A stretch of 64,000 nucleotides of DNA from Bacteroidota bacterium (lineage in GTDB: Bacteria; Bacteroidota; Bacteroidia; Bacteroidales; GCA-2711565), in assembly GCA_018816945.1 (NCBI GenBank), contig JAHIVC010000007.1, positions 1 to 64,000 of the forward strand. The letters are read 5' to 3'. Below, piece after piece: positions 1-64,000 of the stretch (its first letter is position 1; each line of letters opens with the position of its first letter). Under the pieces are notes generated by a model that was given only the letters and a program-made list of their open reading frames with translations, ran no database searches and was not told the DNA's origin. Both the position numbers and the translations under genes were made by a program.

Positions 1-618
1 ATGGACAAAAATGAAAAAGAAGTGAAATACGATGATTTTGATGATGCACATAGGAAAAGAATGATCAATGAAATTGATAAGTCATCAAAGTCAACTTACG
101 AATTATTAGAAAACCTGCTCACTTGGTCAAGATCGCAAAGTGGTAAAATTGCAATTAATAAAGAACACATCAAAATTAAAGAATTAATAACGAGTTGCAT
201 CAATCCTTACCTGCCAAATGCGAAAGCAAAAAATATATCAATCATTGAAGACGTCGATAATAATATTTCATTTTATGCCGATAAATATACCTTTTCAAAC
301 ATCATCGGCAATCTGCTCAATAATGCCATAAAATTCACCCATGTTGGAGGTGAAATTAAAATTTCCATAACAGAAACAAACACCCATCAACAATTGATCG
401 TTGAGGACAATGGTATCGGTATCGGACAAAATGATCTCGATAAACTTTTTCGTATTGATGAAAGTCATTCGAAACCAGGGACCAATAATGAACGAGGAAC
501 TGGATTAGGTTTACTGCTGTGCAAAGAATTTATTGAAATGAATAATGGAACCATTGAGGTGGAAAGTATAATTGCAAAAGGATCGCGTTTTACTATTAAA
601 TTGCCAAAAATTAATTAA
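1..618 (+). CDS. Sensor histidine kinase, C-terminal part (5' end outside window)
   Basis: This is the catalytic end of a membrane sensor kinase. The visible 205 residues cover the end of the dimerisation helix and a full HATPase_c domain: N box (NLLNNAIKF near residue 103), G1 box (DNGIGIG near 137) and G2 box (ERGTGLGL near 165). The H box with the phosphorylated histidine is absent. The paralogue next door carries AHDLRNP immediately before the segment that matches residue 1 here, so the gene surely starts upstream of the window and the ATG at 1 is internal. The next gene begins 3 to 9 bases after the stop, so the two are probably co-transcribed. The substrate and partner regulator are unknown. 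Confidence 0.85.
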   Translation: MDKNEKEVKYDDFDDAHRKRMINEIDKSSKSTYELLENLLTWSRSQSGKIAINKEHIKIKELITSCINPYLPNAKAKNISIIEDVDNNISFYADKYTFSNIIGNLLNNAIKFTHVGGEIKISITETNTHQQLIVEDNGIGIGQNDLDKLFRIDESHSKPGTNNERGTGLGLLLCKEFIEMNNGTIEVESIIAKGSRFTIKLPKIN

Positions 619-621
619 CGG

Positions 622-3600
622 GTGCGTATGAAAAAAAGCCAGATTGTTACATTTATAATTCTATTTATCATAATCTCAACTTATTCCCAAAATTTATCAT
701 TAAAATTTCATCAATATACAATTAAAGATGGGCTTTCTCAATCTACCGTGAGAGGAATTGTACAAGATAAATATGGTTTTATTTGGGTTGGAACCCAAGA
801 CGGATTAAACAGATTCGATGGGAACGAATTTAAAATATTTAAGAATGATCCTAAGAATCCTCATTCCATTTCTGACAACTATATCATTAATATTTATCAG
901 GATAGTGATAACGATCTTTGGATTGGGACTCAATTAGGGCTAAGCCGCTATGACTTCGAATCTGAACGTTTTATTAAGTACTCGGTTGAAGATCAGAAAG
1001 GCCACCTCATTTCAGAAAACACAATAAATGTCATTGCTGAGTCAAAAGAAACACAAGGCTTGTTGTGGCTTGGCACGAAACAGGACTTAATCAGTTTCAA
1101 TAAAAAGACTAACCAATTTACCAAATATATTCTGCCTTATACAAATTCTTTGAAAAAGGACCATCCAATAAATTCGATTTACGAAGCACCTTCTGAGGTT
1201 GGAATTTTATGGATTGGAACCACAGATGAGCTATTCCGGTTTGATATTAAAACAGGAAGCTTCGAACATTACAACACCGAAGAAGGGTTAAGTAACAACA
1301 CTGTAAATTATATTTATGAGGATTCACAGAAGAATTTATGGATAGGCACGAATGATGGATTGAATAATTTAAACAGGATCACAAAAAAAATTACGGTTTA
1401 TAAAAACATACCTGGAGATCCAAATAGCCTTGGAAGCAATTTTATTCAAAATATCTTTGAAGATAGCCGACATAATCTTTGGATTGGGACTGTAGGAGGC
1501 GGACTAAATTTATTCGACCGAAATACTCAACGATTCACAAGTTGGATTAATCAACCTGGTAATCCGATGAGTATTAGCAATAACAATGTTTGGAATGTAT
1601 TCGAAGATCAATCGGGTATACTTTGGGTTACATCAGGCGGTAACGGACTAAATAAAATCAATCCCAATTATAACAACTTCGGATATTATTATCATGATCC
1701 GAATAATCCCAAAAGCCTGATTGGAAATACCATCAGGTCTATCATCGTCGACTCAAATAACTTACTATGGGTTGGAACTACTACCGGAATCAGCATTATT
1801 GATCGTAATAAAGATATTTTCACACACCTCCTGCATCAGCCGGATAATAAAAATTCAATAAGCAGTAATCAAATCAGAGTTCTTTCTCAGGATAAAAACG
1901 GGTTCATATGGATCGGGACCAGAGATGGTGGGCTTGACCGTTATGATCCAATTTCTAAAACATTCAGGCATTACAAAATGGATGTAGATAACCCTAATAG
2001 TATTAGCAGCAACAATATCATCTCCATTTATCACGATGAGGATGGGACTTTATGGATAGGAACAATTGCAGGAGGATTGAATCATTTTAACCCTAAAACG
2101 GAAATTTTCAAACATTACTTTTATGACAAAGATGATTCAAACAGTATTAACGACAACAATGTTTTCTCTGTTATCGGAGATAAATATGGAAATATTTGGC
2201 TCGGAACGACAAGTGGAGTGGCAAGGCTCAACCCAAGTACAGACACTTTTAAAAGATACATAGCTAATCCAGCGGATACAAATAGTTTAAGCCATCATTT
2301 TATATTAGGATTGACTGAAGATCATTTAGGGAATATTTGGATAGGTACTTACGGGGGTGGATTAAACAGATTAGATCCTAAAACAGACCAGTTCACAAGG
2401 TATACCGAGTCAGATGGACTTCCAAATAATTCTGTATATATAGCAATAGAGGATGAAAATAACAACTTGTGGATGAGCACTAATAACGGAATTTCGAAGT
2501 TAGATCCGATGAAAGGAATATTTACAAATTATGATATTGAAGATGGAATTCAGGAAAGTGAGTTTAATGCAATGGCATATTATAAAAGCACTTCTGGTGA
2601 AATCTATATGGGGGGTATTAACGGATTGAATATATTCAATCCAAAAACCATTATCCATAACAGCCACATTCCACCGGTAGTAATTAACGACTTTCAAATA
2701 TTCAACAAATCTGTAAGCCCCAACGATTCGATTAATGGATACACAATACTAACTAAATCAATATTAGAAACTGAATCAATCATCCTTACACACAGAGAAA
2801 ATGTATTTTCATTCAGTTTTGCCACGCTGGATTTTACCAATCCTGAAAAGAATGAATTTGCCTATATCCTTGAAAACTTCGACACAGAATGGAATAATGT
2901 TGGAACAAGGCGCTATGTTACCTATACTGATCTTCCAGCGGGGAAATACACTTTTAGAGTTATAGGGTCGAGTAGCGCAGGCATTTGGAATGATATAGGC
3001 AAATCCATAAAAATTCTGATCAAACCACCATGGTGGGAAACTAAAATATTCTATTTCACTACCTTCCTCCTATTTGTCATGTTCTTGGTACTATTTATCA
3101 GGCTGCGTCTCAGAAAACTTAAAAATGAAAAGATAAAGCTTGAAAACAATGTTAAAGAACGTACCCGGGAAATTCAGAATAAAAACATAAGTCTTGAACA
3201 AAAGCAGATTGAACTGAAGGAGGCCAATGCCACTAAGGATAAATTTTTCTCAATTATGGCGCATGACCTCAGAAATCCTTTTAATGTCATACTTGGGTAT
3301 GCCGACATTTTAAATTCTGAATATGATGATTATAATGATCTGGAGCGTAAGAGAATGATTCAAGAAATCAATAAATCGTCACAATTAACTTTTGATTTAC
3401 TTGAAAACCTACTGACATGGTCCAGGTCGCAAAGTGGAAAAATTCAAATCGACAAAACTACTTTAAATCTTAAATCTCATGTTCTGAATAGCATTGAACC
3501 AAGCCTGTCAAATGCAAATGTAAAAAATATTTTAACCACAACTGAAATTCCTGAAAACATAGAAATTGAAGCGGATAAATTTACCATCGAAACTGTAATC

Positions 3601-3921
3601 CGAAATTTATATAGCAATGCAATCAAGTTTACACCTGATAACGGACAAGTTAAGATTTCTGCCATAGAAACGCAGAATAAAACTAAAATAATGATTCAGG
3701 ACAATGGCATCGGAATGAATAAAGAGAGTATCGATAAATTATTTAGGATTGACATTAATTCATCCACACCAGGAACTAACAATGAGAGAGGTACCGGACT
3801 TGGACTAATCCTTTGTAAAGAATTCATTGAAATGAATAATGGAGATATCCAGGTGGAAAGTAAAATTGGAAAAGGCTCAAAATTCACGATTAGCCTTCCA
3901 AAAAAAGATATTTTAAATTAA
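622..3921 (+). CDS. Membrane sensor histidine kinase with 14 two-component propeller repeats
   Basis: A 1099-residue sensor with a signal peptide, then 14 Reg_prop-type blades (pattern LWIGT..GL..FD, residues about 40-690) that fit two seven-bladed periplasmic propellers. A Y_Y_Y domain (about 725-790), one membrane helix (about 805-825), a coiled coil, a HisKA domain with AHDLRNP near 880, and HATPase_c with DNGIGMN and ERGTGLGL follow. The architecture matches the sensor half of Bacteroidota hybrid two-component systems, but the protein stops after the kinase domain, with no receiver and no AraC-type output, so a separate response regulator must exist. The start may be GTG at 622 or the better ATG at 628. 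Its kinase part is a close paralogue of the preceding gene. The ligand is unknown. Confidence 0.9.
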   Translation: MRMKKSQIVTFIILFIIISTYSQNLSLKFHQYTIKDGLSQSTVRGIVQDKYGFIWVGTQDGLNRFDGNEFKIFKNDPKNPHSISDNYIINIYQDSDNDLWIGTQLGLSRYDFESERFIKYSVEDQKGHLISENTINVIAESKETQGLLWLGTKQDLISFNKKTNQFTKYILPYTNSLKKDHPINSIYEAPSEVGILWIGTTDELFRFDIKTGSFEHYNTEEGLSNNTVNYIYEDSQKNLWIGTNDGLNNLNRITKKITVYKNIPGDPNSLGSNFIQNIFEDSRHNLWIGTVGGGLNLFDRNTQRFTSWINQPGNPMSISNNNVWNVFEDQSGILWVTSGGNGLNKINPNYNNFGYYYHDPNNPKSLIGNTIRSIIVDSNNLLWVGTTTGISIIDRNKDIFTHLLHQPDNKNSISSNQIRVLSQDKNGFIWIGTRDGGLDRYDPISKTFRHYKMDVDNPNSISSNNIISIYHDEDGTLWIGTIAGGLNHFNPKTEIFKHYFYDKDDSNSINDNNVFSVIGDKYGNIWLGTTSGVARLNPSTDTFKRYIANPADTNSLSHHFILGLTEDHLGNIWIGTYGGGLNRLDPKTDQFTRYTESDGLPNNSVYIAIEDENNNLWMSTNNGISKLDPMKGIFTNYDIEDGIQESEFNAMAYYKSTSGEIYMGGINGLNIFNPKTIIHNSHIPPVVINDFQIFNKSVSPNDSINGYTILTKSILETESIILTHRENVFSFSFATLDFTNPEKNEFAYILENFDTEWNNVGTRRYVTYTDLPAGKYTFRVIGSSSAGIWNDIGKSIKILIKPPWWETKIFYFTTFLLFVMFLVLFIRLRLRKLKNEKIKLENNVKERTREIQNKNISLEQKQIELKEANATKDKFFSIMAHDLRNPFNVILGYADILNSEYDDYNDLERKRMIQEINKSSQLTFDLLENLLTWSRSQSGKIQIDKTTLNLKSHVLNSIEPSLSNANVKNILTTTEIPENIEIEADKFTIETVIRNLYSNAIKFTPDNGQVKISAIETQNKTKIMIQDNGIGMNKESIDKLFRIDINSSTPGTNNERGTGLGLILCKEFIEMNNGDIQVESKIGKGSKFTISLPKKDILN

Positions 3922-3947
3922 TCAACAATATTTTAAAGATTAAAAAA

Positions 3948-3975
3948 ATTAGCCCGGTATGATTCCCGGGCTAAT
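3948..3975. terminator. Bidirectional terminator hairpin between convergent operons
   Basis: A perfect 10-bp stem (ATTAGCCCGG pairing with CCGGGCTAAT) closes an 8-base loop. It lies between the convergent kinase gene and the ABC/GntR operon. The A run just before the stem gives a U tail for minus-strand transcripts; the plus-strand tail is weak. Confidence 0.75.
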
Positions 3976-3982
3976 CATTGAA

Positions 3983-4087
3983 TTATATAATCATTTTAAG
4001 CGTAATAAGAGCCGCTATCAGCATTACTGCAACTACTAAGAGTATTGCAGCAAAGATTTTATTACTTGTTTTTGTTAATATTTTCAT
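3983..4087 (-). CDS. 34-residue single-span membrane peptide at the end of the GntR-ABC operon
   Basis: Read directly from the minus strand: ATG at 4087, TAA at 3983-3985, 34 residues. A basic N-terminus (MKILTKTSNK) is followed by a continuous hydrophobic stretch (AAILLVVAVMLIAALI) and a short tail, the shape of a single-pass small membrane protein. The start overlaps the end of the GntR gene by 26 bases, which suggests translational coupling as the last gene of the operon. The stop lies just before the terminator hairpin. No family was recognised. A role as a small partner of the ABC permease is inference only. Confidence 0.6.
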   Translation of the reverse strand: MKILTKTSNKIFAAILLVVAVMLIAALITLKMII

Positions 4088-4457
4088 CGCTTTGTGTATT
4101 TAATTTCCATTTTTTAAACATTTCTTCCAGATCCTTAAACGTAAGACCGATGAGTTCCATTTTTCTATAAAATTCGGGCAACTCAATTTCAATAAATTGT
4201 TGTTTTATCATATCAATCAAAATTGCTTTTGCATTAGGTGAAACAAAATAACCAATTCCTCTTTTATTATAAATTACACCAGTTTCCTGGAGATGTGTAT
4301 AAGTCCTCATAACTGTATTTGGGTTGACTTCTAAATCTATCGCCAGTTGTCTTACAGAGGGAACTTTTTCGTCGGTCTGCCATAGCTCCTGCATAATGTT
4401 ATTACCGAAGTAATCGGCAATCTGCATATAAATTGCTTGCTTGTCTCTAAATTCCAT
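4062..4457 (-). CDS. GntR-family transcriptional regulator (YtrA subfamily)
   Basis: 131 residues: an N-terminal GntR winged helix-turn-helix (residues about 8-75, including VPSVRQLAIDLEVNPNTVMR) followed by only about 55 residues. Such a short C-terminal part marks the YtrA subfamily, whose members usually repress a neighbouring ABC exporter operon. It is the third gene of a minus-strand operon and begins one base after the permease gene ends. A palindrome matching the YtrA-type operator sits on the operon promoter at 6121-6144, so autorepression of the whole operon is likely. The effector is unknown; B. subtilis YtrA responds to cell-wall antibiotics. Confidence 0.88.
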   Translation of the reverse strand: MEFRDKQAIYMQIADYFGNNIMQELWQTDEKVPSVRQLAIDLEVNPNTVMRTYTHLQETGVIYNKRGIGYFVSPNAKAILIDMIKQQFIEIELPEFYRKMELIGLTFKDLEEMFKKWKLNTQSDENINKNK

Positions 4458-4458
4458 C

Positions 4459-5265
4459 TTATACCTCCCGTTCTTTAAGTTTAAAATATGCCGTAACGTA
4501 TAATGCAGCTGTTAATGCTACCATTAATGACTTAAGCAAAACCCTTGCTTGTGCTTCAAGTATTACAGGGTCAAATCTATCAGTAGGGAATTGTGAATGA
4601 TCAATATGGTTCATCATATTCCCAAAATTTTCCATCGAACCAAAAAGAATTAAGATTACAACAATGGCAAAAAGTGAATAAGCCCACTGAATAATCCATT
4701 GTGCCAGTATTGTTTTTACAATCGGATATTTTCGGAAAGTTGCTGCTCCTAAAATAAATATCGAATGTGCTAAAAAGAAGGCCTGTACAATCTCAATAAC
4801 CCAAGTATGATTAAAAACCTTTAACCCATTAAAAACTTCAAAATCGTAACCGAAAGCACAAACCCATACACAATTAAATATTAAACTAAAGGCATGGTAG
4901 CTTAAAAAACTAAATACCACCCAAATAACAGAAGTTGAGATCAATGGCACTAAAAATTTTTCAAAAGTAGATGCAGGAATTAAGATCTGAGTGATCGCTT
5001 TTTCAGGTGTGTTCATATCCTGAAAAGCTCTACTGGCAAGTACAATCCCACCTAATAATATCATTATTAGCATCCCAACATAATGAAATGGCACGAAATT
5101 ATAGAGGTTATAAGGATGGTTTCGATTTGCATATGCTATAAAAAACCCGATAATAAATAAGAGGGCAAAATATCCCAAAACAGTCAACATTAAAGTTTTT
5201 TTGTGCAGGCTAAATTTAAACCCGGCCAATAGCATTATTCTTTTAAAATCATATACCTGGTTCAT
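4459..5265 (-). CDS. ABC transporter permease (YtrA-linked operon)
   Basis: A 268-residue integral membrane protein with about six hydrophobic segments: near residues 25-45, 60-78, 105-128, 158-175, 190-215 and 240-260. It follows the ATPase gene by 3 bases and precedes the GntR gene by 1 base, so the three form a tight operon. No catalytic motif is expected; assignment rests on topology and context. It probably forms an exporter with the ATPase encoded at 5269-6108. The substrate is unknown. Confidence 0.8.
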   Translation of the reverse strand: MNQVYDFKRIMLLAGFKFSLHKKTLMLTVLGYFALLFIIGFFIAYANRNHPYNLYNFVPFHYVGMLIMILLGGIVLASRAFQDMNTPEKAITQILIPASTFEKFLVPLISTSVIWVVFSFLSYHAFSLIFNCVWVCAFGYDFEVFNGLKVFNHTWVIEIVQAFFLAHSIFILGAATFRKYPIVKTILAQWIIQWAYSLFAIVVILILFGSMENFGNMMNHIDHSQFPTDRFDPVILEAQARVLLKSLMVALTAALYVTAYFKLKEREV

Positions 5266-5268
5266 AAC

Positions 5269-6108
5269 TTAGTTATTTAAGTGTTTAACAATTTCATTTT
5301 GCTTACTCAAAACTGCATTAAATAGCAGTTCAAAATCAACGCGTGATTCGTGATCATCATTTCGCTCAGTCAACAGATAGTTCCCACCAAAAATTGGCTC
5401 GCTGTATAAAACGTTTACACCTTCGGGCGCCTTATCATGAACTTTCACAAAGCTTAACTTATTCGAAATATTTTCAATCGTTTCTTTGAAAACGATTTTA
5501 CCATTTTCGATAATTACCAGCGGATCGATCAGGTTTTCAAGATCTCTTACCTGATGGGTAGAAATTACAAAAGTTCGTTCTTCGTTGGCAGTTGATGCAA
5601 TAATCTTTCTAAACTTGCTTTTTGAGGGAATATCCAAACCATTGGTTGGTTCGTCCATAAAAACAATCGAACAATTGGTTGCAATTGCAAAAGCAATGAT
5701 AAATTTTTTCTTTTGTCCATGCGAAAGCTTGTTAAGTTTTTTACCCCTTGTAACCTCAAATTCAGTAACTAATTCTTGAAATAACTTAAGATCGAATTTT
5801 GGATAGAAAGGTGAAACATTGGCAACATAGGTGTCCAGAGTGAAATCAGGCAAATAAAATTCCTCAGGAATGAGATAAATATCCTGCAGCATATTGGGTG
5901 TTCTTTTCGAAACATCTTCTCCATCGATTTCTAATTTGCCCTTTTGTGTGTATAGTAATCCGCACATTAGCTTTAACAAGGTAGTTTTACCTGCCCCGTT
6001 TTTCCCAAGCAGTCCATAAATACTGCCTTTAGTGATATCCAACTCAAGCTTATCAAATAATAAGCTACTTTTAGGATAACCAAATTCAAGATTTTTAATT
6101 GTCAACAT
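5269..6108 (-). CDS. ABC transporter ATP-binding protein
   Basis: A 279-residue nucleotide-binding subunit. The Walker A motif is GLLGKNGAGKTT (near residues 33-44), the signature motif is degenerate (LSHGQKKKF near 131), Walker B is IVFMDEPTNGLD (near 149), and the H loop is STHQ. This pattern fits the CcmA/YtrB-type ATPases of exporters paired with one permease. It is the first gene of the minus-strand operon, directly behind a well-formed promoter with an overlapping palindromic operator. The product energises the permease encoded downstream. Confidence 0.9.
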   Translation of the reverse strand: MLTIKNLEFGYPKSSLLFDKLELDITKGSIYGLLGKNGAGKTTLLKLMCGLLYTQKGKLEIDGEDVSKRTPNMLQDIYLIPEEFYLPDFTLDTYVANVSPFYPKFDLKLFQELVTEFEVTRGKKLNKLSHGQKKKFIIAFAIATNCSIVFMDEPTNGLDIPSKSKFRKIIASTANEERTFVISTHQVRDLENLIDPLVIIENGKIVFKETIENISNKLSFVKVHDKAPEGVNVLYSEPIFGGNYLLTERNDDHESRVDFELLFNAVLSKQNEIVKHLNN

Positions 6109-6120
6109 ATTTATTGTATT

Positions 6121-6144
6121 AGTGTATTACTTTATTAGTACACT
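6121..6144. promoter_or_regulatory. YtrA-type GntR operator, AGTGTA-N12-TACACT
   Basis: An inverted repeat with perfect 6-bp ends (AGTGTA / TACACT) separated by 12 bases; 16 of 24 positions are symmetric. It starts 12 bases upstream of the ATPase ATG and covers the predicted transcription start. The published B. subtilis YtrA operator, as I recall it, is AGTGTA-N13-TACACT, so both sequence and position fit autorepression by the GntR protein of this operon. Confidence 0.75.
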
Positions 6145-6145
6145 G

Positions 6146-6177
6146 CAAATGTATAATGAGAATTTTTATTTTCCAAA
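6146..6177 (-). promoter_or_regulatory. Bacteroidota-type promoter of the GntR-ABC operon
   Basis: On the minus strand TTTG (6177-6174) is followed by a 20-base spacer and TACATTTG (6153-6146). This matches the Bacteroidota housekeeping consensus TTTG-N19-21-TAnnTTTG exactly. The operator at 6121-6144 lies immediately downstream, over the expected start site. Confidence 0.75.
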
Positions 6178-6293
6178 TTTTTTTTGAATTATTTTTAAAA
6201 AATCTTTCAAAGTCAATATTAACAACTTTTCAACATGCCTTAATTTTCATTTTTAAATGAAGTAGATTTACCCCTCATTTAACTACAAACATC

Positions 6294-7697
6294 ATGGGCG
6301 GATTTTTTGGTACTATTTCAACTTCAAATTGCGTTAACGATTTATACTATGGTACAGATTATCATTCACATTTAGGAACAAAAAGAGGTGGGCTTGCTGT
6401 TGTTAAAGACAACATTTTCACCAAAGTTATTCACAGTCTTGAAAATTCTTATTTCAGGACCAAATTCGAACCTGAGCTTTCCAAGTTTATTGGTAACAGT
6501 GGTATTGGTGTGATTAGCGATAATGAATCGCAACCGATTGTCATTAATTCACATTTGGGAAAATTTGCCATAGTCACTGTCTGTAAAATCGCAAATATTC
6601 AGGAACTTACTGACAGGGCACTTCATCAAAAAAGACATTTTGCCGAAGCAGCTAGTGGCAAAACCAGTCCAAGTGAACTAATCGCCATGATGATCAATGA
6701 AAAGGATAGTATTGAAGAAGGGATTGAAAATGCCCAAAATTTAATTAAAGGCTCCTGCTCATTATTATTATTGACTAATGAAGGAATTTATGCAGCTCGT
6801 GACAAATTAGGCAGAACCCCCATTATTATTGGTAAAAAAGCCGGAGCATTAGCAGCTTGCTCCGAATCAAGCTCACTTTCCAATTTGGATTTTGAAATCG
6901 AACATTATGTTGGCCCGGGTGAAATCATTTTCATCACTCCCGATAAGTGGATACAAAAACGCAAGCCAAACGAAAAAATGCAGGTATGTTCTTTTTTATG
7001 GGTATACTATGGTTATCCCAGCTCCTACTATGAAGGTATCAATGTTGAAGAGTCAAGATATCGCTGTGGTGCTGCACTTGCACGAAATGATGACAAAGAG
7101 GTAGATTTTGTATCGGGCGTACCAGATTCAGGCATTGCACATGCGATTGGATATTCCAACGAAAAGCAAATTCCTTATAAAAGGGCTTATGTAAAATATA
7201 CTCCTACCTGGCCACGTAGCTTTATGCCGCAAAATCAGGAAATGAGAAATTTGGTTGCCAAAATGAAATTAATCCCGAATGCTGCATTAACCGAAGGGAA
7301 AAAAATAGCCTTGTTAGATGATTCCATCGTAAGAGGAACACAGCTTCAGGATAATGTTCAGGTGCTAATGAAATCGGGAGCCAAAGAAGTTCATGTCCGT
7401 CCGGCATGCCCAACTTTGATCTTTCCATGCGAATTCCTGAATTTTTCGACATCGCGATCAACACTTGATTTAGCCGGAAGAAAAGCTATTAAAGAACTTG
7501 AAGGAGTTGAAGATGCAAATCTGAAAGAATACGCAGATCCTGATTCCCCAAAATGTGCCGCAATGGTTGAAAAAATACGTGAGAAAATGAATGTCACCTC
7601 GCTCCAATTTCAACGAATTGATGATTTGGTTGAAGCTATTGGTCTTCCTAAAGAAAAACTTTGTACCCATTGTTGGGATGGAACTAGTTATTTCTAA
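6294..7697 (+). CDS. PurF-like amidophosphoribosyltransferase lacking the glutaminase cysteine
   Basis: 467 residues with the two-domain layout of glutamine PRPP amidotransferase, the first step of purine synthesis. The phosphoribosyltransferase domain is intact: the PRPP loop DDSIVRG is at residues 342-348. Cysteines in the places of the Bacillus-type [4Fe-4S] ligands are present (QVCSFLW, PKCAAM, and C457/C460 in LCTHC). The N-terminal Ntn domain begins MGGFFG where active enzymes have Met-Cys-Gly, so the catalytic Cys is Gly. Glutamine hydrolysis by this protein is therefore unlikely; ammonia use, a partner amidase or a regulatory role remain possible. I recall similar MGGFFG paralogues in other Bacteroidota beside a canonical PurF. 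Confidence 0.85.
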   Translation: MGGFFGTISTSNCVNDLYYGTDYHSHLGTKRGGLAVVKDNIFTKVIHSLENSYFRTKFEPELSKFIGNSGIGVISDNESQPIVINSHLGKFAIVTVCKIANIQELTDRALHQKRHFAEAASGKTSPSELIAMMINEKDSIEEGIENAQNLIKGSCSLLLLTNEGIYAARDKLGRTPIIIGKKAGALAACSESSSLSNLDFEIEHYVGPGEIIFITPDKWIQKRKPNEKMQVCSFLWVYYGYPSSYYEGINVEESRYRCGAALARNDDKEVDFVSGVPDSGIAHAIGYSNEKQIPYKRAYVKYTPTWPRSFMPQNQEMRNLVAKMKLIPNAALTEGKKIALLDDSIVRGTQLQDNVQVLMKSGAKEVHVRPACPTLIFPCEFLNFSTSRSTLDLAGRKAIKELEGVEDANLKEYADPDSPKCAAMVEKIREKMNVTSLQFQRIDDLVEAIGLPKEKLCTHCWDGTSYF

Positions 7698-7819
7698 TGA
7701 TCGCCTGCTGAAAAATAATTTATATCTTGCTCGATTATTTACCTTTATGAAGGTTAATAGTATGCACCTTTTATATGGTGTAAATCATTATGACGTTTTT
7801 AATAATCAAACAATTTTTT

Positions 7820-10800
7820 ATGAAGACACTACTAAAAATCAGTATTTTATTATTGTTCCTGAACACACAGGTATTTAGTCAAGGAACACAATTATTAAGG
7901 CAACCCACCATTTCTGCAAAAAACATTGTTTTTGTTTATGCAAATGATCTATGGAAAGTTGACCGAAACGGAGGTCAAGCAATGCGTTTAACTACATACG
8001 AAGGCGAAGAATCTCTTCCTCATTTCTCTCCTGATGAAAAATGGATTGCATTTACGGCCCAATACGGTGGCAACACTGATGTTTATGTAATTCCTGCAGA
8101 AGGAGGAACCCCAAAACGGCTAACCTGGCATCCGGGAGCAGACTTTGTAACAGGTTGGACTCCTGAAGGAGAAATCATGTTCCGATCTTCACGAATGGGT
8201 CAACCTACCAAAACAAATAAATTTTATAAAATTGGATTAAATGGCGGACTTCCTAAAGAAATTGATATACCGGGAGCAGCCTACGGCGAAATTTCACCCG
8301 ACGGTAAATTCATCGCCTATGTTCCAATTACAAGTTGGGATCCCGAATGGAGAAATTATCGAGGTGGTCAAGCTATGCCAATTTGGATTGTTGATATGGC
8401 CACAAAAAATTTGATCCGTACCCCACAACCTACACAAGAGCGACATTTAGATCCTGTATGGTTTCAAAATAAAGTGTATTATCTATCTGAGCGTGACTAT
8501 GCGAGTAATATCTGGTCGTTCGACCTAATTACCAAAGCTGAAGAACAAATTACTCATCACATGAAATTTGATGTAAAAAGTTTGGATGCTTGTAAGGATG
8601 CCATTGTTTACGAACAAGGTGGATATCTCCATTTAATTGACAATAATTCAAAAGAATCAAAACAGTTAAATATTGAAGTGAAAGGTGATATGAATTTTGC
8701 CATCACTCGTTGGAAAAATGTACCTGCCTCAGGTTTAACAAATGCCAATATTTCGCCTAACGGAAAACGTGCAATATTTGAGCATAGAGGCGAAATATTT
8801 ACGGTACCTAAAGAAGATGGAAACTGGCGTAATATTACTAATACTTCCGGAATAGCAGACCGTTCGCCAATCTGGTCACCAAAAGGGGATCAGGTTGCAT
8901 GGTTTTCGGACAATAGCGGAGAATATCAGCTTATGCTTGCCGATCAATACGGACAAAATATTAAACAATTCACTTTACCTAACCCTACTTTTTATTTTGT
9001 ACCCGACTGGTCGCCCGATGGAAAATACATTGCCTATACCGATACCGATTATAATATATGGATCATCGACCTCAAGAGCGGAGTTGTAAAAAAAGCGGAT
9101 ACCGATCGGTTTGCCCATCCTAATCGTGACATGAACCCTGTTTGGTCGCCCGATAGCAAATGGATCACTTATGCCAGACAATTGGATAATAGCTATAAAG
9201 CAGCCTTTGTTTATAATGTTGAAACAGGGGAGCGCATTCAACTTACTGATGGAATGGCCGACGTTAAGACTCCTGTTTGGGACAAAAGCGGTAAGTATCT
9301 TTATTTTCTTTCAAGCACCAATTATGGGTTAAAGACCGGATGGTTGGATATGAGCTCCTATGATCCAAGTGCTACCTATAGTTTATATTGTTTGATTTTG
9401 GAAGAAGGTGTCCCATCCCCTACTTTAGCTAAGAGCGATGATGAAGAAGTTATTAAAGCAAAAGAAGATACAAAGGAAGCTGATGCAAAAAAAGGCAAAG
9501 AAACTAAAAAACCTGAACCGACGAAAGAAGAGAAGAAAATTGCAGATATAAAGATTACCAAAACAAATATTGCCGAGCGAATTATCGCTCTAAATATGCC
9601 CAATCGAGATTATAATTCACTTATTTCGGGACCTGAAAATGCCGTTTTTGTTTTAGAAGCCATAAAAAACCAAACTGGATTGACCATGCTGAAATACGAT
9701 CTGAAAGAAAACAAATCGAAAGAATTCCTCGCCGGGGTGACTGATGCGGTTTGTTCTTCTGATGGAAATAATTTACTGTTTAAATCAGGTCAAACGTGGA
9801 GCATTGTAAGTACAAAAAGCACACCTAAAAAGGGCGATGGAGCTTTGAAACTTGATCTTAAAATCAAAATTGATCCTCAGGCCGAATATCATCAGATATT
9901 TAAAGAAGGATGGCGTTATATGCGCGATTTTCTTTATGTAAACAATGTTCATGGGGCACCATGGAACGATATCTATGAATGGTACTCACCCTGGATTAAT
10001 CATGTTCGCCATCGTACTGACTTAAATTATGTAGTAGATATTTTGAGCGGTGAAGTTTCTATAGGTCACTCTTATGTTTCCGGAGGTGACATGCCCGATA
10101 TAAATATGGTTCCTGTTGGATTGCTTGGTTGCGACTTTATTGAAGAAAATGGTTATTATAAAATCGCCAAAATTTACACCAGTGAAAGTTGGAACCCGGG
10201 TTTAAAAGCACCTCTTGCCATTCCCGGCATAAAGATAAAAGAAGACGATTATTTGCTTGCAGTAAATGGTCATGAGCTAAAAGCACCTACAAATCCTTAC
10301 AGCTTATTTGAGCAAACAGCCGGTATGCAGGTAACTATCAGTGTTAATTCGACCACCGATCTTTCAACCGCGAAAAAAGTGGTGGTTGAGCCAGTAAGAA
10401 GCGAAGCACAACTTCGAAACATCGAATGGGTTGAAAACAATCGCAGAACTGTTGATAAATTATCGGGAGGTAAATTGGCTTATGTTTATGTTCCTAATAC
10501 CAGCGGACCGGGATTCACCTCTTTCAATCGATACTATTTTGCACAGCAGGACAAAAAAGGTGCAGTTATCGACGAAAGAAACAACGGTGGAGGATCGGCG
10601 GCAGATTATTTCATTGACATTATGGCCAGACCGCTTTATGGTTATTTCAATAGTAGGGCTAATGACAACCGACCATGGACCACTCCGATGGCCGGAATTT
10701 GGGGGCCAAAAGTTATGATCATTAACGAAAGTGCCGGATCGGGAGGTGACCTGTTCCCTTATATGTTCCATAAAGCTAAATTAGGCCCAATGATTGGGAC

Positions 10801-11101
10801 ACGAACCTGGGGCGGATTGGTAGGCACCTGGGATACTCCTCCATTCATTGACGGTGGCAGAATGGTTGCTCCAAGAGGTGGATTTTATGATACTGATGGC
10901 AACTGGGCCGTTGAAGGGGTTGGCGTTGCTCCCGACTATGAAGTAATTCAGGAACCCAAATTGGTATTACAAGGCATCGACCCACAATTGGTAAAAGCTG
11001 TTGAAGTGGCAATGGAATTATTGAAAAACAATGAATTTCAGTTAAAACCGGAACCTCCGGCACCCATTCGCTCGTTACGTCCAAAAGGATTTAAGAAATA
11101 G
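7820..11101 (+). CDS. Tricorn-like S41 peptidase with signal peptide
   Basis: 1093 residues from the ATG at 7820. An upstream in-frame ATG at 7790 would place ten residues before the signal peptide and is less likely. The signal peptide (MKTLLKISILLLFLN) ends near a cleavage site before QGTQ. WD40/PD40 propeller repeats fill about residues 30-490 (patterns such as SPDGKYIAYTD and SPDSKWITYA), followed by a charged Lys/Glu-rich linker, a Tricorn C1-type helical region, a PDZ domain (about 760-840) and an S41 catalytic domain. The catalytic serine lies in NESAGSGGD; DERNNGGGSA is a second conserved block. It probably degrades peptides in the periplasm. The terminator at 11121 follows. Confidence 0.9.
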   Translation: MKTLLKISILLLFLNTQVFSQGTQLLRQPTISAKNIVFVYANDLWKVDRNGGQAMRLTTYEGEESLPHFSPDEKWIAFTAQYGGNTDVYVIPAEGGTPKRLTWHPGADFVTGWTPEGEIMFRSSRMGQPTKTNKFYKIGLNGGLPKEIDIPGAAYGEISPDGKFIAYVPITSWDPEWRNYRGGQAMPIWIVDMATKNLIRTPQPTQERHLDPVWFQNKVYYLSERDYASNIWSFDLITKAEEQITHHMKFDVKSLDACKDAIVYEQGGYLHLIDNNSKESKQLNIEVKGDMNFAITRWKNVPASGLTNANISPNGKRAIFEHRGEIFTVPKEDGNWRNITNTSGIADRSPIWSPKGDQVAWFSDNSGEYQLMLADQYGQNIKQFTLPNPTFYFVPDWSPDGKYIAYTDTDYNIWIIDLKSGVVKKADTDRFAHPNRDMNPVWSPDSKWITYARQLDNSYKAAFVYNVETGERIQLTDGMADVKTPVWDKSGKYLYFLSSTNYGLKTGWLDMSSYDPSATYSLYCLILEEGVPSPTLAKSDDEEVIKAKEDTKEADAKKGKETKKPEPTKEEKKIADIKITKTNIAERIIALNMPNRDYNSLISGPENAVFVLEAIKNQTGLTMLKYDLKENKSKEFLAGVTDAVCSSDGNNLLFKSGQTWSIVSTKSTPKKGDGALKLDLKIKIDPQAEYHQIFKEGWRYMRDFLYVNNVHGAPWNDIYEWYSPWINHVRHRTDLNYVVDILSGEVSIGHSYVSGGDMPDINMVPVGLLGCDFIEENGYYKIAKIYTSESWNPGLKAPLAIPGIKIKEDDYLLAVNGHELKAPTNPYSLFEQTAGMQVTISVNSTTDLSTAKKVVVEPVRSEAQLRNIEWVENNRRTVDKLSGGKLAYVYVPNTSGPGFTSFNRYYFAQQDKKGAVIDERNNGGGSAADYFIDIMARPLYGYFNSRANDNRPWTTPMAGIWGPKVMIINESAGSGGDLFPYMFHKAKLGPMIGTRTWGGLVGTWDTPPFIDGGRMVAPRGGFYDTDGNWAVEGVGVAPDYEVIQEPKLVLQGIDPQLVKAVEVAMELLKNNEFQLKPEPPAPIRSLRPKGFKK

Positions 11102-11120
11102 GAATTGATTAAAGATAAGA

Positions 11121-11158
11121 AAGGTCACTTCGAGCAAGTCGAGAAGTGGCCTTTTTTA
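11121..11158 (+). terminator. Rho-independent terminator after the Tricorn-like gene
   Basis: AAGGTCACTTC pairs with GAAGTGGCCTT (11-bp stem with one G-U pair), followed by a run of T. It lies 20 bases after the stop codon. Confidence 0.8.
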
Positions 11159-11276
11159 TTTGGTTCCGACACTATCATCCTTCCCTGCCATTGCGATAAA
11201 GAAAGTCCCAACTCAAACACATTCCAAAAATCCCTATATTTATCAAGACCTTAATTTGAAATATAATTATCCTTGT

Positions 11277-12224
11277 ATGAAAACTCAATTATTTAAATTT
11301 ATATTCCTTGATATCTTAATAATCATTGGATTAACCGCTTGTACACCTACCCGGAAAAAAACGCAAAATGATTTCAGTCCAAAACTTCAGGCCCTTTCAC
11401 TGATGGGAGATTCCTTATTCTCTGCTTCTCCATCCGAAAAGGTTACTAAAGATTATGAGCTGGCAAAAACAATTTATGATGCCGACACCAGAAACCCAGA
11501 CAATTTAATATGGCTGGGACGTTGGGCCGCTTATACCGGCGATTATTTGGGTGCGATCAAAATTTTTACCAAAGGCATTGAGCAGTTCCCAAATGATGCA
11601 CGTTTTTATCGCCACAGGGGACATCGATATATCAGCATTCGTAAATTTGATGATGCAATTGCTGATTTTGAGTATGCCATGACACTTATCCAAGATCAAC
11701 CGGATGCAGTTGAACCTGATGGAGTGCCTAACACGATGAACCGACCTATTAGTTCCTTGCATTCGAATATCAGATATCACCTGGGTTTGGCTTATTATTT
11801 AACCAACCAACCGGATAAGGCATTAGAAGTTTATAAAACGGATATTAATTTGGCCACAAACGATGATAAAATAGTATCAACAAGTCATTGGTTGTATATG
11901 ACTCTCCGATTACTGGGACAAAATGAAGAAGCGAAAAAAATGCTTGAACCCATTACCCGTGAGATGAATATCATTGAAAACTTTGATTATCACCAATTAT
12001 TGTTGTTATATAAAGGTGAAATAATCGACACTGATTTACTGGGTGAAGATTATACAGTTACTATTAGTGAAGGCATGGCTTATGGTATCGCAAACTGGTA
12101 TTATTATAATGGTCAGACAGATAAGGCTAAAGCAATGCTTGAGAAGATACTTAGCGGTAAACAATGGGCCGCTTTTGGCTATATTGCTTCTGAGGTCGAC
12201 TATTCACGACGTTTTAAACCTTAA
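11277..12224 (+). CDS. TPR-repeat lipoprotein
   Basis: 315 residues from the ATG at 11277. This start gives a lipoprotein signal (hydrophobic run then lipobox LTAC near residue 20); the longer frame back to 11160 would run into the terminator region and mask the signal. Several TPR-like helical pairs follow, for example the segment with GRWAAYTGDYLGAIKIFTKG, then DARFYRHRGHRYISIRKFDD and YHLGLAYYLTNQPDKALEVY. TPR lipoproteins usually act as scaffolds at the membrane. No catalytic motif is visible. It has no close operon partner. Confidence 0.85.
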   Translation: MKTQLFKFIFLDILIIIGLTACTPTRKKTQNDFSPKLQALSLMGDSLFSASPSEKVTKDYELAKTIYDADTRNPDNLIWLGRWAAYTGDYLGAIKIFTKGIEQFPNDARFYRHRGHRYISIRKFDDAIADFEYAMTLIQDQPDAVEPDGVPNTMNRPISSLHSNIRYHLGLAYYLTNQPDKALEVYKTDINLATNDDKIVSTSHWLYMTLRLLGQNEEAKKMLEPITREMNIIENFDYHQLLLLYKGEIIDTDLLGEDYTVTISEGMAYGIANWYYYNGQTDKAKAMLEKILSGKQWAAFGYIASEVDYSRRFKP

Positions 12225-12572
12225 GGGAATTTACAATATTAATTATTGCTGATGTAATATACTTAATGAAGTAATGAAAGAAGTATGCGACTTTTCCTTT
12301 TTAGTATTTTGCTGTGTTAAACCAACAAAAATAGGTGCTGAACCCAAGAGGTTCATGATTGAAAAAAGGGCTCAGAAAGTCAGTAAAAATAAACTCATTT
12401 TTTCTTACAAAATTACATTTTTAAAAATCTATGAATGGTTAGATTTTAATTAAGTTTCAGTTCACCTGATTTTTAAAAGCTAATTTCTGTCCTTCACAAT
12501 AGGCTTGTAAATAACACGTAACAATTAATATATAAATTACAGTCCTTTTTTATATATTTAACTTCAATTTTT
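12225..12572. other. Noncoding gap with no clear element
   Basis: This AT-rich stretch of about 350 bases holds only a short hairpin (GAACC-CAAGA-GGTTC near 12340). It separates the TPR lipoprotein from the truncated VOC fragment and might contain the decayed 5' part of that gene, but no recognisable reading frame for it was found. Confidence 0.4.
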
Positions 12573-12770
12573 ATGATTAATTACCGGGTTCAGAATATTG
12601 AAGGTCTTGTAAAAAAATTAAAAGCTAATGGCGTAAACATTCTTGATGAAATTGAAACCTTTGATTATGGAAAATTTGTCCACATAATGGATTTTGAAGG
12701 AAATAAATTAGAACTTTGGGAACCCATTGATAGCGTATTTACAAAAATGGGCGAAAAAACTACCAAGTAG
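12573..12770 (+). pseudogene. Truncated VOC/glyoxalase-family protein (C-terminal half)
   Basis: 65 residues that match the last half of VOC (glyoxalase/bleomycin-resistance fold) proteins: MINYRVQNIEGLVKKL, then a conserved block around YGKFVHIMDFEGNKLELWEP with the usual metal-binding Glu in LELWEP. A normal member has about 120-130 residues with a first beta-alpha-beta-beta-beta module that is missing here. The in-frame codons upstream of the ATG read as a hydrophobic run without family similarity. It is best read as a remnant, although a short translated product cannot be excluded. Confidence 0.65.
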
Positions 12771-12798
12771 TAATAAAACTTAGCGTACGATAAAGTTT

Positions 12799-13428
12799 AT
12801 GAATAAATATTCGGAAAATTGGCTGGAAGATGAATTAGCATTGCTAGAAGAATTAAACCATCCCATGAAAATCCAACAATATCTTGATAATATTGAATAC
12901 GATTCGAAATCCGACACCCGATCACCAAGATATGTAATGATTGAAAAAAGTGCTCATTGCTTTGAGGGTGCAATGTTTGCGGCAGCTTGCCTTCAAAACA
13001 TTGGATATAAACCACTAATTATCGATTTACGCGCGGTGAATGATGACGACCACGTCATTGCTGTTTTTCAAAAAAACAAGCTTTGGGGTTCTATCGCAAA
13101 ATCAAATTTTACCACGTTAAGGTATCGTGAACCTGTTTATAAAAGCTTACGTGAGCTGGCAATGTCGTATTTTGATTTTTATTTTAATACTGCCGGTCAG
13201 AAAACACTACGTGAATATTCCATTCCACTAAACCTTAAACAATATGATCATATTCATTGGATGACGACCGATGCAGATTTAGAGCATATTGGCGACAAAC
13301 TTGATAGCATGAAACATAATCCGCTCATCAGTAACGAAGCAGCTTCAGAACTTTCGGAAGTTAGCCCGTATTTGGTTGAAGCAGGATTAATGGGTTCGAA
13401 TCCCGAAGGTTTGTTTAAACCGGAATGA
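12799..13428 (+). CDS. Transglutaminase-like domain protein
   Basis: 209 residues without a signal peptide. A cysteine in SAHCFEGAMFAAACL (near residue 54) and a histidine in DDDHVIAVF (near 87) are placed like the Cys-His pair of the transglutaminase/cysteine-peptidase fold, and W95 in KLWGSIAK would follow the usual pattern. The C-terminal third is helical and unassigned. The family assignment rests on this pattern alone. It starts 28 bases after the VOC remnant and could share its transcript. Confidence 0.5.
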   Translation: MNKYSENWLEDELALLEELNHPMKIQQYLDNIEYDSKSDTRSPRYVMIEKSAHCFEGAMFAAACLQNIGYKPLIIDLRAVNDDDHVIAVFQKNKLWGSIAKSNFTTLRYREPVYKSLRELAMSYFDFYFNTAGQKTLREYSIPLNLKQYDHIHWMTTDADLEHIGDKLDSMKHNPLISNEAASELSEVSPYLVEAGLMGSNPEGLFKPE

Positions 13429-13484
13429 TTAAGAACCTCAAATATGAAATGATGGTTTTATTAGAAATTTATTCTCTTGCTTAG

Positions 13485-14621
13485 TTGAAAAGACACATTA
13501 TCATAATAGCAATACTACTAATCTCAGGATTATTTCATGTTTATCCGAATAATCAGATTGAAATAAGCCTTCTTACCTGTTCAAGTGGTTCTGAATCCTA
13601 TACTGCTTGGGGACACAGTGCCCTTAGAGTCATTGATAAAAACAAATCACTCGATATTGTTTATAATTTTGGTCTTTTTGATTTTAACACACCCAACTTT
13701 CACTTAAAATTTATCCGGGGTAAATTAAAATATCATTTAGGAATTCAATCAACCATAGATTTTTATGCGACTTATAAAGCTGAAAACAGACAAATTATTG
13801 AACAAAAACTGAGTCTTACCGATGAGAATGAAACTAAAATTATTGACAGATTGACTTATTTATATAGACCAGAAAACAGATATTACTATTATAATTTTAC
13901 AAAGAAAAACTGTACAACCGAATTACGGGATTTAATTTTTGGAGAAATTGGATTCGAATTTCAAAATAAAAAAATAAGCAAGACCTACAGAAACCTGATC
14001 AATGAATCACTTACGGATAATCAATGGTTAAAATTAGGAATTAACCTAATTTTCGGAAAAGGAGTAGATGATGAAATTGATCGATTTAAAAGCATGTTTT
14101 TACCGGATTATCTTTCTAACGAAATAAATGAAGTAGAAGCAAACAACAAGAAATTGGTAGTTAGCCAAACAATCTACAATAAAGTTGATCAGAAAAAATC
14201 ATCAGGACTAATCTTATTGAATCCTGCAATCATCTTTTCAATATTACTCATTTTAACCACCCTATTTAAATCAAATAAAATTCAATTCTCAATTTTCTTT
14301 ATTATCGGTTTAACGGGAATTTTGCTTTTATCCATTTGGTTATTGACCGCACATCTAGAATCGAGAAACAATTTCAATCTTCTTTGGTGCAATCCTTTAT
14401 ACCTTTTATCGGCAATCCTTCTTTTCAAAGAAAATAATAAATTCGAAATATATTTGGCTATGGTTTTGCAGGCTTTAATCTTTGTCATTTTTATCGTCTG
14501 GATATTCAAGATTCAAAGTTGGGAAATTGAATTCCTGCCTATTGTCGCAATTTTAACCCGATATAATATTCGAACTATTAAAAAAGGATATAGGAATAGG
14601 ATAATATACAGAAAATGTTAA
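13485..14621 (+). CDS. lnb: DUF4105 / Lnb-like membrane protein, probable lipoprotein N-acyltransferase
   Basis: 378 residues from a TTG start. A signal anchor (residues 1-20) precedes a periplasmic DUF4105 domain with the family blocks SSGSESYTAWGHSALRV (histidine near residue 45) and KKNCTTELRDL (cysteine near 145), probably the catalytic His/Cys pair. The C-terminal part has about five membrane helices (residues about 240-370). DUF4105 proteins of Bacteroides were recently described as the lipoprotein N-acyltransferase Lnb, which replaces Lnt in this phylum. The assignment to that role is by family and length; several DUF4105 paralogues exist per genome, so the exact function is uncertain. 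Confidence 0.7.
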   Translation: MKRHIIIIAILLISGLFHVYPNNQIEISLLTCSSGSESYTAWGHSALRVIDKNKSLDIVYNFGLFDFNTPNFHLKFIRGKLKYHLGIQSTIDFYATYKAENRQIIEQKLSLTDENETKIIDRLTYLYRPENRYYYYNFTKKNCTTELRDLIFGEIGFEFQNKKISKTYRNLINESLTDNQWLKLGINLIFGKGVDDEIDRFKSMFLPDYLSNEINEVEANNKKLVVSQTIYNKVDQKKSSGLILLNPAIIFSILLILTTLFKSNKIQFSIFFIIGLTGILLLSIWLLTAHLESRNNFNLLWCNPLYLLSAILLFKENNKFEIYLAMVLQALIFVIFIVWIFKIQSWEIEFLPIVAILTRYNIRTIKKGYRNRIIYRKC

Positions 14622-14692
14622 ATACAATTTGATAATTAATTGGGTTTTTATAAGAGGTTAGCGTATATAAATAAAACGAAAAAAACAAAACA

Positions 14693-15052
14693 ATGATAAA
14701 AGCAATAAATTGGAAGGATGTACCCGAAGAACAAGTTAATCCATACATGAAAAGAAAGTTGGTTTATGGGGATAAAGTGATGATTGCCAAAATGAGATTC
14801 AAAGATGGGTTCGTGGTACCTTTACACAGTCATGAAAATGAACAAATCACTCATGTTACTTTTGGCAGCATGCGTTTCTGGTTTGGTGATGACAAAAAGG
14901 AAGTTGTAGATCTTCATGAGGGCGATACCATTGTGATTCCTGCAAACTTGCCTCATGAAGCCTTAATGATTGGTGATGTTGAAGAAACCGATACCTGGGC
15001 CCCTCCACGTATAGATTGGTTGGATGGAACGGATCATTACTTAAAAAGATAA
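14693..15052 (+). CDS. Cupin-domain protein
   Basis: A 119-residue single-domain cupin. Motif 1 is HSHENEQITHVTFG (metal ligands His, His, Glu); motif 2 is PANLPHEALM with the last His. The metal site looks complete. It ends one base before the SDR gene begins, so the two are co-transcribed and may act on the same small carbonyl or keto-acid substrate. The reaction cannot be named from sequence. Confidence 0.8.
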   Translation: MIKAINWKDVPEEQVNPYMKRKLVYGDKVMIAKMRFKDGFVVPLHSHENEQITHVTFGSMRFWFGDDKKEVVDLHEGDTIVIPANLPHEALMIGDVEETDTWAPPRIDWLDGTDHYLKR

Positions 15053-15053
15053 T

Positions 15054-15815
15054 ATGGATTTAGGCATCAAAAACAAAAAAGCACTCATTATGGCTTCGAG
15101 TAAAGGCTTGGGCAAGAGTGTGGCACTGGAACTTGCAAGGGAAGGTGCAGAAGTAATGATTTGTGGAAGAACCGAGACCGATCTTATCGAAACGGCTAAT
15201 GAAATTTCACAGATTAATAATGCAAAAGTGTATTATGTTGTCGGGGATGTATCTATTGCATCAGATCGTCATAAAATCTTAACCGAAGCCAAGTCAAAAA
15301 TGGGAATGGTTGATATTTTGGTAACCAATTCGGGAGGGCCACCATTTGGCGACTTCGATCAGCATAATGAACAGGATTGGGAACAAGCCTATCGTTTATT
15401 GTTGGAGAGTGTTGTTGGAATGATCAAAAGGGTATTGCCCGATATGAAAAAACAAAAATGGGGCAGGATCATCTCGATCACTTCTCAAGCTGTAAAACAA
15501 CCTGTTGAAGGTTTAATATTATCAAATTCGATACGGGCATCGGTGGTAGGATTGGTCAAGACGCTTTCGAATGAGCTGGGTGCTTATAATATTACGGTTA
15601 ATAATGTGATGCCGGGATATACACAAACCAAACGATTAGAAAATCTGATTGCTAAAAATCCTAATTTGCTGAAAATAACCGAAGAGATTCCTTTGGGCCG
15701 AATTGGGAAACCTGAAGAATTTGCAGCAGCAGTCGTTTTTTTAGCAAGTGAAAGAGCAAGTTATATAACCGGAGTTTCTTTGCCTGTCGACGGTGGGTGG
15801 ATCAAAGGAATTTAG
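15054..15815 (+). CDS. SDR-family oxidoreductase with non-canonical active site
   Basis: 253 residues with a Rossmann fold. The cofactor motif is ASSKGLGKSVA (near residues 14-24) and the NNAG equivalent is TNSGGPPFGDF. The catalytic Ser is in ITSQAVKQP, but the YxxxK pair is replaced: the helix reads LSNSIRASVVG, with Arg in the region of the Lys and no Tyr. I recall a sub-branch of SDRs with SNTIRAG at this position, often annotated as 3-oxoacyl-ACP reductase; its true activity is open. Neighbours are a cupin (1 base upstream) and an EamA transporter. Confidence 0.8.
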   Translation: MDLGIKNKKALIMASSKGLGKSVALELAREGAEVMICGRTETDLIETANEISQINNAKVYYVVGDVSIASDRHKILTEAKSKMGMVDILVTNSGGPPFGDFDQHNEQDWEQAYRLLLESVVGMIKRVLPDMKKQKWGRIISITSQAVKQPVEGLILSNSIRASVVGLVKTLSNELGAYNITVNNVMPGYTQTKRLENLIAKNPNLLKITEEIPLGRIGKPEEFAAAVVFLASERASYITGVSLPVDGGWIKGI

Positions 15816-15842
15816 TAATATCATTGCAAAACATTTCATATT

Positions 15843-16757
15843 TTGATTAAACCTTTACAAGATAAAAACAAGTTTTTAGGTTATGCATTTGCATTGCTTG
15901 CTACCGCCTTATGGTCGGGTAATTTTATCATCGCCCGGGATTTATCCACGAGCATTCCTCCTGCAAGTATTGCTTTTTGGAGATGGACGGTTGCCCTTAT
16001 TGTAATTACGCCATTTGCTTTAAAATCGTTGATTAAAGATTGGGAAATTATTAAAAAAAATCTTCCTTATTTAATGATTACTTCAGTCTTAGGAATCACT
16101 GTTTTCAATACGCTGATTTATATTGCCGGTAGAACCACAACAGCCACAAACCTTTCATTGATTGCCATTAGCTTTCCAATTTTTATTTTTATTTTTTCAA
16201 GGATCTTTTATAAGGAAAGAATTTCTCTCAATAAGGTGATTGGAATTATAATGGTCGTTGTAGGAGTATTATATATAATTACAAAAGGATCAATTTCTGT
16301 ACTCTTAAATTTATCTTTTACCATTGGCGACATTTGGATGTTGATAGCTTCCATCATTTTTGCAACCTACAGCCTTTTACTAAAGCGAAAGCCAAAAGAA
16401 ATGAGCATTTGGGCATTTCAAATAGCGACTTTTTCTCTGGGATTAATCTTCTTATTTCCTTTTTTCATCTGGGAATATTCAACAGTGTCCTCCATTGTAT
16501 TCGATACAAATTCCATCATTTCAATTTTGTATATTGGCGTTTTCGCTTCGCTGACTGCATTTGTTTTGTGGAATAATGCCATCCTGATAATTGGCCCGAC
16601 AAAAGCCGGAATGATTTATTATACCTTGCCCCTCTTTAGTGGATTTTTAGCATTCGTAATTTTAAAAGAAAGTATAGGATTGATCCATTTGTTAAGTGCC
16701 CTGCTGATTATTTCTGGTATACTGATCGCTAATTATGAACTCAGAAAAATAAAATGA
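15843..16757 (+). CDS. EamA/DMT-family transporter
   Basis: 304 residues, TTG start, ten hydrophobic segments arranged as two EamA repeats (about 10-140 and 160-300). Typical features are the N-terminal ALLATALWSGNFIIARDL and the second-half block TKAGMIYYTLPLFSGFLAF. Drug/metabolite transporters of this type export amino acids or other small metabolites; the substrate cannot be predicted. It begins 27 bases after the SDR gene and may belong to the cupin-SDR transcript. Confidence 0.88.
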   Translation: MIKPLQDKNKFLGYAFALLATALWSGNFIIARDLSTSIPPASIAFWRWTVALIVITPFALKSLIKDWEIIKKNLPYLMITSVLGITVFNTLIYIAGRTTTATNLSLIAISFPIFIFIFSRIFYKERISLNKVIGIIMVVVGVLYIITKGSISVLLNLSFTIGDIWMLIASIIFATYSLLLKRKPKEMSIWAFQIATFSLGLIFLFPFFIWEYSTVSSIVFDTNSIISILYIGVFASLTAFVLWNNAILIIGPTKAGMIYYTLPLFSGFLAFVILKESIGLIHLLSALLIISGILIANYELRKIK

Positions 16758-16769
16758 CCTAAATGAACC

Positions 16770-17282
16770 TTACTTTAACAGAAATTCAGGATTCAATAAA
16801 TTTTCAGGCATTTCATTTTCAAACCAATTGCCTCCCAAATACTTTTCGTGAACAATTACCGGATCAGACTTCCAGCACTCAAGGTGAAGCATAGCGTTTT
16901 TGCCGTATTTTAATTTTTGTACATAAACAGGGTCCTTCTCCCCTATTTTATCTCCGTCCAACACCTGACCGACTAATGCAACCACCTGCCCTTCGCTGAT
17001 TAAATCACCCACTTTCACATTGGGATTTGCAACTTCTCCATATTTGATATAAAAATCATCCGACTTTACTATAACCTGGTAAGTGACATTCCAGTAATGA
17101 ACAAAATCGGGATGGGTCATTATTTCAACAGCAACAACCTCTCCGTCTGTTATTGCATAAATTTCTACATTTTTATTTGAATATAAATCAATCCCACAAT
17201 GATGACGGTCTCCCCGATCTTCCCAGAAAGAACCCTGCCCGGTGACAGGGATTTCTTTCATTACTTTTAATGGTTTGATCAT
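16770..17282 (-). CDS. M23-like peptidase-fold protein, catalytic His missing, no signal peptide
   Basis: 170 residues with a LytM/M23 beta-sheet domain. The first two zinc ligands are present as H28 and D32 (HHCGIDL). In the second motif (usually HxH) the sequence is M131-L132-H133 followed by LE, so the third zinc ligand is kept while the general-base His is Met. No signal peptide is visible, unusual for a cell-wall hydrolase. It may be an inactive zinc-binding relative. It lies 6 bases downstream of the M14 peptidase gene, on the same strand, and is probably co-transcribed. Confidence 0.75.
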   Translation of the reverse strand: MIKPLKVMKEIPVTGQGSFWEDRGDRHHCGIDLYSNKNVEIYAITDGEVVAVEIMTHPDFVHYWNVTYQVIVKSDDFYIKYGEVANPNVKVGDLISEGQVVALVGQVLDGDKIGEKDPVYVQKLKYGKNAMLHLECWKSDPVIVHEKYLGGNWFENEMPENLLNPEFLLK

Positions 17283-17288
17283 ATAAAC

Positions 17289-19874
17289 TTATTCAATGAT
17301 CGTGTTAAACAATAATTTAAAGGTTCCATCCATTTGGTTGCGCTGTTGAGTTCTGAAACCAATCAGCACAATTTTACCCTTACCATAATGAGTAAGGATC
17401 ATTCCCGGTTTCTTCACGATATTATCCTTGCCGATGAGCCACCCGCTTTTCAACAAGTTTTCATCCTTATATCTGACAATCGTTTTATAATCTTCATTAT
17501 TCCGGCTTGGTACAACTTCAAAGACAGGGCTGTTATTGAACATCACTAAACCCTCATCTGGCATACCATATGCCGAAGGATCGGTATTGTCAAAACTGAC
17601 TTTTAAAGTTGAACCCGGGCAGAAGAATTCTTTTGAGGACAAACCTGTAGTTACATTTCGAACCTTTAAATCGAATTCATTCACAATATATTCGAATGAA
17701 CGTCCAAGAGCCACAATAGTCCCCCCGTTTTTTACAAATTCCTTCAGGATTTTACCCCCGTCTTTACCAATTCCACTTTGATATTTTTCAGGGTATTTTT
17801 CAGGTGTACGGCGACTATTACTTGAATAAACACCTGTTATTCCTTCCGGAGAATCATCGGGTAACACAATCACATCCCATTTTTTATTAAGTTCGCCTTT
17901 TCTAAGTTCGCTGCTCATCAAAGTTTGGTAAGGAATAGCAAAATTCTCAAAGCATAAACGTGTCCAGCCTTCATCCATATTACCACCATCATATCGCTGA
18001 AATAATCCAACACGCCCTCTTTTTACCTGATGATTATTTACCGATGGATTCTCATTTAATGCAGTAAAATCTGTTCCTGTATTTTTAGCTACCTCACTGA
18101 GTATATTCTCCGATGCTTTTTCAATCATAAAATCGCCAGGCAGAAAATTCATAAACTTTTCATCCAAACGTTTCACCTTTATCCCTTTGTCAATCAACAG
18201 ACTTACCGCTTTGTAAGCGTTATTTTGTCTGCCATCCAAAATATACCCGGCTTCTCCTTTTATTATTTTACCTTCAATCATTTCAGGATAACTTATTACC
18301 TTAAAATCACCATTTATATTAATGCTTTTCAAATCAACTGAAACTCCCATGAATTCTGCCATGGTATGCGTTGCCAAATCGTAAGGTCGGATAGGGGTCC
18401 CATCTTCCTGCATCGTATAGGTATTTTCAGGATAATGGGTTTCCATCAACAAATTACGAATTAGCCCCATTTTTGGTTGGGCTAATGAGATAATATAGGA
18501 CCCTTTTTGGTAATTCATGTTTTCAACCACGAAATCAGAGCTTGCCTTTTTAATTTCAATACCCGATTGTAAAAGGATATTTACCATTTTTACCATGGTT
18601 AAATAATCGTGTTGCTTAGCAGGCAGCACTATTGTTTTAACCTCTCCGTCGGCTCCTCTTTCCGTTTGGTTCTTTGCTTTGAGGTAAGCTGTTTTTAATA
18701 CTGTTTCCTTATTTCTGGCTGCCAAATCAAGTAATGACCAAGCAGCAGATTTTTGCTGAGCAACAATATCCCTAAGCCTCCACCATCCACCTAACCATGG
18801 ATTTGGGAATGTCGACTGTGCTTCATAATCAGGGAATGCTCGTGTATCGGCCCTTAACTGTTCGGGATGAATATAGATGGGTGTAGCTAAGTTAACACCG
18901 GCTGATTCGGTTAACATCCCTGCAATATTATGAAATGGAGTAATCCAATGCCAGCCAAAATGCCCCCAACCTGAATATTGCGCTGCGTTCAAAATACCTT
19001 TAAATCCATCCTCTTCTAATTTATAGGCAATATGGGCACCATACCAGCTAATTTCCCTCCAAACCAATGGATCTGCAAACGGTCGGATAGGGTCACAATA
19101 AGGTGGGACAAAAAGACGTGCACCATAAGAACCCATATGATGTTGATCAATATAAGCTTGTGGTGGCCAGTCATTATACATGATTTTAGCCGTATATTTT
19201 GATTCTATCAGGTTCAGATAATCTCCATCGCGATTGTTATCATGGCCGCAATATTTATGGTATAAAAATGGCATACTCAATCCTTCATATTCTGTACCCA
19301 CCGTTTCGTTGTACCAATCAGTAATCATTACCTCTCCATCCGGATTAAAGCAGGGAATCATGAAAAACAAAACATTATCCAAAATGCGCAAAGCTTCTTC
19401 ATCATTTCTGCTCAACAAATCAAAAGTCAATTCAGGAGCCATCTGTGTACCGCCAACTTCAGATGCATGCAAACTCATCGACTCAAAAATAACCGCCTTG
19501 CCTTCTTTAATAAATTGCTGAAGTTGATCTTCTTTCAAATCTTTTGGATTGGAAATGCTTTTATTGATCATTTGCAAGCGTTCAAGGTTTTTATGATTCT
19601 CGGAAGATGTAATCAACAATACCAAAAAAGGATGACCTTCAGAGGATGGGCCCATATTATAAACTTTCATCCGATCACTTTGTCCTTCCAGTAAATTGAA
19701 GTAATCAACCATTTTATCCCACCTTGCCAGCTTTCTGTCGGCTCCCATTTGGAAACCAAAGAAATCTTCGGGTGAGGTTATTTTTTGTCCTATTATCGGA
19801 CCTGTATAACAAAACATTCCGGTTAAAACAAAGGTGATTAACACGGATCGAGAAGCTAGTGTAAAAGTTTTCAT
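17289..19874 (-). CDS. Secreted M14-family zinc carboxypeptidase
   Basis: 861 residues from the ATG at 19874, chosen because it begins a signal peptide (MKTFTLASRSVLITFVLTG). The frame is open up to 19958, which would put 28 extra residues before the signal. The M14 domain occupies about residues 30-400: zinc ligands in SLHASEVGG (HxxE) and IDQHHMGSYGA, and the catalytic Glu in LTESAGVNL. The rest, about 400-860, resembles the long C-terminal region of Bacteroidota M14 proteins, with a probable GATase1-like fold near PDDSPEGITGVY. It probably trims peptides in the periplasm or outside the cell. The M23-like gene follows after 6 bases. Confidence 0.88.
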   Translation of the reverse strand: MKTFTLASRSVLITFVLTGMFCYTGPIIGQKITSPEDFFGFQMGADRKLARWDKMVDYFNLLEGQSDRMKVYNMGPSSEGHPFLVLLITSSENHKNLERLQMINKSISNPKDLKEDQLQQFIKEGKAVIFESMSLHASEVGGTQMAPELTFDLLSRNDEEALRILDNVLFFMIPCFNPDGEVMITDWYNETVGTEYEGLSMPFLYHKYCGHDNNRDGDYLNLIESKYTAKIMYNDWPPQAYIDQHHMGSYGARLFVPPYCDPIRPFADPLVWREISWYGAHIAYKLEEDGFKGILNAAQYSGWGHFGWHWITPFHNIAGMLTESAGVNLATPIYIHPEQLRADTRAFPDYEAQSTFPNPWLGGWWRLRDIVAQQKSAAWSLLDLAARNKETVLKTAYLKAKNQTERGADGEVKTIVLPAKQHDYLTMVKMVNILLQSGIEIKKASSDFVVENMNYQKGSYIISLAQPKMGLIRNLLMETHYPENTYTMQEDGTPIRPYDLATHTMAEFMGVSVDLKSININGDFKVISYPEMIEGKIIKGEAGYILDGRQNNAYKAVSLLIDKGIKVKRLDEKFMNFLPGDFMIEKASENILSEVAKNTGTDFTALNENPSVNNHQVKRGRVGLFQRYDGGNMDEGWTRLCFENFAIPYQTLMSSELRKGELNKKWDVIVLPDDSPEGITGVYSSNSRRTPEKYPEKYQSGIGKDGGKILKEFVKNGGTIVALGRSFEYIVNEFDLKVRNVTTGLSSKEFFCPGSTLKVSFDNTDPSAYGMPDEGLVMFNNSPVFEVVPSRNNEDYKTIVRYKDENLLKSGWLIGKDNIVKKPGMILTHYGKGKIVLIGFRTQQRNQMDGTFKLLFNTIIE

Positions 19875-20017
19875 ATTTTTGGAGCCTTTAATTTGATTAT
19901 CTAGTAAATTTAAAAATTTAACAGACATAATCCGGGGATTAAGGATTTTATCGACCAATTATTAAAACATTTCTATAATCATTTGAATACCTTTGTCGGA
20001 CACTAAATATTTTCAAA

Positions 20018-20230
20018 ATGAAAACCTATACTTTTAAAACCAACTTAAAGTGCAGTGGATGCGTATCCGGCTTAATGCCATTCATGAACGAACTCAAAGA
20101 AGTTCAAAAATGGGATGTGGATTTAGGCAGTGAGAAGAAAATTCTGAGTGTTAGTGCCGACGATTCTTTGGAAGTAAAAGATATTATTGCGACCGTAGCC
20201 AAGGCAGGATATAAAGCAGAAATTATCTAA
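20018..20230 (+). CDS. Heavy-metal-associated (HMA) domain protein
   Basis: A 70-residue free-standing ferredoxin-like HMA domain. The metal motif is KCSGC (CxxC, near residues 12-16), and the C-terminal strand pair ends in AKAGYKAEII, as in copper chaperones and MerP-like domains. It probably carries Cu(I) or another soft metal in the cytoplasm. A TACCTTTG -7-like box lies at 19988-19995, 22 bases upstream of the ATG. Confidence 0.85.
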   Translation: MKTYTFKTNLKCSGCVSGLMPFMNELKEVQKWDVDLGSEKKILSVSADDSLEVKDIIATVAKAGYKAEII

Positions 20231-20267
20231 CTGCTATTTTAAGACAATTTTAAATATATTCAGTTAT

Positions 20268-21644
20268 ATGATTCTCAGCGAAATATACTTTTCAGGAAAA
20301 ATACTATTATTATTAGGGATAGTTATCTTTTTGTGGATGTTATATTTCAGTATCCAATCTTTCAGTGAAAAAGAAATCAGGGCCGGAAGTATTTTCAGTT
20401 GGATTTGTATTTTATTGCCTCTGCCCTATTTTTTGATTGCTTTTCTTGAAATTCCAAACCAGGTGATCATTTCAAACATACTCATTTTTGTTACTTTATT
20501 CATCCCTATTCTTTTTTTCATACCGTTGGGAAAAAATAAAAACATCCTCATAGACTTACCAAAAAATAAAATTGACGAAAGAGATATCATGTTCTCCCGT
20601 CGCTTGCTGAAAAAGGGTAGCGAACAATATGTTGAATACTATAATCGGAAACCCAAGAATTTAGAACCTGACGAAAACTTCCGGCAAAGACCCGGCTTGT
20701 TGAGTAAAGAATCTGTACAGTATGATCCGCTAATGTTTGCAAGCTCTGAAGCTTCTTTCTTTACGGTTGATCGACTTGCAAAAGCCATCAATGGAAAGCC
20801 CGAAGGTGAACCTCAGCAATTGAATGAAAAAGAAATAAGTTTATACATAAAGAATTGGGCAAAGAAACTCGGCGCGTTAGAAGTCGGAATAACAATTCTT
20901 AAAGATTACCATATTTATTCCCATGCCGGTCGCGGAGATGATTATGGTTCAGAAATTAAACTCAAACATAAATTCGCCATTGCTTTTACAGTGGAAATGG
21001 ATTTTGAATTTACAACAACTGGACCTCAGGCACCCATAGTCATGGAATCGGGTCAACAATATTTAAATGCCGGAACGATAGCCGTTCAAATTTCAGCATT
21101 TATCAGAAATTTAGGTCACGAAGCACGTGCGCATATTGATGCCAACTATCAGGTTATCTGCCCACTTGTAGCAAAAGATGCAGGTCTTGGCGAACTGGGC
21201 AGGATGGGATTGTTAATGACTCCTAAACATGGTCCAAGGGTTCGAATAGGTGTTGTTACGACCAACCTGCCGTTGGTAATAGACAAAAAGACTGACGACC
21301 ATACCACGATTGATTTTTGTAATCGGTGCATGAAATGCGCGTATACCTGCCCCAGTCATGCTATATCTTCAGGAAAACGTGAAAAAATTGATGGAGTTTT
21401 AAGATGGCAGATCAATCAGGAAAAATGCTTTCAGTTTTGGTGTACCTCGGGCACCGATTGTGGCCGCTGCATGGCAGTTTGTCCTTACTCTCATCCAAAC
21501 AATTTAATGCACCAAATAATACGTTTTGGTATTCGTAATAATATTTTGTTCAGAAGGGTTGCCGTAATTCTTGACGATTTGATTTATGGTAGAAAGCCAA
21601 AGCCCAAGCCAATTCCAGACTGGATGAAAGTGAGTAAAAATTAA
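20268..21644 (+). CDS. Membrane-anchored reductive-dehalogenase-like iron-sulfur protein
   Basis: 458 residues. Three hydrophobic segments (about 10-30, 38-62, 66-88) take the place of the Tat signal usual in RdhA. The soluble part resembles the corrinoid/Fe-S RdhA-QueG group: DERDIMFSRR near 100, LGHEARAH and GELGRMGLLMTPKHGPRVRIG near 280-330, and two [4Fe-4S] ligand sets, CNRCMKCAYTCP (near 350) and C-W-C-x6-CGRCMAVCP (near 390-410). The Cys arrangement fits two clusters. Whether it dechlorinates or reduces another substrate cannot be told. No RdhB anchor gene is next to it; the fused helices may serve that purpose. Confidence 0.6.
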   Translation: MILSEIYFSGKILLLLGIVIFLWMLYFSIQSFSEKEIRAGSIFSWICILLPLPYFLIAFLEIPNQVIISNILIFVTLFIPILFFIPLGKNKNILIDLPKNKIDERDIMFSRRLLKKGSEQYVEYYNRKPKNLEPDENFRQRPGLLSKESVQYDPLMFASSEASFFTVDRLAKAINGKPEGEPQQLNEKEISLYIKNWAKKLGALEVGITILKDYHIYSHAGRGDDYGSEIKLKHKFAIAFTVEMDFEFTTTGPQAPIVMESGQQYLNAGTIAVQISAFIRNLGHEARAHIDANYQVICPLVAKDAGLGELGRMGLLMTPKHGPRVRIGVVTTNLPLVIDKKTDDHTTIDFCNRCMKCAYTCPSHAISSGKREKIDGVLRWQINQEKCFQFWCTSGTDCGRCMAVCPYSHPNNLMHQIIRFGIRNNILFRRVAVILDDLIYGRKPKPKPIPDWMKVSKN

Positions 21645-21672
21645 TATTATTGTTAATAGAAACTGATAACAG

Positions 21673-21957
21673 ATGAGTGAAAATAATGGGAAACCTGATC
21701 CAAACAAAATAAAATATCCGGTAAATTACCAACTAAAATTAATCATGGATAATGCAATCCCTGTGGATGAGAATATTAAAAATATAAGTGCAAAACTCAA
21801 TGAGTTGCAGATTAAATTTGGCAGCTTTAACTCACGCTTAAGCGCAAAATCAACTTATATAAGCTTTGGTGTAATGGTCAGAATTATTTCTGCAGATCAA
21901 TTTAAAATACTTTATGAGGAACTCAAAGATGTCAAGGGCTTAAAAACGGCATTTTAA
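21673..21957 (+). CDS. DUF493-like (YbeD-type) small protein
   Basis: 94 residues. The core from PVNYQLKLIM through TYISFGVMVRI to the end (FKILYEELKDVKGLKTAF) matches the YbeD/DUF493 pattern of an ACT-like alpha/beta fold, where E. coli YbeD also ends in a YEEL.K...V block. The family has no established function. It ends 15 bases before crcB and heads a run of tightly packed plus-strand genes to 23546. Confidence 0.6.
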   Translation: MSENNGKPDPNKIKYPVNYQLKLIMDNAIPVDENIKNISAKLNELQIKFGSFNSRLSAKSTYISFGVMVRIISADQFKILYEELKDVKGLKTAF

Positions 21958-21972
21958 TTTAATAATTGAAAG

Positions 21973-22359
21973 ATGAATAAAATAGTGGCTCTAATCATTG
22001 GCGGCGCTGCGGGAACATTACTCAGATTTTGGGTATCTGGTTGGGCACAACGCTTATTTGCGGGCGTTTTTCCTTGGGGTACTTTGACTGTAAATTTGTT
22101 GGGGTCATTCCTGATTGGCTTCTTCTGGGGAATTTTTGAAAGAGGGAATATTTCGAACAATATCAGGTTATTTTTATTCATCGGTGTTTTTGGTGGATTC
22201 ACTACTTTTTCAACATTTGCCCTTGAAAGTCTGAACCTTTTTAAAACCGGCCATGTTAAATTTGCAATAATCTACATCCTGGCATCTAATATCTTAGGAC
22301 TATTATTTGTATATTTAGGATATATTCTGGCTAGATGGATAGCCATAACTAACAGATAA
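21973..22359 (+). CDS. crcB: Fluoride channel CrcB/Fluc
   Basis: 128 residues, four membrane helices. Fluc motifs are present: GGAAGTLLRFW near the start, GTLTVNLLGSF (conserved Asn in helix 2) and GGFTTFSTFALE (the Phe-box and TFSTF segment that binds the central Na+). Fluc dimers export fluoride passively. Only 15 bases separate it from the upstream gene, so there is no room for a crcB riboswitch of its own. The DUF190 gene follows after 3 bases. Confidence 0.93.
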   Translation: MNKIVALIIGGAAGTLLRFWVSGWAQRLFAGVFPWGTLTVNLLGSFLIGFFWGIFERGNISNNIRLFLFIGVFGGFTTFSTFALESLNLFKTGHVKFAIIYILASNILGLLFVYLGYILARWIAITNR

Positions 22360-22362
22360 AAA

Positions 22363-22701
22363 ATGGAAAAATCTATTGATGGAATTTTACTCCGGATCTT
22401 TATTAGTGAAAATGACACTTTCAAAGGATCGTGTTTATTTGAATTGATTGTTCAAAAGGCTAGGGAGTGCGGCATGGCCGGAGCCACTGTTTTTAGAGGT
22501 ATTATGGGCTACTGTGGTAAAAATCAAATCCAAACATCCACCATTCTCAGACTTTCCGAAAACATGCCCATTGTCATTGAAATGGTTGACACCAAAGAAA
22601 ACATCCAAAAATTTCTGCCTTTTCTAAAAGAAGTTGTTATCAATGGATTGGTCACAACCGAAAAAGCAAACATCATCATCCACCCACAGACTTTCGATTA
22701 A
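22363..22701 (+). CDS. DUF190 (PII-like) protein paired with CrcB
   Basis: 112 residues matching DUF190: the LRIFISENDTFKG start, the central block CGMAGATVFRGIMGYC and the end VVINGLVTTEKANI. Members have a PII-like fold and are frequently encoded beside crcB, suggesting a role in fluoride tolerance, possibly as a regulator of the channel. The start lies 3 bases after crcB and the stop 2 bases before the next gene, so it sits inside an operon. Confidence 0.85.
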   Translation: MEKSIDGILLRIFISENDTFKGSCLFELIVQKARECGMAGATVFRGIMGYCGKNQIQTSTILRLSENMPIVIEMVDTKENIQKFLPFLKEVVINGLVTTEKANIIIHPQTFD

Positions 22702-22703
22702 GT

Positions 22704-23273
22704 ATGCATAGCATTGAACCATACTACTCCTGGCGCCATCTCTACATTGCCTCTGAGGATAAAAGATCCCCCTTTTACGGAAGAGCATATAGTGAGTTTG
22801 AATTCACACACGCTGTTTACAATTATTATATTCATCCTCAATGGGATGAAATTGGTTCCTCAACTTTATATGCTAAACTCTTGTTTGCCGATTACGAGAA
22901 TGGATACTGTGTGATCGAATTTATTGGAGAATGGAACGACCTGTTGCATAATGACGTGATGGAACTAAAAAAGAATTTAATCGATGTATTAACCATAAAC
23001 GATATTCATAAATTTATTTTATTAGGCGAACACGTCATGAATATGCACTCCGATGAAAACGATTATTATCAGGAATGGTTTGATGAAATTGAAGATGGTT
23101 GGATCGTTGGCCTAAATTTCCGCGATCATGTGATCAAAGAATTTGAAAATGCCCGTATCGATTACTATATTTCATTTGGCGGTAAGTTTGATGAATTTAA
23201 TTGGAAAGTTTACAGACCCGATCAATTATTCGAACAGATTGATAAACTAATGATGAAACGATTAAATCCTTAA
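22704..23273 (+). CDS. Conserved-looking hypothetical protein, 189 residues
   Basis: No domain was recognised. The protein is acidic and rich in aromatic residues (Tyr, Trp and Phe throughout), with no signal peptide or membrane helix; it looks like a compact cytoplasmic alpha/beta protein. Codon usage and composition match the neighbours. It sits 2 bases after the DUF190 gene and 3 bases before the acylphosphatase gene, so it is translated as part of the operon running from the DUF493-like gene. Confidence 0.75.
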   Translation: MHSIEPYYSWRHLYIASEDKRSPFYGRAYSEFEFTHAVYNYYIHPQWDEIGSSTLYAKLLFADYENGYCVIEFIGEWNDLLHNDVMELKKNLIDVLTINDIHKFILLGEHVMNMHSDENDYYQEWFDEIEDGWIVGLNFRDHVIKEFENARIDYYISFGGKFDEFNWKVYRPDQLFEQIDKLMMKRLNP

Positions 23274-23276
23274 TGA

Positions 23277-23546
23277 ATGATTATTGCCAAAACATTTAAA
23301 ATCTTCGGTAAAGTTCAAAATGTAGGCTTTCGGTTTTACACCCATAAAAAAGCAAAAGAATACAATATAATGGGATTTGTCAGAAATGAGCCCGACGGTT
23401 CCGTTTATATTGAAGCTGAAGGCGAATCCATATTTTTGGAAGTCTTTGAAACCTGGTGCAAGCTTGGCCCGCCATGGGCAAGGGTCAGTGATTTCAAATC
23501 CAACCAGTCACTAGTGATGAATTATTCCGATTTCAAAATAAAATGA
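23277..23546 (+). CDS. acyP: Acylphosphatase
   Basis: 89 residues with the complete acylphosphatase signatures: GKVQNVGFRFYT (catalytic Arg in GFRF, near residue 19) and GFVRNEPDGSVYIEAEG (catalytic Asn in VRN, near 37). It hydrolyses acyl phosphates such as carbamoyl or acetyl phosphate in the cytoplasm. It is the last gene of the tight 21.7-23.5 kb operon and is followed by a repeat-rich gap. Confidence 0.9.
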   Translation: MIIAKTFKIFGKVQNVGFRFYTHKKAKEYNIMGFVRNEPDGSVYIEAEGESIFLEVFETWCKLGPPWARVSDFKSNQSLVMNYSDFKIK

Positions 23547-23655
23547 AACTCCAATTCTTTTACAGATTATTTTGATTCATTCTAAATAATATTTACTTTT
23601 GACAGTATGTGTAATTCTTTTATTATGAAGATCACTGATTATCAGAAAACATAAA

Positions 23656-23979
23656 CACATTAACACGTAAACACATAAACACTTATTGACATTCAGTGGA
23701 CATTCAGTGGACATACAATAGTAATACGTTGTAATACATGGTAATACGATTGTGAATAGGAAGTTTTAACAATAAAACAATAAAGCACTTTAACACAAAC
23801 ACGTAAACACATAAACACTTATTGACATTTAGCAGACATTCAGTGGACATACAATAGTAATACATAGTAATGCGCTTGGGAATAGGAAATTTTAACAATG
23901 GAATAGTGAAACAATGGAACAATAAAGCACATTAATACTTTAACACGTAAACACGCTAACACATAAACACTTAAATTTT
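23656..23979. repeat. Tandem degenerate repeats, two units of about 130-142 bp plus a partial third
   Basis: Unit 1 is 23656-23785, unit 2 is 23786-23927, and a partial third starts at 23928. Each begins with words of the type CACNTTAACACG and TAAACACATAAACACTT, then TTGACATT, one or two copies of ACATTCAGTGG, ACATACAATAGTAATAC, GAATAGGAAN and TTTTAACAAT. The block fills the gap between the acylphosphatase and SOD genes. It has no identical spaced repeats of the CRISPR type. Function is unknown; it may be a duplicated promoter or a decayed element. Confidence 0.8.
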
Positions 23980-23985
23980 AAAACA

Positions 23986-24543
23986 ATGAAAAAAAACATA
24001 AGCACCATTTTCGCCATTATCACCTCAGCAATTCTCATTATGTTGACCTATTACGCTACTGCACAAGACCATAAGATGCATAAGCAGTTACAATCAATTA
24101 ACACTGCCATCTGTGTGCTTGGTCCTACCGAGGGTAGCGGCGTTTCAGGTACGATAACTTTTACTCGAACAATGCAGGGCATCAAAGTAGTTGCCGAACT
24201 TAACGGTTTAAGTGTTGGAGCTCATGGATTTCACATTCATGAATTTGGCGATTGTAGTGCTGCCGATGGTACTTCAGCAGGTGGTCATTTTAACCCCGAA
24301 GGACATGAACATGCAGGTTTGGATGCTGAAATGAATCATGTTGGTGATCTTGGCAATTTAGTGGCAGATCAAAATGGTCACGCCCATCTTGAATTCACCA
24401 CAAATCAAATACAATTTGAAGGTACAAATTCAATAATAGGAAGATCGATAATCGTACATGCTCAGGCTGACGACCTTAAATCGCAACCAACCGGAAACGC
24501 CGGAGCACGTGTTGCTTGCGGAACCATTGGTATTACAAAATAA
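23986..24543 (+). CDS. sodC: Secreted Cu/Zn superoxide dismutase
   Basis: 185 residues with a signal peptide (MKKNISTIFAIITSAILIML, cleaved before QDHK). Copper/zinc ligands are present in HGFHIHEFGDC, GGHFNPEGHEH and the zinc Asp in LDAEMNHVGDLGNL; the last copper His is in IIVHAQADD, and the conserved Arg is in GNAGARVACG. The two cysteines that form the structural disulfide are visible (GDC and VACG). It removes superoxide in the periplasm. The gene is directly preceded by the tandem-repeat block. Confidence 0.95.
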   Translation: MKKNISTIFAIITSAILIMLTYYATAQDHKMHKQLQSINTAICVLGPTEGSGVSGTITFTRTMQGIKVVAELNGLSVGAHGFHIHEFGDCSAADGTSAGGHFNPEGHEHAGLDAEMNHVGDLGNLVADQNGHAHLEFTTNQIQFEGTNSIIGRSIIVHAQADDLKSQPTGNAGARVACGTIGITK

Positions 24544-24592
24544 GACTGATACCTGTCTAACCTATTTTCTTTATCAAGATATACAAGCTTTG

Positions 24593-24621
24593 ATATGCTG
24601 AATTTGCTTAATTTAGCATAT
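24593..24621. promoter_or_regulatory. 12-bp inverted repeat between sodC and the DEAD-box gene
   Basis: ATATGCTGAATT pairs with AATTTAGCATAT around a 5-base loop (one G-U pair). No T run follows, so it is a poor terminator. A TATTTTTG -7-like box at 24636-24643 places the right arm near the -33 region, so the element may be an operator for the helicase gene or a weak sodC 3' hairpin. Confidence 0.5.
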
Positions 24622-24668
24622 TAAAATCAATTGCATATTTTTGTTATACATCATTCAACACGTAAATA

Positions 24669-25868
24669 TTGAACTTTAACGATTTTGGCCTCCATCCGGA
24701 CTTAATGAATGGAGTGAAGGCATTGGGCTTTGAAAACGCCACCCCCATACAAATACAAGCAATCCCTGTTATCCTCAAGGGTTCAGATATGATTGCTTCT
24801 GCACAAACCGGAACAGGAAAGACCGCCGCATTTTTATTACCTATTATTAATCAAATATTGTCATCCCCCGATCGGGATTCCATTCAAGCACTTATCATTG
24901 TCCCAACAAGGGAGTTAGCCATCCAAATTGATCAACAAATGGAAGGCTTGTCCTATTTCTGTCAGATAAGCTCTCTGGCTGTATATGGAGGCAATGATGG
25001 AGGAAGTTTTACGCAGGAAAAAAATGCATTATCGCAAGGAGCAGATATGATTATTTGCACTCCGGGTAGGATGATTTCGCATTTGGCTCAAAATTACGTC
25101 AAGACTTCAAAACTCAAATTTCTTGTTTTGGATGAAGCCGACCGCATGCTCGATATGGGTTTTCATGAAGACATTCTTAAAATTATTAGTTATCTGCCGG
25201 AAAAGAGACAAAACTTAATGTTTTCGGCAACCATGCCTGATCAAATTAGGGTATTGGCGAGAAAGGTTTTAAACAATCCATTTGAAATTAATATTGCTGC
25301 TTCGAAGCCAGCCGAAAAAATCCTTCAAATTGCATATGTAGTTTACGACAATCAAAAGATTCCACTTGTATTGTATCTGCTAGGAAATCAGAAAGCTAAA
25401 AGTGTGTTGATCTTTTGTTCGACCAAAAGTAGTGCAAAGGCACTTAGCAGAGAATTAAAGCTTTTAAATCTGGCTGTTGAGGATATTCATTCAGATTTGG
25501 ATCAGATGAACCGTGAAAAGGTTTTGATGGATTTCAAAAATAAAAAGCTTAATATTTTAGTCGCAACAGATATTTTATCACGAGGAATCGATATTGAAGA
25601 CATTGAACTCATTGTCAACTTTGATGTTCCACAGGATGGTGAAGATTATATTCATCGAATAGGGAGAACAGCCAGGGCAGATGCCGATGGTGTTGCGATT
25701 ACCTTAATAAGTGAACGTGATCAAGGAAAGTTTGCTGTAATTGAAAAATTACTGGAGAAAGAAGTTTATAAAGGGAAAGTTCCCATTCAATTTGGGGATG
25801 CTCCAACTTATAATCCAAACAGTAAGCGAAATACGTTTAAAAAATTTGGGCGCAAGAAAAATAAATAA
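24669..25868 (+). CDS. DEAD-box RNA helicase (RhlE-like)
   Basis: 399 residues from a TTG start that puts the Q-motif in the normal place (FNDFGLHPDLMNGVKALGFENATPIQ written in pieces: FNDFGL, GFENATPIQ). All helicase motifs are present: AQTGTGKT (I), PTRELA (Ia), TPGR (Ib), DEAD (II), SAT (III), and HRIGRTAR (VI). A short basic tail (KKFGRKKNK) follows. It unwinds RNA duplexes, probably in ribosome assembly or mRNA turnover. It is transcribed alone. Confidence 0.92.
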   Translation: MNFNDFGLHPDLMNGVKALGFENATPIQIQAIPVILKGSDMIASAQTGTGKTAAFLLPIINQILSSPDRDSIQALIIVPTRELAIQIDQQMEGLSYFCQISSLAVYGGNDGGSFTQEKNALSQGADMIICTPGRMISHLAQNYVKTSKLKFLVLDEADRMLDMGFHEDILKIISYLPEKRQNLMFSATMPDQIRVLARKVLNNPFEINIAASKPAEKILQIAYVVYDNQKIPLVLYLLGNQKAKSVLIFCSTKSSAKALSRELKLLNLAVEDIHSDLDQMNREKVLMDFKNKKLNILVATDILSRGIDIEDIELIVNFDVPQDGEDYIHRIGRTARADADGVAITLISERDQGKFAVIEKLLEKEVYKGKVPIQFGDAPTYNPNSKRNTFKKFGRKKNK

Positions 25869-25943
25869 TTAAATTTTTTAATTATCATAAATAGAGAGTT
25901 ATTATTCTAATTAACCATCAATTAATAATTAATTTTTTCGATT

Positions 25944-26627
25944 ATGAAAATCTTACTTATCCAAAATCATGCAACTGAAAGCTTTGGTTATATAGAAACC
26001 TTTTTAACAGAACATAATTATGAATTTGTATGCTTCAAAGCTTACGAAGGCAATAATTATCCTCCATTAAAACAATTTACGCACCTCATGGTTGGAGGTT
26101 CTCCGCATTCGGCCAATGAGGTTGATTCAATTTTATTTCTAAAAAAAGAATGGGAATATTTGTCGAAAGCAATTAAATTGAAACTTCCGGTTTTTGGTCT
26201 TTGTTTTGGAGCACAAATCGTTGCACGAATTTTAGGTGCCAAAGTTCAAAAAAATGCCTTATTGGAAATTGGTGATTCTGAATTAAAACTAACTATAGCC
26301 GGACAGTCCGATCCATTTTTCAAAGGATTTCCAAAAAAGTTCCATGCGTTTCAATGGCATGGCGACACCTTCGATGTTCCAGAAAATGCTGAATTATTGG
26401 TTGAAGGAAAATCTTGCAATAATCAGGCATTTCGTTATAACAATATTTTGGCGGTCCAGTTTCACCTGGAGGTTGATCACATCATGGCCAGCCAATGGTA
26501 TAGCCATTTTAAAAATGACATGAAAGGCTATCACAAAAATGCAGAACAGATTGTTCAGGAATGTCTTGCGATTGAGAAAGCACAACTCCAATTATGCGAG
26601 ATTATGCTGAATAATTTTTTTGAGTAA
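25944..26627 (+). CDS. Type 1 glutamine amidotransferase (GMP-synthase-like class I)
   Basis: 227 residues with the class I triad: nucleophile Cys in FGLCFGAQI (near residue 87), His and Glu in VQFHLEVD (near 173). It resembles free-standing GATase1 proteins such as YfeJ/YLR126c-type rather than GuaA, which would carry a synthetase domain. It may hydrolyse glutamine or gamma-glutamyl compounds. The gene is convergent with the next one; only 6 bases separate their stops. Confidence 0.85.
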   Translation: MKILLIQNHATESFGYIETFLTEHNYEFVCFKAYEGNNYPPLKQFTHLMVGGSPHSANEVDSILFLKKEWEYLSKAIKLKLPVFGLCFGAQIVARILGAKVQKNALLEIGDSELKLTIAGQSDPFFKGFPKKFHAFQWHGDTFDVPENAELLVEGKSCNNQAFRYNNILAVQFHLEVDHIMASQWYSHFKNDMKGYHKNAEQIVQECLAIEKAQLQLCEIMLNNFFE

Positions 26628-26633
26628 AGATTT

Positions 26634-28175
26634 TCAACCTGCATTATTTATTAGATGCATTGCTCCCTTTACCCCATCTGCGGCACTTGAAATAATGCCT
26701 CCGGCGTAGCCGCTTCCTTCGCCAAGCATGTATAAATTCCCGAATCCTTCACAAAGTCCGGATTTTTCTCTTAAAACCTGAATGGACGAAGACGTTTTGC
26801 TTTCCAAACCCAATAGAATCCCTTTCTCAAATCCCTTCATTTTACGATTAAAATCCAACAACCCTACTTTCATTGCTTCACTGATTTCTTTCGGCAGAAG
26901 TTCCCATAAAGGTGCACTCACTAATCCTAAAGGATAACTGGTTTCAATAGCCAAACTACTTATTTTCCGAGTAATGAAATCTTCAATCCTACAATACGGG
27001 GCTTGATATGAACCAGAAAAATCGAAAAATTTTTGCTCAAGCTTTTCCACCCAATCGAGTGATTCAAGTGCTGAAACTTCCCTGTTCAATAATTGACTTA
27101 AATTTAAAGATGCTACGCACGCGGCATTTGCAAATTTGGCATCACGCCCGTACATACTCATTCCGTTTACAATATTACTTCCTTTGTATGCTGTGGCCGG
27201 AACTACCATTCCTCCGGGGCACATACAAAAACTATAAACATGATGTTTATCATCGGCATTTGAAGTAAGCCGATATTCGGCAGCTTTAACTCCTGGTAAG
27301 GATTCAATCCCCCATTGGGCCTTATTGATCAGTTCTTGCGGATGTTCCATCCTGCTCCCAATGGCAAAATTTTTTGATCGGAATTGTACTCCTTTTTTAA
27401 TAAGCATTCGATAAGTCTCGAATGCGGAATGACCGATTGCCATTATTAAATAATCCGTCTCGTAATTTTTGCCTGTACTTGTTTCAACAGTATGAATCTT
27501 TCCTTTTTTTATTTTAAGATCGGTGACGCATGTATTAAAAATAATTTCCCCGCCAATCTTGACAAACTTTTCCCTCAGGTTTTTTGCAATTATTTTTAAG
27601 TTATCGCTTCCCAAATGTGGGTGCGCCATATATTTAATTTCCTGAGGAGCACCTGCATCAACATATTCATTGATAATAAAACCCCTTTCGGTGGAAATAT
27701 GTTTAGATCTGGAAGTTAATTTACCATCCGAAAATGTACCTGCTCCTCCTTCTCCATATGCGTAGTTATTGTTTGAATCAAACTTTTCCGTTTTTTCAAA
27801 TTTTTCAATCATTTGTCCCCGATGCTCCACTTCCGAACCACGTTCAATCAGTATAACATTAAATCCGGCTTTTTGTAAAATATAAGCCGAAAAAAAACCT
27901 GCAGGCCCGCTTCCCACAACTACAACCTTTTCATCTCTCTTTTTGCAAGGAACACTTAAGGTTTCGCTTGAAAAAGGTACAGATTCCTTAATTTCTTCCG
28001 ACTGAATAAAAACTTTCAACAACCAATGAATATCCCTTTTATTACGGGCATCCAGGCTCTTGTTTTCTATTTGAAAAGAAAAATTTTTTATTCGAAACTT
28101 ATTTACTATTCTCGATCGCAGTTCAGCATCTGAATAATTTGTTGGCATTTTAATCTCAACTATTTTCTGTCCCAT
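26634..28175 (-). CDS. FAD-dependent oxidoreductase (COG2509-type dehydrogenase)
   Basis: 513 residues. An N-terminal domain of about 90 residues with a ferredoxin-like look (DARNKRDIHWLLKV) precedes the FAD Rossmann motif VVVGSGPAGFFSAYIL (near residue 95). A second conserved block is NYAYGEGGAGTFSDGKLTSR, and the C-terminal FAD contact is GEGSGYAGGIISSAADG. This matches the uncharacterised FAD-dependent dehydrogenases of COG2509. No substrate is known for the group. It is a monocistronic minus-strand gene. Confidence 0.85.
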   Translation of the reverse strand: MGQKIVEIKMPTNYSDAELRSRIVNKFRIKNFSFQIENKSLDARNKRDIHWLLKVFIQSEEIKESVPFSSETLSVPCKKRDEKVVVVGSGPAGFFSAYILQKAGFNVILIERGSEVEHRGQMIEKFEKTEKFDSNNNYAYGEGGAGTFSDGKLTSRSKHISTERGFIINEYVDAGAPQEIKYMAHPHLGSDNLKIIAKNLREKFVKIGGEIIFNTCVTDLKIKKGKIHTVETSTGKNYETDYLIMAIGHSAFETYRMLIKKGVQFRSKNFAIGSRMEHPQELINKAQWGIESLPGVKAAEYRLTSNADDKHHVYSFCMCPGGMVVPATAYKGSNIVNGMSMYGRDAKFANAACVASLNLSQLLNREVSALESLDWVEKLEQKFFDFSGSYQAPYCRIEDFITRKISSLAIETSYPLGLVSAPLWELLPKEISEAMKVGLLDFNRKMKGFEKGILLGLESKTSSSIQVLREKSGLCEGFGNLYMLGEGSGYAGGIISSAADGVKGAMHLINNAG

Positions 28176-28318
28176 TTCAAGCCATATTATTAATATTGAT
28201 CGGAGGTAAAATTAATTCAATTCAGAGCAAGATTTAGAATTTCTTTTATCTTGGCCAAGAAAACTTAGGTTTCATGTGATGAATTCAATATTTTTGTGTA
28301 ATCAGAAAAGCTACTAAA

Positions 28319-29053
28319 TTGTCACATTCATTCTCAGAAGCAATTGATCTTATTAAAAAAGCAAAACATATTGTTGCTTTTACGGGCGCAGGTATTTCTG
28401 TAGAAAGTGGCATCCCGCCATTTCGGGGTGCTCAGGGGTTATGGAGCAAATATGACCCTCAGGTTTTAGAACTTTATTATTTTTTTGACAATCCGAAAGA
28501 ATCGTGGACCGTTATTAAAGAAATTTTTTATGATTTTTTTGGGAAAGCCAAACCCAATGATGCCCATAAAGGACTTGCGATATTGGAATCAAAAGGTTTT
28601 ATCAAAGAGATCATTACCCAGAACATTGACAACCTGCATCAGGAAGCAGGGAGCAAAGTTGTTTACGAATTTCATGGGAATTCACAACAATTGATTTGTA
28701 CTTCTTGTAAATCCACTTATAAAGCACGTGAGATAAATCTAAATAAACTTCCGCCGCTTTGTTTAAAATGCAATTCATTGCTAAAACCCAATTTTATCTT
28801 TTTTGGGGAAGGAATTCCTCAGGATGCTTATCATGCGTCATTAGCTGCAGCAAAAAAAGCTGATCTTTTTATTTTAATTGGAACCACAGGCGAGGTGATG
28901 CCAGCCTGTCAAATGCCCTATATAGCAAAAGAAAATGGCGCAAAAATTATCGAAATAAATCCTGAAACATCAAAATTTACGCATACGATTACCGATGTTA
29001 TTTTAAAAGAGAAAGCATCAATCGCCATGAATCATATTATTAAATCATTATGA
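28319..29053 (+). CDS. Sir2-family NAD-dependent protein deacylase
   Basis: 244 residues from a TTG start. Motifs in order: GAGISVESGIPPFRG (NAD binding), TQNIDNLHQEAGS, the catalytic His in EFHGN, a zinc ribbon (CTSC near 129 and CLKC near 151), and the GTTGEV / INPE nucleotide contacts. It has the spacing of class III (CobB-like) sirtuins, which remove acyl groups from lysine. A TATTTTTG box at 28289-28296 may be its -7 element. The next gene overlaps its stop by 4 bases. Confidence 0.93.
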   Translation: MSHSFSEAIDLIKKAKHIVAFTGAGISVESGIPPFRGAQGLWSKYDPQVLELYYFFDNPKESWTVIKEIFYDFFGKAKPNDAHKGLAILESKGFIKEIITQNIDNLHQEAGSKVVYEFHGNSQQLICTSCKSTYKAREINLNKLPPLCLKCNSLLKPNFIFFGEGIPQDAYHASLAAAKKADLFILIGTTGEVMPACQMPYIAKENGAKIIEINPETSKFTHTITDVILKEKASIAMNHIIKSL

Positions 29054-30600
29054 AAATTAATATAAGGATGAAAAATAGAATTTACAGTATTGGGCTAATA
29101 CTAATAATGGTTGCATTCGCTACAACCAATCTAACTGCCAAAGAAACCTTAAAGAAAACGACGGCCGAACTGGATAACTATTACGAAACAGCATTGAAAA
29201 AATGGAATGTTCCGGGAATGGCAATCGCAATCGTAAAAGACAATCAGGTGATTTATGCGAAAGGCTTTGGGGTTAAAAATATTTGTACGGGAGAAGCCGT
29301 CGATGAGAATTCATTGTTTGCCATCGCATCTAATACAAAGGCGTTCACTGCGGCCGGAATTGCGATGTTGGTTGAAGAAGGCAAACTATCATGGGATGAT
29401 AAAGTCACAAAATATTTGCCTTGGTTCGAGCTTTACAGCCCGTACGTTACACATGAAATGAATATCCGCGATTTATTAAGTCACCGATCAGGGTTAAGAA
29501 CCTTTTCAGGCGACTTGATCTGGTACGGGACAGATTATAGCCGGGAAGAAATCGTAAAAAGAGCTAAATTCCTTGAACCTGCATTTGGATTCAGAGAAAA
29601 ATACGGATACCAAAATATTATGTTTATTGCCGCAGGCCTTGTTATAGAAAAAGTAAGCGGAATGAGTTGGGAAGATTTTATGCAACAAAGAATTTTTGAT
29701 CCACTGCAAATGGACAGAACAGTTACCAGTATTGCGAAACTTGATTTAAAAGGAAATTACACCACTCCTCATAATGATTATGAAGGAAAATTAATAACAA
29801 TCCCTTATCTTAATTGGGATAATGCCGCTCCTGTAGGAGGAATTTTGTCAAGCGTTGCTGATCTTTCAAAATGGATGTTACTTCAACTGAATCATGGCAT
29901 TATTGGTGCCGATACCCTTTTCACAGCCAAATCGCAACACGAAATGTGGCAGGCGCATACGGCACAAACGGTTAGTGCTTTTTCTGAGAAAATGTTTCCA
30001 AGTACCCATTTTAAAGCTTATGGTTTAGGGTGGGCATTGATGGATTATCAGGGAAGGAAAATTGTTTCTCACGGAGGTGGTTATGATGGTATGATCTCCA
30101 GAACAGTTCTGGTTCCGGAGGAAAATCTTGGATTTGTCATCCTGACAAATTCCAACAATTCCATTTCAACTCCGTTGATGTATAAAACACTTGATATGTT
30201 TTTGAGTGATGAAAAAACCGATTGGAGTGAAACGATGTTTGTTCAAGACAACAGGACGGATAACCGTGATCCTGAAGAAGGACGGATTAAAAACACCAGT
30301 CCAAGTCTGGATCTAAAAGAATATACGGGTATTTACGGGGGTAAAATATACGGAAATACTGAAGTGACTTTAGTTAACGGTCAATTAATTCTGGAAATGA
30401 AACATACCAAAATTTTCAAAGGATCATTAACCCATTGGCATTACAATACTTTTGAAATTGAATTTAAAGAGGTGCCTTCACTTCCAAAAGGAAAAGTTCA
30501 GTTCAAATTAGATGCAGATGGCAAGGTTGAAGAATTGATTATAGACGTCCCAAACCCTGATTTTGATTTTACTGAACTCGACTTTAAAAAGCTTAAATAG
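29050..30600 (+). CDS. Secreted serine hydrolase, class C beta-lactamase family (S12)
   Basis: 516 residues. The frame starts at an ATG overlapping the sirtuin stop (ATGA); the ATG at 29068 would begin the signal peptide directly (MKNRIYSIGLILIMV). Active-site motifs: SNTK (SxxK, near residue 93), YQN (YxN, near 191) and HGGGYDGM (equivalent of KTG). A C-terminal domain of about 110 residues (DLKEYTGIYGGKIYGN onward) is of the DUF3471 type. Such proteins act as D-aminopeptidases, esterases or penicillin-binding enzymes in the periplasm; resistance should not be inferred. Confidence 0.88.
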   Translation: MKINIRMKNRIYSIGLILIMVAFATTNLTAKETLKKTTAELDNYYETALKKWNVPGMAIAIVKDNQVIYAKGFGVKNICTGEAVDENSLFAIASNTKAFTAAGIAMLVEEGKLSWDDKVTKYLPWFELYSPYVTHEMNIRDLLSHRSGLRTFSGDLIWYGTDYSREEIVKRAKFLEPAFGFREKYGYQNIMFIAAGLVIEKVSGMSWEDFMQQRIFDPLQMDRTVTSIAKLDLKGNYTTPHNDYEGKLITIPYLNWDNAAPVGGILSSVADLSKWMLLQLNHGIIGADTLFTAKSQHEMWQAHTAQTVSAFSEKMFPSTHFKAYGLGWALMDYQGRKIVSHGGGYDGMISRTVLVPEENLGFVILTNSNNSISTPLMYKTLDMFLSDEKTDWSETMFVQDNRTDNRDPEEGRIKNTSPSLDLKEYTGIYGGKIYGNTEVTLVNGQLILEMKHTKIFKGSLTHWHYNTFEIEFKEVPSLPKGKVQFKLDADGKVEELIIDVPNPDFDFTELDFKKLK

Positions 30601-30621
30601 TAATTACTTAAAATTTCGAAC

Positions 30622-31128
30622 ATGGATTTTATCTGGATCATAGTGGGTATTTTACTCATTTTAATTGGCATTGCAGGTGCTATCGTTCCCGGTATTCCCG
30701 GACCAATTGTTAGTTTTTTTGGATTGTTGGTACTACAACTTAGAACCAATCCTGCTTTTAGCGAAAGTTTACTTTTTATTCTCGGTTTTATCGCAATAGT
30801 GGTTACCATACTCGATTATGTGGTACCTATTTGGGGAACTAAAAAGTTTGGGGGAACTAAAATGGGTGTCAGGGGAAGCACAGTTGGATTAATCGTAGGC
30901 ATTATTGGACTACCAATACTTGGCATCGTGATAGGACCAATTGGGATTATAGGGATAATTTTAGGCCCTTTTGTTGGAGCATTCATTGGTGAATCGATGG
31001 CTGGTAGTGACTCAACCAAAGCTTGGCGTTCTGCCATTGGATCATTCATTGGATTTATGGCCGGAACATTTATGAAGCTGGTTTATTCGTTGGTTGTTGC
31101 ATATTATTTTGTGATTGGATTAATGTAA
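30622..31128 (+). CDS. DUF456-family membrane protein
   Basis: 168 residues, about four glycine-rich hydrophobic helices. The start DFIWIIVGILLILIGIAGAI followed by VPGIPGPIVSFFGL and the later YVVPIWGTKKFGGTKMGVRGS are typical of DUF456. The function is unknown. It lies 21 bases after the serine hydrolase gene and 8 bases before the transketolase gene, so all may share a transcript. Confidence 0.82.
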   Translation: MDFIWIIVGILLILIGIAGAIVPGIPGPIVSFFGLLVLQLRTNPAFSESLLFILGFIAIVVTILDYVVPIWGTKKFGGTKMGVRGSTVGLIVGIIGLPILGIVIGPIGIIGIILGPFVGAFIGESMAGSDSTKAWRSAIGSFIGFMAGTFMKLVYSLVVAYYFVIGLM

Positions 31129-31136
31129 ATCAATTT

Positions 31137-31967
31137 ATGACTTTTCAAAAATATCAATCAACTACCGAGCTGGAAAAAATCGCTTATTCCATCCGTAAAA
31201 ATGTTTTAATAAGCCTGACTGAAGCAGGATCAGGACATACCGGAGGATCTCTTGGATTAACAGACATATTCACTGTTCTGTATTTTAATATCATGAATCA
31301 TGATCCTGAGAATTCAAAATGGGAAGAACGGGACCGTTTGATTTTATCTATTGGACATGTTACCCCTGTGCATTATGCTACTCTTGCTGAAGCCGGATAT
31401 TTCCCTGTCGAAGAATTATTAACCTTACGGAAACTGGGTACGCGTTTGCAAGGTCATCCCGGTCGTGAACATGGCTTACCCGGATTGGAATTATCTGCGG
31501 GTTCATTAGGACAAGGTTTGTCAGTTGCGGTTGGGATGGCGTTAGCAGATAAAATAGATAAAAAGAACAGAACCACATTCTGCATTTGTGGAGATGGCGA
31601 ATTACAGGAAGGTTCCATTTGGGAAGCAGCCATGAGCGCATCTCATCACAAATTAAATAAACTAATAACTATTATAGATAGAAACAGGGTTCAAATTGAT
31701 GGAAAAACGGAAGATGTAATGCAAATTGAACCGCTTGCCGACAAATGGAAGGCTTTTGGTTGGGGAGTTTTAACCTGTAACGGTAACAATATTCAGGAAT
31801 TGATTTCAACCTTAAATAAAGCCAAACAAGTAAGCGAAAAACCTACTGTCGTTATTGCGAAAACCATAATGGGCAAGGGCGTAAAATCAATCGAAGATGA
31901 TTATCGATGGCACGGAAGAGTGCCTACAAAAACAGAGCTTGAACTTTTCTTAAAAGAACTTTACTAA
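31137..31967 (+). CDS. Transketolase, N-terminal subunit
   Basis: 276 residues from the ATG at 31137; the open frame continues upstream to 31023 but that part overlaps the DUF456 gene and is out of family. The thiamine-diphosphate motif is GDGELQEGSIWEAAMSASHH then IIDRNRVQIDG (GDG...N type, near residues 150-185). HPGREHGLPGLE is also conserved. This is the ThDP-binding half of a split transketolase; it needs the C-terminal subunit encoded one base downstream. It moves two-carbon units in the pentose phosphate pathway. Confidence 0.93.
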   Translation: MTFQKYQSTTELEKIAYSIRKNVLISLTEAGSGHTGGSLGLTDIFTVLYFNIMNHDPENSKWEERDRLILSIGHVTPVHYATLAEAGYFPVEELLTLRKLGTRLQGHPGREHGLPGLELSAGSLGQGLSVAVGMALADKIDKKNRTTFCICGDGELQEGSIWEAAMSASHHKLNKLITIIDRNRVQIDGKTEDVMQIEPLADKWKAFGWGVLTCNGNNIQELISTLNKAKQVSEKPTVVIAKTIMGKGVKSIEDDYRWHGRVPTKTELELFLKELY

Positions 31968-31968
31968 A

Positions 31969-32934
31969 ATGGATTATATCAACAGAGGTAATAGATCTAC
32001 CAAAGATGGCTTTGGTATTGGACTTTTAAAATTGGGAGAGAAGCACAAAAATCTTATTGCTTTAGGAGCAGATATTACGGCTTCCGTAGGTGTAAATTAT
32101 TTTGCAGAAAAATTTCCGCAACGATTTTTTTCTTTAGGCATAGCCGAACAAAATTGCATTGGCGTTGCTGCCGGATTAGCATTAAGTGGTAAAATTCCTG
32201 TTTTTAGCACTTATGGAGTTTTTGCAGCACTTCGCACCACCGATCAAATCCGTATTTCATTATGCTATAATAATGTACATGTCATTATTGGAGGAGCTCA
32301 TGCGGGCATTTCTGTTGGTCCTGACGGAGCAACTCATCAGGCACTGGAAGATATTGCGATCATGCGGGTACTGCCAAACATGACCGTTTTTTCGCCTTGC
32401 GATGCAACACAAACTGAACAGGCCATTATAGCTGCAGTTGAACAAATTAAAGGTCCGGTTTATCTTCGGTTTGGGCGTGCTCCCGTTCCCGATTTTATAA
32501 ATCCTGATTTAGAATACATTCCAGAAAAAGCCCAGACCTTAAAAAAAGGCAATGATATTACCTTAATAGCCACTGGGCATATGGTTTGGGAAGCTTTACA
32601 ATCCGCAAAAATATTGGAAGAAAAGGGCATCTCGACCAGGGTGATCAATATTCACACCATCAAACCTATAGATAAAGAAGTAATCATTAATGCAGCTAAG
32701 GAAACCAAAGCCATCGTAACCCTGGAAGAACATCAGGTTCAGGGTGGATTTGGAAGTGCAGTTGCAGAAGTGATCGTTGAGAATTATCCTGTTCCTTTAA
32801 AAATGATTGGTGTGCAAGATCGTTTTGGTGAATCAGGTCAGCCGGAAGAATTAATGATAAAATATGGTTTGAAGGCTGAGATATTTACGAAAGACATCCT
32901 GCATTTTATTAATTTAACCTCAAGTTCGATCTAA
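31969..32934 (+). CDS. Transketolase, C-terminal subunit
   Basis: 321 residues: a pyrimidine-binding domain with the catalytic Glu in LGIAEQNCIGVAAGLA (near residue 57), and a C-terminal transketolase domain with VTLEEHQVQGGFGSAVAE. It pairs with the N-terminal subunit encoded immediately upstream, as in other split transketolases or DXS-like pairs. The gap after it contains short tandem words and then a sigma-54-type promoter for the next gene. Confidence 0.93.
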   Translation: MDYINRGNRSTKDGFGIGLLKLGEKHKNLIALGADITASVGVNYFAEKFPQRFFSLGIAEQNCIGVAAGLALSGKIPVFSTYGVFAALRTTDQIRISLCYNNVHVIIGGAHAGISVGPDGATHQALEDIAIMRVLPNMTVFSPCDATQTEQAIIAAVEQIKGPVYLRFGRAPVPDFINPDLEYIPEKAQTLKKGNDITLIATGHMVWEALQSAKILEEKGISTRVINIHTIKPIDKEVIINAAKETKAIVTLEEHQVQGGFGSAVAEVIVENYPVPLKMIGVQDRFGESGQPEELMIKYGLKAEIFTKDILHFINLTSSSI

Positions 32935-33110
32935 GCATTTCTCATGAAACTGTTACTGTATATATGAGATTTAGCATTTTGAGCTATCAAGGTGTTAGCT
33001 ATTGGCATTTAGCTGTTGGTCAAATAGCAAGTGACTTTTGTTGTGTCTTGAATCTTGTGTCTTGAATCTTGTGTCTAACATCTAAAGTCTAACGTCTCAT
33101 AACTTAATCT
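32935..33110. repeat. Gap with 14-bp tandem repeat (TGTGTCTTGAATCT)
   Basis: At 33041-33076 the 14-base word TGTGTCTTGAATCT occurs about 2.6 times in tandem, followed by related words (CTAACATCTAAAGTCTAACG). The preceding stretch has repeated AGCTATT/AGCTGTT words. No reading frame was seen. Confidence 0.6.
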
Positions 33111-33165
33111 ATTAAATTAGTTACCATTTTATTTATTTGCATTTTATTTAAATTTAATTTGGTTT

Positions 33166-33182
33166 TTGGCATAAGAATTGCA
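33166..33182 (+). promoter_or_regulatory. Sigma-54-type promoter, TTGGCAT-N5-TTGCA
   Basis: TTGGCATAAGAATTGCA carries the invariant GG and GC doublets 10 bases apart, the -24/-12 signature of sigma-54 (YTGGCACG-N4-TTGCW). The expected transcription start is near 33193, about 34 bases before the ATG at 33227. No matching activator is encoded in the window. Confidence 0.65.
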
Positions 33183-33226
33183 AATTTCGCATGAAAAATA
33201 TTAACCATAATAATTCATAAATATAA

Positions 33227-34066
33227 ATGATGATGAAAACAAAATTACTTACTTTAATAATACTGGCTATATCATATAGCAGTTATGCACAGACAGCATA
33301 TGATAAAATTTACACCAATGACAAAATTATTGAGTGTACGATCAAGGAAGTCACACCGGATGCAGTAAAATTCTGTTATCCTAACGAAGATCTGGTAAAT
33401 TCAATTTATAAAAATACAATCCTCAAAATAGAATATAAATCAGGTCGGGTTGAAGAATTTGCAGAAGCTACCTCATTTAAAACAGTCCGTAGTGGGGCTG
33501 ATTGGGAAAATGTTTCCATTACACAAATTGAAAGTGAAGTAAAAGGATTGTTCAAACTGGAAGATGTTTCTTCAAAGGCCAAGGGTACCACTGCTATTGC
33601 CAATGTCAACAAAGTAAAGGACCGTGCGATGAAAAAACTGAAAATAGAAGCAGCTATGATGGGAGGTAATATTATTTACATTACACAACAGGATACCAGA
33701 GGAAACCTTTTCGGGAGTGAATACCAGGCTTCTCAACCAACTGAAACAAATTATGCAGGAGTTGCTTATACCAATAAAAGACCCAGTTTTAGCGAATTTC
33801 AAGCTTTGTATGAAACAAAAAAACAATTTCAGTTTCAATCGAAGGAATTTCTTGGGAATAATAGCCCTGACTTAGAATCAACAAAACCAAAAATATATAA
33901 TGTAAACATCAATAATATTGAAGACGAAAAAGGCTTCATCTATGTTTATGCTGATATTCCGGGTGAGGAAAGTAATAAATTCAGGGTAAGTTATTTTGAT
34001 CAGGAAGTTGTGGTTTTAATGTATCAGGACAAACGTAAGATTTATAATCTGGTTCTGGGAATTTAA
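33227..34066 (+). CDS. Secreted hypothetical protein
   Basis: 279 residues with a signal peptide (hydrophobic LLTLIILAISYSSY, cleavage after AQ). Three ATG codons in a row (33227, 33230, 33233) could start it. The mature part begins with a small beta-rich region (DKIIECTIKEVTPDAVKF, a pattern seen at the N-terminus of many Bacteroidota secreted proteins), then a Lys-rich helix and a C-terminal beta region. No function is recognised. The upstream sigma-54-type promoter and the downstream terminator show that it is transcribed alone. Confidence 0.75.
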   Translation: MMMKTKLLTLIILAISYSSYAQTAYDKIYTNDKIIECTIKEVTPDAVKFCYPNEDLVNSIYKNTILKIEYKSGRVEEFAEATSFKTVRSGADWENVSITQIESEVKGLFKLEDVSSKAKGTTAIANVNKVKDRAMKKLKIEAAMMGGNIIYITQQDTRGNLFGSEYQASQPTETNYAGVAYTNKRPSFSEFQALYETKKQFQFQSKEFLGNNSPDLESTKPKIYNVNINNIEDEKGFIYVYADIPGEESNKFRVSYFDQEVVVLMYQDKRKIYNLVLGI

Positions 34067-34081
34067 GATCTGAATAATGTT

Positions 34082-34112
34082 AAAAAAGAGTCAGATTTCT
34101 GACTCTTTTTTT
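34082..34112. terminator. Bidirectional terminator shared with the 3' end of truA
   Basis: AAAAAGAGTCAG pairs perfectly with CTGACTCTTTTT around a 4-base loop, and a T run follows on the plus strand and an A run precedes it. The truA stop codon (34091-34093) and its last codons lie within this stem, so one palindrome ends both convergent genes. Confidence 0.85.
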
Positions 34113-34873
34113 AATTTACTGAAAATAGATTCCGGATATTCCACTTCCTCTAAAAACAAGGCCTTCGCCGGAACTGAGTAACCTGCTTCGTTCCGGTTTC
34201 TGCGTTCAATGATGTTTTTGAATTCTTCTATGGTGATTTTACGTTGCCCCACCTCCAATAAAGTCCCCACAATTGCCCTTACCATATTTCTCAAGAATCG
34301 ATCAGCTTTGATAGTGAAAATCAATTTATGGCCCACTTCTTCCCATTTCGCATTAAAAATTTTACAATTATTGGTTTTTGTTTGTGTATGCAATTTTGAA
34401 AAACTCGTAAAATCATCATAAGCAATCATTTCAAATGCAGCCTTGTTCATCAATTCAATATCCAAATCACCAAATAAATAAAATGAATAATCATCCATAA
34501 AAGGATCTTTTCTGCGATTGATATAGTATTTATAAGTTCGGGATAAAGCATCGAATCGTGCATGGGCATTCTCTTTAACCGGTTCAATACTAAAAACAGC
34601 GATTTCTGGCGGAAGAAACCTATTCAGTTTAAAGCACAAATTTATCCGTTCTTCATCACAAATCTCCCGATCGATATCAAAATGGGCATAAAAATTATTG
34701 GCATGTACCCCGGTATCTGTACGGCCACAGCCTGTTATATTAATTTCTTTGTCAAGAAGTGTTTGTAAACCAATGGTAACAGACTGCTGAACAGTTGGTG
34801 CATTTACTTGAAATTGCCAACCATGAAAGCCCGTTCCCTTATAGGCCAGATGCATAAAATAACGCTTTATCAA
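34091..34873 (-). CDS. truA: tRNA pseudouridine synthase A
   Basis: 260 residues with the TruA layout. The catalytic Asp is in GCGRTDTGVHA (near residue 54), and the family blocks YKGTGFHGWQFQ, SRTYKYYINRRKDPF and FLRNMVRAIVGTLLEVG are all present. It makes pseudouridine at positions 38-40 of tRNAs. The last codons are inside the terminator stem. The start at 34873 is preceded by a gap with inverted word repeats. Confidence 0.95.
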   Translation of the reverse strand: MIKRYFMHLAYKGTGFHGWQFQVNAPTVQQSVTIGLQTLLDKEINITGCGRTDTGVHANNFYAHFDIDREICDEERINLCFKLNRFLPPEIAVFSIEPVKENAHARFDALSRTYKYYINRRKDPFMDDYSFYLFGDLDIELMNKAAFEMIAYDDFTSFSKLHTQTKTNNCKIFNAKWEEVGHKLIFTIKADRFLRNMVRAIVGTLLEVGQRKITIEEFKNIIERRNRNEAGYSVPAKALFLEEVEYPESIFSKLKKESEI

Positions 34874-34901
34874 TATTTTTGATTTTACACAAAAGTAGAA
34901 A

Positions 34902-34999
34902 AAAGTGACTAAAGTGCACTAAAGTATTTAGAGTGCCTAAAGTTTCAATATTTCAAAACAGCTTTAGTACTTTATTCACTCAAGGCATTTTAGTCACTT
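34902..34999. repeat. Inverted-repeat element between truA and nikR (AGTGCCTAAA word family)
   Basis: AAGTGACTAAA (34903-34913) and TTTAGTCACTT (34989-34999) form a perfect 11-bp inverted repeat about 97 bp across. Inside are further copies of the ACTAAAGT and AGTGCCTAAAGT words (34932-34943). The same AGTGCCTAAA word recurs in the element at 48100-48325. Confidence 0.7.
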
Positions 35000-35063
35000 A
35001 TTTAAACTCATCCTAAATTTCTTTAAAAATAAGCTTTAACCTCTTATATCTATAAAAACAGCA

Positions 35064-35097
35064 TATCTTTGTGTCATCTTTTTAATAAACTTAACAC
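35064..35097 (+). promoter_or_regulatory. nikR promoter -7 box with imperfect palindrome (possible NikR site)
   Basis: TATCTTTG (35064-35071) fits the TAnnTTTG -7 box. It runs into an imperfect 27-bp palindrome with ends GTGTCA (35071-35076) and TAACAC (35092-35097), two bases before the nikR ATG. Known NikR sites in other bacteria have GTGTGA/TCACAC-like ends, so autoregulation is possible, but the symmetry is weak. Confidence 0.4.
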
Positions 35098-35098
35098 G

Positions 35099-35500
35099 AT
35101 GCAAGTAAAACGATTTGGGGTTTCCCTGGAAGATGAACTATTAAAAAAGCTTGATCGCTTGGTAGAAGATCAAAAATTCCCAAATAGATCACAGGCCATC
35201 CGATATCTAATCAAAAAAGACTTAGTTGAAAATGAATGGGAAGGCAATGAAGAAGTGGCCGGAGCCATCGTATTGGTTTATGATCACCATAAACGCAATT
35301 TACAGAATGAATCAACCGAAGTGCAGCACGATTACCATCATTTAATTCTTTCGGTGCAACATGTGCATTTAAATCATGATAATTGTTTAGAAACCATTAC
35401 TGTTAAAGGAAAAGCATCTGAATTGATCGACCTGTCAAATAAGCTGATCGCCATTAAAGGGATCAAACATGGTCAGTTGGTAATGAGTACTACAAACTAA
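35099..35500 (+). CDS. nikR: Nickel-responsive regulator NikR
   Basis: 133 residues from the ATG at 35099 (the frame is open back to 35069). The N-terminal ribbon-helix-helix (MQVKRFGVSLEDELLKKLD, about 1-45) binds DNA. The C-terminal ACT-like domain has the high-affinity nickel ligands in the E. coli order: His in VQHDYHH (H76 equivalent) and HVHLNHDNC (H87, H89 and C95 equivalents). It senses intracellular nickel and usually represses nickel importers. It starts the operon that continues with the ABC importer 12 bases downstream, which supports nickel as the cargo. Confidence 0.93.
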   Translation: MQVKRFGVSLEDELLKKLDRLVEDQKFPNRSQAIRYLIKKDLVENEWEGNEEVAGAIVLVYDHHKRNLQNESTEVQHDYHHLILSVQHVHLNHDNCLETITVKGKASELIDLSNKLIAIKGIKHGQLVMSTTN

Positions 35501-35512
35501 TTTTTTTACACT

Positions 35513-36640
35513 GTGAGTAACACCTTTGTCATATTATTAACACGCTTATACAAGAAAACATCTCTTTTTATTTTTTTTTTAAGTCTACTTCTTAGTTCTT
35601 GTTTAAGTAGTAATCCTAAATCTCAAAAATCCGAAACCCACTTTATCACTGATATGAATGGACGAAATATTGAAATTCCCATTCGAATTAGGAGTGCAGT
35701 TGCCCATGGTGCAGGAGCTTTACGAATGATTTGTTATTTAGATAGAACCGACATAATCATTGGAGTCGAATCAAATGAAAAAAAACGCAATGTTCCTTAC
35801 TTGTATGCCTATCCTGAACTAAGAAATTTGCCAATTATAGGTACTGGAAATAACGCTGATCCAGAACTGATTGCAAGATTGCAACCTGAAGTCATTATTT
35901 GCACTTTCCTAAGCTCTTCCGAAGCGGACGAATTACAGAAAAGAACGGGAATTCCGGTGCTGTGTTTAAGTTATGGCGACTTCAATAAAAATGAAACTAA
36001 CTTTTATGAGTCTATGCGCCTTTTGGGAAGTATTCTTGAGAGAAACGAGAGAGCTGAATATCTGATTAATTATATTAAAAATGGCCTAAATAGTGTTGAA
36101 ATAGCATGTGATAAACACGCGTCAAGAGCAAGGGTATATGCTGGAGGAATTGCATTTCGTGGCTCACACGGAATAAATTCGACCGAACCATTATATGCTC
36201 CATTCAGATATGCTCACGCTTATAATGTTGCTGAAGGATTAGTTAACAACCCGAATTTTTCTGCTTCACAATTAAATAATGTGATTATCGACAAGGAGCA
36301 AATTATTAAATGGAATCCGGAGAAAATATTTATTGACATCTCAAGCTACACGCTTTCCGAGCCCGATTTGGATAAAAATTCAGTAGTTGGTAAATTGATT
36401 CCGGCTATTCAAAAAGATGAGGTTTATTTTTTACTACCTCATATCTGGCATTCTGTAAATTACGAACATATTTTAATCAACACATTTTATATCGCAAAGG
36501 TTTTGTATCCAGATATATATCCCGACATGGATATAAAAACGAAAGCCAATGAAGTTTACGAAGCCTTTTTAGGCAAAGCAATTTATGATAACCTTCTTGA
36601 TTTATATGGGATGGGTTGCCAGAAAATAAATGAGAAATGA
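35513..36640 (+). CDS. ABC importer substrate-binding lipoprotein (probable nickel or nickel-chelate)
   Basis: 375 residues from a GTG start. The signal ends in a lipobox (LSSC near residue 30). The mature part is a type III (BtuF/TroA-like) periplasmic binding protein: DMNGRNIEIP at its start, LQPEVIICTFLSS, and the block YAGGIAFRGSHGINSTEPLY near 210. Histidines in HGINST and LPHIWHSVNYEH could contact metal. Families of this shape bind iron-siderophores, cobalamin or nickel chelates. Position directly after nikR and before a NiCoT-like gene favours nickel. It overlaps the permease gene by 4 bases. Confidence 0.83.
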   Translation: MSNTFVILLTRLYKKTSLFIFFLSLLLSSCLSSNPKSQKSETHFITDMNGRNIEIPIRIRSAVAHGAGALRMICYLDRTDIIIGVESNEKKRNVPYLYAYPELRNLPIIGTGNNADPELIARLQPEVIICTFLSSSEADELQKRTGIPVLCLSYGDFNKNETNFYESMRLLGSILERNERAEYLINYIKNGLNSVEIACDKHASRARVYAGGIAFRGSHGINSTEPLYAPFRYAHAYNVAEGLVNNPNFSASQLNNVIIDKEQIIKWNPEKIFIDISSYTLSEPDLDKNSVVGKLIPAIQKDEVYFLLPHIWHSVNYEHILINTFYIAKVLYPDIYPDMDIKTKANEVYEAFLGKAIYDNLLDLYGMGCQKINEK

Positions 36641-37710
36641 GCAAGGAAATCATTAAAGAATATAAACAGTTTACCACCCGTAAAAGGCTTTTTATTTGGG
36701 TCAGTATTTTCCTGCTTCTACTCTTCATCGTTCTTGGATTATTGATTGGTGCTTCTTCTATTTCGTTGAATGAGATAGTTCAGATTTTAACAGGTAATAG
36801 CGAAGATGTGAACCGTCAAATTATTTTAAATATTCGCTTGCCCCGTGTTTTATCGGCAGTTTTGGCCGGAACCGCATTGAGTGTTTCAGGAACGGTAATG
36901 CAAAGCATTTTAAGAAATCCGCTGGGCTCGCCTTTCACATTAGGTATTTCAAATGCAGCCGCGTTTGGAGCTGCATTCGCGGTTATTATTTTAGGTGCCG
37001 GGAGTACACAAAGCAATGTGAACGATGCTGTTCTGATTAACAATCCTTACTTGATCACTATTTCAGCCTTTTTCTGGAGTTTGGTCAGCACAGCGATTAT
37101 TTTACTAATGGCACGATTTAAAGATGCATCGCCCGAAACAATGATCCTTACCGGAATTATATTGGGTTCATTGTTTATTGCCGGAACTACCGGGCTCGAA
37201 TATTTCGCGGAAGACGTGCAGCTTTCAACTATTGTCTTCTGGACCTTTGGTGATTTGGGCAGGGCCTCATGGCGCGAATTTTATATTTTATTGGCTGTCG
37301 TTATTCCTTCCCTGTTCTACTTTATGAGCAACCGATGGAACATCCGTTCTCTCAATACCGGTGACGAAACGGCAAATAGTTTGGGTGTAAATGTTGAAAA
37401 AACCCGTATAAAAGTCATGCTGGTGGCTTCGTTGACAACAGCAGTGGCTGTTTCCTTTTTTGGCATTATCGCATTTGTAGGTTTGGTTGTACCTCATTTG
37501 GTTCGAAAAATGATCGGAAGCGACGAAAGGTTTCTTATTCCGGCAACTGCACTTTTTGGAGGAGTATTTCTGTTAGCTTCCGATTTGCTGGCTCGTAGCA
37601 TCATTGCACCGATGGTATTGCCGGTTGGAATCCTCACTTCCTTCATAGGTGCACCATTATTCATTTTATTATTGTTCAAAGAAAGGGGGAAGGGTTTATG
37701 GTTAAGATAG
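36637..37710 (+). CDS. FecCD/BtuC-family ABC permease
   Basis: 357 residues with about ten membrane helices. FecCD-family blocks are present: NIRLPRVLSAVLAGTALSVS, GTVMQSILRNPLGSPFTLGI, and the C-terminal GIIAFVGLVVPHLVR, which faces the ATPase. It forms the membrane channel of the nikR-linked importer. The ATG overlaps the binding-protein stop and its own end overlaps the ATPase start by 13 bases, indicating coupled translation. Confidence 0.92.
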   Translation: MSKEIIKEYKQFTTRKRLFIWVSIFLLLLFIVLGLLIGASSISLNEIVQILTGNSEDVNRQIILNIRLPRVLSAVLAGTALSVSGTVMQSILRNPLGSPFTLGISNAAAFGAAFAVIILGAGSTQSNVNDAVLINNPYLITISAFFWSLVSTAIILLMARFKDASPETMILTGIILGSLFIAGTTGLEYFAEDVQLSTIVFWTFGDLGRASWREFYILLAVVIPSLFYFMSNRWNIRSLNTGDETANSLGVNVEKTRIKVMLVASLTTAVAVSFFGIIAFVGLVVPHLVRKMIGSDERFLIPATALFGGVFLLASDLLARSIIAPMVLPVGILTSFIGAPLFILLLFKERGKGLWLR

Positions 37711-38456
37711 AACTTAAAAACTTAGATTTTGCTTACAATGGCAGTTTGGTTTTGAAAAACATCAACCATCATTTTGAGCAAGGGAAATTAATCAGTATCG
37801 TCGGGCCAAACGGCTCGGGTAAAAGCACCATCCTTAAATGTATGGATCGCATCCTTCAACCTAAAAACGGAACCATTTATCTTGACGAAAGGAATATTAT
37901 AAATTTTCATGCTGAAGAATTAGCAAAAAAGATAGCTTATGTCCCGCAAAGCGAGGGTGGAACTTTTCCAGCTACGGTATTCGATTCGGTTTTGTTGGGG
38001 CGAAAACCGCACATTCAATGGTCGCCAAGACAAAATGACCTTGAAGTTACCGCCTCGATGATCGAAAAAATGAACCTCAAAAACATCTCCCTAAAGAGTA
38101 TAAACAAGTTAAGTGGCGGGCAACGACAAAGGGTTTTTATCGCCCGTGCCCTTGCACAGGAACCCGAAGTGCTTCTTTTAGATGAGCCAACGGCAAATCT
38201 GGATTTAAAACATCAGATCGCTGTCTTAAAAGTCCTTAAAAAACTCACTGAACAGGGCATCACTGTAATTATTGCCATTCATGATTTGAATTTAGCATTA
38301 CTATTCAGTGATCATTTTGTATTATTGAAAGATGGAGAGGTATTTGCAAGTGGCGAAAAAGAAATCATCACCAACAAAAACATTGAAAAACTTTATGACA
38401 TCAAGGTTAATATAATTAAACAGAAAGATAAAATATTCATCATTCCTTTATCCTGA
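37698..38456 (+). CDS. ABC importer ATPase (BtuD/FecE-like)
   Basis: 252 residues. Walker A is VGPNGSGKST (near residue 34), the Q loop is YVPQSEG, the signature is LSGGQRQRV (near 138), Walker B is LLLDEPTANLDL and the H loop is AIHDLNLALLF. It powers the FecCD-type permease. Overlap with the permease gene and a gap of only 4 bases to the TsaA-FmdE gene show that all belong to the nikR operon. Confidence 0.94.
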   Translation: MVKIELKNLDFAYNGSLVLKNINHHFEQGKLISIVGPNGSGKSTILKCMDRILQPKNGTIYLDERNIINFHAEELAKKIAYVPQSEGGTFPATVFDSVLLGRKPHIQWSPRQNDLEVTASMIEKMNLKNISLKSINKLSGGQRQRVFIARALAQEPEVLLLDEPTANLDLKHQIAVLKVLKKLTEQGITVIIAIHDLNLALLFSDHFVLLKDGEVFASGEKEIITNKNIEKLYDIKVNIIKQKDKIFIIPLS

Positions 38457-38460
38457 AAAA

Positions 38461-39552
38461 ATGAGAATCACAGAAATAGGTATCGTTAAAAACAATTTTG
38501 AAACTGAAAATAATCCGCACGAAATCAAAAAATACGAAAGTCGAATTATCATCAAAGACGAATTTTTAGAAGGCCTTGATCTTATTGAAGAATACGAATT
38601 CATCGATATTGTTTTTGATTTTGATCGATCTACTTCATATGAGATGACTGCAACCACACTCCGGGGCAATGTTAAAGGATTATTTGCTACTCGTAAACCT
38701 GACCGACCGAGTTCTATTGCAGTTACCACGGTCAAACTTTTGGAAAGAAATGGAAATTTGCTTCGGGTTATTGGTTTGGATGCCTTAAACAACACACCGG
38801 TCCTTGATATTAAACCAGTTGATTTCTCAATGGTTGAAGATAAAATGGACAAAATTAGATTGGATGAACTTAAAAATAATCCCCGAAGGGAAATCGTAAA
38901 TGATATTCTGCGCAACGATCTGGAAACCTTAATGATTAAAGCCGCGGCCCTGCATGGCCACTATTGTCCCGGAGTAGCATTAGGTGTTATGGCTGGGACA
39001 AAAGCCATGGGATTGATGCGCGAAACAGGTGATGGGATGGAAGATATTCTTGCTATCACTGAAACCAATAATTGTTTCAGTGATGGGGTTCAATTTGTAA
39101 CAGGCTGTTCATTCGGAAATAATGCTTTAATATTTAAGGATTTTGGGAAAACCGCTTTCACCCTTACCAAAAGAGATGGAAAAGGAATTAGAATTACCGC
39201 AAGAGCCGATGCGAAAGAATATATGCGTCAGGCTCATCCATTATTCACAGAAAGTTTTCAAAAAGTAGTAAAAGGACAGGATCATAGTAAGTATGAACTT
39301 TTAAAATTTAAAAAATACGGTCGTGATCGGGCATTTGCAACGTTAGGTTTGGATTTTGACAAATTATTTAAAATTGAAAATATTAAGGTCTCTATCCCGG
39401 CTTATGCACCATCTCACGAGAGTATTATTTGCAGAAAATGCGGGGAAAACACCATGAGTACAAGGGCTATCGGAGATTTATGTTTACCTTGCTCCGGAGA
39501 AAAATATGCAGAACTTAATGGAGCAGGAATAGTTATGAGTGATGAATTATAA
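38461..39552 (+). CDS. TsaA/TrmO-like domain fused to FmdE domain, in the nickel operon
   Basis: 363 residues with three parts. Residues about 1-125 match the TsaA/TrmO (YaeB) beta-barrel: TEIGIVKNNF at the start, FATRKPDRPSSIAVTTVKLL and ALNNTPVLDIKPV. Residues about 155-310 are an FmdE domain with the metal-site motif ALHGHYCPGVALGV. Residues about 320-345 form a zinc ribbon (CRKCG ... CLPCS). TrmO binds SAM to methylate tRNA; FmdE is named from formylmethanofuran dehydrogenase operons but is widespread with unknown role. Its place after the importer suggests work with nickel, perhaps making or handling a ligand (inference). Confidence 0.85.
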   Translation: MRITEIGIVKNNFETENNPHEIKKYESRIIIKDEFLEGLDLIEEYEFIDIVFDFDRSTSYEMTATTLRGNVKGLFATRKPDRPSSIAVTTVKLLERNGNLLRVIGLDALNNTPVLDIKPVDFSMVEDKMDKIRLDELKNNPRREIVNDILRNDLETLMIKAAALHGHYCPGVALGVMAGTKAMGLMRETGDGMEDILAITETNNCFSDGVQFVTGCSFGNNALIFKDFGKTAFTLTKRDGKGIRITARADAKEYMRQAHPLFTESFQKVVKGQDHSKYELLKFKKYGRDRAFATLGLDFDKLFKIENIKVSIPAYAPSHESIICRKCGENTMSTRAIGDLCLPCSGEKYAELNGAGIVMSDEL

Positions 39553-39640
39553 GTGATGAATTTTATTTTCAAAAAAATATCATTCACCATTTTTCAAATT
39601 CACCATTTCACCAATTTACCAATCAACTAATTAACCAATT
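39553..39640. repeat. Gap with CACCATTT / AATTNACCAAT direct words
   Basis: The 88-base gap before the permease gene contains repeated words (TTCACCATTT twice, and AATTTACCAAT, CAACTAATTA, ACCAATTA). No reading frame or clear promoter was seen. Confidence 0.4.
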
Positions 39641-40339
39641 ATGAACGACTTAAACGTTTTACTCGGAACAGCGGCAATCATTGCTTTCACCCATACCCTT
39701 TTTGGCCCCGATCACTACCTCCCTTTTATAGTGATGTCGAAAGCAAGAAAATGGTCCTTATGGAAAACCACCTGGTTAACAATTGCCTGTGGAATTGGTC
39801 ATGTTGGAAGTTCAATTGTACTTGGCGTTATTGGTATAGCTTTTGGGATTGGACTCTATAAAATTGAATTCTTCGAAGGTTTCCGTGGAAACCTTGCAGC
39901 ATGGGCCTTCATTATTTTTGGATTTGCCTATATGATGTGGGCATTTTATCGTATATATTTCAACAAACCACATAAGCATAAGCATTTTCACACAGATGGT
40001 CATTTACATGTTCACGAGCATACCCATAGCAACGAACACGATCATGTTCATCATAAAAAAATCACTCCCTGGATCTTATTTACCATTTTCGTGTTAGGGC
40101 CTTGCGAACCATTGATTCCTATTTTAATGTATCCTGCCGCTGAATTAAGTACCTTTGGTATCATTGCCGTAAGTGTAGTTTTCTCAGTGATAACCATCGG
40201 TACCATGCTGGGAATTGTTATCCTGGCAACCCTGGGTATTAATTTCCTTCCAATGGGAAAGTTAGAGAAATATATACACGTAATTGCCGGCGCAACCATC
40301 TTTTTAAGCGGAATAGCCATTGTATTTTTAGGCCTTTAA
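39641..40339 (+). CDS. NiCoT/UreH-like nickel-cobalt permease with His-rich loop
   Basis: 232 residues with six membrane helices. Helix 1 carries H18...D24-H25 (FTHTLFGPDHYLPF), close to the HX4DH signature of NiCoT and UreH-type permeases. A cytosolic loop at about residues 110-142 is packed with histidines, alternating as HKHKHFH and HLHVHEH, and would bind Ni2+ or Co2+. FVLGPCEPLIP is another conserved block. It follows the nikR-ABC-FmdE operon by 88 bases and is probably the second nickel transporter of the locus. Export (RcnA-like) instead of import cannot be excluded. Confidence 0.83.
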   Translation: MNDLNVLLGTAAIIAFTHTLFGPDHYLPFIVMSKARKWSLWKTTWLTIACGIGHVGSSIVLGVIGIAFGIGLYKIEFFEGFRGNLAAWAFIIFGFAYMMWAFYRIYFNKPHKHKHFHTDGHLHVHEHTHSNEHDHVHHKKITPWILFTIFVLGPCEPLIPILMYPAAELSTFGIIAVSVVFSVITIGTMLGIVILATLGINFLPMGKLEKYIHVIAGATIFLSGIAIVFLGL

Positions 40340-40426
40340 ATGAAATTTCAGATCTGATAATCTATTTTTTTATAAATTCGTTCAAAGCAAAGCTAATCTG
40401 CTAATTAACTAATTAAACTTTGAACC

Positions 40427-41437
40427 ATGAAAAAAACAATCATCATATTATTCGGTTTTTCCTTGATCCTGATTTTAGGTTGCAAGGCTAAAAGCCCAAT
40501 TGCAAAATCGGAAATCCCAAAATATTTCAAAATAGATCATACCCTTACAGCAGATCAAACTCACAATAAATTCAGTAGTATAATTGAGCCTGTTCTTAGG
40601 GTAAAATCAGGAGCAGTGATTGAAGTATTTACGGAGGAAGCCAGTGATCAGGAGCTAAATATCAACTCAACCAAAGAAGCTATTGGAACCATGAATGCTG
40701 ATTTGATCCACCCGATTACGGGCCCAGTTTATGTGGAAGGTGCTGAACCGGGAGATGTGATCACCGTAAACCTGCTTGAAATTGAAATTGGTGACTGGGG
40801 CTGGCTTGCTATCTTTCCTGGTTTTGGAATTCTTGATCAAGAATTTACTGAACCCTATTTGCGAAATTTCAAACTGGACGATAAGAATCGCACCATTAAT
40901 TTTAAGGATCATATTAATATTCAACTGAAGCCGTTTCCCGGAGTTATGGGCGTTGCCCCTCCCACCGACGAAATGTTAAGCACCATTCCACCTAGGGCCA
41001 ATGGTGGTAATATGGATAATCCATTTTTGGTTGAAGGCACCCTCGTGCATTTTCCTGTTTTTGTTGAAGGAGCTTTATTTTCAATAGGAGATGGTCATGC
41101 TGCACAGGGATTGGGTGAAGTTTGTGGAACAGCTATTGAAGCTCCGATGAGGATCGTATACAGAATTACCTTAGAAAAAGGAGGACGTTCAATACCAGAA
41201 CCTGAATACGAAAATAATGATTATTATGCCGTATCAGCCTATGGAACCACTTTGATCGAGGCATCCCAAAAGGCCACCAAATATATGGTTGATTATTTGG
41301 AAAAAGAATTTTATCTGAGCCGTGAAGAAGCTTATTTGTTATGTTCAATTGCTGGAGATTTGCATATTGCCGAAGTGGTCGATCTTCCTCATTATTTAGT
41401 TAGCATGCACATTTCAAAAAAAGTGCTTGGCTTATAA
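40427..41437 (+). CDS. Acetamidase/formamidase-family lipoprotein
   Basis: 336 residues with a lipoprotein signal (lipobox ILGC near residue 20). The body matches the FmdA_AmdA family: LIHPITGPVYVEGAEPGDVI, GVMGVAPPTDE, PPRANGGNMDNPFLVEGT, FSIGDGHAAQGLGEVCGTAIE. The family hydrolyses short amides such as formamide to ammonia and the acid. A surface-anchored form is unusual because the well-studied enzymes are cytoplasmic. It sits 87 bases after the nickel permease gene; a shared function is not evident. Confidence 0.9.
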   Translation: MKKTIIILFGFSLILILGCKAKSPIAKSEIPKYFKIDHTLTADQTHNKFSSIIEPVLRVKSGAVIEVFTEEASDQELNINSTKEAIGTMNADLIHPITGPVYVEGAEPGDVITVNLLEIEIGDWGWLAIFPGFGILDQEFTEPYLRNFKLDDKNRTINFKDHINIQLKPFPGVMGVAPPTDEMLSTIPPRANGGNMDNPFLVEGTLVHFPVFVEGALFSIGDGHAAQGLGEVCGTAIEAPMRIVYRITLEKGGRSIPEPEYENNDYYAVSAYGTTLIEASQKATKYMVDYLEKEFYLSREEAYLLCSIAGDLHIAEVVDLPHYLVSMHISKKVLGL

Positions 41438-41551
41438 CTTCTAATAAGGACTATAAGGGAGAAAAAAGGACTTTAAAATCGACTATTCTGGAGACAAGCT
41501 GCGAGTAATTATTAGTTTTCCTATATTTACGTCAAATAAAAACATTCCATT

Positions 41552-41836
41552 ATGAATGATATCATAACAATTGAAGGGAGAGCATATCAGGCTTACCACA
41601 TTCCAACACAAAATACCAGCATTTTATTACTATTTGGGAAAAATGGTTTTTTAGCTTGTGGATATATCAATATTGAAATAGCAAATAAGCGTGATGATGC
41701 CTGTGCTATTATTACAGGCATCAAAACTGTCGACGAACTATTGACTTCCGAAGTAAAAATGGTGAGTAGTGCCGCCCGTAAAATCGGCGTTATGGAAGGA
41801 ATGACAGGGAAAGAAGCACTCATGTTGATGTCTTGA
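41552..41836 (+). CDS. DUF1805 (YunC-like) protein
   Basis: 94 residues matching the YunC/DUF1805 fold: FLACGYINIEIANKRDDACAIITGIKTVDELL and the end IGVMEGMTGKEALMLM parallel B. subtilis YunC (GYIMCG..., GVRTIEQLL, PGVPGKEALL), given here in pieces. The function is unknown. It has its own short upstream gap and is followed by an amino-acid permease gene 50 bases later. Confidence 0.8.
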   Translation: MNDIITIEGRAYQAYHIPTQNTSILLLFGKNGFLACGYINIEIANKRDDACAIITGIKTVDELLTSEVKMVSSAARKIGVMEGMTGKEALMLMS

Positions 41837-41886
41837 AATTTTAATAAAATACCGGGTTTTCATAAAATTACCAACACACATCAACT

Positions 41887-43209
41887 ATGGAAGAGAATGA
41901 AGGCTTGAAGAGAGAAATCGGAGTATGGGGGCTGGTTTCCAATTCAATCAATATAATTGTTGGTGCAGGGATTTTTTTAATCCCTGTTATTGTTTTTGAA
42001 CGATTAGGTACAGGAAGCATTTTAGCATTTATAATTTGTGGTATCCTGATGATGCTTATCATGTTAAGTTTTGCGGAAATTGGCACCAGGATCACCAAAA
42101 CAGGCGGGGCTTATTCTTATATCGAAGAAGCATTTGGTAAGTATGCAGGATTCCTCACCACCAATATTTTCATCTTTGGGGCATCTGTTATGGCTAATGC
42201 GGCAGTGGCAAATGGATTGGCCGACACACTGGCTTATTTTTTCCCGATTTTTACGATACAATGGGTTAGGATACTTCTCTTTTTTTTAATATTCAGCGGA
42301 TTGGCCTATTTGAATGTAAAAGGGATCAGTAAAGCCATGTCCTTGGTTAAATTTGTGACCATTGCCAAATTAAGCCCCCTTATCTTGATAATACTGTTTG
42401 GTTGGATTTATATGAAACCTGCTAATCTGGCCTGGACTTTCACCCCTACTCTATCAGATGTTGGTGAAATGTCGTTGATATTAATTTTTGCTTTTGTAGG
42501 TGCTGAAACTGCCTTGAATGTGGGTGGCGAAATAAAGAACCCACAAAAAACCATTCCAAAAGGAATCATCCTAAGTATTTTAGCTGTTGTATTACTTTAT
42601 ACCAGCATTCAAATTACTGCCCAAGGTATTCTGGGGAACGAGTTACTTGATTTCAGAAGTGCTCCACTGGCTGAAGTTGCAATGCGAATGATTGGCCCGA
42701 TTGGTGCAACAATCGTGATCATTGGGGCTTCATTCTCCATGTTCGGCAACCTGAGCGGGATGACCTTAAATATGCCACGTGTATTGTATGCCGCTGCCCG
42801 CGACAAGGTGGTCCCTATAAAATCACTTGCTCACATCCATTCTAAATATGCCACCCCTAATGTATCAATAATCGTTTATGCAGCAATGGGTTTCATCTTT
42901 GCAGTCACAGGAGAATTTAAAGAATTGGCCATTTTATCGAGTGTTTCTTATTTAGTGATTTATCTTGGTGTCGTATTAGCTGTAATTAAATTCAGACACA
43001 CTAGTGGTACCCGATCAATAGATACATATCTCACACCGGGAGGATACATCATTCCTGCAATCTCTGTAATCGTTATCATTTGGCTCTTTACCAATCTGGC
43101 TTGGGCAGAGGTGAAGGCAATGCTTATTTTTATTGGGATATTAAGTATTATTTATTTGCTTGTTCAATTGTTTAAGAAGAATTCAGTAGTTAGTAGTCGA
43201 CATATATAG
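41887..43209 (+). CDS. APC-family amino acid permease
   Basis: 440 residues with about 12 membrane helices. The helix 1 motif is NSINIIVGAGIFLIP, with the unwound GAGIF segment that binds the amino acid backbone; helix 6 has FAFVGAETALNVGGEIKNPQKTIPKG. It moves amino acids or polyamines across the inner membrane, by proton symport or exchange. The substrate cannot be predicted. Confidence 0.92.
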   Translation: MEENEGLKREIGVWGLVSNSINIIVGAGIFLIPVIVFERLGTGSILAFIICGILMMLIMLSFAEIGTRITKTGGAYSYIEEAFGKYAGFLTTNIFIFGASVMANAAVANGLADTLAYFFPIFTIQWVRILLFFLIFSGLAYLNVKGISKAMSLVKFVTIAKLSPLILIILFGWIYMKPANLAWTFTPTLSDVGEMSLILIFAFVGAETALNVGGEIKNPQKTIPKGIILSILAVVLLYTSIQITAQGILGNELLDFRSAPLAEVAMRMIGPIGATIVIIGASFSMFGNLSGMTLNMPRVLYAAARDKVVPIKSLAHIHSKYATPNVSIIVYAAMGFIFAVTGEFKELAILSSVSYLVIYLGVVLAVIKFRHTSGTRSIDTYLTPGGYIIPAISVIVIIWLFTNLAWAEVKAMLIFIGILSIIYLLVQLFKKNSVVSSRHI

Positions 43210-43240
43210 TACACTTTTATCTTTTCATTGTTCAAATAAA

Positions 43241-43819
43241 ATGGCCAAAGTAAAAATAGTTTGCATCGGCGATAGTTTAACCGAAGGATACCAGATTCCG
43301 GCAGGAAGTTGCTGGCCAAACTTATTGAATCAGAAATCAGCTTACGAAGTTATTAATTCGGGCATTTGTGGTGATACAACAGGTGGTATGCTCGCACGAT
43401 TTCATGAAATGGTGATCGTGCACAAACCAAATTATGTAATCATTTTGGGAGGGACGAATGATATCTGGTTTAACATTCATGATCATCAGATTATTAGCAA
43501 TATTTTGGCAATGACCCGCCTTGCCCGTCATTATAAAATCCAATCCATCATTGGTATACCTACTCCTTTCTATTTGCCACAGGCAGATGAAGGAAGTCAT
43601 TTCTTCATGGATCTAAAAGGGATGTACCTGCGCCTTCGCGAATACATTCAAACCTTGAAGCGATTTGCTTTGGATGATAATCAGCCAATCATTGATTTTT
43701 CTTTAAACATGCATGCCGGATTATTCCTGGAAGATGGATTACATCCGAATAAAGAAGGACATCAAATTATGGCAATTAATGCCAAAGAAAGCTTATCCGG
43801 CATTTTATTAAAACAATGA
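43241..43819 (+). CDS. SGNH-hydrolase esterase (TesA-like)
   Basis: 192 residues. SGNH blocks are complete: block I CIGDSLTEGYQ (Ser near residue 11), block II Gly in SGICGDTTGG, block III GGTNDIW (Asn), and block V DGLHPNKEGH (Asp, His). It has no signal peptide. The layout resembles TesA/arylesterase-type lysophospholipase or thioesterase enzymes. It follows the permease gene by 31 bases. Confidence 0.9.
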   Translation: MAKVKIVCIGDSLTEGYQIPAGSCWPNLLNQKSAYEVINSGICGDTTGGMLARFHEMVIVHKPNYVIILGGTNDIWFNIHDHQIISNILAMTRLARHYKIQSIIGIPTPFYLPQADEGSHFFMDLKGMYLRLREYIQTLKRFALDDNQPIIDFSLNMHAGLFLEDGLHPNKEGHQIMAINAKESLSGILLKQ

Positions 43820-43935
43820 AAGGAAATAAAAATGTCAATTTGAAATTCTCGATTTTCAATTTGAAAAATAAAGGGTTTCTTAAATTAAAAATTGTAAATT
43901 GAAAAGCGAAAATTATCAATTTAAAAACTTCTTTC
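43820..43935. repeat. Gap of AATTTGAAAA / GATTTTCAATTT words
   Basis: This 116-base gap has direct and inverted short words (TTCAATTTGAAAAA, AAATTGTAAATTGAAAAG, AATTATCAATTTAAAAAC). It is typical of the short-word gaps seen elsewhere in the window and has no coding capacity. Confidence 0.45.
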
Positions 43936-44823
43936 ATGGTTATAATTCTTAAAGCCGTTCTCGGTTTAATGACGAGTATTTTTGGTTTTTTTTATTTCAA
44001 AGACGTTATAAAAAATAGAAAAACCTTTACCAAAAAACCCTGGTTTGGTCTCTTCGGCACAGGATTTATAACTAATTTTTTCGATACTCTTGGAATTGGA
44101 AGCTTTGCGCTGCAAACTGCTATTTTTAAGTTTTTCAAATTGGTCGATGATCGGATTATTCCGGGAACCATGAATGTAGGGAATACCATCCCGACCGTTA
44201 CACAAGCTTTTATATTTATGACCGCAGTTACTGTTGATACCCTGACCTTGGTTTCAATGTCGCTTGCCGCTCCGGTTGGTGCGGTGCTGGGAGCAGGTAT
44301 CGTATCCCGATTGCCCCGACAAAAAATACAATTGGGAATGGGTATTGGCTTAATGGCCGTTGCCCTTATCATTTTGGCAGGACTTTTTGATTTGATGCCC
44401 ATTGGCGGAGAAGCCATTGGCCTTACCGGTTGGAAATTGATTTTTATAATTGTGATGAGTTTTGTGTTCGGGGCCCTTCAAACCATTGGGATAGGATTTT
44501 ACGCACCCTGTATGGCTATGGTTTATGCACTTGGCATGCACCCATTAACTGCGTTCCCTATTATGATGACCGCAACGGCAATGTTAATGGCTGCAGGCGG
44601 ATCAAGATTTGTTAAAGAAGGCTCCTACGATCGTAAAACAGCCATTGCTTTGACAATAGCTGGTGTTCTTGGTGTGTTTATAGCGGCCTATTTTGTAAAA
44701 TCATTGCCTTTAATTATACTCAAATGGGTGGTTTGTTTAGTGGTTTTATATACTTCAATCTGGATGTTCCGATCGGCATTTAAAAAAAGTGAAGAACAGA
44801 TTCCGGTAGAAATAAAGTCTTAG
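43936..44823 (+). CDS. TauE/SafE-family permease
   Basis: 295 residues with about eight to nine membrane helices in two related halves, as in TauE/SafE proteins. Typical blocks are FGTGFITNFFDTLGIGSFAL in the first half and FGALQTIGIGFYAPCMAMV in the second. The family exports sulfite, sulfoacetate or related anions, or imports organic acids. No partner enzyme is adjacent, so the substrate stays open. Confidence 0.85.
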   Translation: MVIILKAVLGLMTSIFGFFYFKDVIKNRKTFTKKPWFGLFGTGFITNFFDTLGIGSFALQTAIFKFFKLVDDRIIPGTMNVGNTIPTVTQAFIFMTAVTVDTLTLVSMSLAAPVGAVLGAGIVSRLPRQKIQLGMGIGLMAVALIILAGLFDLMPIGGEAIGLTGWKLIFIIVMSFVFGALQTIGIGFYAPCMAMVYALGMHPLTAFPIMMTATAMLMAAGGSRFVKEGSYDRKTAIALTIAGVLGVFIAAYFVKSLPLIILKWVVCLVVLYTSIWMFRSAFKKSEEQIPVEIKS

Positions 44824-45127
44824 ATCATCAAAGTAAGGCATGAAGGGTTTGAGATTGTCAATTGTCAATTTTCGATGTTTAATTTACGATTCTAAAAAGT
44901 ATAATTCATAATTCATAATTCATAACTTATAACTTATAACTTTTTTTCTTACATTTATTCCAGAAATTCTTTCCTGCCGGATAGTGGTTGTTGATCAAAG
45001 AATTTTAAACTCCCTCACAAGTATTGAAATTAAATCGATTTTGATGAATCGAAAAAATATATAAAACCACCATACTGAACTTATACATTCTTACTTGGAT
45101 GGATAAAGAACAGTTTATGTACCATAT
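44824..45127. repeat. Gap with tandem 7-bp words (AATTCAT, AACTTAT)
   Basis: At 44901-44945 the words AATTCAT (three copies) and AACTTAT (three copies) follow one another in tandem, preceded by GTCAATTGTCAATTTTCG. The rest of the gap up to the left inverted repeat at 45128 holds no recognised element. Confidence 0.6.
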
Positions 45128-45147
45128 AACAAAGTTAGCAAGCATTA
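45128..45147. repeat. Left inverted repeat of a possible HNH gene cassette
   Basis: The sequence contains GTTAGCAAGC (45134-45143), the exact reverse complement of GCTTGCTAAC at 45824-45833. Similarity extends to about 20 bases with mismatches. It lies 27 bases before the HNH gene start. Confidence 0.65.
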
Positions 45148-45174
45148 AAATATTTGACATTTAAATAGAATAAG

Positions 45175-45822
45175 ATGACCAAATGCCCCAATTGTAAGAG
45201 TGAATTAAAAGTAATTGATAAAATATATGCAGAATACATCTTTTGCCAAAATTGTGATTTTGAAAAACTAGAATATAATTCATCAGGATGTTGCATGTTT
45301 CCAAAAGTCATCCCTGTTAGATACTATTCTGATGAGATCGAAGCTATGAGAAATTCTGACAATTATACAATTTATGGACAATGTCAAAATTGCGGAAAAC
45401 GAGTTGGTCATGCTATGAAAAAAATCGATTTTGATAAAAATAAGCTTCCACATTCTAACGATGAAATTATTGAGAATGCAAAAAAGGTGCGTGATGAACT
45501 ATCTGAAATAGCAGAAAAGATTCATGAAAGAAAGAAAAATAAAAATCAAGATGATTACTGGAATGATTATTCAGAATATTTAAAATCAGAAAAATGGTTG
45601 AAAATTCGTGAGATTGTTTTAAAAAGAGACAATAATTTATGTCAATCATGTCTTTGCGAAGAGGCAATTATAGTACATCATACTATTGGTCACTTTAGAA
45701 AAAACGAACCTTTATTTACACTTGTTTCGTTATGTGGAAGATGCCACGATATTATCACAGAAATTGAAAGAGGAAATCACAAAGACGCTCAAAAAATTGA
45801 ATATGAATTTAAAAACAAATAA
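45175..45822 (+). CDS. HNH-endonuclease-like protein with N-terminal zinc ribbons
   Basis: 215 residues. The N-terminal half has zinc-ribbon cysteines (CPNC at 4-7, CQNC near 29, CQNCG near 73). The C-terminal half is an HNH domain: LKRDNNLCQSC, then IVHHTIGH (catalytic His) and LVSLCGRCHDII (last His and zinc cysteines). Such proteins are nucleases or nicking enzymes, often in mobile DNA. The gene is bounded by inverted repeats at 45128-45147 and 45820-45840 and is unrelated to its neighbours, so it looks like a mobile cassette. Confidence 0.8.
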   Translation: MTKCPNCKSELKVIDKIYAEYIFCQNCDFEKLEYNSSGCCMFPKVIPVRYYSDEIEAMRNSDNYTIYGQCQNCGKRVGHAMKKIDFDKNKLPHSNDEIIENAKKVRDELSEIAEKIHERKKNKNQDDYWNDYSEYLKSEKWLKIREIVLKRDNNLCQSCLCEEAIIVHHTIGHFRKNEPLFTLVSLCGRCHDIITEIERGNHKDAQKIEYEFKNK

Positions 45823-45840
45823 CGCTTGCTAACAAAGGTT
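45820..45840. repeat. Right inverted repeat of the possible HNH gene cassette
   Basis: GCTTGCTAAC (45824-45833) mirrors GTTAGCAAGC of the left repeat. It begins at the HNH stop codon itself, the tight spacing expected of a gene cassette with an attC-like end. Confidence 0.65.
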
Positions 45841-45896
45841 AATAAAACATGGCAAATTCGTAATTGGCAGAAACCGTCAGGTAATATTTAAAAAGA

Positions 45897-46016
45897 ATGA
45901 AACAAATCTATTATTACGTATTGGTACTTTTTATTTTTTCTCAACCGCTTGCACAAGTAAAGGGAAGTATTGGTTTTTGGTTGAAAAACTTGATGATAGT
46001 GTACGCTTCCTTATAA
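45897..46016 (+). pseudogene. Signal-peptide fragment, probable remnant of a secreted protein gene
   Basis: 39 residues. The first 20 (MKQIYYYVLVLFIFSQPLAQ) form a textbook signal peptide ending at an AQ cleavage site, and about 19 residues follow before the TAA. That is too short for a normal exported protein, so it looks like the truncated 5' end of a gene, lying directly behind the cassette-like HNH unit. A tiny secreted peptide is the alternative. Confidence 0.4.
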
Positions 46017-46089
46017 ACAGATTATCTTACTTTATAAAAATACTTTAGAAATATTATGCATTATTAGACAATAATAAATAATCATAGTC

Positions 46090-47493
46090 ATGAAAAAGTT
46101 ATCAATAATATTTACTAATAAATCCGGATTAAAAGTTGTTAAAAATATCCTTAATATTTGTGTATTACTGTTATTTATCAACACCATTTCGGGTCAAACT
46201 TCTTTTAATGAAATTGATATTTTAGCCAAAAAATGCAATGAAGGACAAATGGCCTCATGTAATAAATTAGTTTCTATCGCTAAAAATGGCAAAAAAGAGT
46301 ATGACCTCAGAATGGCAGCATTTAATAAAATAAATGACCAAAGTATTTTAGAAGATATCATGAAGAATGATTATTATTTTTCGAGGTATATAGTAGACCA
46401 AATAAGAAATATCAACAATAAAAACATTCTGATTGTTATTGCCAATTCTAGTTTTCAAGATTATATTCGTGCGAGAGCTGTTGAAAAAATAACAGACCAG
46501 AATACACTTATATCTTTTGCTAAAAATGGCATTATTCCTGCACTTCGTGCAAGTGCAATTAAAAATATAAACGACCAAAGTATCCTCATTGAGATTTTCA
46601 ATAATGAAAGTGAAAGCAAAGTGCGTGTTGAGGCGATTAAAAAAATATCCGAGCAGAGGTTCCTTGTTAATATTGTCAATAATATAATTGACAGAGATTT
46701 ACGAGAGACCGCGCTTGGAAATATAACCGATCAAAATTTACTTTTATCTATTGCTTCTGACAATAAGGAATCGTATAGCATGCGTCAAATTGCTATTAAC
46801 AATTTGACCGATCAAAATGCATTATTTTCCTTTGCTGAAAATGATCAGGAATTAAGTGGTCTACGAATTACCGCCATTGAGAAAATTACTGATCAAGTTA
46901 TTTTAGGTAAAATTTTAATGAATGAATATGGATATTCAAATGATTTACTTTTACTTGCACTTAAAAATTTGAATGACCAGCAGATTCTGGATAATATAGC
47001 CAAAAACATCAGAAAAAGTGAAATTCTTTGGAATGTTTTAAATTTACTCAACTGCGACATTAATTATCAGACAATCATTTATTTACTTAATCAAAATATT
47101 GAAAGGGATCATAATATTGCTGCCATCGCTGCCATAAAAGCCATTCCATGCGACACAATCTTAAATCAGCATTATGCCATTTTGGATTTAATTGCAGACT
47201 ACAAAAGAGGTTATGATTCATACAATGTTGCTTTTTGGCGCTGGATAGATTACACTGTAAAAATAGAAATGAATGCACGAGTATTAACTTATCAATACCC
47301 AGGAAAGAGAGGTAAAAAGGAAGAAACACTTTCAATGGTTAAAATTCTTCACGAAGGGAAGATTGATATGAATGAAATTTGCGAATTACTTCTATCACCT
47401 TTAAGAAGAAATGATCTTATGAAAATTGCTGAGACATCAGACATTTATTATATTAGAGAAACTGCCAAAAGAATTTTAGAAAAGAATAACTAA
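46090..47493 (+). CDS. Secreted HEAT-like repeat protein
   Basis: 467 residues with an N-terminal hydrophobic signal (VVKNILNICVLLLFINTIS, then GQT). Residues about 50-330 consist of roughly ten repeats of about 26-28 residues with the pattern I-x-D-Q-x-L-x-x-I-A and R-x-x-A-I-x-K (for example KITDQNTLISFAKNG and NITDQNLLLSIASDN). This is a HEAT/variant-repeat solenoid. The last 130 residues are not repetitive. Solenoids of this type bind proteins; no partner is visible. The upstream signal remnant may be a damaged relative, but this is not established. Confidence 0.8.
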   Translation: MKKLSIIFTNKSGLKVVKNILNICVLLLFINTISGQTSFNEIDILAKKCNEGQMASCNKLVSIAKNGKKEYDLRMAAFNKINDQSILEDIMKNDYYFSRYIVDQIRNINNKNILIVIANSSFQDYIRARAVEKITDQNTLISFAKNGIIPALRASAIKNINDQSILIEIFNNESESKVRVEAIKKISEQRFLVNIVNNIIDRDLRETALGNITDQNLLLSIASDNKESYSMRQIAINNLTDQNALFSFAENDQELSGLRITAIEKITDQVILGKILMNEYGYSNDLLLLALKNLNDQQILDNIAKNIRKSEILWNVLNLLNCDINYQTIIYLLNQNIERDHNIAAIAAIKAIPCDTILNQHYAILDLIADYKRGYDSYNVAFWRWIDYTVKIEMNARVLTYQYPGKRGKKEETLSMVKILHEGKIDMNEICELLLSPLRRNDLMKIAETSDIYYIRETAKRILEKNN

Positions 47494-47596
47494 ATCTTAA
47501 ATAGAACATCAGTTGTTATGATAATTTTATAAATATTGTGAGAGATTATATTGCCGATCCAAACTAAACCTTTATTAGTAGTAAATCACAATTATT

Positions 47597-48088
47597 TTAT
47601 TTACCACAAATTTTAAGATCAGCAGTCTCATCAATCAATGAATGAGGACTTAAAATAAAGGGCTTTAGATATTCAAAAGCCATCTCCATATTTTCAATTG
47701 CCTTAGAAGTTAAACCTTCCATAAATTCCCATTCATAACCTTTGATATGAATTAAATAGGTAGGAGGTGCTGATTTATAAATTTCCTTGCACAAGTCAAC
47801 AATATAGCCCGGTGAGGCAGCATGAGTAGTAAATGTAATTTTAGAGTTTTCGGTTACTTTTGAGATACAAAAATCATCCAGCTCCTCAACCGAAGCATCC
47901 ACAAAAATCACCAATTCTTTATCGGCAATGGCATGCGCATCTTCAATATTTAACTGATAGTTGCTGTCAAATTCAAGGCCCTCTATATTGTTTTCCTTAG
48001 CCCATTCTTCCATTCGTTCAACAAAAGCATTGCCTAATCCATCATCTTGTCGGCCAGGGTTGCCGTAACCGTATATTAAAATTTTCAT
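47597..48088 (-). CDS. hoxW: [NiFe]-hydrogenase maturation protease (HoxW/HybD family)
   Basis: 163 residues. Nickel-ligand motifs of the family are visible: GNPGRQDDGLG (acidic residue near 16), an Asp in IFVDAS near 65, and the His in THAASPG near 93. The enzyme reads nickel in the immature large subunit and clips its C-terminal peptide. Its target is presumably HoxH, encoded upstream on the same strand beyond a 321-base repeat-bearing gap; that gap suggests separate transcription or a repeat insertion. The name hoxW is by context. Confidence 0.85.
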   Translation of the reverse strand: MKILIYGYGNPGRQDDGLGNAFVERMEEWAKENNIEGLEFDSNYQLNIEDAHAIADKELVIFVDASVEELDDFCISKVTENSKITFTTHAASPGYIVDLCKEIYKSAPPTYLIHIKGYEWEFMEGLTSKAIENMEMAFEYLKPFILSPHSLIDETADLKICGK

Positions 48089-48099
48089 GATGCAAAAAT

Positions 48100-48325
48100 A
48101 TAAATAAAAGTACTTAAAGTGAGCTAAAGTTTAAAGTGAACTAGAGTTTGGAGTGCCTAAAATACTTAAAGTGCCTAAACTAAGTAATGATAGAACTTAA
48201 TATTATCGAAAGTTGGTTTAACAATATCAGCTTATGCAAATGAGTTATTGCAAGTACTTCTTTTTCGAAAATTTTATGCACTTCAAACTCTAGTTCACTC
48301 TAGGCACCCCAAACTTTAGGCACTA
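48100..48325. repeat. Inverted-repeat element between hoxH and the maturation protease gene
   Basis: GTGAACTAGAGTTTG (48137-48150 region) and CAAACTCTAGTTCAC (48284-48298) are a perfect 15-bp inverted repeat about 160 bp across; AGTGCCTAAA (48152 and 48170) is mirrored by TTTAGGCACT (48315-48324). It shares these words with the element before nikR (34902-34999). It has no coding capacity and resembles a small palindromic dispersed repeat. Confidence 0.7.
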
Positions 48326-48409
48326 CATGCAAACAGGTCACAATTAAAGGCATCTACCTCTTTTTTGCAACCTGTTTTTAAATCCACCTAAGTGGGGTAT
48401 GATGGTTTA

Positions 48410-49861
48410 CTATGTCCTTTTTTTATCGATCAAATTGTTTTTCGAATCGTACAAATTGACCTCAAGTGGCATTTTACCAATGGCATGGGTCGCACAACTC
48501 AAACATGGATCATATGCCCTGATTGCAACTTCGCAAGCGTTCATCATCGGCTCGGTAATTTCCTTCTGACCGGTCATCTGAGCTACAGCTACTTTGAGAA
48601 CTGCTTCGTTCATAGGTTTATTGTTATGTGTTGTTGAAACAATAAGGTTTGCCATTTCAATCTGATCGTTATCATTAATCCGGTAATGATGGAATAAAGT
48701 TCCACGAGGAGCTTCGATCAAACCAACACCTTCTTTTTGTTTGGTACCTTTTGTTACCAAATCACCTTTTAATAAATCCGGATCGTTCAACAGATCTTTC
48801 ATCATTTCGGCAGCGTGAAGTAATTCAATTAATCGTGCCCAATGCATGTGCATCGACATATTATTGGTTTTACCGCTGGTGTAGGCCCTGAATATTTCGA
48901 ATTCTTTTTGAGCCAATGGAGTTGGAATAAAATCACAGGTATTTAAACGAGCTAAAGGCCCTACTCTGTACCAACCATCTTCTTTACCTAATTCAAGCAG
49001 ATAAGGGAACTTCATATAGCTCCAACTCTTCACTTCTTCGCCAATGTATTTCAGGTAATCCTGATAATCTACATCATGAAGGATTTTTTTACCGTTAGCA
49101 TCCACTGCTCTCAGCACTCCATGATAAAGATCTAAGGCACCATCTTTACGAACCAAGCTTAAATGGCTTGATGGGAAAGCTGCGAAAGTATCAATTAAAC
49201 CTGCATTTGCTTTATGATAACCCTTGAAAAGATCGAGTGCTGCAATTGACCACTCAATCATTTTTTCAATATTCAACGGATCTGCACCTTTAAGGAACTC
49301 ATCTCTTTCGGCAATAGTCAAATGTTTGTTTATACCACCTGGGATTGCACCTGTTCCGTGAATTTTCTTACCGGCTGTAGCCCGGATAACTTCTTGTCCG
49401 AATTTACGCATCATTACTCCTTGAACGGCTAGTTCAGGGAATTTCATGGCTACGCCTATAACATTTCTGATTGCCGGATCAGCATCGATTCCGAACAACA
49501 AATCAGGAGATACAAGATGAAAGAAATGCAATGCATGTGATTGGAAAGTTTGTCCGTAGTGCATTAATCTTCTCATTTTTTCTCCTGTTGGAGTTAATCC
49601 ATCACCGGTTCCTGCACCAACGATTACGTCGAGTGCTTTGGCTGCTGCCAGATGGTGACTGACAGGGCAAATACCGCAAAGGCGTTGCACCAATACCGGG
49701 GCCTCCCAGTAAGGACGACCCTGAACAAAACGCTCAAAGCCCCTGAATTCAACAATATGTAAACGACTCTGGGTCACATTACCGTTATCATCCAGATGAA
49801 TGGTAACTTTACCATGTCCTTCTACTCTGGTTACGGGTTCTATAGTGATTTTTTTTGTCAT
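48410..49861 (-). CDS. hoxH: [NiFe] hydrogenase large subunit HoxH
   Basis: 483 residues. The L1 motif is RLCGICPVSHH (C62, C65) and the L2 motif DPCLSCATH (C453, C456, H459); together these supply the four cysteines that hold the Ni-Fe(CN)2CO centre. A 24-residue extension (460-483) follows H459 and is removed by the maturation protease. The L1/L2 forms and the partner subunits fit group 3d bidirectional hydrogenases. It oxidises or forms H2 in the cytoplasm. It is the last gene of the hox operon, 12 bases after hoxY. Confidence 0.96.
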   Translation of the reverse strand: MTKKITIEPVTRVEGHGKVTIHLDDNGNVTQSRLHIVEFRGFERFVQGRPYWEAPVLVQRLCGICPVSHHLAAAKALDVIVGAGTGDGLTPTGEKMRRLMHYGQTFQSHALHFFHLVSPDLLFGIDADPAIRNVIGVAMKFPELAVQGVMMRKFGQEVIRATAGKKIHGTGAIPGGINKHLTIAERDEFLKGADPLNIEKMIEWSIAALDLFKGYHKANAGLIDTFAAFPSSHLSLVRKDGALDLYHGVLRAVDANGKKILHDVDYQDYLKYIGEEVKSWSYMKFPYLLELGKEDGWYRVGPLARLNTCDFIPTPLAQKEFEIFRAYTSGKTNNMSMHMHWARLIELLHAAEMMKDLLNDPDLLKGDLVTKGTKQKEGVGLIEAPRGTLFHHYRINDNDQIEMANLIVSTTHNNKPMNEAVLKVAVAQMTGQKEITEPMMNACEVAIRAYDPCLSCATHAIGKMPLEVNLYDSKNNLIDKKRT

Positions 49862-49873
49862 GATTTCCTGCTT

Positions 49874-50422
49874 TTAATCAAATTTAACAACTTCGTAAGG
49901 TAAATTCAGTTCGCCACCCGTAACAAGGGCAACCAGTGCTTCCCAAATCAGATCGGCACGCGGGGGGCAACCGGGTAAATGATAATCGATTTTTACGATT
50001 TCGTGGCAAGGATATACCCTATCCAAAATCATAGGTAATTCATCATCATTTGGAAGAATACGGGTCGTATTATTTCCAACTGTTGGTCCGTTCAGATATG
50101 CTTCTTCGAGGCATTCCTGAACAGGGATACCATTACGTAATGCCGGTAATCCGCCCATGATGGCACATTCGCCAACTGATACTAAAATTTTACAATTTTT
50201 TCTGAATTCTTTAAGTACGTGAACGTTTTCACTATTACAGCATCCACCCTCAATCAATCCAATATCACATTGCTTAGTAAACGTTTTTATATCATCGATT
50301 GGTGATTTATTAAATTCAACCAAATCAATGAGTTGAAGAATTCTTTCATCAATGTCAAGAAGTGACATGTGGCAGCCGAAGCAGCCTGCTAATGATGTTG
50401 TTGCAACTATTGGTTTACTCAT
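49874..50422 (-). CDS. hoxY: [NiFe] hydrogenase small subunit HoxY
   Basis: 182 residues, the short form without medial and distal cluster domains. Cysteines for the single proximal [4Fe-4S] cluster lie in LAGCFGCHM (C14, C17), VGECAIMGG (near 95) and LPGCPPRAD (near 150). It passes electrons between HoxH and the diaphorase subunits. No Tat signal is present, so the enzyme is cytoplasmic. It follows hoxU by 27 bases. Confidence 0.95.
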   Translation of the reverse strand: MSKPIVATTSLAGCFGCHMSLLDIDERILQLIDLVEFNKSPIDDIKTFTKQCDIGLIEGGCCNSENVHVLKEFRKNCKILVSVGECAIMGGLPALRNGIPVQECLEEAYLNGPTVGNNTTRILPNDDELPMILDRVYPCHEIVKIDYHLPGCPPRADLIWEALVALVTGGELNLPYEVVKFD

Positions 50423-50449
50423 TATATATATCTCCTAATATTTTAATTT

Positions 50450-51151
50450 CTAAATTACACTGGTAATATCGCTACCGATCGCTTGTTTATCATATTTACG
50501 TGTGCCAATTGGTTCGTTAAAGCCTTTTTCTTTTTTGATTAAAGCCCCAACCGGACAAATGTTCATGATTTCCTGAGCCATATCATCGGTAATATCAGCG
50601 GCACATTCTTTATCAATGCAAATTTGTAATTTATGACCTCTTGACTTGAAAGCAAATAAACTTCTGCCTTTTTCATCTTTAAATGATCTGATACATCGTT
50701 TACATAAAATACAACGGTTACGGTCGATTAAGATTTTTGAATTTTCAGCATCAACCTGCTTTTGTGGAAACTGATATGGGAATCGGGGAACCATCATTTG
50801 ATATTTATAAGCCAAAGCCTGAAGTTCGCAATTTCCACTCTTTTCACAAGATGGACAGAAATGGTTGCCTTCAACAAATAATGCTTCAATAATTGCTAAT
50901 CTTAAGTCACGCAATTCAGGGGTGTCATTTTCAACTGCCATCCCTGCTGCTACAGGAGTAGTACATGCGGTCATTGTTCGGCCTGCAATTTTAACATTAC
51001 ATACCCTACAAGATCCTGCTTCTTTAATTCCTTTCACATGGCATAAAAATGGAATATAAACTCCATTATCGCGAGATGCATCTAAAACATTTTGTCCCTG
51101 TTCTGCAAAACACTCTTTACCATCGATGGTGAATTTTATTTTTTCGCTCAT
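50450..51151 (-). CDS. hoxU: Diaphorase subunit HoxU
   Basis: 233 residues, equal to the N-terminal part of complex I NuoG. A plant-type [2Fe-2S] domain has FLCHVKGIKEAGSCRVC and TACTTP ligands; a His-Cys3 [4Fe-4S] site is GNHFCPSCEKSGNC; a further ferredoxin-like site is NRCILCKRCIR with a second cysteine set toward ICPVGAL. It wires HoxEF to HoxY. Spacing of 42 bases to hoxEF and 27 to hoxY shows one operon. Confidence 0.94.
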   Translation of the reverse strand: MSEKIKFTIDGKECFAEQGQNVLDASRDNGVYIPFLCHVKGIKEAGSCRVCNVKIAGRTMTACTTPVAAGMAVENDTPELRDLRLAIIEALFVEGNHFCPSCEKSGNCELQALAYKYQMMVPRFPYQFPQKQVDAENSKILIDRNRCILCKRCIRSFKDEKGRSLFAFKSRGHKLQICIDKECAADITDDMAQEIMNICPVGALIKKEKGFNEPIGTRKYDKQAIGSDITSVI

Positions 51152-51193
51152 TGTTCTATATTTTATCTTTTCAAATTAAAATTTATTAACGAC

Positions 51194-52987
51194 TTAAAGA
51201 TTTGGAACCCTGTCAACATATGCACAAGAAGCAGCTACTGCTTTTTCCATATCAAAGCCTAATTCGTATTTGGTGTCTTCCTGAAGAAGTTCTAAATATT
51301 TCTCACGGAAATTTTCAATTGTACTCAGGATTGGTTGGGCGGCTGTTTGGCCTAAACCACAACGGTTTGCAATCTTCATTTTATTTCCCCAATCAACCAA
51401 ATTGTCCAGATCGGACTTTACACCTTTGCCGTCAATAATTTTTCTCAATGTATTTCTCATTAAAACTGTAAAAGCTCTGCAAGGAACACATGAACCGCAT
51501 GATTCATCGATGAAGAAATCGGTAAAATTTAAAACAACATCTTTAAGTAAGTTGCGGTCTTTACCGATAATCATGATGGATCCACCTGTTGGGATATCTT
51601 CAAAAGAAATGGTCCGTTTGAAATCTTTAGGTCCGATACAAACGCCCGATGGTCCACCAATTTGAACTGCCTGAACATTTTCGGTACCTGCCATCTCCAA
51701 TAAATCTCTTACCCGCAATCCCCATTCAATGGCATAAACACCCGGGAATTCACAATCGCCGGATACGCTTAATAATTTTGTTCCGTTACTTTCACGTGAA
51801 CCCATGGTAGTAAACCACTCAGCACCATGATTAATAATTTTAACGACCGTACAAAGGGTTTCAACATTATTGATTACGGTTGGTTTATCAAGATAACCTT
51901 TTTGTACAGGGAATGGCGGACGATTTCGAGGTTCACCTCTTTTACCTTCTGCTGATTCGATCAATGCTGATTCTTCACCGCAAACATAGGCACCTGCACC
52001 AAATTGAATACGAATATCAAAATCAAAACCTTCTTTTCCGGCAATATTTTTGCCAAGTTGATTTGCATCACGCATTTCCTGAAGTGCATTTTCAAGATAT
52101 GCATTCAAGTATTTATACTCTGCCCTCAGGTACAAAATGCCTTCTTTTGCATCAATGGCATAAGCAGCAATTGTCATTCCTTCGAACAATAGTTTAGGAA
52201 CCTCCGTCAGGATAACTCTTTCTTTAAAAGTTCCGGGTTCGCCTTCATCTGCATTACATAAAATGTATCGTGGGCCGGGTGTTTTTGTACAGAAATCCCA
52301 TTTTAAACCTGTTGGGAAACCAGCTCCTCCTCTACCTCTCAAATGAGATTTTTTTATTTCCTCAATAACCTCTTTTGGGGTCATTTTTATTATTTTTTTT
52401 ACTGATGATCCATCATCGTAAGGTGCAAAAATAACCGGGCCTGATTTACGGATATTATTAAATACCATCGAATTAATAAGTGCCGAACCGTTTTGACCCT
52501 CACCTTTAAGCCTAATCATGTCCTTTGCAGCTACTCCTTTTTTCATCTTTTGAACTATCTCTTTTACCATGAGCGGAGTCAGATTGGTAAAAATGACGTC
52601 ATTGATAATGGCAGCAGGTTCCTGGTCACTCATACCGATACATGCTGTATTATGAAGTCCGATCATTCCATCAGAAGTAACGCTTCCAAATTTGCATCCG
52701 GCTTCTTCTTCAAATGCCTTTGCAACTTCAGCACGTCCTTTCATATTAGCAACCACACTGTTATTCAAATAAACAGCATACTTACCGACCGGTTTCTGTG
52801 AAAGAAAATGATAAAAGCTTAATGTTTGAACAACATCAACCTTTGATAGGACGGTTTCCTCTGCCACAACCTCAACAGCTTCTTCAGGTATAAAACCATA
52901 TTGGCTTTGAATATCAATCAGAATATCCATCAGCCTGGCTTTATCATTATTGTATTTTGCAATAATGTTTTTTACAGTAGTTCTCAT
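51194..52987 (-). CDS. hoxF: Fused NuoE/NuoF-like diaphorase HoxEF, NADH site subunit
   Basis: 597 residues. Residues about 1-150 are NuoE-like but have lost three of four [2Fe-2S] ligands: the expected cysteines are N75, A80, C116 and S120. Residues about 170-560 are NuoF-like: NAD-binding GRGGAGFPTGLKW, FMN-binding NADEGEPGTFKER and GAYVCGEESAL, and the [4Fe-4S] ligands ESCGSCVPCR plus NRCGLGQT. It exchanges electrons with NAD(H). It is first in the hox operon, behind a TAAATTTG promoter box and a Rex-type operator. Confidence 0.94.
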   Translation of the reverse strand: MRTTVKNIIAKYNNDKARLMDILIDIQSQYGFIPEEAVEVVAEETVLSKVDVVQTLSFYHFLSQKPVGKYAVYLNNSVVANMKGRAEVAKAFEEEAGCKFGSVTSDGMIGLHNTACIGMSDQEPAAIINDVIFTNLTPLMVKEIVQKMKKGVAAKDMIRLKGEGQNGSALINSMVFNNIRKSGPVIFAPYDDGSSVKKIIKMTPKEVIEEIKKSHLRGRGGAGFPTGLKWDFCTKTPGPRYILCNADEGEPGTFKERVILTEVPKLLFEGMTIAAYAIDAKEGILYLRAEYKYLNAYLENALQEMRDANQLGKNIAGKEGFDFDIRIQFGAGAYVCGEESALIESAEGKRGEPRNRPPFPVQKGYLDKPTVINNVETLCTVVKIINHGAEWFTTMGSRESNGTKLLSVSGDCEFPGVYAIEWGLRVRDLLEMAGTENVQAVQIGGPSGVCIGPKDFKRTISFEDIPTGGSIMIIGKDRNLLKDVVLNFTDFFIDESCGSCVPCRAFTVLMRNTLRKIIDGKGVKSDLDNLVDWGNKMKIANRCGLGQTAAQPILSTIENFREKYLELLQEDTKYELGFDMEKAVAASCAYVDRVPNL

Positions 52988-53033
52988 AAATAAAAATTGT
53001 TTTATTATACCTTTAAAATGTTCGATTTATAAT

Positions 53034-53051
53034 CTGTTAATCTTTTAACAA
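53034..53051. promoter_or_regulatory. Rex operator on the hydrogenase operon promoter
   Basis: CTGTTAA-TCTT-TTAACAA is an 18-bp palindrome with one mismatch, matching the Rex consensus TTGTKAA-N4-TTMACAA. It lies 46 bases upstream of the hoxEF ATG, between that ATG and the TAAATTTG -7 box, over the expected transcription start. Two Rex genes are encoded nearby. Confidence 0.85.
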
Positions 53052-53054
53052 ATG

Positions 53055-53073
53055 CAAATTTAGCGCAAATTTA
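53055..53073 (-). promoter_or_regulatory. hoxEF promoter -7 boxes (TAAATTTG, two copies)
   Basis: On the minus strand TAAATTTG occurs at 53062-53055 and again at 53073-53066. Both fit the Bacteroidota -7 consensus TAnnTTTG. A good -33 TTTG was not found at the usual distance, so the promoter may be weak or activated. The Rex site starts 3 bases downstream of the proximal box. Confidence 0.6.
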
Positions 53074-53406
53074 AATACCAAAAAACCAATTGAGGAATTT
53101 AGAAGAAGTTTAAATAATATATACTCACATTCAACCATTTAGATGCACACACCTACTTCTTTACAAATGAAAAGATTAAGTTAAAAACAGAATGCATTTT
53201 AACCCCCTATCTATGTTCGTTGATAACATATATTATTCTCTGACTTTCTGTTATTTACATTGTGAACAAATTATCATATAGCGAAAATACAATACGAATG
53301 CTTCAAAGATAAAGCTCGGGTCACGATCAAAAAAAGTCGTGTTGATTATTAACAAAAGTATTGAGACAACAAATTATGATTGTTCCAAGGGTTTCCGTAT
53401 AACTTT
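53074..53406. other. Noncoding gap between hoxEF promoter and rex
   Basis: About 330 bases with no convincing reading frame. A weaker half-match to a Rex site (TTGTGAA followed by CAAA-TTATCAT) is at 53260-53277. A short inverted pair CACGA/TCGTG is near 53322-53341. No terminator for the upstream minus-strand rex gene was recognised. Confidence 0.4.
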
Positions 53407-54024
53407 TTAATTACACTTTACAAAGTAGGCCATTTCCTCCAGGGTAGTAACTATATCAAATTCTTTGAGGTACACTGACTTTGGCAAATCAAGATGAACA
53501 GAAGTGAAATTCAGAATACTTTTAATTCCTGAATCCAATAATATCGAAGCTATAGAAGTAGCAAATTCCGATGGTATCGCAATAACTCCGACGGTTATGT
53601 TCTTTTCAAGGATGATTTTATTTAATTTACCAATGTCATAACATGGCACTTTATTAAACGATTTATCTATTAGTTGAGGGTCAATGTCAAAAATTGCTTT
53701 TACCTTCAAATTAATATCTTCTCCGGTAACATAATCCAAGATAGCCCTGCCCAACCGTCCGGCACCTATGATACAAATGTTTTGATACTCATTACTATCT
53801 ATTGTGACCCCAATTAAGGCATTTAATTCGTTTACATTATAACCTTTGCGATGATTACCGGATGATCCGATTAACATTAAATCTCTTCGAACCTGAACGG
53901 GATTTAGATTTAATAATCTCGCCAAATCATGTGAGTAAATAAAAGAGTCTTTCACGTATTTATATTTCACCAGTAATCTTCTGTAACGACTTAAACGCTG
54001 GACCGTTTTCTTTGGTAACTTCAT
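53407..54024 (-). CDS. rex: Redox-sensing repressor Rex (copy 1, beside hox operon)
   Basis: 205 residues from the ATG at 54024; a TTG at 54036 would add four residues. The N-terminal winged helix (KTVQRLSRYRRLL to VQVRRDLMLIG) is followed by a Rossmann domain with GAGRLGRAI (near residue 90) for NAD(H), and the C-terminal swapped helix (TTLEEMAYFVK). Rex releases DNA when NADH rises. It is transcribed toward the hox operon, 419 bases ahead of hoxEF, and Rex-type operators occur on the hoxEF and second rex promoters. Confidence 0.93.
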   Translation of the reverse strand: MKLPKKTVQRLSRYRRLLVKYKYVKDSFIYSHDLARLLNLNPVQVRRDLMLIGSSGNHRKGYNVNELNALIGVTIDSNEYQNICIIGAGRLGRAILDYVTGEDINLKVKAIFDIDPQLIDKSFNKVPCYDIGKLNKIILEKNITVGVIAIPSEFATSIASILLDSGIKSILNFTSVHLDLPKSVYLKEFDIVTTLEEMAYFVKCN

Positions 54025-54080
54025 AATTAGGATCAATTTATGGCAACTTTCAAACCAATATCAGCAAAGAAAGTGTAATG

Positions 54081-54088
54081 CAAATTTA
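54081..54088 (-). promoter_or_regulatory. Putative -7 box of rex copy 1
   Basis: CAAATTTA on the plus strand reads TAAATTTG on the minus strand, 57 bases upstream of the rex ATG. It is the -7 box half of a promoter divergent from that of hypF. No Rex palindrome was found here. Confidence 0.45.
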
Positions 54089-54171
54089 GGTGTAAGTTTC
54101 GGTTTTTAAAAAATTCATATCAAATAAAAAGTTTAATTTTGCCCGGTTCTCAATTGAATACTACTTAAAAT

Positions 54172-56454
54172 ATGCTGGAATATAACCTTTTTGAGACTTA
54201 TCAAATTCATATTCAAGGTCTGGTTCAGGGAGTTGGCTTCCGTCCATATATCTATCGTCAGGCACATAAATTTCAATTGAAAGGCTGGGTCGAAAACAGT
54301 AATGACGGGGTGTTTATCAGAGTGAATATCGATCCTGTTAAACTTGGTGAATTTCTTTCTGCAATAAAAAATGAGGCTCCAACGGCTTCAGATATATTTA
54401 GAATCAATTATCAAAAAATTGTGACCGAAGAATTTTCCGGTTTTGAAATTATTAAGAGTCGAAATAAATCGGATGAAATAACGGAAGTCAGCCCAGACAT
54501 TGGAGTTTGTAGCGATTGCCTGGCCGATTTAAAAACTCAAACTCATCGCATCAATTATCCTTTTATAAATTGCACCAATTGCGGCCCGCGTTTTACGATC
54601 ATAAAGGACCTTCCTTATGATCGGGAAAAAACCAGCATGAACCCTTTTGTGATGTGCGATCAATGCCGATCAGAATATATGGATGTTTTGGATCGCCGTT
54701 TTCACGCTCAACCGGTTGCCTGCAAGCATTGTGGGCCTCAATATCAATTGTATTTAAATGGAGAAATCATAAACGATTTTAATCAGATTATTTCCAATGT
54801 TTGCGAGTTACTTGAAAAAGGGGATATTGTTGCCATTAAAGGGTTGGGAGGTTATCATCTGGCTTGCGATGCTCAAAATGAAGAAGCCGTGCAAAAACTT
54901 AGAAACGCAAAAAACAGAGATGGCAAACCTTTCGCTGTTATGTTTCGGGATATTTCAAGCTTGAAAAAATTTACGGAATGTGATCCTGTTGAGGAGAAAC
55001 TTTTAACTTCCTGGCGAAATCCAATTTTACTTTTAAAAGACAAAAATAAATTAGCACCAAGTGTTAGTGTTGGTTTCAAAACCACCGGTGCTATGTTACC
55101 CTATATGCCTTTCCATTATCTGTTATTTCAGCAATTAAAATTACCTGTTATTGTTTTAACCAGTGGCAATATTACTGACGAACCCATCATCATTGATAAT
55201 CAGGATGCATTAGAAATACTAGGATCTATCGCTTCGGCTGTATTAACTTATAATCGCGACATCTATAACCGTACCGACGATTCAGTTGCCTTTGTGAGCA
55301 ATAATAAATCAAGGCTTATACGGAGATCTAGAAGCTATGTACCTAGTCCGGTTCGCTTATCTTTTAACGCGGAAGGGATCTTTGCAGCAGGCGCCGAATT
55401 AGTAAACTGCTTTTGCATTGGCAAATCCGATCAGGCCATTTTAAGTCAGCACATTGGTGATCTTAAGAATTTAGAAACGCTTGAATTTTACAGCGAATCA
55501 GTTGCACGATTTCAGCAATTGTTTAGGTTCAAACCAACATTGGTAGTTCATGATCTTCACCCTGATTATTTGTCAACTAAATATGCGAAAGGATTAAACC
55601 TAACTCATATAGGTGTTCAGCACCATCACGCTCATATTGCATCATGTATGGCAGAACATCAGCTTGATGAAAAAGTTATTGGAATTGCATTTGATGGTGT
55701 GGGATTGGGAGATGATGGAAATATTTGGGGCAGTGAATTTTTAATTTGTGATTTTGAAGATTACAAAAGATATTCACATTTCGAATTTGTACCGATGCCG
55801 GGTGGTGACAATGCCACAAAAAATCCTTGGCGGATGGCAGTTTCATATCTGTATAAATATTATGGCAAATCGTTTCTCGATTTAAATCTTACATTTTTAA
55901 AAAAGATTCCTGATTTTGAAGTTGATTTAATAATAAAAATGCTTGATAAAAATATCAATTGTCCTTTAACTTCCAGTGCCGGAAGACTTTTTGATGCCGT
56001 TGCGGCATTGACAGATATTTGTACTCAATCAAGCTTTCACGCGGAAGCTCCTATGAGGCTTGAAGCCGCGATCGACAAAAAGACATCAACAGCCTACGAT
56101 TTCGAAATTGGTACACCTATAAAACTCGAAAATATTATAAAAGGCATTGTTGAGGATTTACAAAATGGGATAAACAAAGAAGTGATCTCCGCAAAATTCC
56201 ATAATACCATAATTAATATTATTTTTGAGGTCGCTAATAAAATTAGGCAAACTGAAGGGTTAAATAAAGTAGTTTTATCGGGTGGAAGTTTTCAGAATAG
56301 ATTTTTACTTGAAAGAGTCGAGAATTTATTATCAGATGATGGATTTGAAGTTTTTGCACAAGAAAATATTCCTGCAAATGATGGAGGACTAGCTTTAGGG
56401 CAACTAGCTATTGCAGCAAAAAGAAGAGCTTTGAAATTGATTAATGTTGAATGA
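54172..56454 (+). CDS. hypF: Carbamoyltransferase HypF
   Basis: 760 residues in the full HypF order: acylphosphatase domain (GLVQGVGFRPYIYRQA, 1-95); two zinc fingers (CSDC ... CTNCGP, and CDQC ... CKHCGP, about 110-195); YrdC-like domain (about 200-385); Kae1-like domain with HHHAHIASCMAEH and AFDGVGLGDDG; and the end VVLSGGSFQNRFLLERV. It turns carbamoyl phosphate into the thiocarboxamide on HypE that becomes the CN ligands. It starts the hypFCDE run. A TAATTTTG box lies at 54134-54141. Confidence 0.96.
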   Translation: MLEYNLFETYQIHIQGLVQGVGFRPYIYRQAHKFQLKGWVENSNDGVFIRVNIDPVKLGEFLSAIKNEAPTASDIFRINYQKIVTEEFSGFEIIKSRNKSDEITEVSPDIGVCSDCLADLKTQTHRINYPFINCTNCGPRFTIIKDLPYDREKTSMNPFVMCDQCRSEYMDVLDRRFHAQPVACKHCGPQYQLYLNGEIINDFNQIISNVCELLEKGDIVAIKGLGGYHLACDAQNEEAVQKLRNAKNRDGKPFAVMFRDISSLKKFTECDPVEEKLLTSWRNPILLLKDKNKLAPSVSVGFKTTGAMLPYMPFHYLLFQQLKLPVIVLTSGNITDEPIIIDNQDALEILGSIASAVLTYNRDIYNRTDDSVAFVSNNKSRLIRRSRSYVPSPVRLSFNAEGIFAAGAELVNCFCIGKSDQAILSQHIGDLKNLETLEFYSESVARFQQLFRFKPTLVVHDLHPDYLSTKYAKGLNLTHIGVQHHHAHIASCMAEHQLDEKVIGIAFDGVGLGDDGNIWGSEFLICDFEDYKRYSHFEFVPMPGGDNATKNPWRMAVSYLYKYYGKSFLDLNLTFLKKIPDFEVDLIIKMLDKNINCPLTSSAGRLFDAVAALTDICTQSSFHAEAPMRLEAAIDKKTSTAYDFEIGTPIKLENIIKGIVEDLQNGINKEVISAKFHNTIINIIFEVANKIRQTEGLNKVVLSGGSFQNRFLLERVENLLSDDGFEVFAQENIPANDGGLALGQLAIAAKRRALKLINVE

Positions 56455-56529
56455 TTATTGATAATTGAAAATACATATTAATAAAGCTCTGAAATAATCA
56501 ATAATTATTCGAAAATAAAAAATAAAAAT

Positions 56530-56793
56530 ATGTGTTTAAGTATCCCTGCAAAAGTTGAATCGATAGAAGGTGAAATGGCAATAGTATCTGTTGGAGGAAC
56601 TACCTACGAGGCCAGTTTACAAATGATTGACAATGTTGAAATTGGTGATTATGTATTATTGCATACAGGATTTGCGATCCAAAAAATCAGTGAAGAAGAT
56701 GCTGCTGAAACGCTAAAAATATTTGAAGAGTTTGAAGATTTGAACCAGCGTCTTGATGAGGAAGAAAAAACGACAGGCAATCGGATAACCTAA
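56530..56793 (+). CDS. hypC: Hydrogenase maturation chaperone HypC
   Basis: 87 residues beginning MCLSIPAKV, with the essential N-terminal Cys2. The OB-fold core (EGEMAIVSVGG to DYVLLHTGFAIQKI) and an acidic C-terminal helix complete it. HypC carries the Fe(CN)2CO unit with HypD and escorts immature HoxH. It lies 75 bases after hypF and 29 before hypD. Confidence 0.95.
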   Translation: MCLSIPAKVESIEGEMAIVSVGGTTYEASLQMIDNVEIGDYVLLHTGFAIQKISEEDAAETLKIFEEFEDLNQRLDEEEKTTGNRIT

Positions 56794-56822
56794 AATTAGC
56801 TATCTATTCTAAAAGCTACGCA

Positions 56823-57905
56823 ATGAAATACATTGATGAATATCGGGACAGAGAACTGGTGATGGAGTTGATTGAACAAATTAAAAAAACTTCAACAAAA
56901 AAAATTACTTTAATGGAAGTTTGCGGTGGTCATACCATGTCCATTCAAAAATTTGGGATCCCAAGTTTATTACCTGCAAATATTAAATTGGTTTCAGGTC
57001 CGGGTTGTCCTGTTTGTGTTTCGAGCAGAAAATACATTGATCAGGCAGTTGCTTATGCCAGGTTAAATGATGTAATTATTGCAACTTACGGTGATTTGAT
57101 CAGAATTCCCGGATCCTCCACTTCACTTGATGAAGAAAAAGCCAAGGGTGCAGATGTCCGAATTGTATATTCGGTGCTGGATGCATTAAAAATAGCGGAA
57201 GAAAATCCGGATAAAAAAATCGTATTTTTAGGAATAGGTTTTGAAACAACTGCACCCAGCAGTGCTGTTGGAGTTTTAAACGCACATAAATCCGGAATTA
57301 AAAACTTCTTTCTGTTCAGCTCCCACAAAATTATGCCACCAGCAATGGCAGCGCTCATTGATGAAGGCGTTAAAATTGATGGATATATTGCACCCGGCCA
57401 TGTTAGTACCATTACCGGATCCGGCATCTATAAAGACATCGCTGAAATTTATAAGTTGGGATGTGTAATTTCGGGATTCGAACCTGTTGACCTTTTACGA
57501 TCAATTTTAATGCTGGTGAGGCAATTGGAAAACAATGATCCTAAAGTTGAAATCCAATATAGCCGGGTTGTAAAACCAGAAGGAAACCTAAAGGCACAAC
57601 AAATGTTGGATGAAGTTTTTGAGCTACAGGATGAATGGTGGAGAGGCTTAGGTGTACTACCAGAAAGCGGATTGAAAATCCGGGATAAATACAGAGAATA
57701 TGATGCTGTTGTAATGATTCCTGTTGAAGTTGAACCCACGAAAGAAGATCAAGGTTGTATTTGTGGTGAGGTATTGAAAGGACTCAAAAATCCAAAAGAC
57801 TGTAAACTATTTGCAAAAGCTTGTACTCCCAGTGATCCGGTTGGGGCCTGTATGGTATCGAACGAAGGAGCGTGTAATGCACATTATCGATTTAACAGAG
57901 ATTAA
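56823..57905 (+). CDS. hypD: Hydrogenase maturation factor HypD
   Basis: 360 residues. Conserved blocks: VCGGHTMSIQKFGI (Cys for the iron unit), SGPGCPVCVSS, GFETTAPS, FSSHKIMPPAM, and a C-terminal cysteine set (QGCICGEVLKG, ACTPSDPVGACMVSNEGAC) that holds the [4Fe-4S] cluster. HypD with HypC assembles the Fe(CN)2CO moiety. The hypE gene begins 15 bases downstream. Confidence 0.96.
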   Translation: MKYIDEYRDRELVMELIEQIKKTSTKKITLMEVCGGHTMSIQKFGIPSLLPANIKLVSGPGCPVCVSSRKYIDQAVAYARLNDVIIATYGDLIRIPGSSTSLDEEKAKGADVRIVYSVLDALKIAEENPDKKIVFLGIGFETTAPSSAVGVLNAHKSGIKNFFLFSSHKIMPPAMAALIDEGVKIDGYIAPGHVSTITGSGIYKDIAEIYKLGCVISGFEPVDLLRSILMLVRQLENNDPKVEIQYSRVVKPEGNLKAQQMLDEVFELQDEWWRGLGVLPESGLKIRDKYREYDAVVMIPVEVEPTKEDQGCICGEVLKGLKNPKDCKLFAKACTPSDPVGACMVSNEGACNAHYRFNRD

Positions 57906-57920
57906 TTGTGAAATAAACTA

Positions 57921-58937
57921 ATGAAAAACAAACAAGTATTACTGGGACATGGAAGTGGTGGTAGCTTATCACACGATTTGATAAGCAAACTTTTTGTTCG
58001 GTATTTCGATAATCCAATTTTAAGGCAGCAAACCGATTCAGCATTATTAAATATAAGCAGTAAATATATTGCCTATACCACTGATTCATACGTAGTTGAT
58101 CCTATTTTTTTCCCTGGTGGAAATATTGGGAAACTGGCTATTGCCGGTACAGTAAATGACTTAGCCGTTAGCGGGGCAACTCCCAAATATATTAGTTGTG
58201 GGTTTATCATAGAGGAAGGATTTGCCTTGGACGAACTGGAAACGATCGTCAAAACGATGTCGGAAGAAGCTCAAAAGGCTGGAGTTTTAATTGTTACAGG
58301 CGACACCAAAGTTGTTGACAGAGGTAAATGCGATAAAGTTTTTATCAACACCAGTGGCATAGGAGTAATTGATGAAAATCAATTGGAGATAAGTTCGGGT
58401 AAAAATATTAAAATTGGCGATCAAATTATCATTAATGGCAGTATTGGCGATCATGGTATGGCTATTTTAAGTGCCCGGAATGAATTAAATATTCGCGCTG
58501 CTATCGAATCAGACTGTGCTTGTTTAAATAAAATGATTGGTGAAGTTATCAAAAGTGGGGCACAAATTAAATTTATGCGCGATGCTACCAGAGGTGGTGT
58601 AGCCACAGTGCTTACCGAGCTTGCAACCGGCAGTCCATATGGAATTGAGCTTGATGAAGTCAGGTTGGTTGTTAAAGAAACCGTCAGAGGAATGTGTGAA
58701 ATACTTGGGTTTGATCCATTATATGTTGCCAATGAAGGTAAAGTTATCATGATTGTTGCTGTTGAGGATTCAAATAAAGTGATGCAGATTTTGAAATCAA
58801 ATGAATTTGGCAAAGAAGCATCCATTATTGGTGAAATAGTTGACAAACATCATGGCAAAGGATGGATAACTACTTCAATCGGAGGAAAGAGAATTATCGA
58901 TATGTTAGCCGGAGAACAACTTCCAAGGATTTGCTAG
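57921..58937 (+). CDS. hypE: Carbamoyl dehydratase HypE
   Basis: 338 residues. The start GHGSGGSLSHDLI is the ATP-binding GHGSGG motif of the PurM-like fold; MRDATRGGVATVL is conserved. The C-terminus ends PRIC with the terminal cysteine that receives the carbamoyl group from HypF and is dehydrated to the thiocyanate. It ends the hypFCDE run; a repeat-containing gap and terminator follow. Confidence 0.96.
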   Translation: MKNKQVLLGHGSGGSLSHDLISKLFVRYFDNPILRQQTDSALLNISSKYIAYTTDSYVVDPIFFPGGNIGKLAIAGTVNDLAVSGATPKYISCGFIIEEGFALDELETIVKTMSEEAQKAGVLIVTGDTKVVDRGKCDKVFINTSGIGVIDENQLEISSGKNIKIGDQIIINGSIGDHGMAILSARNELNIRAAIESDCACLNKMIGEVIKSGAQIKFMRDATRGGVATVLTELATGSPYGIELDEVRLVVKETVRGMCEILGFDPLYVANEGKVIMIVAVEDSNKVMQILKSNEFGKEASIIGEIVDKHHGKGWITTSIGGKRIIDMLAGEQLPRIC

Positions 58938-58955
58938 TATTTAATCAAAAGAATT

Positions 58956-59090
58956 CCTCGAAGTTCTGCTTCGGGGTAAGAATCCAGAATTCAGAATTCA
59001 GAAGAGGGATTAAAATATCTTCAAAAAAAAATCTGACTACTGACTACTGTATTCTGTATTCCAGATACCTCGCACCTCTGCTGCGGGGTA
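58956..59090. repeat. Two direct copies of a hairpin-forming word (CCTCG...CGGGGTA)
   Basis: 58956-58978 and 59068-59090 are 23-base copies of CCTCGNANNTCTGCTNCGGGGTA, each with internal pairing (CCTCGAAG with CTTCGGGG; CCTCGCA with TGCGGGG). Between them are AATTCAGAATTCAG and CTGACTACTGACTACTG words. No coding capacity is present. The element separates hypE from its terminator. Confidence 0.65.
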
Positions 59091-59113
59091 GTTCATTACC
59101 ACAATAATTTTCT

Positions 59114-59142
59114 AAAAAACAGCTCTTTATAGCTGTTTTTTT
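59114..59142 (+). terminator. Terminator after the hypFCDE cluster
   Basis: AAAAACAGCT (59115-59124) pairs with AGCTGTTTTT (59131-59140) around a 6-base loop, with a T run at the end. It lies about 180 bases after hypE. Confidence 0.8.
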
Positions 59143-59265
59143 ATTCTTCATCTTCACTTCATAATCAGAGTGCAGTATTGCCTCAGAACTCTTTGATGAG
59201 GTTATCGAATTCTCTGATGAAGCTATGAATGATAAGAATTCAGCTCACAGGAATAAAAACAACAG

Positions 59266-59457
59266 ATGGCTTTATTAAAAATTGAATCAGGCACTAATAA
59301 TTTTGGGCTTGGACTCGCATTGTCCAAAAAAATTAGCGACTATCATCAAATAGAGATCCAAGTTGAATCGAAACTTGATTATGGAAGTACTTTCACTTTG
59401 ATTTTTCCAAAGAAAAAACAAACAGGTATACCTGTTGAAGGTTTATTAAAAGTATAA
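59266..59457 (+). pseudogene. Histidine-kinase ATPase fragment (C-terminal remnant)
   Basis: 63 residues that match the end of a HATPase_c domain: NNFGLGLALSKKISDYHQ equals the G2 box and following helix, and STFTLIFPKK the final strand. The N box, G1 box and dimerisation domain are missing and no matching frame was found upstream, so the gene is a remnant. It does not closely resemble the two kinases at the start of the window. Confidence 0.6.
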
Positions 59458-59490
59458 AGGCAATTTCCAGTGATTTAATTACAGTAGTTA

Positions 59491-59892
59491 TTAGTCGCCG
59501 TAGGTTGCATGAAATTTACGCAAAGTATCTTCCAGATTCTCGATCATTACATAATGACTTTCGCAACCAACCCTTGAACAAATACTTACAACGCCGCCGA
59601 TCTCAATATTAAACTTTATTACTTTCCCATTGCATTCTTTGCAATCAACATTAGTATTCAATAATTCACGGCAGTGAGGACAATAAATTTCAGCATTACA
59701 ACCCTGAACCAATTGGATATCTGTCACTTTATCGTAGCATCCATAAGTAGAGCAAAGCCATAATTTGCCTGTTTTTTCACCACATTTAACATTTACATAA
59801 ATACTTGGTTTACCATTTAATTCTTTGTTGTAATCCATTAAAGAATGGTTACACTTGGTGCATTTTACATTTAAAGATACATTTTTAGGCAT
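59491..59892 (-). CDS. Cysteine-rich zinc-ribbon-like protein between hyp genes
   Basis: 133 residues with about 15 cysteines, many in paired or spaced sets: CTKC (11-14), KCGEKT, LCSTYGC, GCNAEIYCPHC, VDCKEC and ICSRVGC. The first and second halves look like repeated ribbon modules (NVKCGEKTGKLWLCSTYGC vs EIGGVVSICSRVGC). No named family was recognised. It is divergent from hypB, 216 bases away. HypA, the usual zinc-containing nickel chaperone, is not in the window; a related job is conceivable but unsupported, because no N-terminal MHE motif is present. Confidence 0.7.
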   Translation of the reverse strand: MPKNVSLNVKCTKCNHSLMDYNKELNGKPSIYVNVKCGEKTGKLWLCSTYGCYDKVTDIQLVQGCNAEIYCPHCRELLNTNVDCKECNGKVIKFNIEIGGVVSICSRVGCESHYVMIENLEDTLRKFHATYGD

Positions 59893-60084
59893 AGTGTCCT
59901 CCTTTTCTTGAGCTTAATAATCATTAATCAAAATAGTTCTTCTTTAGCTAATATACAAACATATCTTACGAATCCTATTATTCAACCTATATAATTTTGA
60001 AATATTGCTATATTTTACTGTTAAAAAAATATCATTGTTTATTTAATAACTTTAAATTATTGATCCGAAAATACTTTTATTGAT

Positions 60085-60107
60085 TAATTTTGTGAAAACT
60101 TTAATAA
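60085..60107 (+). promoter_or_regulatory. hypB -7 box overlapping a weaker Rex-type site
   Basis: TAATTTTG at 60085-60092 is a -7 box. It overlaps TTGTGAA-AACT-TTAATAA (60090-60107), which differs from a perfect Rex palindrome mainly by T for C in the right half. The hypB ATG is at 60109, so the transcript leader would be very short or the box is not the promoter. Treat as a candidate. Confidence 0.4.
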
Positions 60108-60108
60108 T

Positions 60109-60903
60109 ATGTGTGGAACTTGCGGCTGCGGCGACGATTCAGTATCGATTAAACGACCCGGAGAAAATACAAACCTCAACGGATTACTTCCTTATGATCA
60201 TTCACATGATCACAACTCTGACCATGGTCACAGCCATTCTCATGATGACAAACATAGAACTGAAATTCGTTTAGAAATAGATATTTTGCAAAAAAACAAC
60301 CTAATAGCCATGAAAAACCGTGGTTATTTTGAAGCAAAAAAAATATTTACACTTAACCTGGTCAGCTCACCGGGATCCGGAAAAACAAGTCTGCTTGAAA
60401 GGACCATTAAGGAAAAATACGATGAAATGCCCTTTTATGTAATTGAAGGGGATCAACAAACGATGAATGATGCCAACAGAATTGAAGCTGCAGGAGCACC
60501 GGCCGTTCAGGTAAACACCGGAAATGGCTGCCATTTAGAAGCCGACATGGTTTATAAGGCTGTACTAAAACTTCAACCTAAAGAGAATAGTATTCTTATC
60601 ATCGAAAATGTTGGAAATTTAGTTTGTCCATCAATGTTCGATTTAGGCGAATCTAAAAGAGTTGTGATTATTAGTGTTACCGAAGGCGAAGATAAACCCA
60701 TCAAATATCCTAACATGTTTCATACATCGGATATTTGCATCATCAATAAAACAGACCTTTTACCTTATGTTGACTTTAATGTTGAGAAAGCTAAAGAATA
60801 TGCCCTGCAAGTAAATCATCATCTTGAGTTCTTCGAACTATCAGCAAAAACAGGTGAAGGCATGAATGCTTGGTATGATTGGCTCAAAAAACAATTAAAG
60901 TAA
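60109..60903 (+). CDS. hypB: Nickel-insertion GTPase HypB
   Basis: 264 residues. The N-terminus has the high-affinity metal motif CGTCGCG (residues 2-8) followed by a His/Asp-rich stretch (about 29-50, DHSHDHN and HGHSHSHDD) that can store nickel. The G domain has P-loop SSPGSGKTSLLE (near 88), ENVGNLVCPS with the metal-site Cys, and NKTDLLPYV. It delivers nickel to HoxH with GTP hydrolysis. HypA, its usual partner, is not seen nearby. Confidence 0.96.
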   Translation: MCGTCGCGDDSVSIKRPGENTNLNGLLPYDHSHDHNSDHGHSHSHDDKHRTEIRLEIDILQKNNLIAMKNRGYFEAKKIFTLNLVSSPGSGKTSLLERTIKEKYDEMPFYVIEGDQQTMNDANRIEAAGAPAVQVNTGNGCHLEADMVYKAVLKLQPKENSILIIENVGNLVCPSMFDLGESKRVVIISVTEGEDKPIKYPNMFHTSDICIINKTDLLPYVDFNVEKAKEYALQVNHHLEFFELSAKTGEGMNAWYDWLKKQLK

Positions 60904-61015
60904 AGTTTTACTATTTATTAGTTAGGACGAATACCCTTTCACGATCATAATATCTATCAACAGATTTAAGATTTTGTATTTAAAATCTATTGGATTTTTA
61001 CAAGTTTCTAGCAAG

Positions 61016-61033
61016 TTGTGAAATTATTAACAA
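61016..61033. promoter_or_regulatory. Rex operator upstream of the second rex gene
   Basis: TTGTGAA-ATTA-TTAACAA is an 18-bp near-palindrome matching the Rex consensus in both halves. It lies 76 bases before the rex ATG, just upstream of the promoter -33 element. Autoregulation is the simplest reading. Confidence 0.8.
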
Positions 61034-61038
61034 TTTTT

Positions 61039-61070
61039 CTTGCATATTATTATCCCAAAATCTAAATTTG
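61039..61070 (+). promoter_or_regulatory. Promoter of rex copy 2 (CTTG-N20-TAAATTTG)
   Basis: CTTG at 61039-61042, a 20-base spacer and TAAATTTG at 61063-61070 fit the Bacteroidota housekeeping promoter. The expected start is near 61077, about 32 bases before the ATG. Confidence 0.65.
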
Positions 61071-61108
61071 CGAAACTCTATCAAGTTACCAATTAATTTC
61101 GCGGTTGA

Positions 61109-61729
61109 ATGAAGCACTTACCACACAAGACTATAGAACGACTAAGCCAGTATCGCAGAGCATTACTTATATGTGCCGCTAAAGGAAAAACACACATTTT
61201 TTCGCACGAGATTGCAAAAATACAACACATTACCCCTGTCCAGGTTAGAAGGGACATCATGTTGATTGGATACACGGGCACATTGAGAAAAGGATACAAT
61301 ATTCAAGAGTTAATTGATTTAATTGGGGATATCATCGATACGAAAGAAGGATTGAATGTTGCAGTTGTTGGCATTGGAAATCTTGGAAGGGCCATGATCA
61401 ATTATTTCAATGGCAAGCGTACAAAATTATCTATTGTAGCAGGCTTTGACAGTAACCCAGATAAAATTGACCGGATTTATTCCGGTGTTAAAGGCTATCA
61501 CATCGATCGATTAGCTGAAATAATTAAGGAAGAAAATATATCTATCGCCATTATTACGGTTCCTGCCGGTGCTGCTCCCGAAATAGCCGATAAACTTGTA
61601 ACTGCAGGAATTCAAGGCATTTTAAACTACACTCCAAAACCTGTTCATGTTCCACAGCATATTTATCTTGAGGAATATGATATGATTACTTCTCTTGAAA
61701 AAGTTGCTTTCTTTGTGAAAACGCATTAA
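61109..61729 (+). CDS. rex: Redox-sensing repressor Rex (copy 2, downstream of hypB)
   Basis: 206 residues with the same layout as the copy at 53407-54024: winged helix (KTIERLSQYRRALL to VQVRRDIMLIG), Rossmann motif GIGNLGRAM, and the C-terminal swapped helix (SLEKVAFFVKTH). The two proteins are clear paralogues with scattered differences. A Rex-type site is 76 bases upstream. Two redox repressors around one hydrogenase region suggests split duties. The stop is 4 bases from the convergent carbamate kinase gene's stop. Confidence 0.93.
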   Translation: MKHLPHKTIERLSQYRRALLICAAKGKTHIFSHEIAKIQHITPVQVRRDIMLIGYTGTLRKGYNIQELIDLIGDIIDTKEGLNVAVVGIGNLGRAMINYFNGKRTKLSIVAGFDSNPDKIDRIYSGVKGYHIDRLAEIIKEENISIAIITVPAGAAPEIADKLVTAGIQGILNYTPKPVHVPQHIYLEEYDMITSLEKVAFFVKTH

Positions 61730-61733
61730 TGGC

Positions 61734-62678
61734 TTAAACCATTACAATTCTTGTACCCCCATCGTCAACACCAAGTAGAGTACTCTTGGTTATAATTGCA
61801 TCTTTACCGCTATGTTCAACAAAATGAATTGCCGCACGAATTTTAGGAGCCATGCTACCTTCAGCAAAATGACCTTCTTCCAAATACTTTCTTGCTTCAG
61901 AAATCGTAACCCGATCCAAGGTTCTTTCTTGAGGTGTGTTAAAGTTCAAACAAACTTTTGGGACATCAGTAAGAATGAACAATTTATCTGCATTGATCTG
62001 CGAAGCCAACAAAGCAGACGCTAAATCCTTATCAATTACGGCATCTATTCCTTGTAGTTTATTTGGTTCGACATAAAATGCAGGGATCCCGCCACCACCA
62101 ACTGCAATTACAATTTGGCCGTCACGAGCAATTCGCTCAATTGATTTCTTATTTGATATAACAAGTGGTTTAGGGGAAGCAACAACTTTTCGCCATCCCC
62201 TGTCCTTTGGATCTTCCGCGAATTTCGAAGATGATTCCTTCATAATTGTTTCAGCCTCTTTTTTGGTATAATATGGGCCAATGGGTTTTGTAGGATTTGA
62301 AAATGCCGGATCATCTTTGTTTACCAATATTTGGGTAATAATGGTAATGATATCCCGATCCAAATCATGCAACTGTAAAACATTTCTTAGTTGTTGTTCC
62401 AAAATATATCCAATAAAACCCTGAGAATAGGCGACACAAATATCAAGCGGCATTTCAGGTAAACCGAACATTTTATTTCCTGCCTGATTAGCCAATAAAA
62501 TATTTCCAACCTGAGGCCCGTTTCCATGGGTAATTACAAGATTGTAACCTCTTTCAAGCAAAGAAATCAATCGTTCACCCGATTCATAAGCATTTCTTTC
62601 CTGCTCATCAATTGTTCCTTTTTGACCTGCCTGTAATAAAGCATTACCTCCAAAAGCCACAACAGCTAGTTTTTTCAT
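61734..62678 (-). CDS. arcC: Carbamate kinase
   Basis: 314 residues. Amino-acid-kinase-fold motifs are present: VVAFGGNALLQ at the start, ITHGNGPQVGNI, VAVGGGGIPAF, DKDLASALLA and GSMAPKIRAA. It interconverts carbamoyl phosphate plus ADP with ATP, CO2 and NH3. No arcA or arcB is adjacent. A possible local role is to supply carbamoyl phosphate to HypF (inference). TAATTTTG on the minus strand (62712-62705) may be its -7 box. Confidence 0.94.
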   Translation of the reverse strand: MKKLAVVAFGGNALLQAGQKGTIDEQERNAYESGERLISLLERGYNLVITHGNGPQVGNILLANQAGNKMFGLPEMPLDICVAYSQGFIGYILEQQLRNVLQLHDLDRDIITIITQILVNKDDPAFSNPTKPIGPYYTKKEAETIMKESSSKFAEDPKDRGWRKVVASPKPLVISNKKSIERIARDGQIVIAVGGGGIPAFYVEPNKLQGIDAVIDKDLASALLASQINADKLFILTDVPKVCLNFNTPQERTLDRVTISEARKYLEEGHFAEGSMAPKIRAAIHFVEHSGKDAIITKSTLLGVDDGGTRIVMV

Positions 62679-62788
62679 ACGAATATCATTAAATTAGAGA
62701 AGTGCAAAATTAACAATTTAGCCTAGATTATAATCAACCAAAATAAATTATGAATAAATTTCTAGTTTTATTATCTGGGTAATTTTTC

Positions 62789-62796
62789 TACATTTG
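62789..62796 (+). promoter_or_regulatory. -7 box of the DASS transporter gene
   Basis: TACATTTG (62789-62796), preceded by a TTTT at 62766-62769 with a 19-base spacer, is close to the Bacteroidota promoter pattern. It lies 18 bases before the ATG at 62815. Confidence 0.5.
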
Positions 62797-62814
62797 AATT
62801 TCAAGCCATTATTT

Positions 62815-64000
62815 ATGCAAATAAAATCGCCACGATTCAATCTTAAAAAAAGCTTCGGTTTGTTCGGAGGTTTATTTTTATTTTTTTTAATTGTTTTTTT
62901 TGGTGACCTTGAACCGGGTCATCCTGAAGTAACTTACACCCTTGCTATCGCATTATTAATGGCTATTTGGTGGATCACTGAAATTGTACCTTTAGCTGTA
63001 ACTGCACTTATACCCGTTGTTCTTTTCCCAATACTGGGAGTAATGGATGGGAAGGACGTTTCATCCACCTACTTCAACCACGTCATTTTTCTATTTATTG
63101 GTGGTTTCATTGTAGCCATTGCCATGCAAAAATGGAATTTACATCGTCGGATAGCGTTGAAAATATTGATGTATACAGGAATTAGTCCTGCACGTATTCT
63201 GCTTGGATTTATGCTTTCGACAGCCTTTCTATCAATGTGGATATCAAATACAGCCACTACAATGATGATGGTTCCAATTCTATTATCCATTATTCAAAAA
63301 CTTGAAGAAAATATTGAAAAACAAAAACTTGGAAAATATGCCGCAGGTTTGTTTCTTGGGATTGCTTATAGCGCATCAATCGGCGGAATAGCAACTCTAG
63401 TCGGTACACCACCTAACTTATCTTTTATCCGGATTTTTCAAATTATGTTCCCAAATGCACCAGCAATTTCGTTTGCAAATTGGTTCGCTTTTGCAATACC
63501 AATAAGCGTTCTGCTATTTCTGGTAACATGGGTGCTTTTATATTATATGTACAGGCCGAAAGAAAAAACTTTATCATCCATTGATAAGTCTGCATTCAAA
63601 AATGAATACAAAAGCCTTGGGCCAATTAGTAATGAAGAAAGGATTATACTCATTGATTTTATTGCTTTGGCATTTTTATGGATTTTTCGATCGGATATAA
63701 CATTGGGTTCATTTAAAATTCCTGGGTGGGCAAATATTTTCTCCAACCCATCATTTTTAAATGATGGAACCGTCGCAATTGGTATGTCGGTTTTGCTATT
63801 TTTTATACCAACTAAAAAAGAACATGCTAAAAAGCTCATGAATTGGAACGATACGAAAGATATTCCATGGCATATCGTACTATTATTCGGAGGAGGATTT
63901 GCTTTGGCCAGTGGATTTAAAGAATCAGGATTATCATTATGGTTTGGAACGCAACTCAGCTGGGTTGTAAGCATTCATCCCATCCTAATAATTTTAACAA
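62815..64000 (+). CDS. DASS/SLC13-family transporter (3' end outside window)
   Basis: 395 complete codons are visible from the ATG at 62815, then the window ends. Several membrane helices are present. SLC13 signatures are SNTATTMMMVPIL (first SNT motif, near residue 150) and GTPPNLSF near 202 on the second half of the inner site; ITEIVPLAVTALIP near 60 is also typical. The family moves di- and tricarboxylates or sulfate with sodium. The substrate is not predictable. The gene is divergent from carbamate kinase. Confidence 0.9.
   Translation, partial: MQIKSPRFNLKKSFGLFGGLFLFFLIVFFGDLEPGHPEVTYTLAIALLMAIWWITEIVPLAVTALIPVVLFPILGVMDGKDVSSTYFNHVIFLFIGGFIVAIAMQKWNLHRRIALKILMYTGISPARILLGFMLSTAFLSMWISNTATTMMMVPILLSIIQKLEENIEKQKLGKYAAGLFLGIAYSASIGGIATLVGTPPNLSFIRIFQIMFPNAPAISFANWFAFAIPISVLLFLVTWVLLYYMYRPKEKTLSSIDKSAFKNEYKSLGPISNEERIILIDFIALAFLWIFRSDITLGSFKIPGWANIFSNPSFLNDGTVAIGMSVLLFFIPTKKEHAKKLMNWNDTKDIPWHIVLLFGGGFALASGFKESGLSLWFGTQLSWVVSIHPILIILT

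Follow-up and report, generated by a model that had tools for sequence, protein, structure and literature searches.

Rex represses its targets when NADH/NAD+ is low, and NADH releases it (PMC5317091; PMC8389512). The closest described systems are the Rex regulons of Clostridia and Caldicellulosiruptor, which have the same operator as the locus studied here, the Rex box being TTGTTAANNNNTTAACAA in clostridia (PMC5367854). Their targets include hydrogenase operons and rex, among them the NiFe Ech operon of C. bescii, and gel shifts in C. bescii support Rex control of hydrogenases, a NiFe one among them, and of rex itself (PMC6391272). Our locus differs from these systems in phylum, in promoter type (TAnnTTTG) and in hydrogenase class (NAD-linked HoxEFUYH). 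In Caldithrix abyssi, rex likewise adjoins an NAD-linked hydrogenase and a candidate Rex site has been described, but the enzyme is a bifurcating [FeFe] hydrogenase, the site lies upstream of rex, and the prediction comes from a single genome (PMC5317091). Our literature searches for Rex with Bacteroidota or with NAD-reducing hydrogenase found nothing relevant. Bacteroidota are reportedly absent from the main Rex survey, that of Ravcheev in 2012. Hydrogenases under Rex control have been described elsewhere; the host group is new here.

We analysed a stretch of 64,000 nucleotides (the window) from a Bacteroidota genome whose nearest named relative is a Bacteroidetes MAG (95% in HoxEF); the features discussed are collected in Table 1. 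On the minus strand, hoxEF (start 52987) is followed by hoxU, hoxY, hoxH and a maturation protease gene, and hypF, hypC, hypD, hypE and hypB, together with rex2, run opposite to the hox genes. The top solved-structure match for HoxH, HoxEF and HoxU was in each case 5xf9, the NAD-reducing HoxHYFU hydrogenase of Hydrogenophilus, an enzyme from another phylum that is uninformative on regulation. An electron-bifurcating enzyme of the HydABCSL type (7t2r) ranked second to 5xf9 for all three subunits and was rejected. Because all three best match 5xf9, the assignment to HoxEFUYH, a group 3d-type NAD-linked [NiFe] hydrogenase, is supported, and NAD(H)-coupled H2 activity is predicted; the preliminary description had called the enzyme NAD-linked, and the structure matches bear this out. 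Between hypE and hypB, a cysteine-rich 133-aa protein without a Pfam match is encoded on the opposite strand (59491-59892), and no hypA was noticed in the hyp cluster.

Table 1. Features of the hox and rex region, in coordinates of the window
Feature	Position	Strand	Basis or remark
Rex operator of hox promoter, CTGTTAATCTTTTAACAA (hox-sense TTGTTAAAAGATTAACAG)	53034..53051	-	Motif match and conservation
Proximal -7 box TAAATTTG, the conserved copy	53055..53062	-	Ends 3 nt before operator
Second TAAATTTG	53066..53073	-	Restricted to this genome and its nearest relative
Dyad ATTTAAACTTCTTCTAAAT, pattern ATTTAnA-N5-TCTAAAT	53097..53115	-	Centre near position -55 from the predicted start
Weak Rex-like site with two mismatches in the rex1-hoxEF gap	53260..53277	-	Conservation limited to G001 and G004; function uncertain
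rex1, hox-linked Rex paralogue	53407..54036	-	Same direction as hoxEF, upstream of it
Rex-like site at hypB start	60090..60107	+	Absent in G001
Rex operator upstream of rex2, TTGTGAAATTATTAACAA	61016..61033	+	Exact match, kept throughout the genus and in several families
rex2, probable main reader of the operator	61109..61729	+	8.06 kb from operator
hoxEF, NADH-binding diaphorase subunit with fused NuoE-like domain	51194..52987	-	Family models and structure match
hoxU	50450..51151	-	Family models and structure match
hoxY, small subunit	49874..50422	-	Operon position and small-subunit families only, no equivalog
hoxH, [NiFe] large subunit	48410..49861	-	Family models and structure match
Hydrogenase maturation protease	47597..48088	-	TIGR00072

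The palindrome of the hox promoter reads CTGTTAA TCTT TTAACAA and has one mismatch from TTGTTAANNNNTTAACAA, in agreement with the 18-bp near-perfect Rex palindrome first described there. It spans about 64 to 47 bp upstream of the hoxEF start codon, which lies 46 bp below it. Across relatives, the arms of TTGTKAA-N4-TTMACAA hold (with one mismatch in this genome) and the N4 spacer varies. In an alignment of 38 promoters, whose operators were chosen by threshold so that arm conservation is inflated but the -7 box and the spacer are not affected, 31 carried TAnnTTTG no more than 45 nt upstream of the operator, most commonly ending 2-3 nt before it. A TTG lay in the -33 region of 15 of 25 promoters. 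The -7 box of Bacteroidota promoters is found here at a fixed place. The preliminary description had named two such boxes; both copies of TAAATTTG are present, but conservation holds only for the operator-proximal one, and the second was set aside as probably not the promoter used. The end of the proximal box, 3 nt before the operator, puts the predicted transcription start at about 53050, at the operator edge. Since the operator abuts the -7 box, it would cover the probable start, and this layout fits repression by blocking of the polymerase.

We compared 62 hoxEF upstream regions from the order, taken from genomes found with HoxEF and HoxH queries. Rex2 served as the query for counting Rex genes, genomes with a Rex of the Rex1 or Rex2 type were taken as Rex-positive, and a site was scored at no more than one mismatch within 150 bp. 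The results showed that 33 of 41 Rex-positive genomes carried the site (shuffle expectation 0.12) and eight had none at this threshold, compared with 1 of 21 others (Fisher p = 6e-9), namely 17 genomes in which no Rex was found and four with only divergent or partial Rex. Collapsed to families, the comparison gave 15 of 20 versus 1 of 11 (p = 6e-4); this test is the weaker one, and shared ancestry accounts for part of the conservation. The sole site-bearing genome among the 21 (G253, 78% complete) had a perfect site and no Rex was found in it. False absences of Rex due to MAG incompleteness are likely, and they would weaken the association between site and Rex, not create it. These findings indicate that the site occurs together with Rex genes and is conserved far beyond chance across relatives.

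Two Rex genes near the operator had been proposed, and both rex1 and rex2 were recovered, with whole-length matches of their products to Rex families and solved Rex structures. The hox-linked Rex1 proteins formed a group apart from Rex2 (support 93/99) that also took in two long-branched rows. This separate grouping, and the position of rex1 immediately before hoxEF, both within the genus and in other families, would suit an operator that is real but read by a dedicated Rex1, with Rex2 serving only the rest of the regulon. We consider this unlikely: in most genomes with the operator rex2 is the only Rex gene, and in three genomes with a decayed rex1 (G004, G206 and G207) the hox operator persists, as does an intact rex2. 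The same decay makes Rex2 the likelier main reader of the hox operator. Judged from these gene distributions, Rex2 would suffice to explain the conservation of the site, and Rex1 may have a role where it is present. Of rex1, beside the intact operator (loci L018, L095 and L097), G004 retains the C-terminal 41 aa with a stop, G206 the C-terminal 110 aa and G207 only the two ends. G019 and G048 (L026, L030) have a divergent Rex gene immediately upstream of hoxEF, and the stretch between the two genes contains no operator of the hox type.

The conserved operator upstream of rex2 makes this gene a candidate for autoregulation. In several families (L140, L145, L149 and others), the rex2 promoter has two Rex operators about 55 bp apart, the second lying downstream; the window retains just the upstream one in intact form.

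The dyad geometry of Crp sites resembles TGTTA-N6-TAACA, and a Crp/Fnr-family protein instead of Rex might therefore read the palindrome. Crp/Fnr-like genes are indeed present in these genomes, and one, identified by reading its translation, lies directly upstream of hoxEF in G032; yet this very genome, which has no Rex, is without the site. As the site is found with Rex and is nearly missing without it, and the same motif stands at rex2, we regard a Crp/Fnr reader as very improbable.

Within the window alone, the motif is unremarkable, with 22 occurrences of up to three mismatches found and 15.5 expected. Genome-wide pattern searches gave six exact matches to TTGTKAANNNNTTMACAA versus none for the reversed pattern, and 27 one-mismatch matches versus 24, so that the latter were not enriched by count. 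The real sites were intergenic in 27 of 33 cases, including all six exact ones, whereas the reversed-control sites lay within ORFs in 15 of 15 examined. With target genes named by family models, the exact sites precede rex2 and the genes for a methylmalonyl-CoA mutase small subunit, an AOR-family protein, an acetate-CoA ligase (AcsA family, acetyl-CoA synthetase), an acetate-CoA ligase alpha subunit and an acyl-CoA dehydrogenase. Among the genes that follow one-mismatch sites are those for malate dehydrogenase, malic enzyme, phosphate acetyltransferase, phosphate butyryltransferase and glutamate dehydrogenase. The motif is found, then, at rex itself and at redox and fermentation genes. Site conservation was examined at hox, rex2, rex1 and hypB; the hypB site was absent even in G001, which is 95% identical in HoxEF, and was not counted as functional. 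The evidence from one genome on its own is thin, and the comparison across relatives settles the site. A chance palindrome in an AT-rich promoter, which would agree with the window count near expectation and the unenriched one-mismatch matches, is contradicted by the shuffle comparison and the conserved placement relative to the -7 box and can be set aside as negligible.

A second conserved element lies further upstream in the hox promoter. In 25 genomes from 13 families, the sequence TTCTAAAT, half of the dyad listed in Table 1, lies 41-43 bp upstream of the -7 box (mean of 0.07 and maximum of 1 in shuffles). In this genome, exact copies, at other spacings, are also found upstream of the AOR-family gene and of two 2-oxoacid:ferredoxin oxidoreductase-like genes, and the one of these two that was scanned contained Pfam POR. 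No regulator gene was found downstream of the dyad sites examined, and a literature search for the TTCTAAAT dyad gave no match. The dyad is a probable, undescribed activator site at the hox promoter. We tentatively propose a two-input switch, in which Rex would act over the start site and an undescribed activator at the promoter-phased dyad, its regulator also marking the two 2-oxoacid:ferredoxin oxidoreductases and the AOR-family gene; the case for this is somewhat short of even.

Taken as a whole, the best explanation, to which we assign a probability of about 0.9, is that the palindrome is a functional Rex operator. It rests on the observed site, its conservation, co-occurrence and placement, the autoregulatory site and the content of the regulon. 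A Rex operator over the hox transcription start, as originally suggested, is what the conserved arms with their variable N4, the -7 box placement, the shared distribution of site and Rex genes, and the recurrence of the motif at rex2 and fermentation genes all point to. Rex binding, repression, the response to NADH and the role of the activator are inferred, the NADH switch of hox by analogy with the Rex family. At low NADH/NAD+, a Rex dimer (mainly Rex2, perhaps Rex1 too) would occupy 53034-53051, immediately after the -7 box, so that RNA polymerase is blocked at the hox start. Accumulating NADH would release Rex and allow transcription of hoxEF-hoxU-hoxY-hoxH, and the hydrogenase could then dispose of NADH electrons as H2. 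Rex2 would also control its own gene and a fermentation regulon that includes methylmalonyl-CoA mutase, acetate and butyrate enzymes, malate dehydrogenase and glutamate dehydrogenase, and a second factor, bound to the dyad near -55, is a probable activator of the hox promoter.

These results provide a comparative-genomic Rex regulon for uncultured Bacteroidota. They single out one promoter, a second conserved element in it and two candidate regulators, and they suggest that an NAD-linked [NiFe] hydrogenase is tied to the NADH/NAD+ ratio. Hydrogen metabolism in this bacterium is probably switched by the NADH level of the cell.
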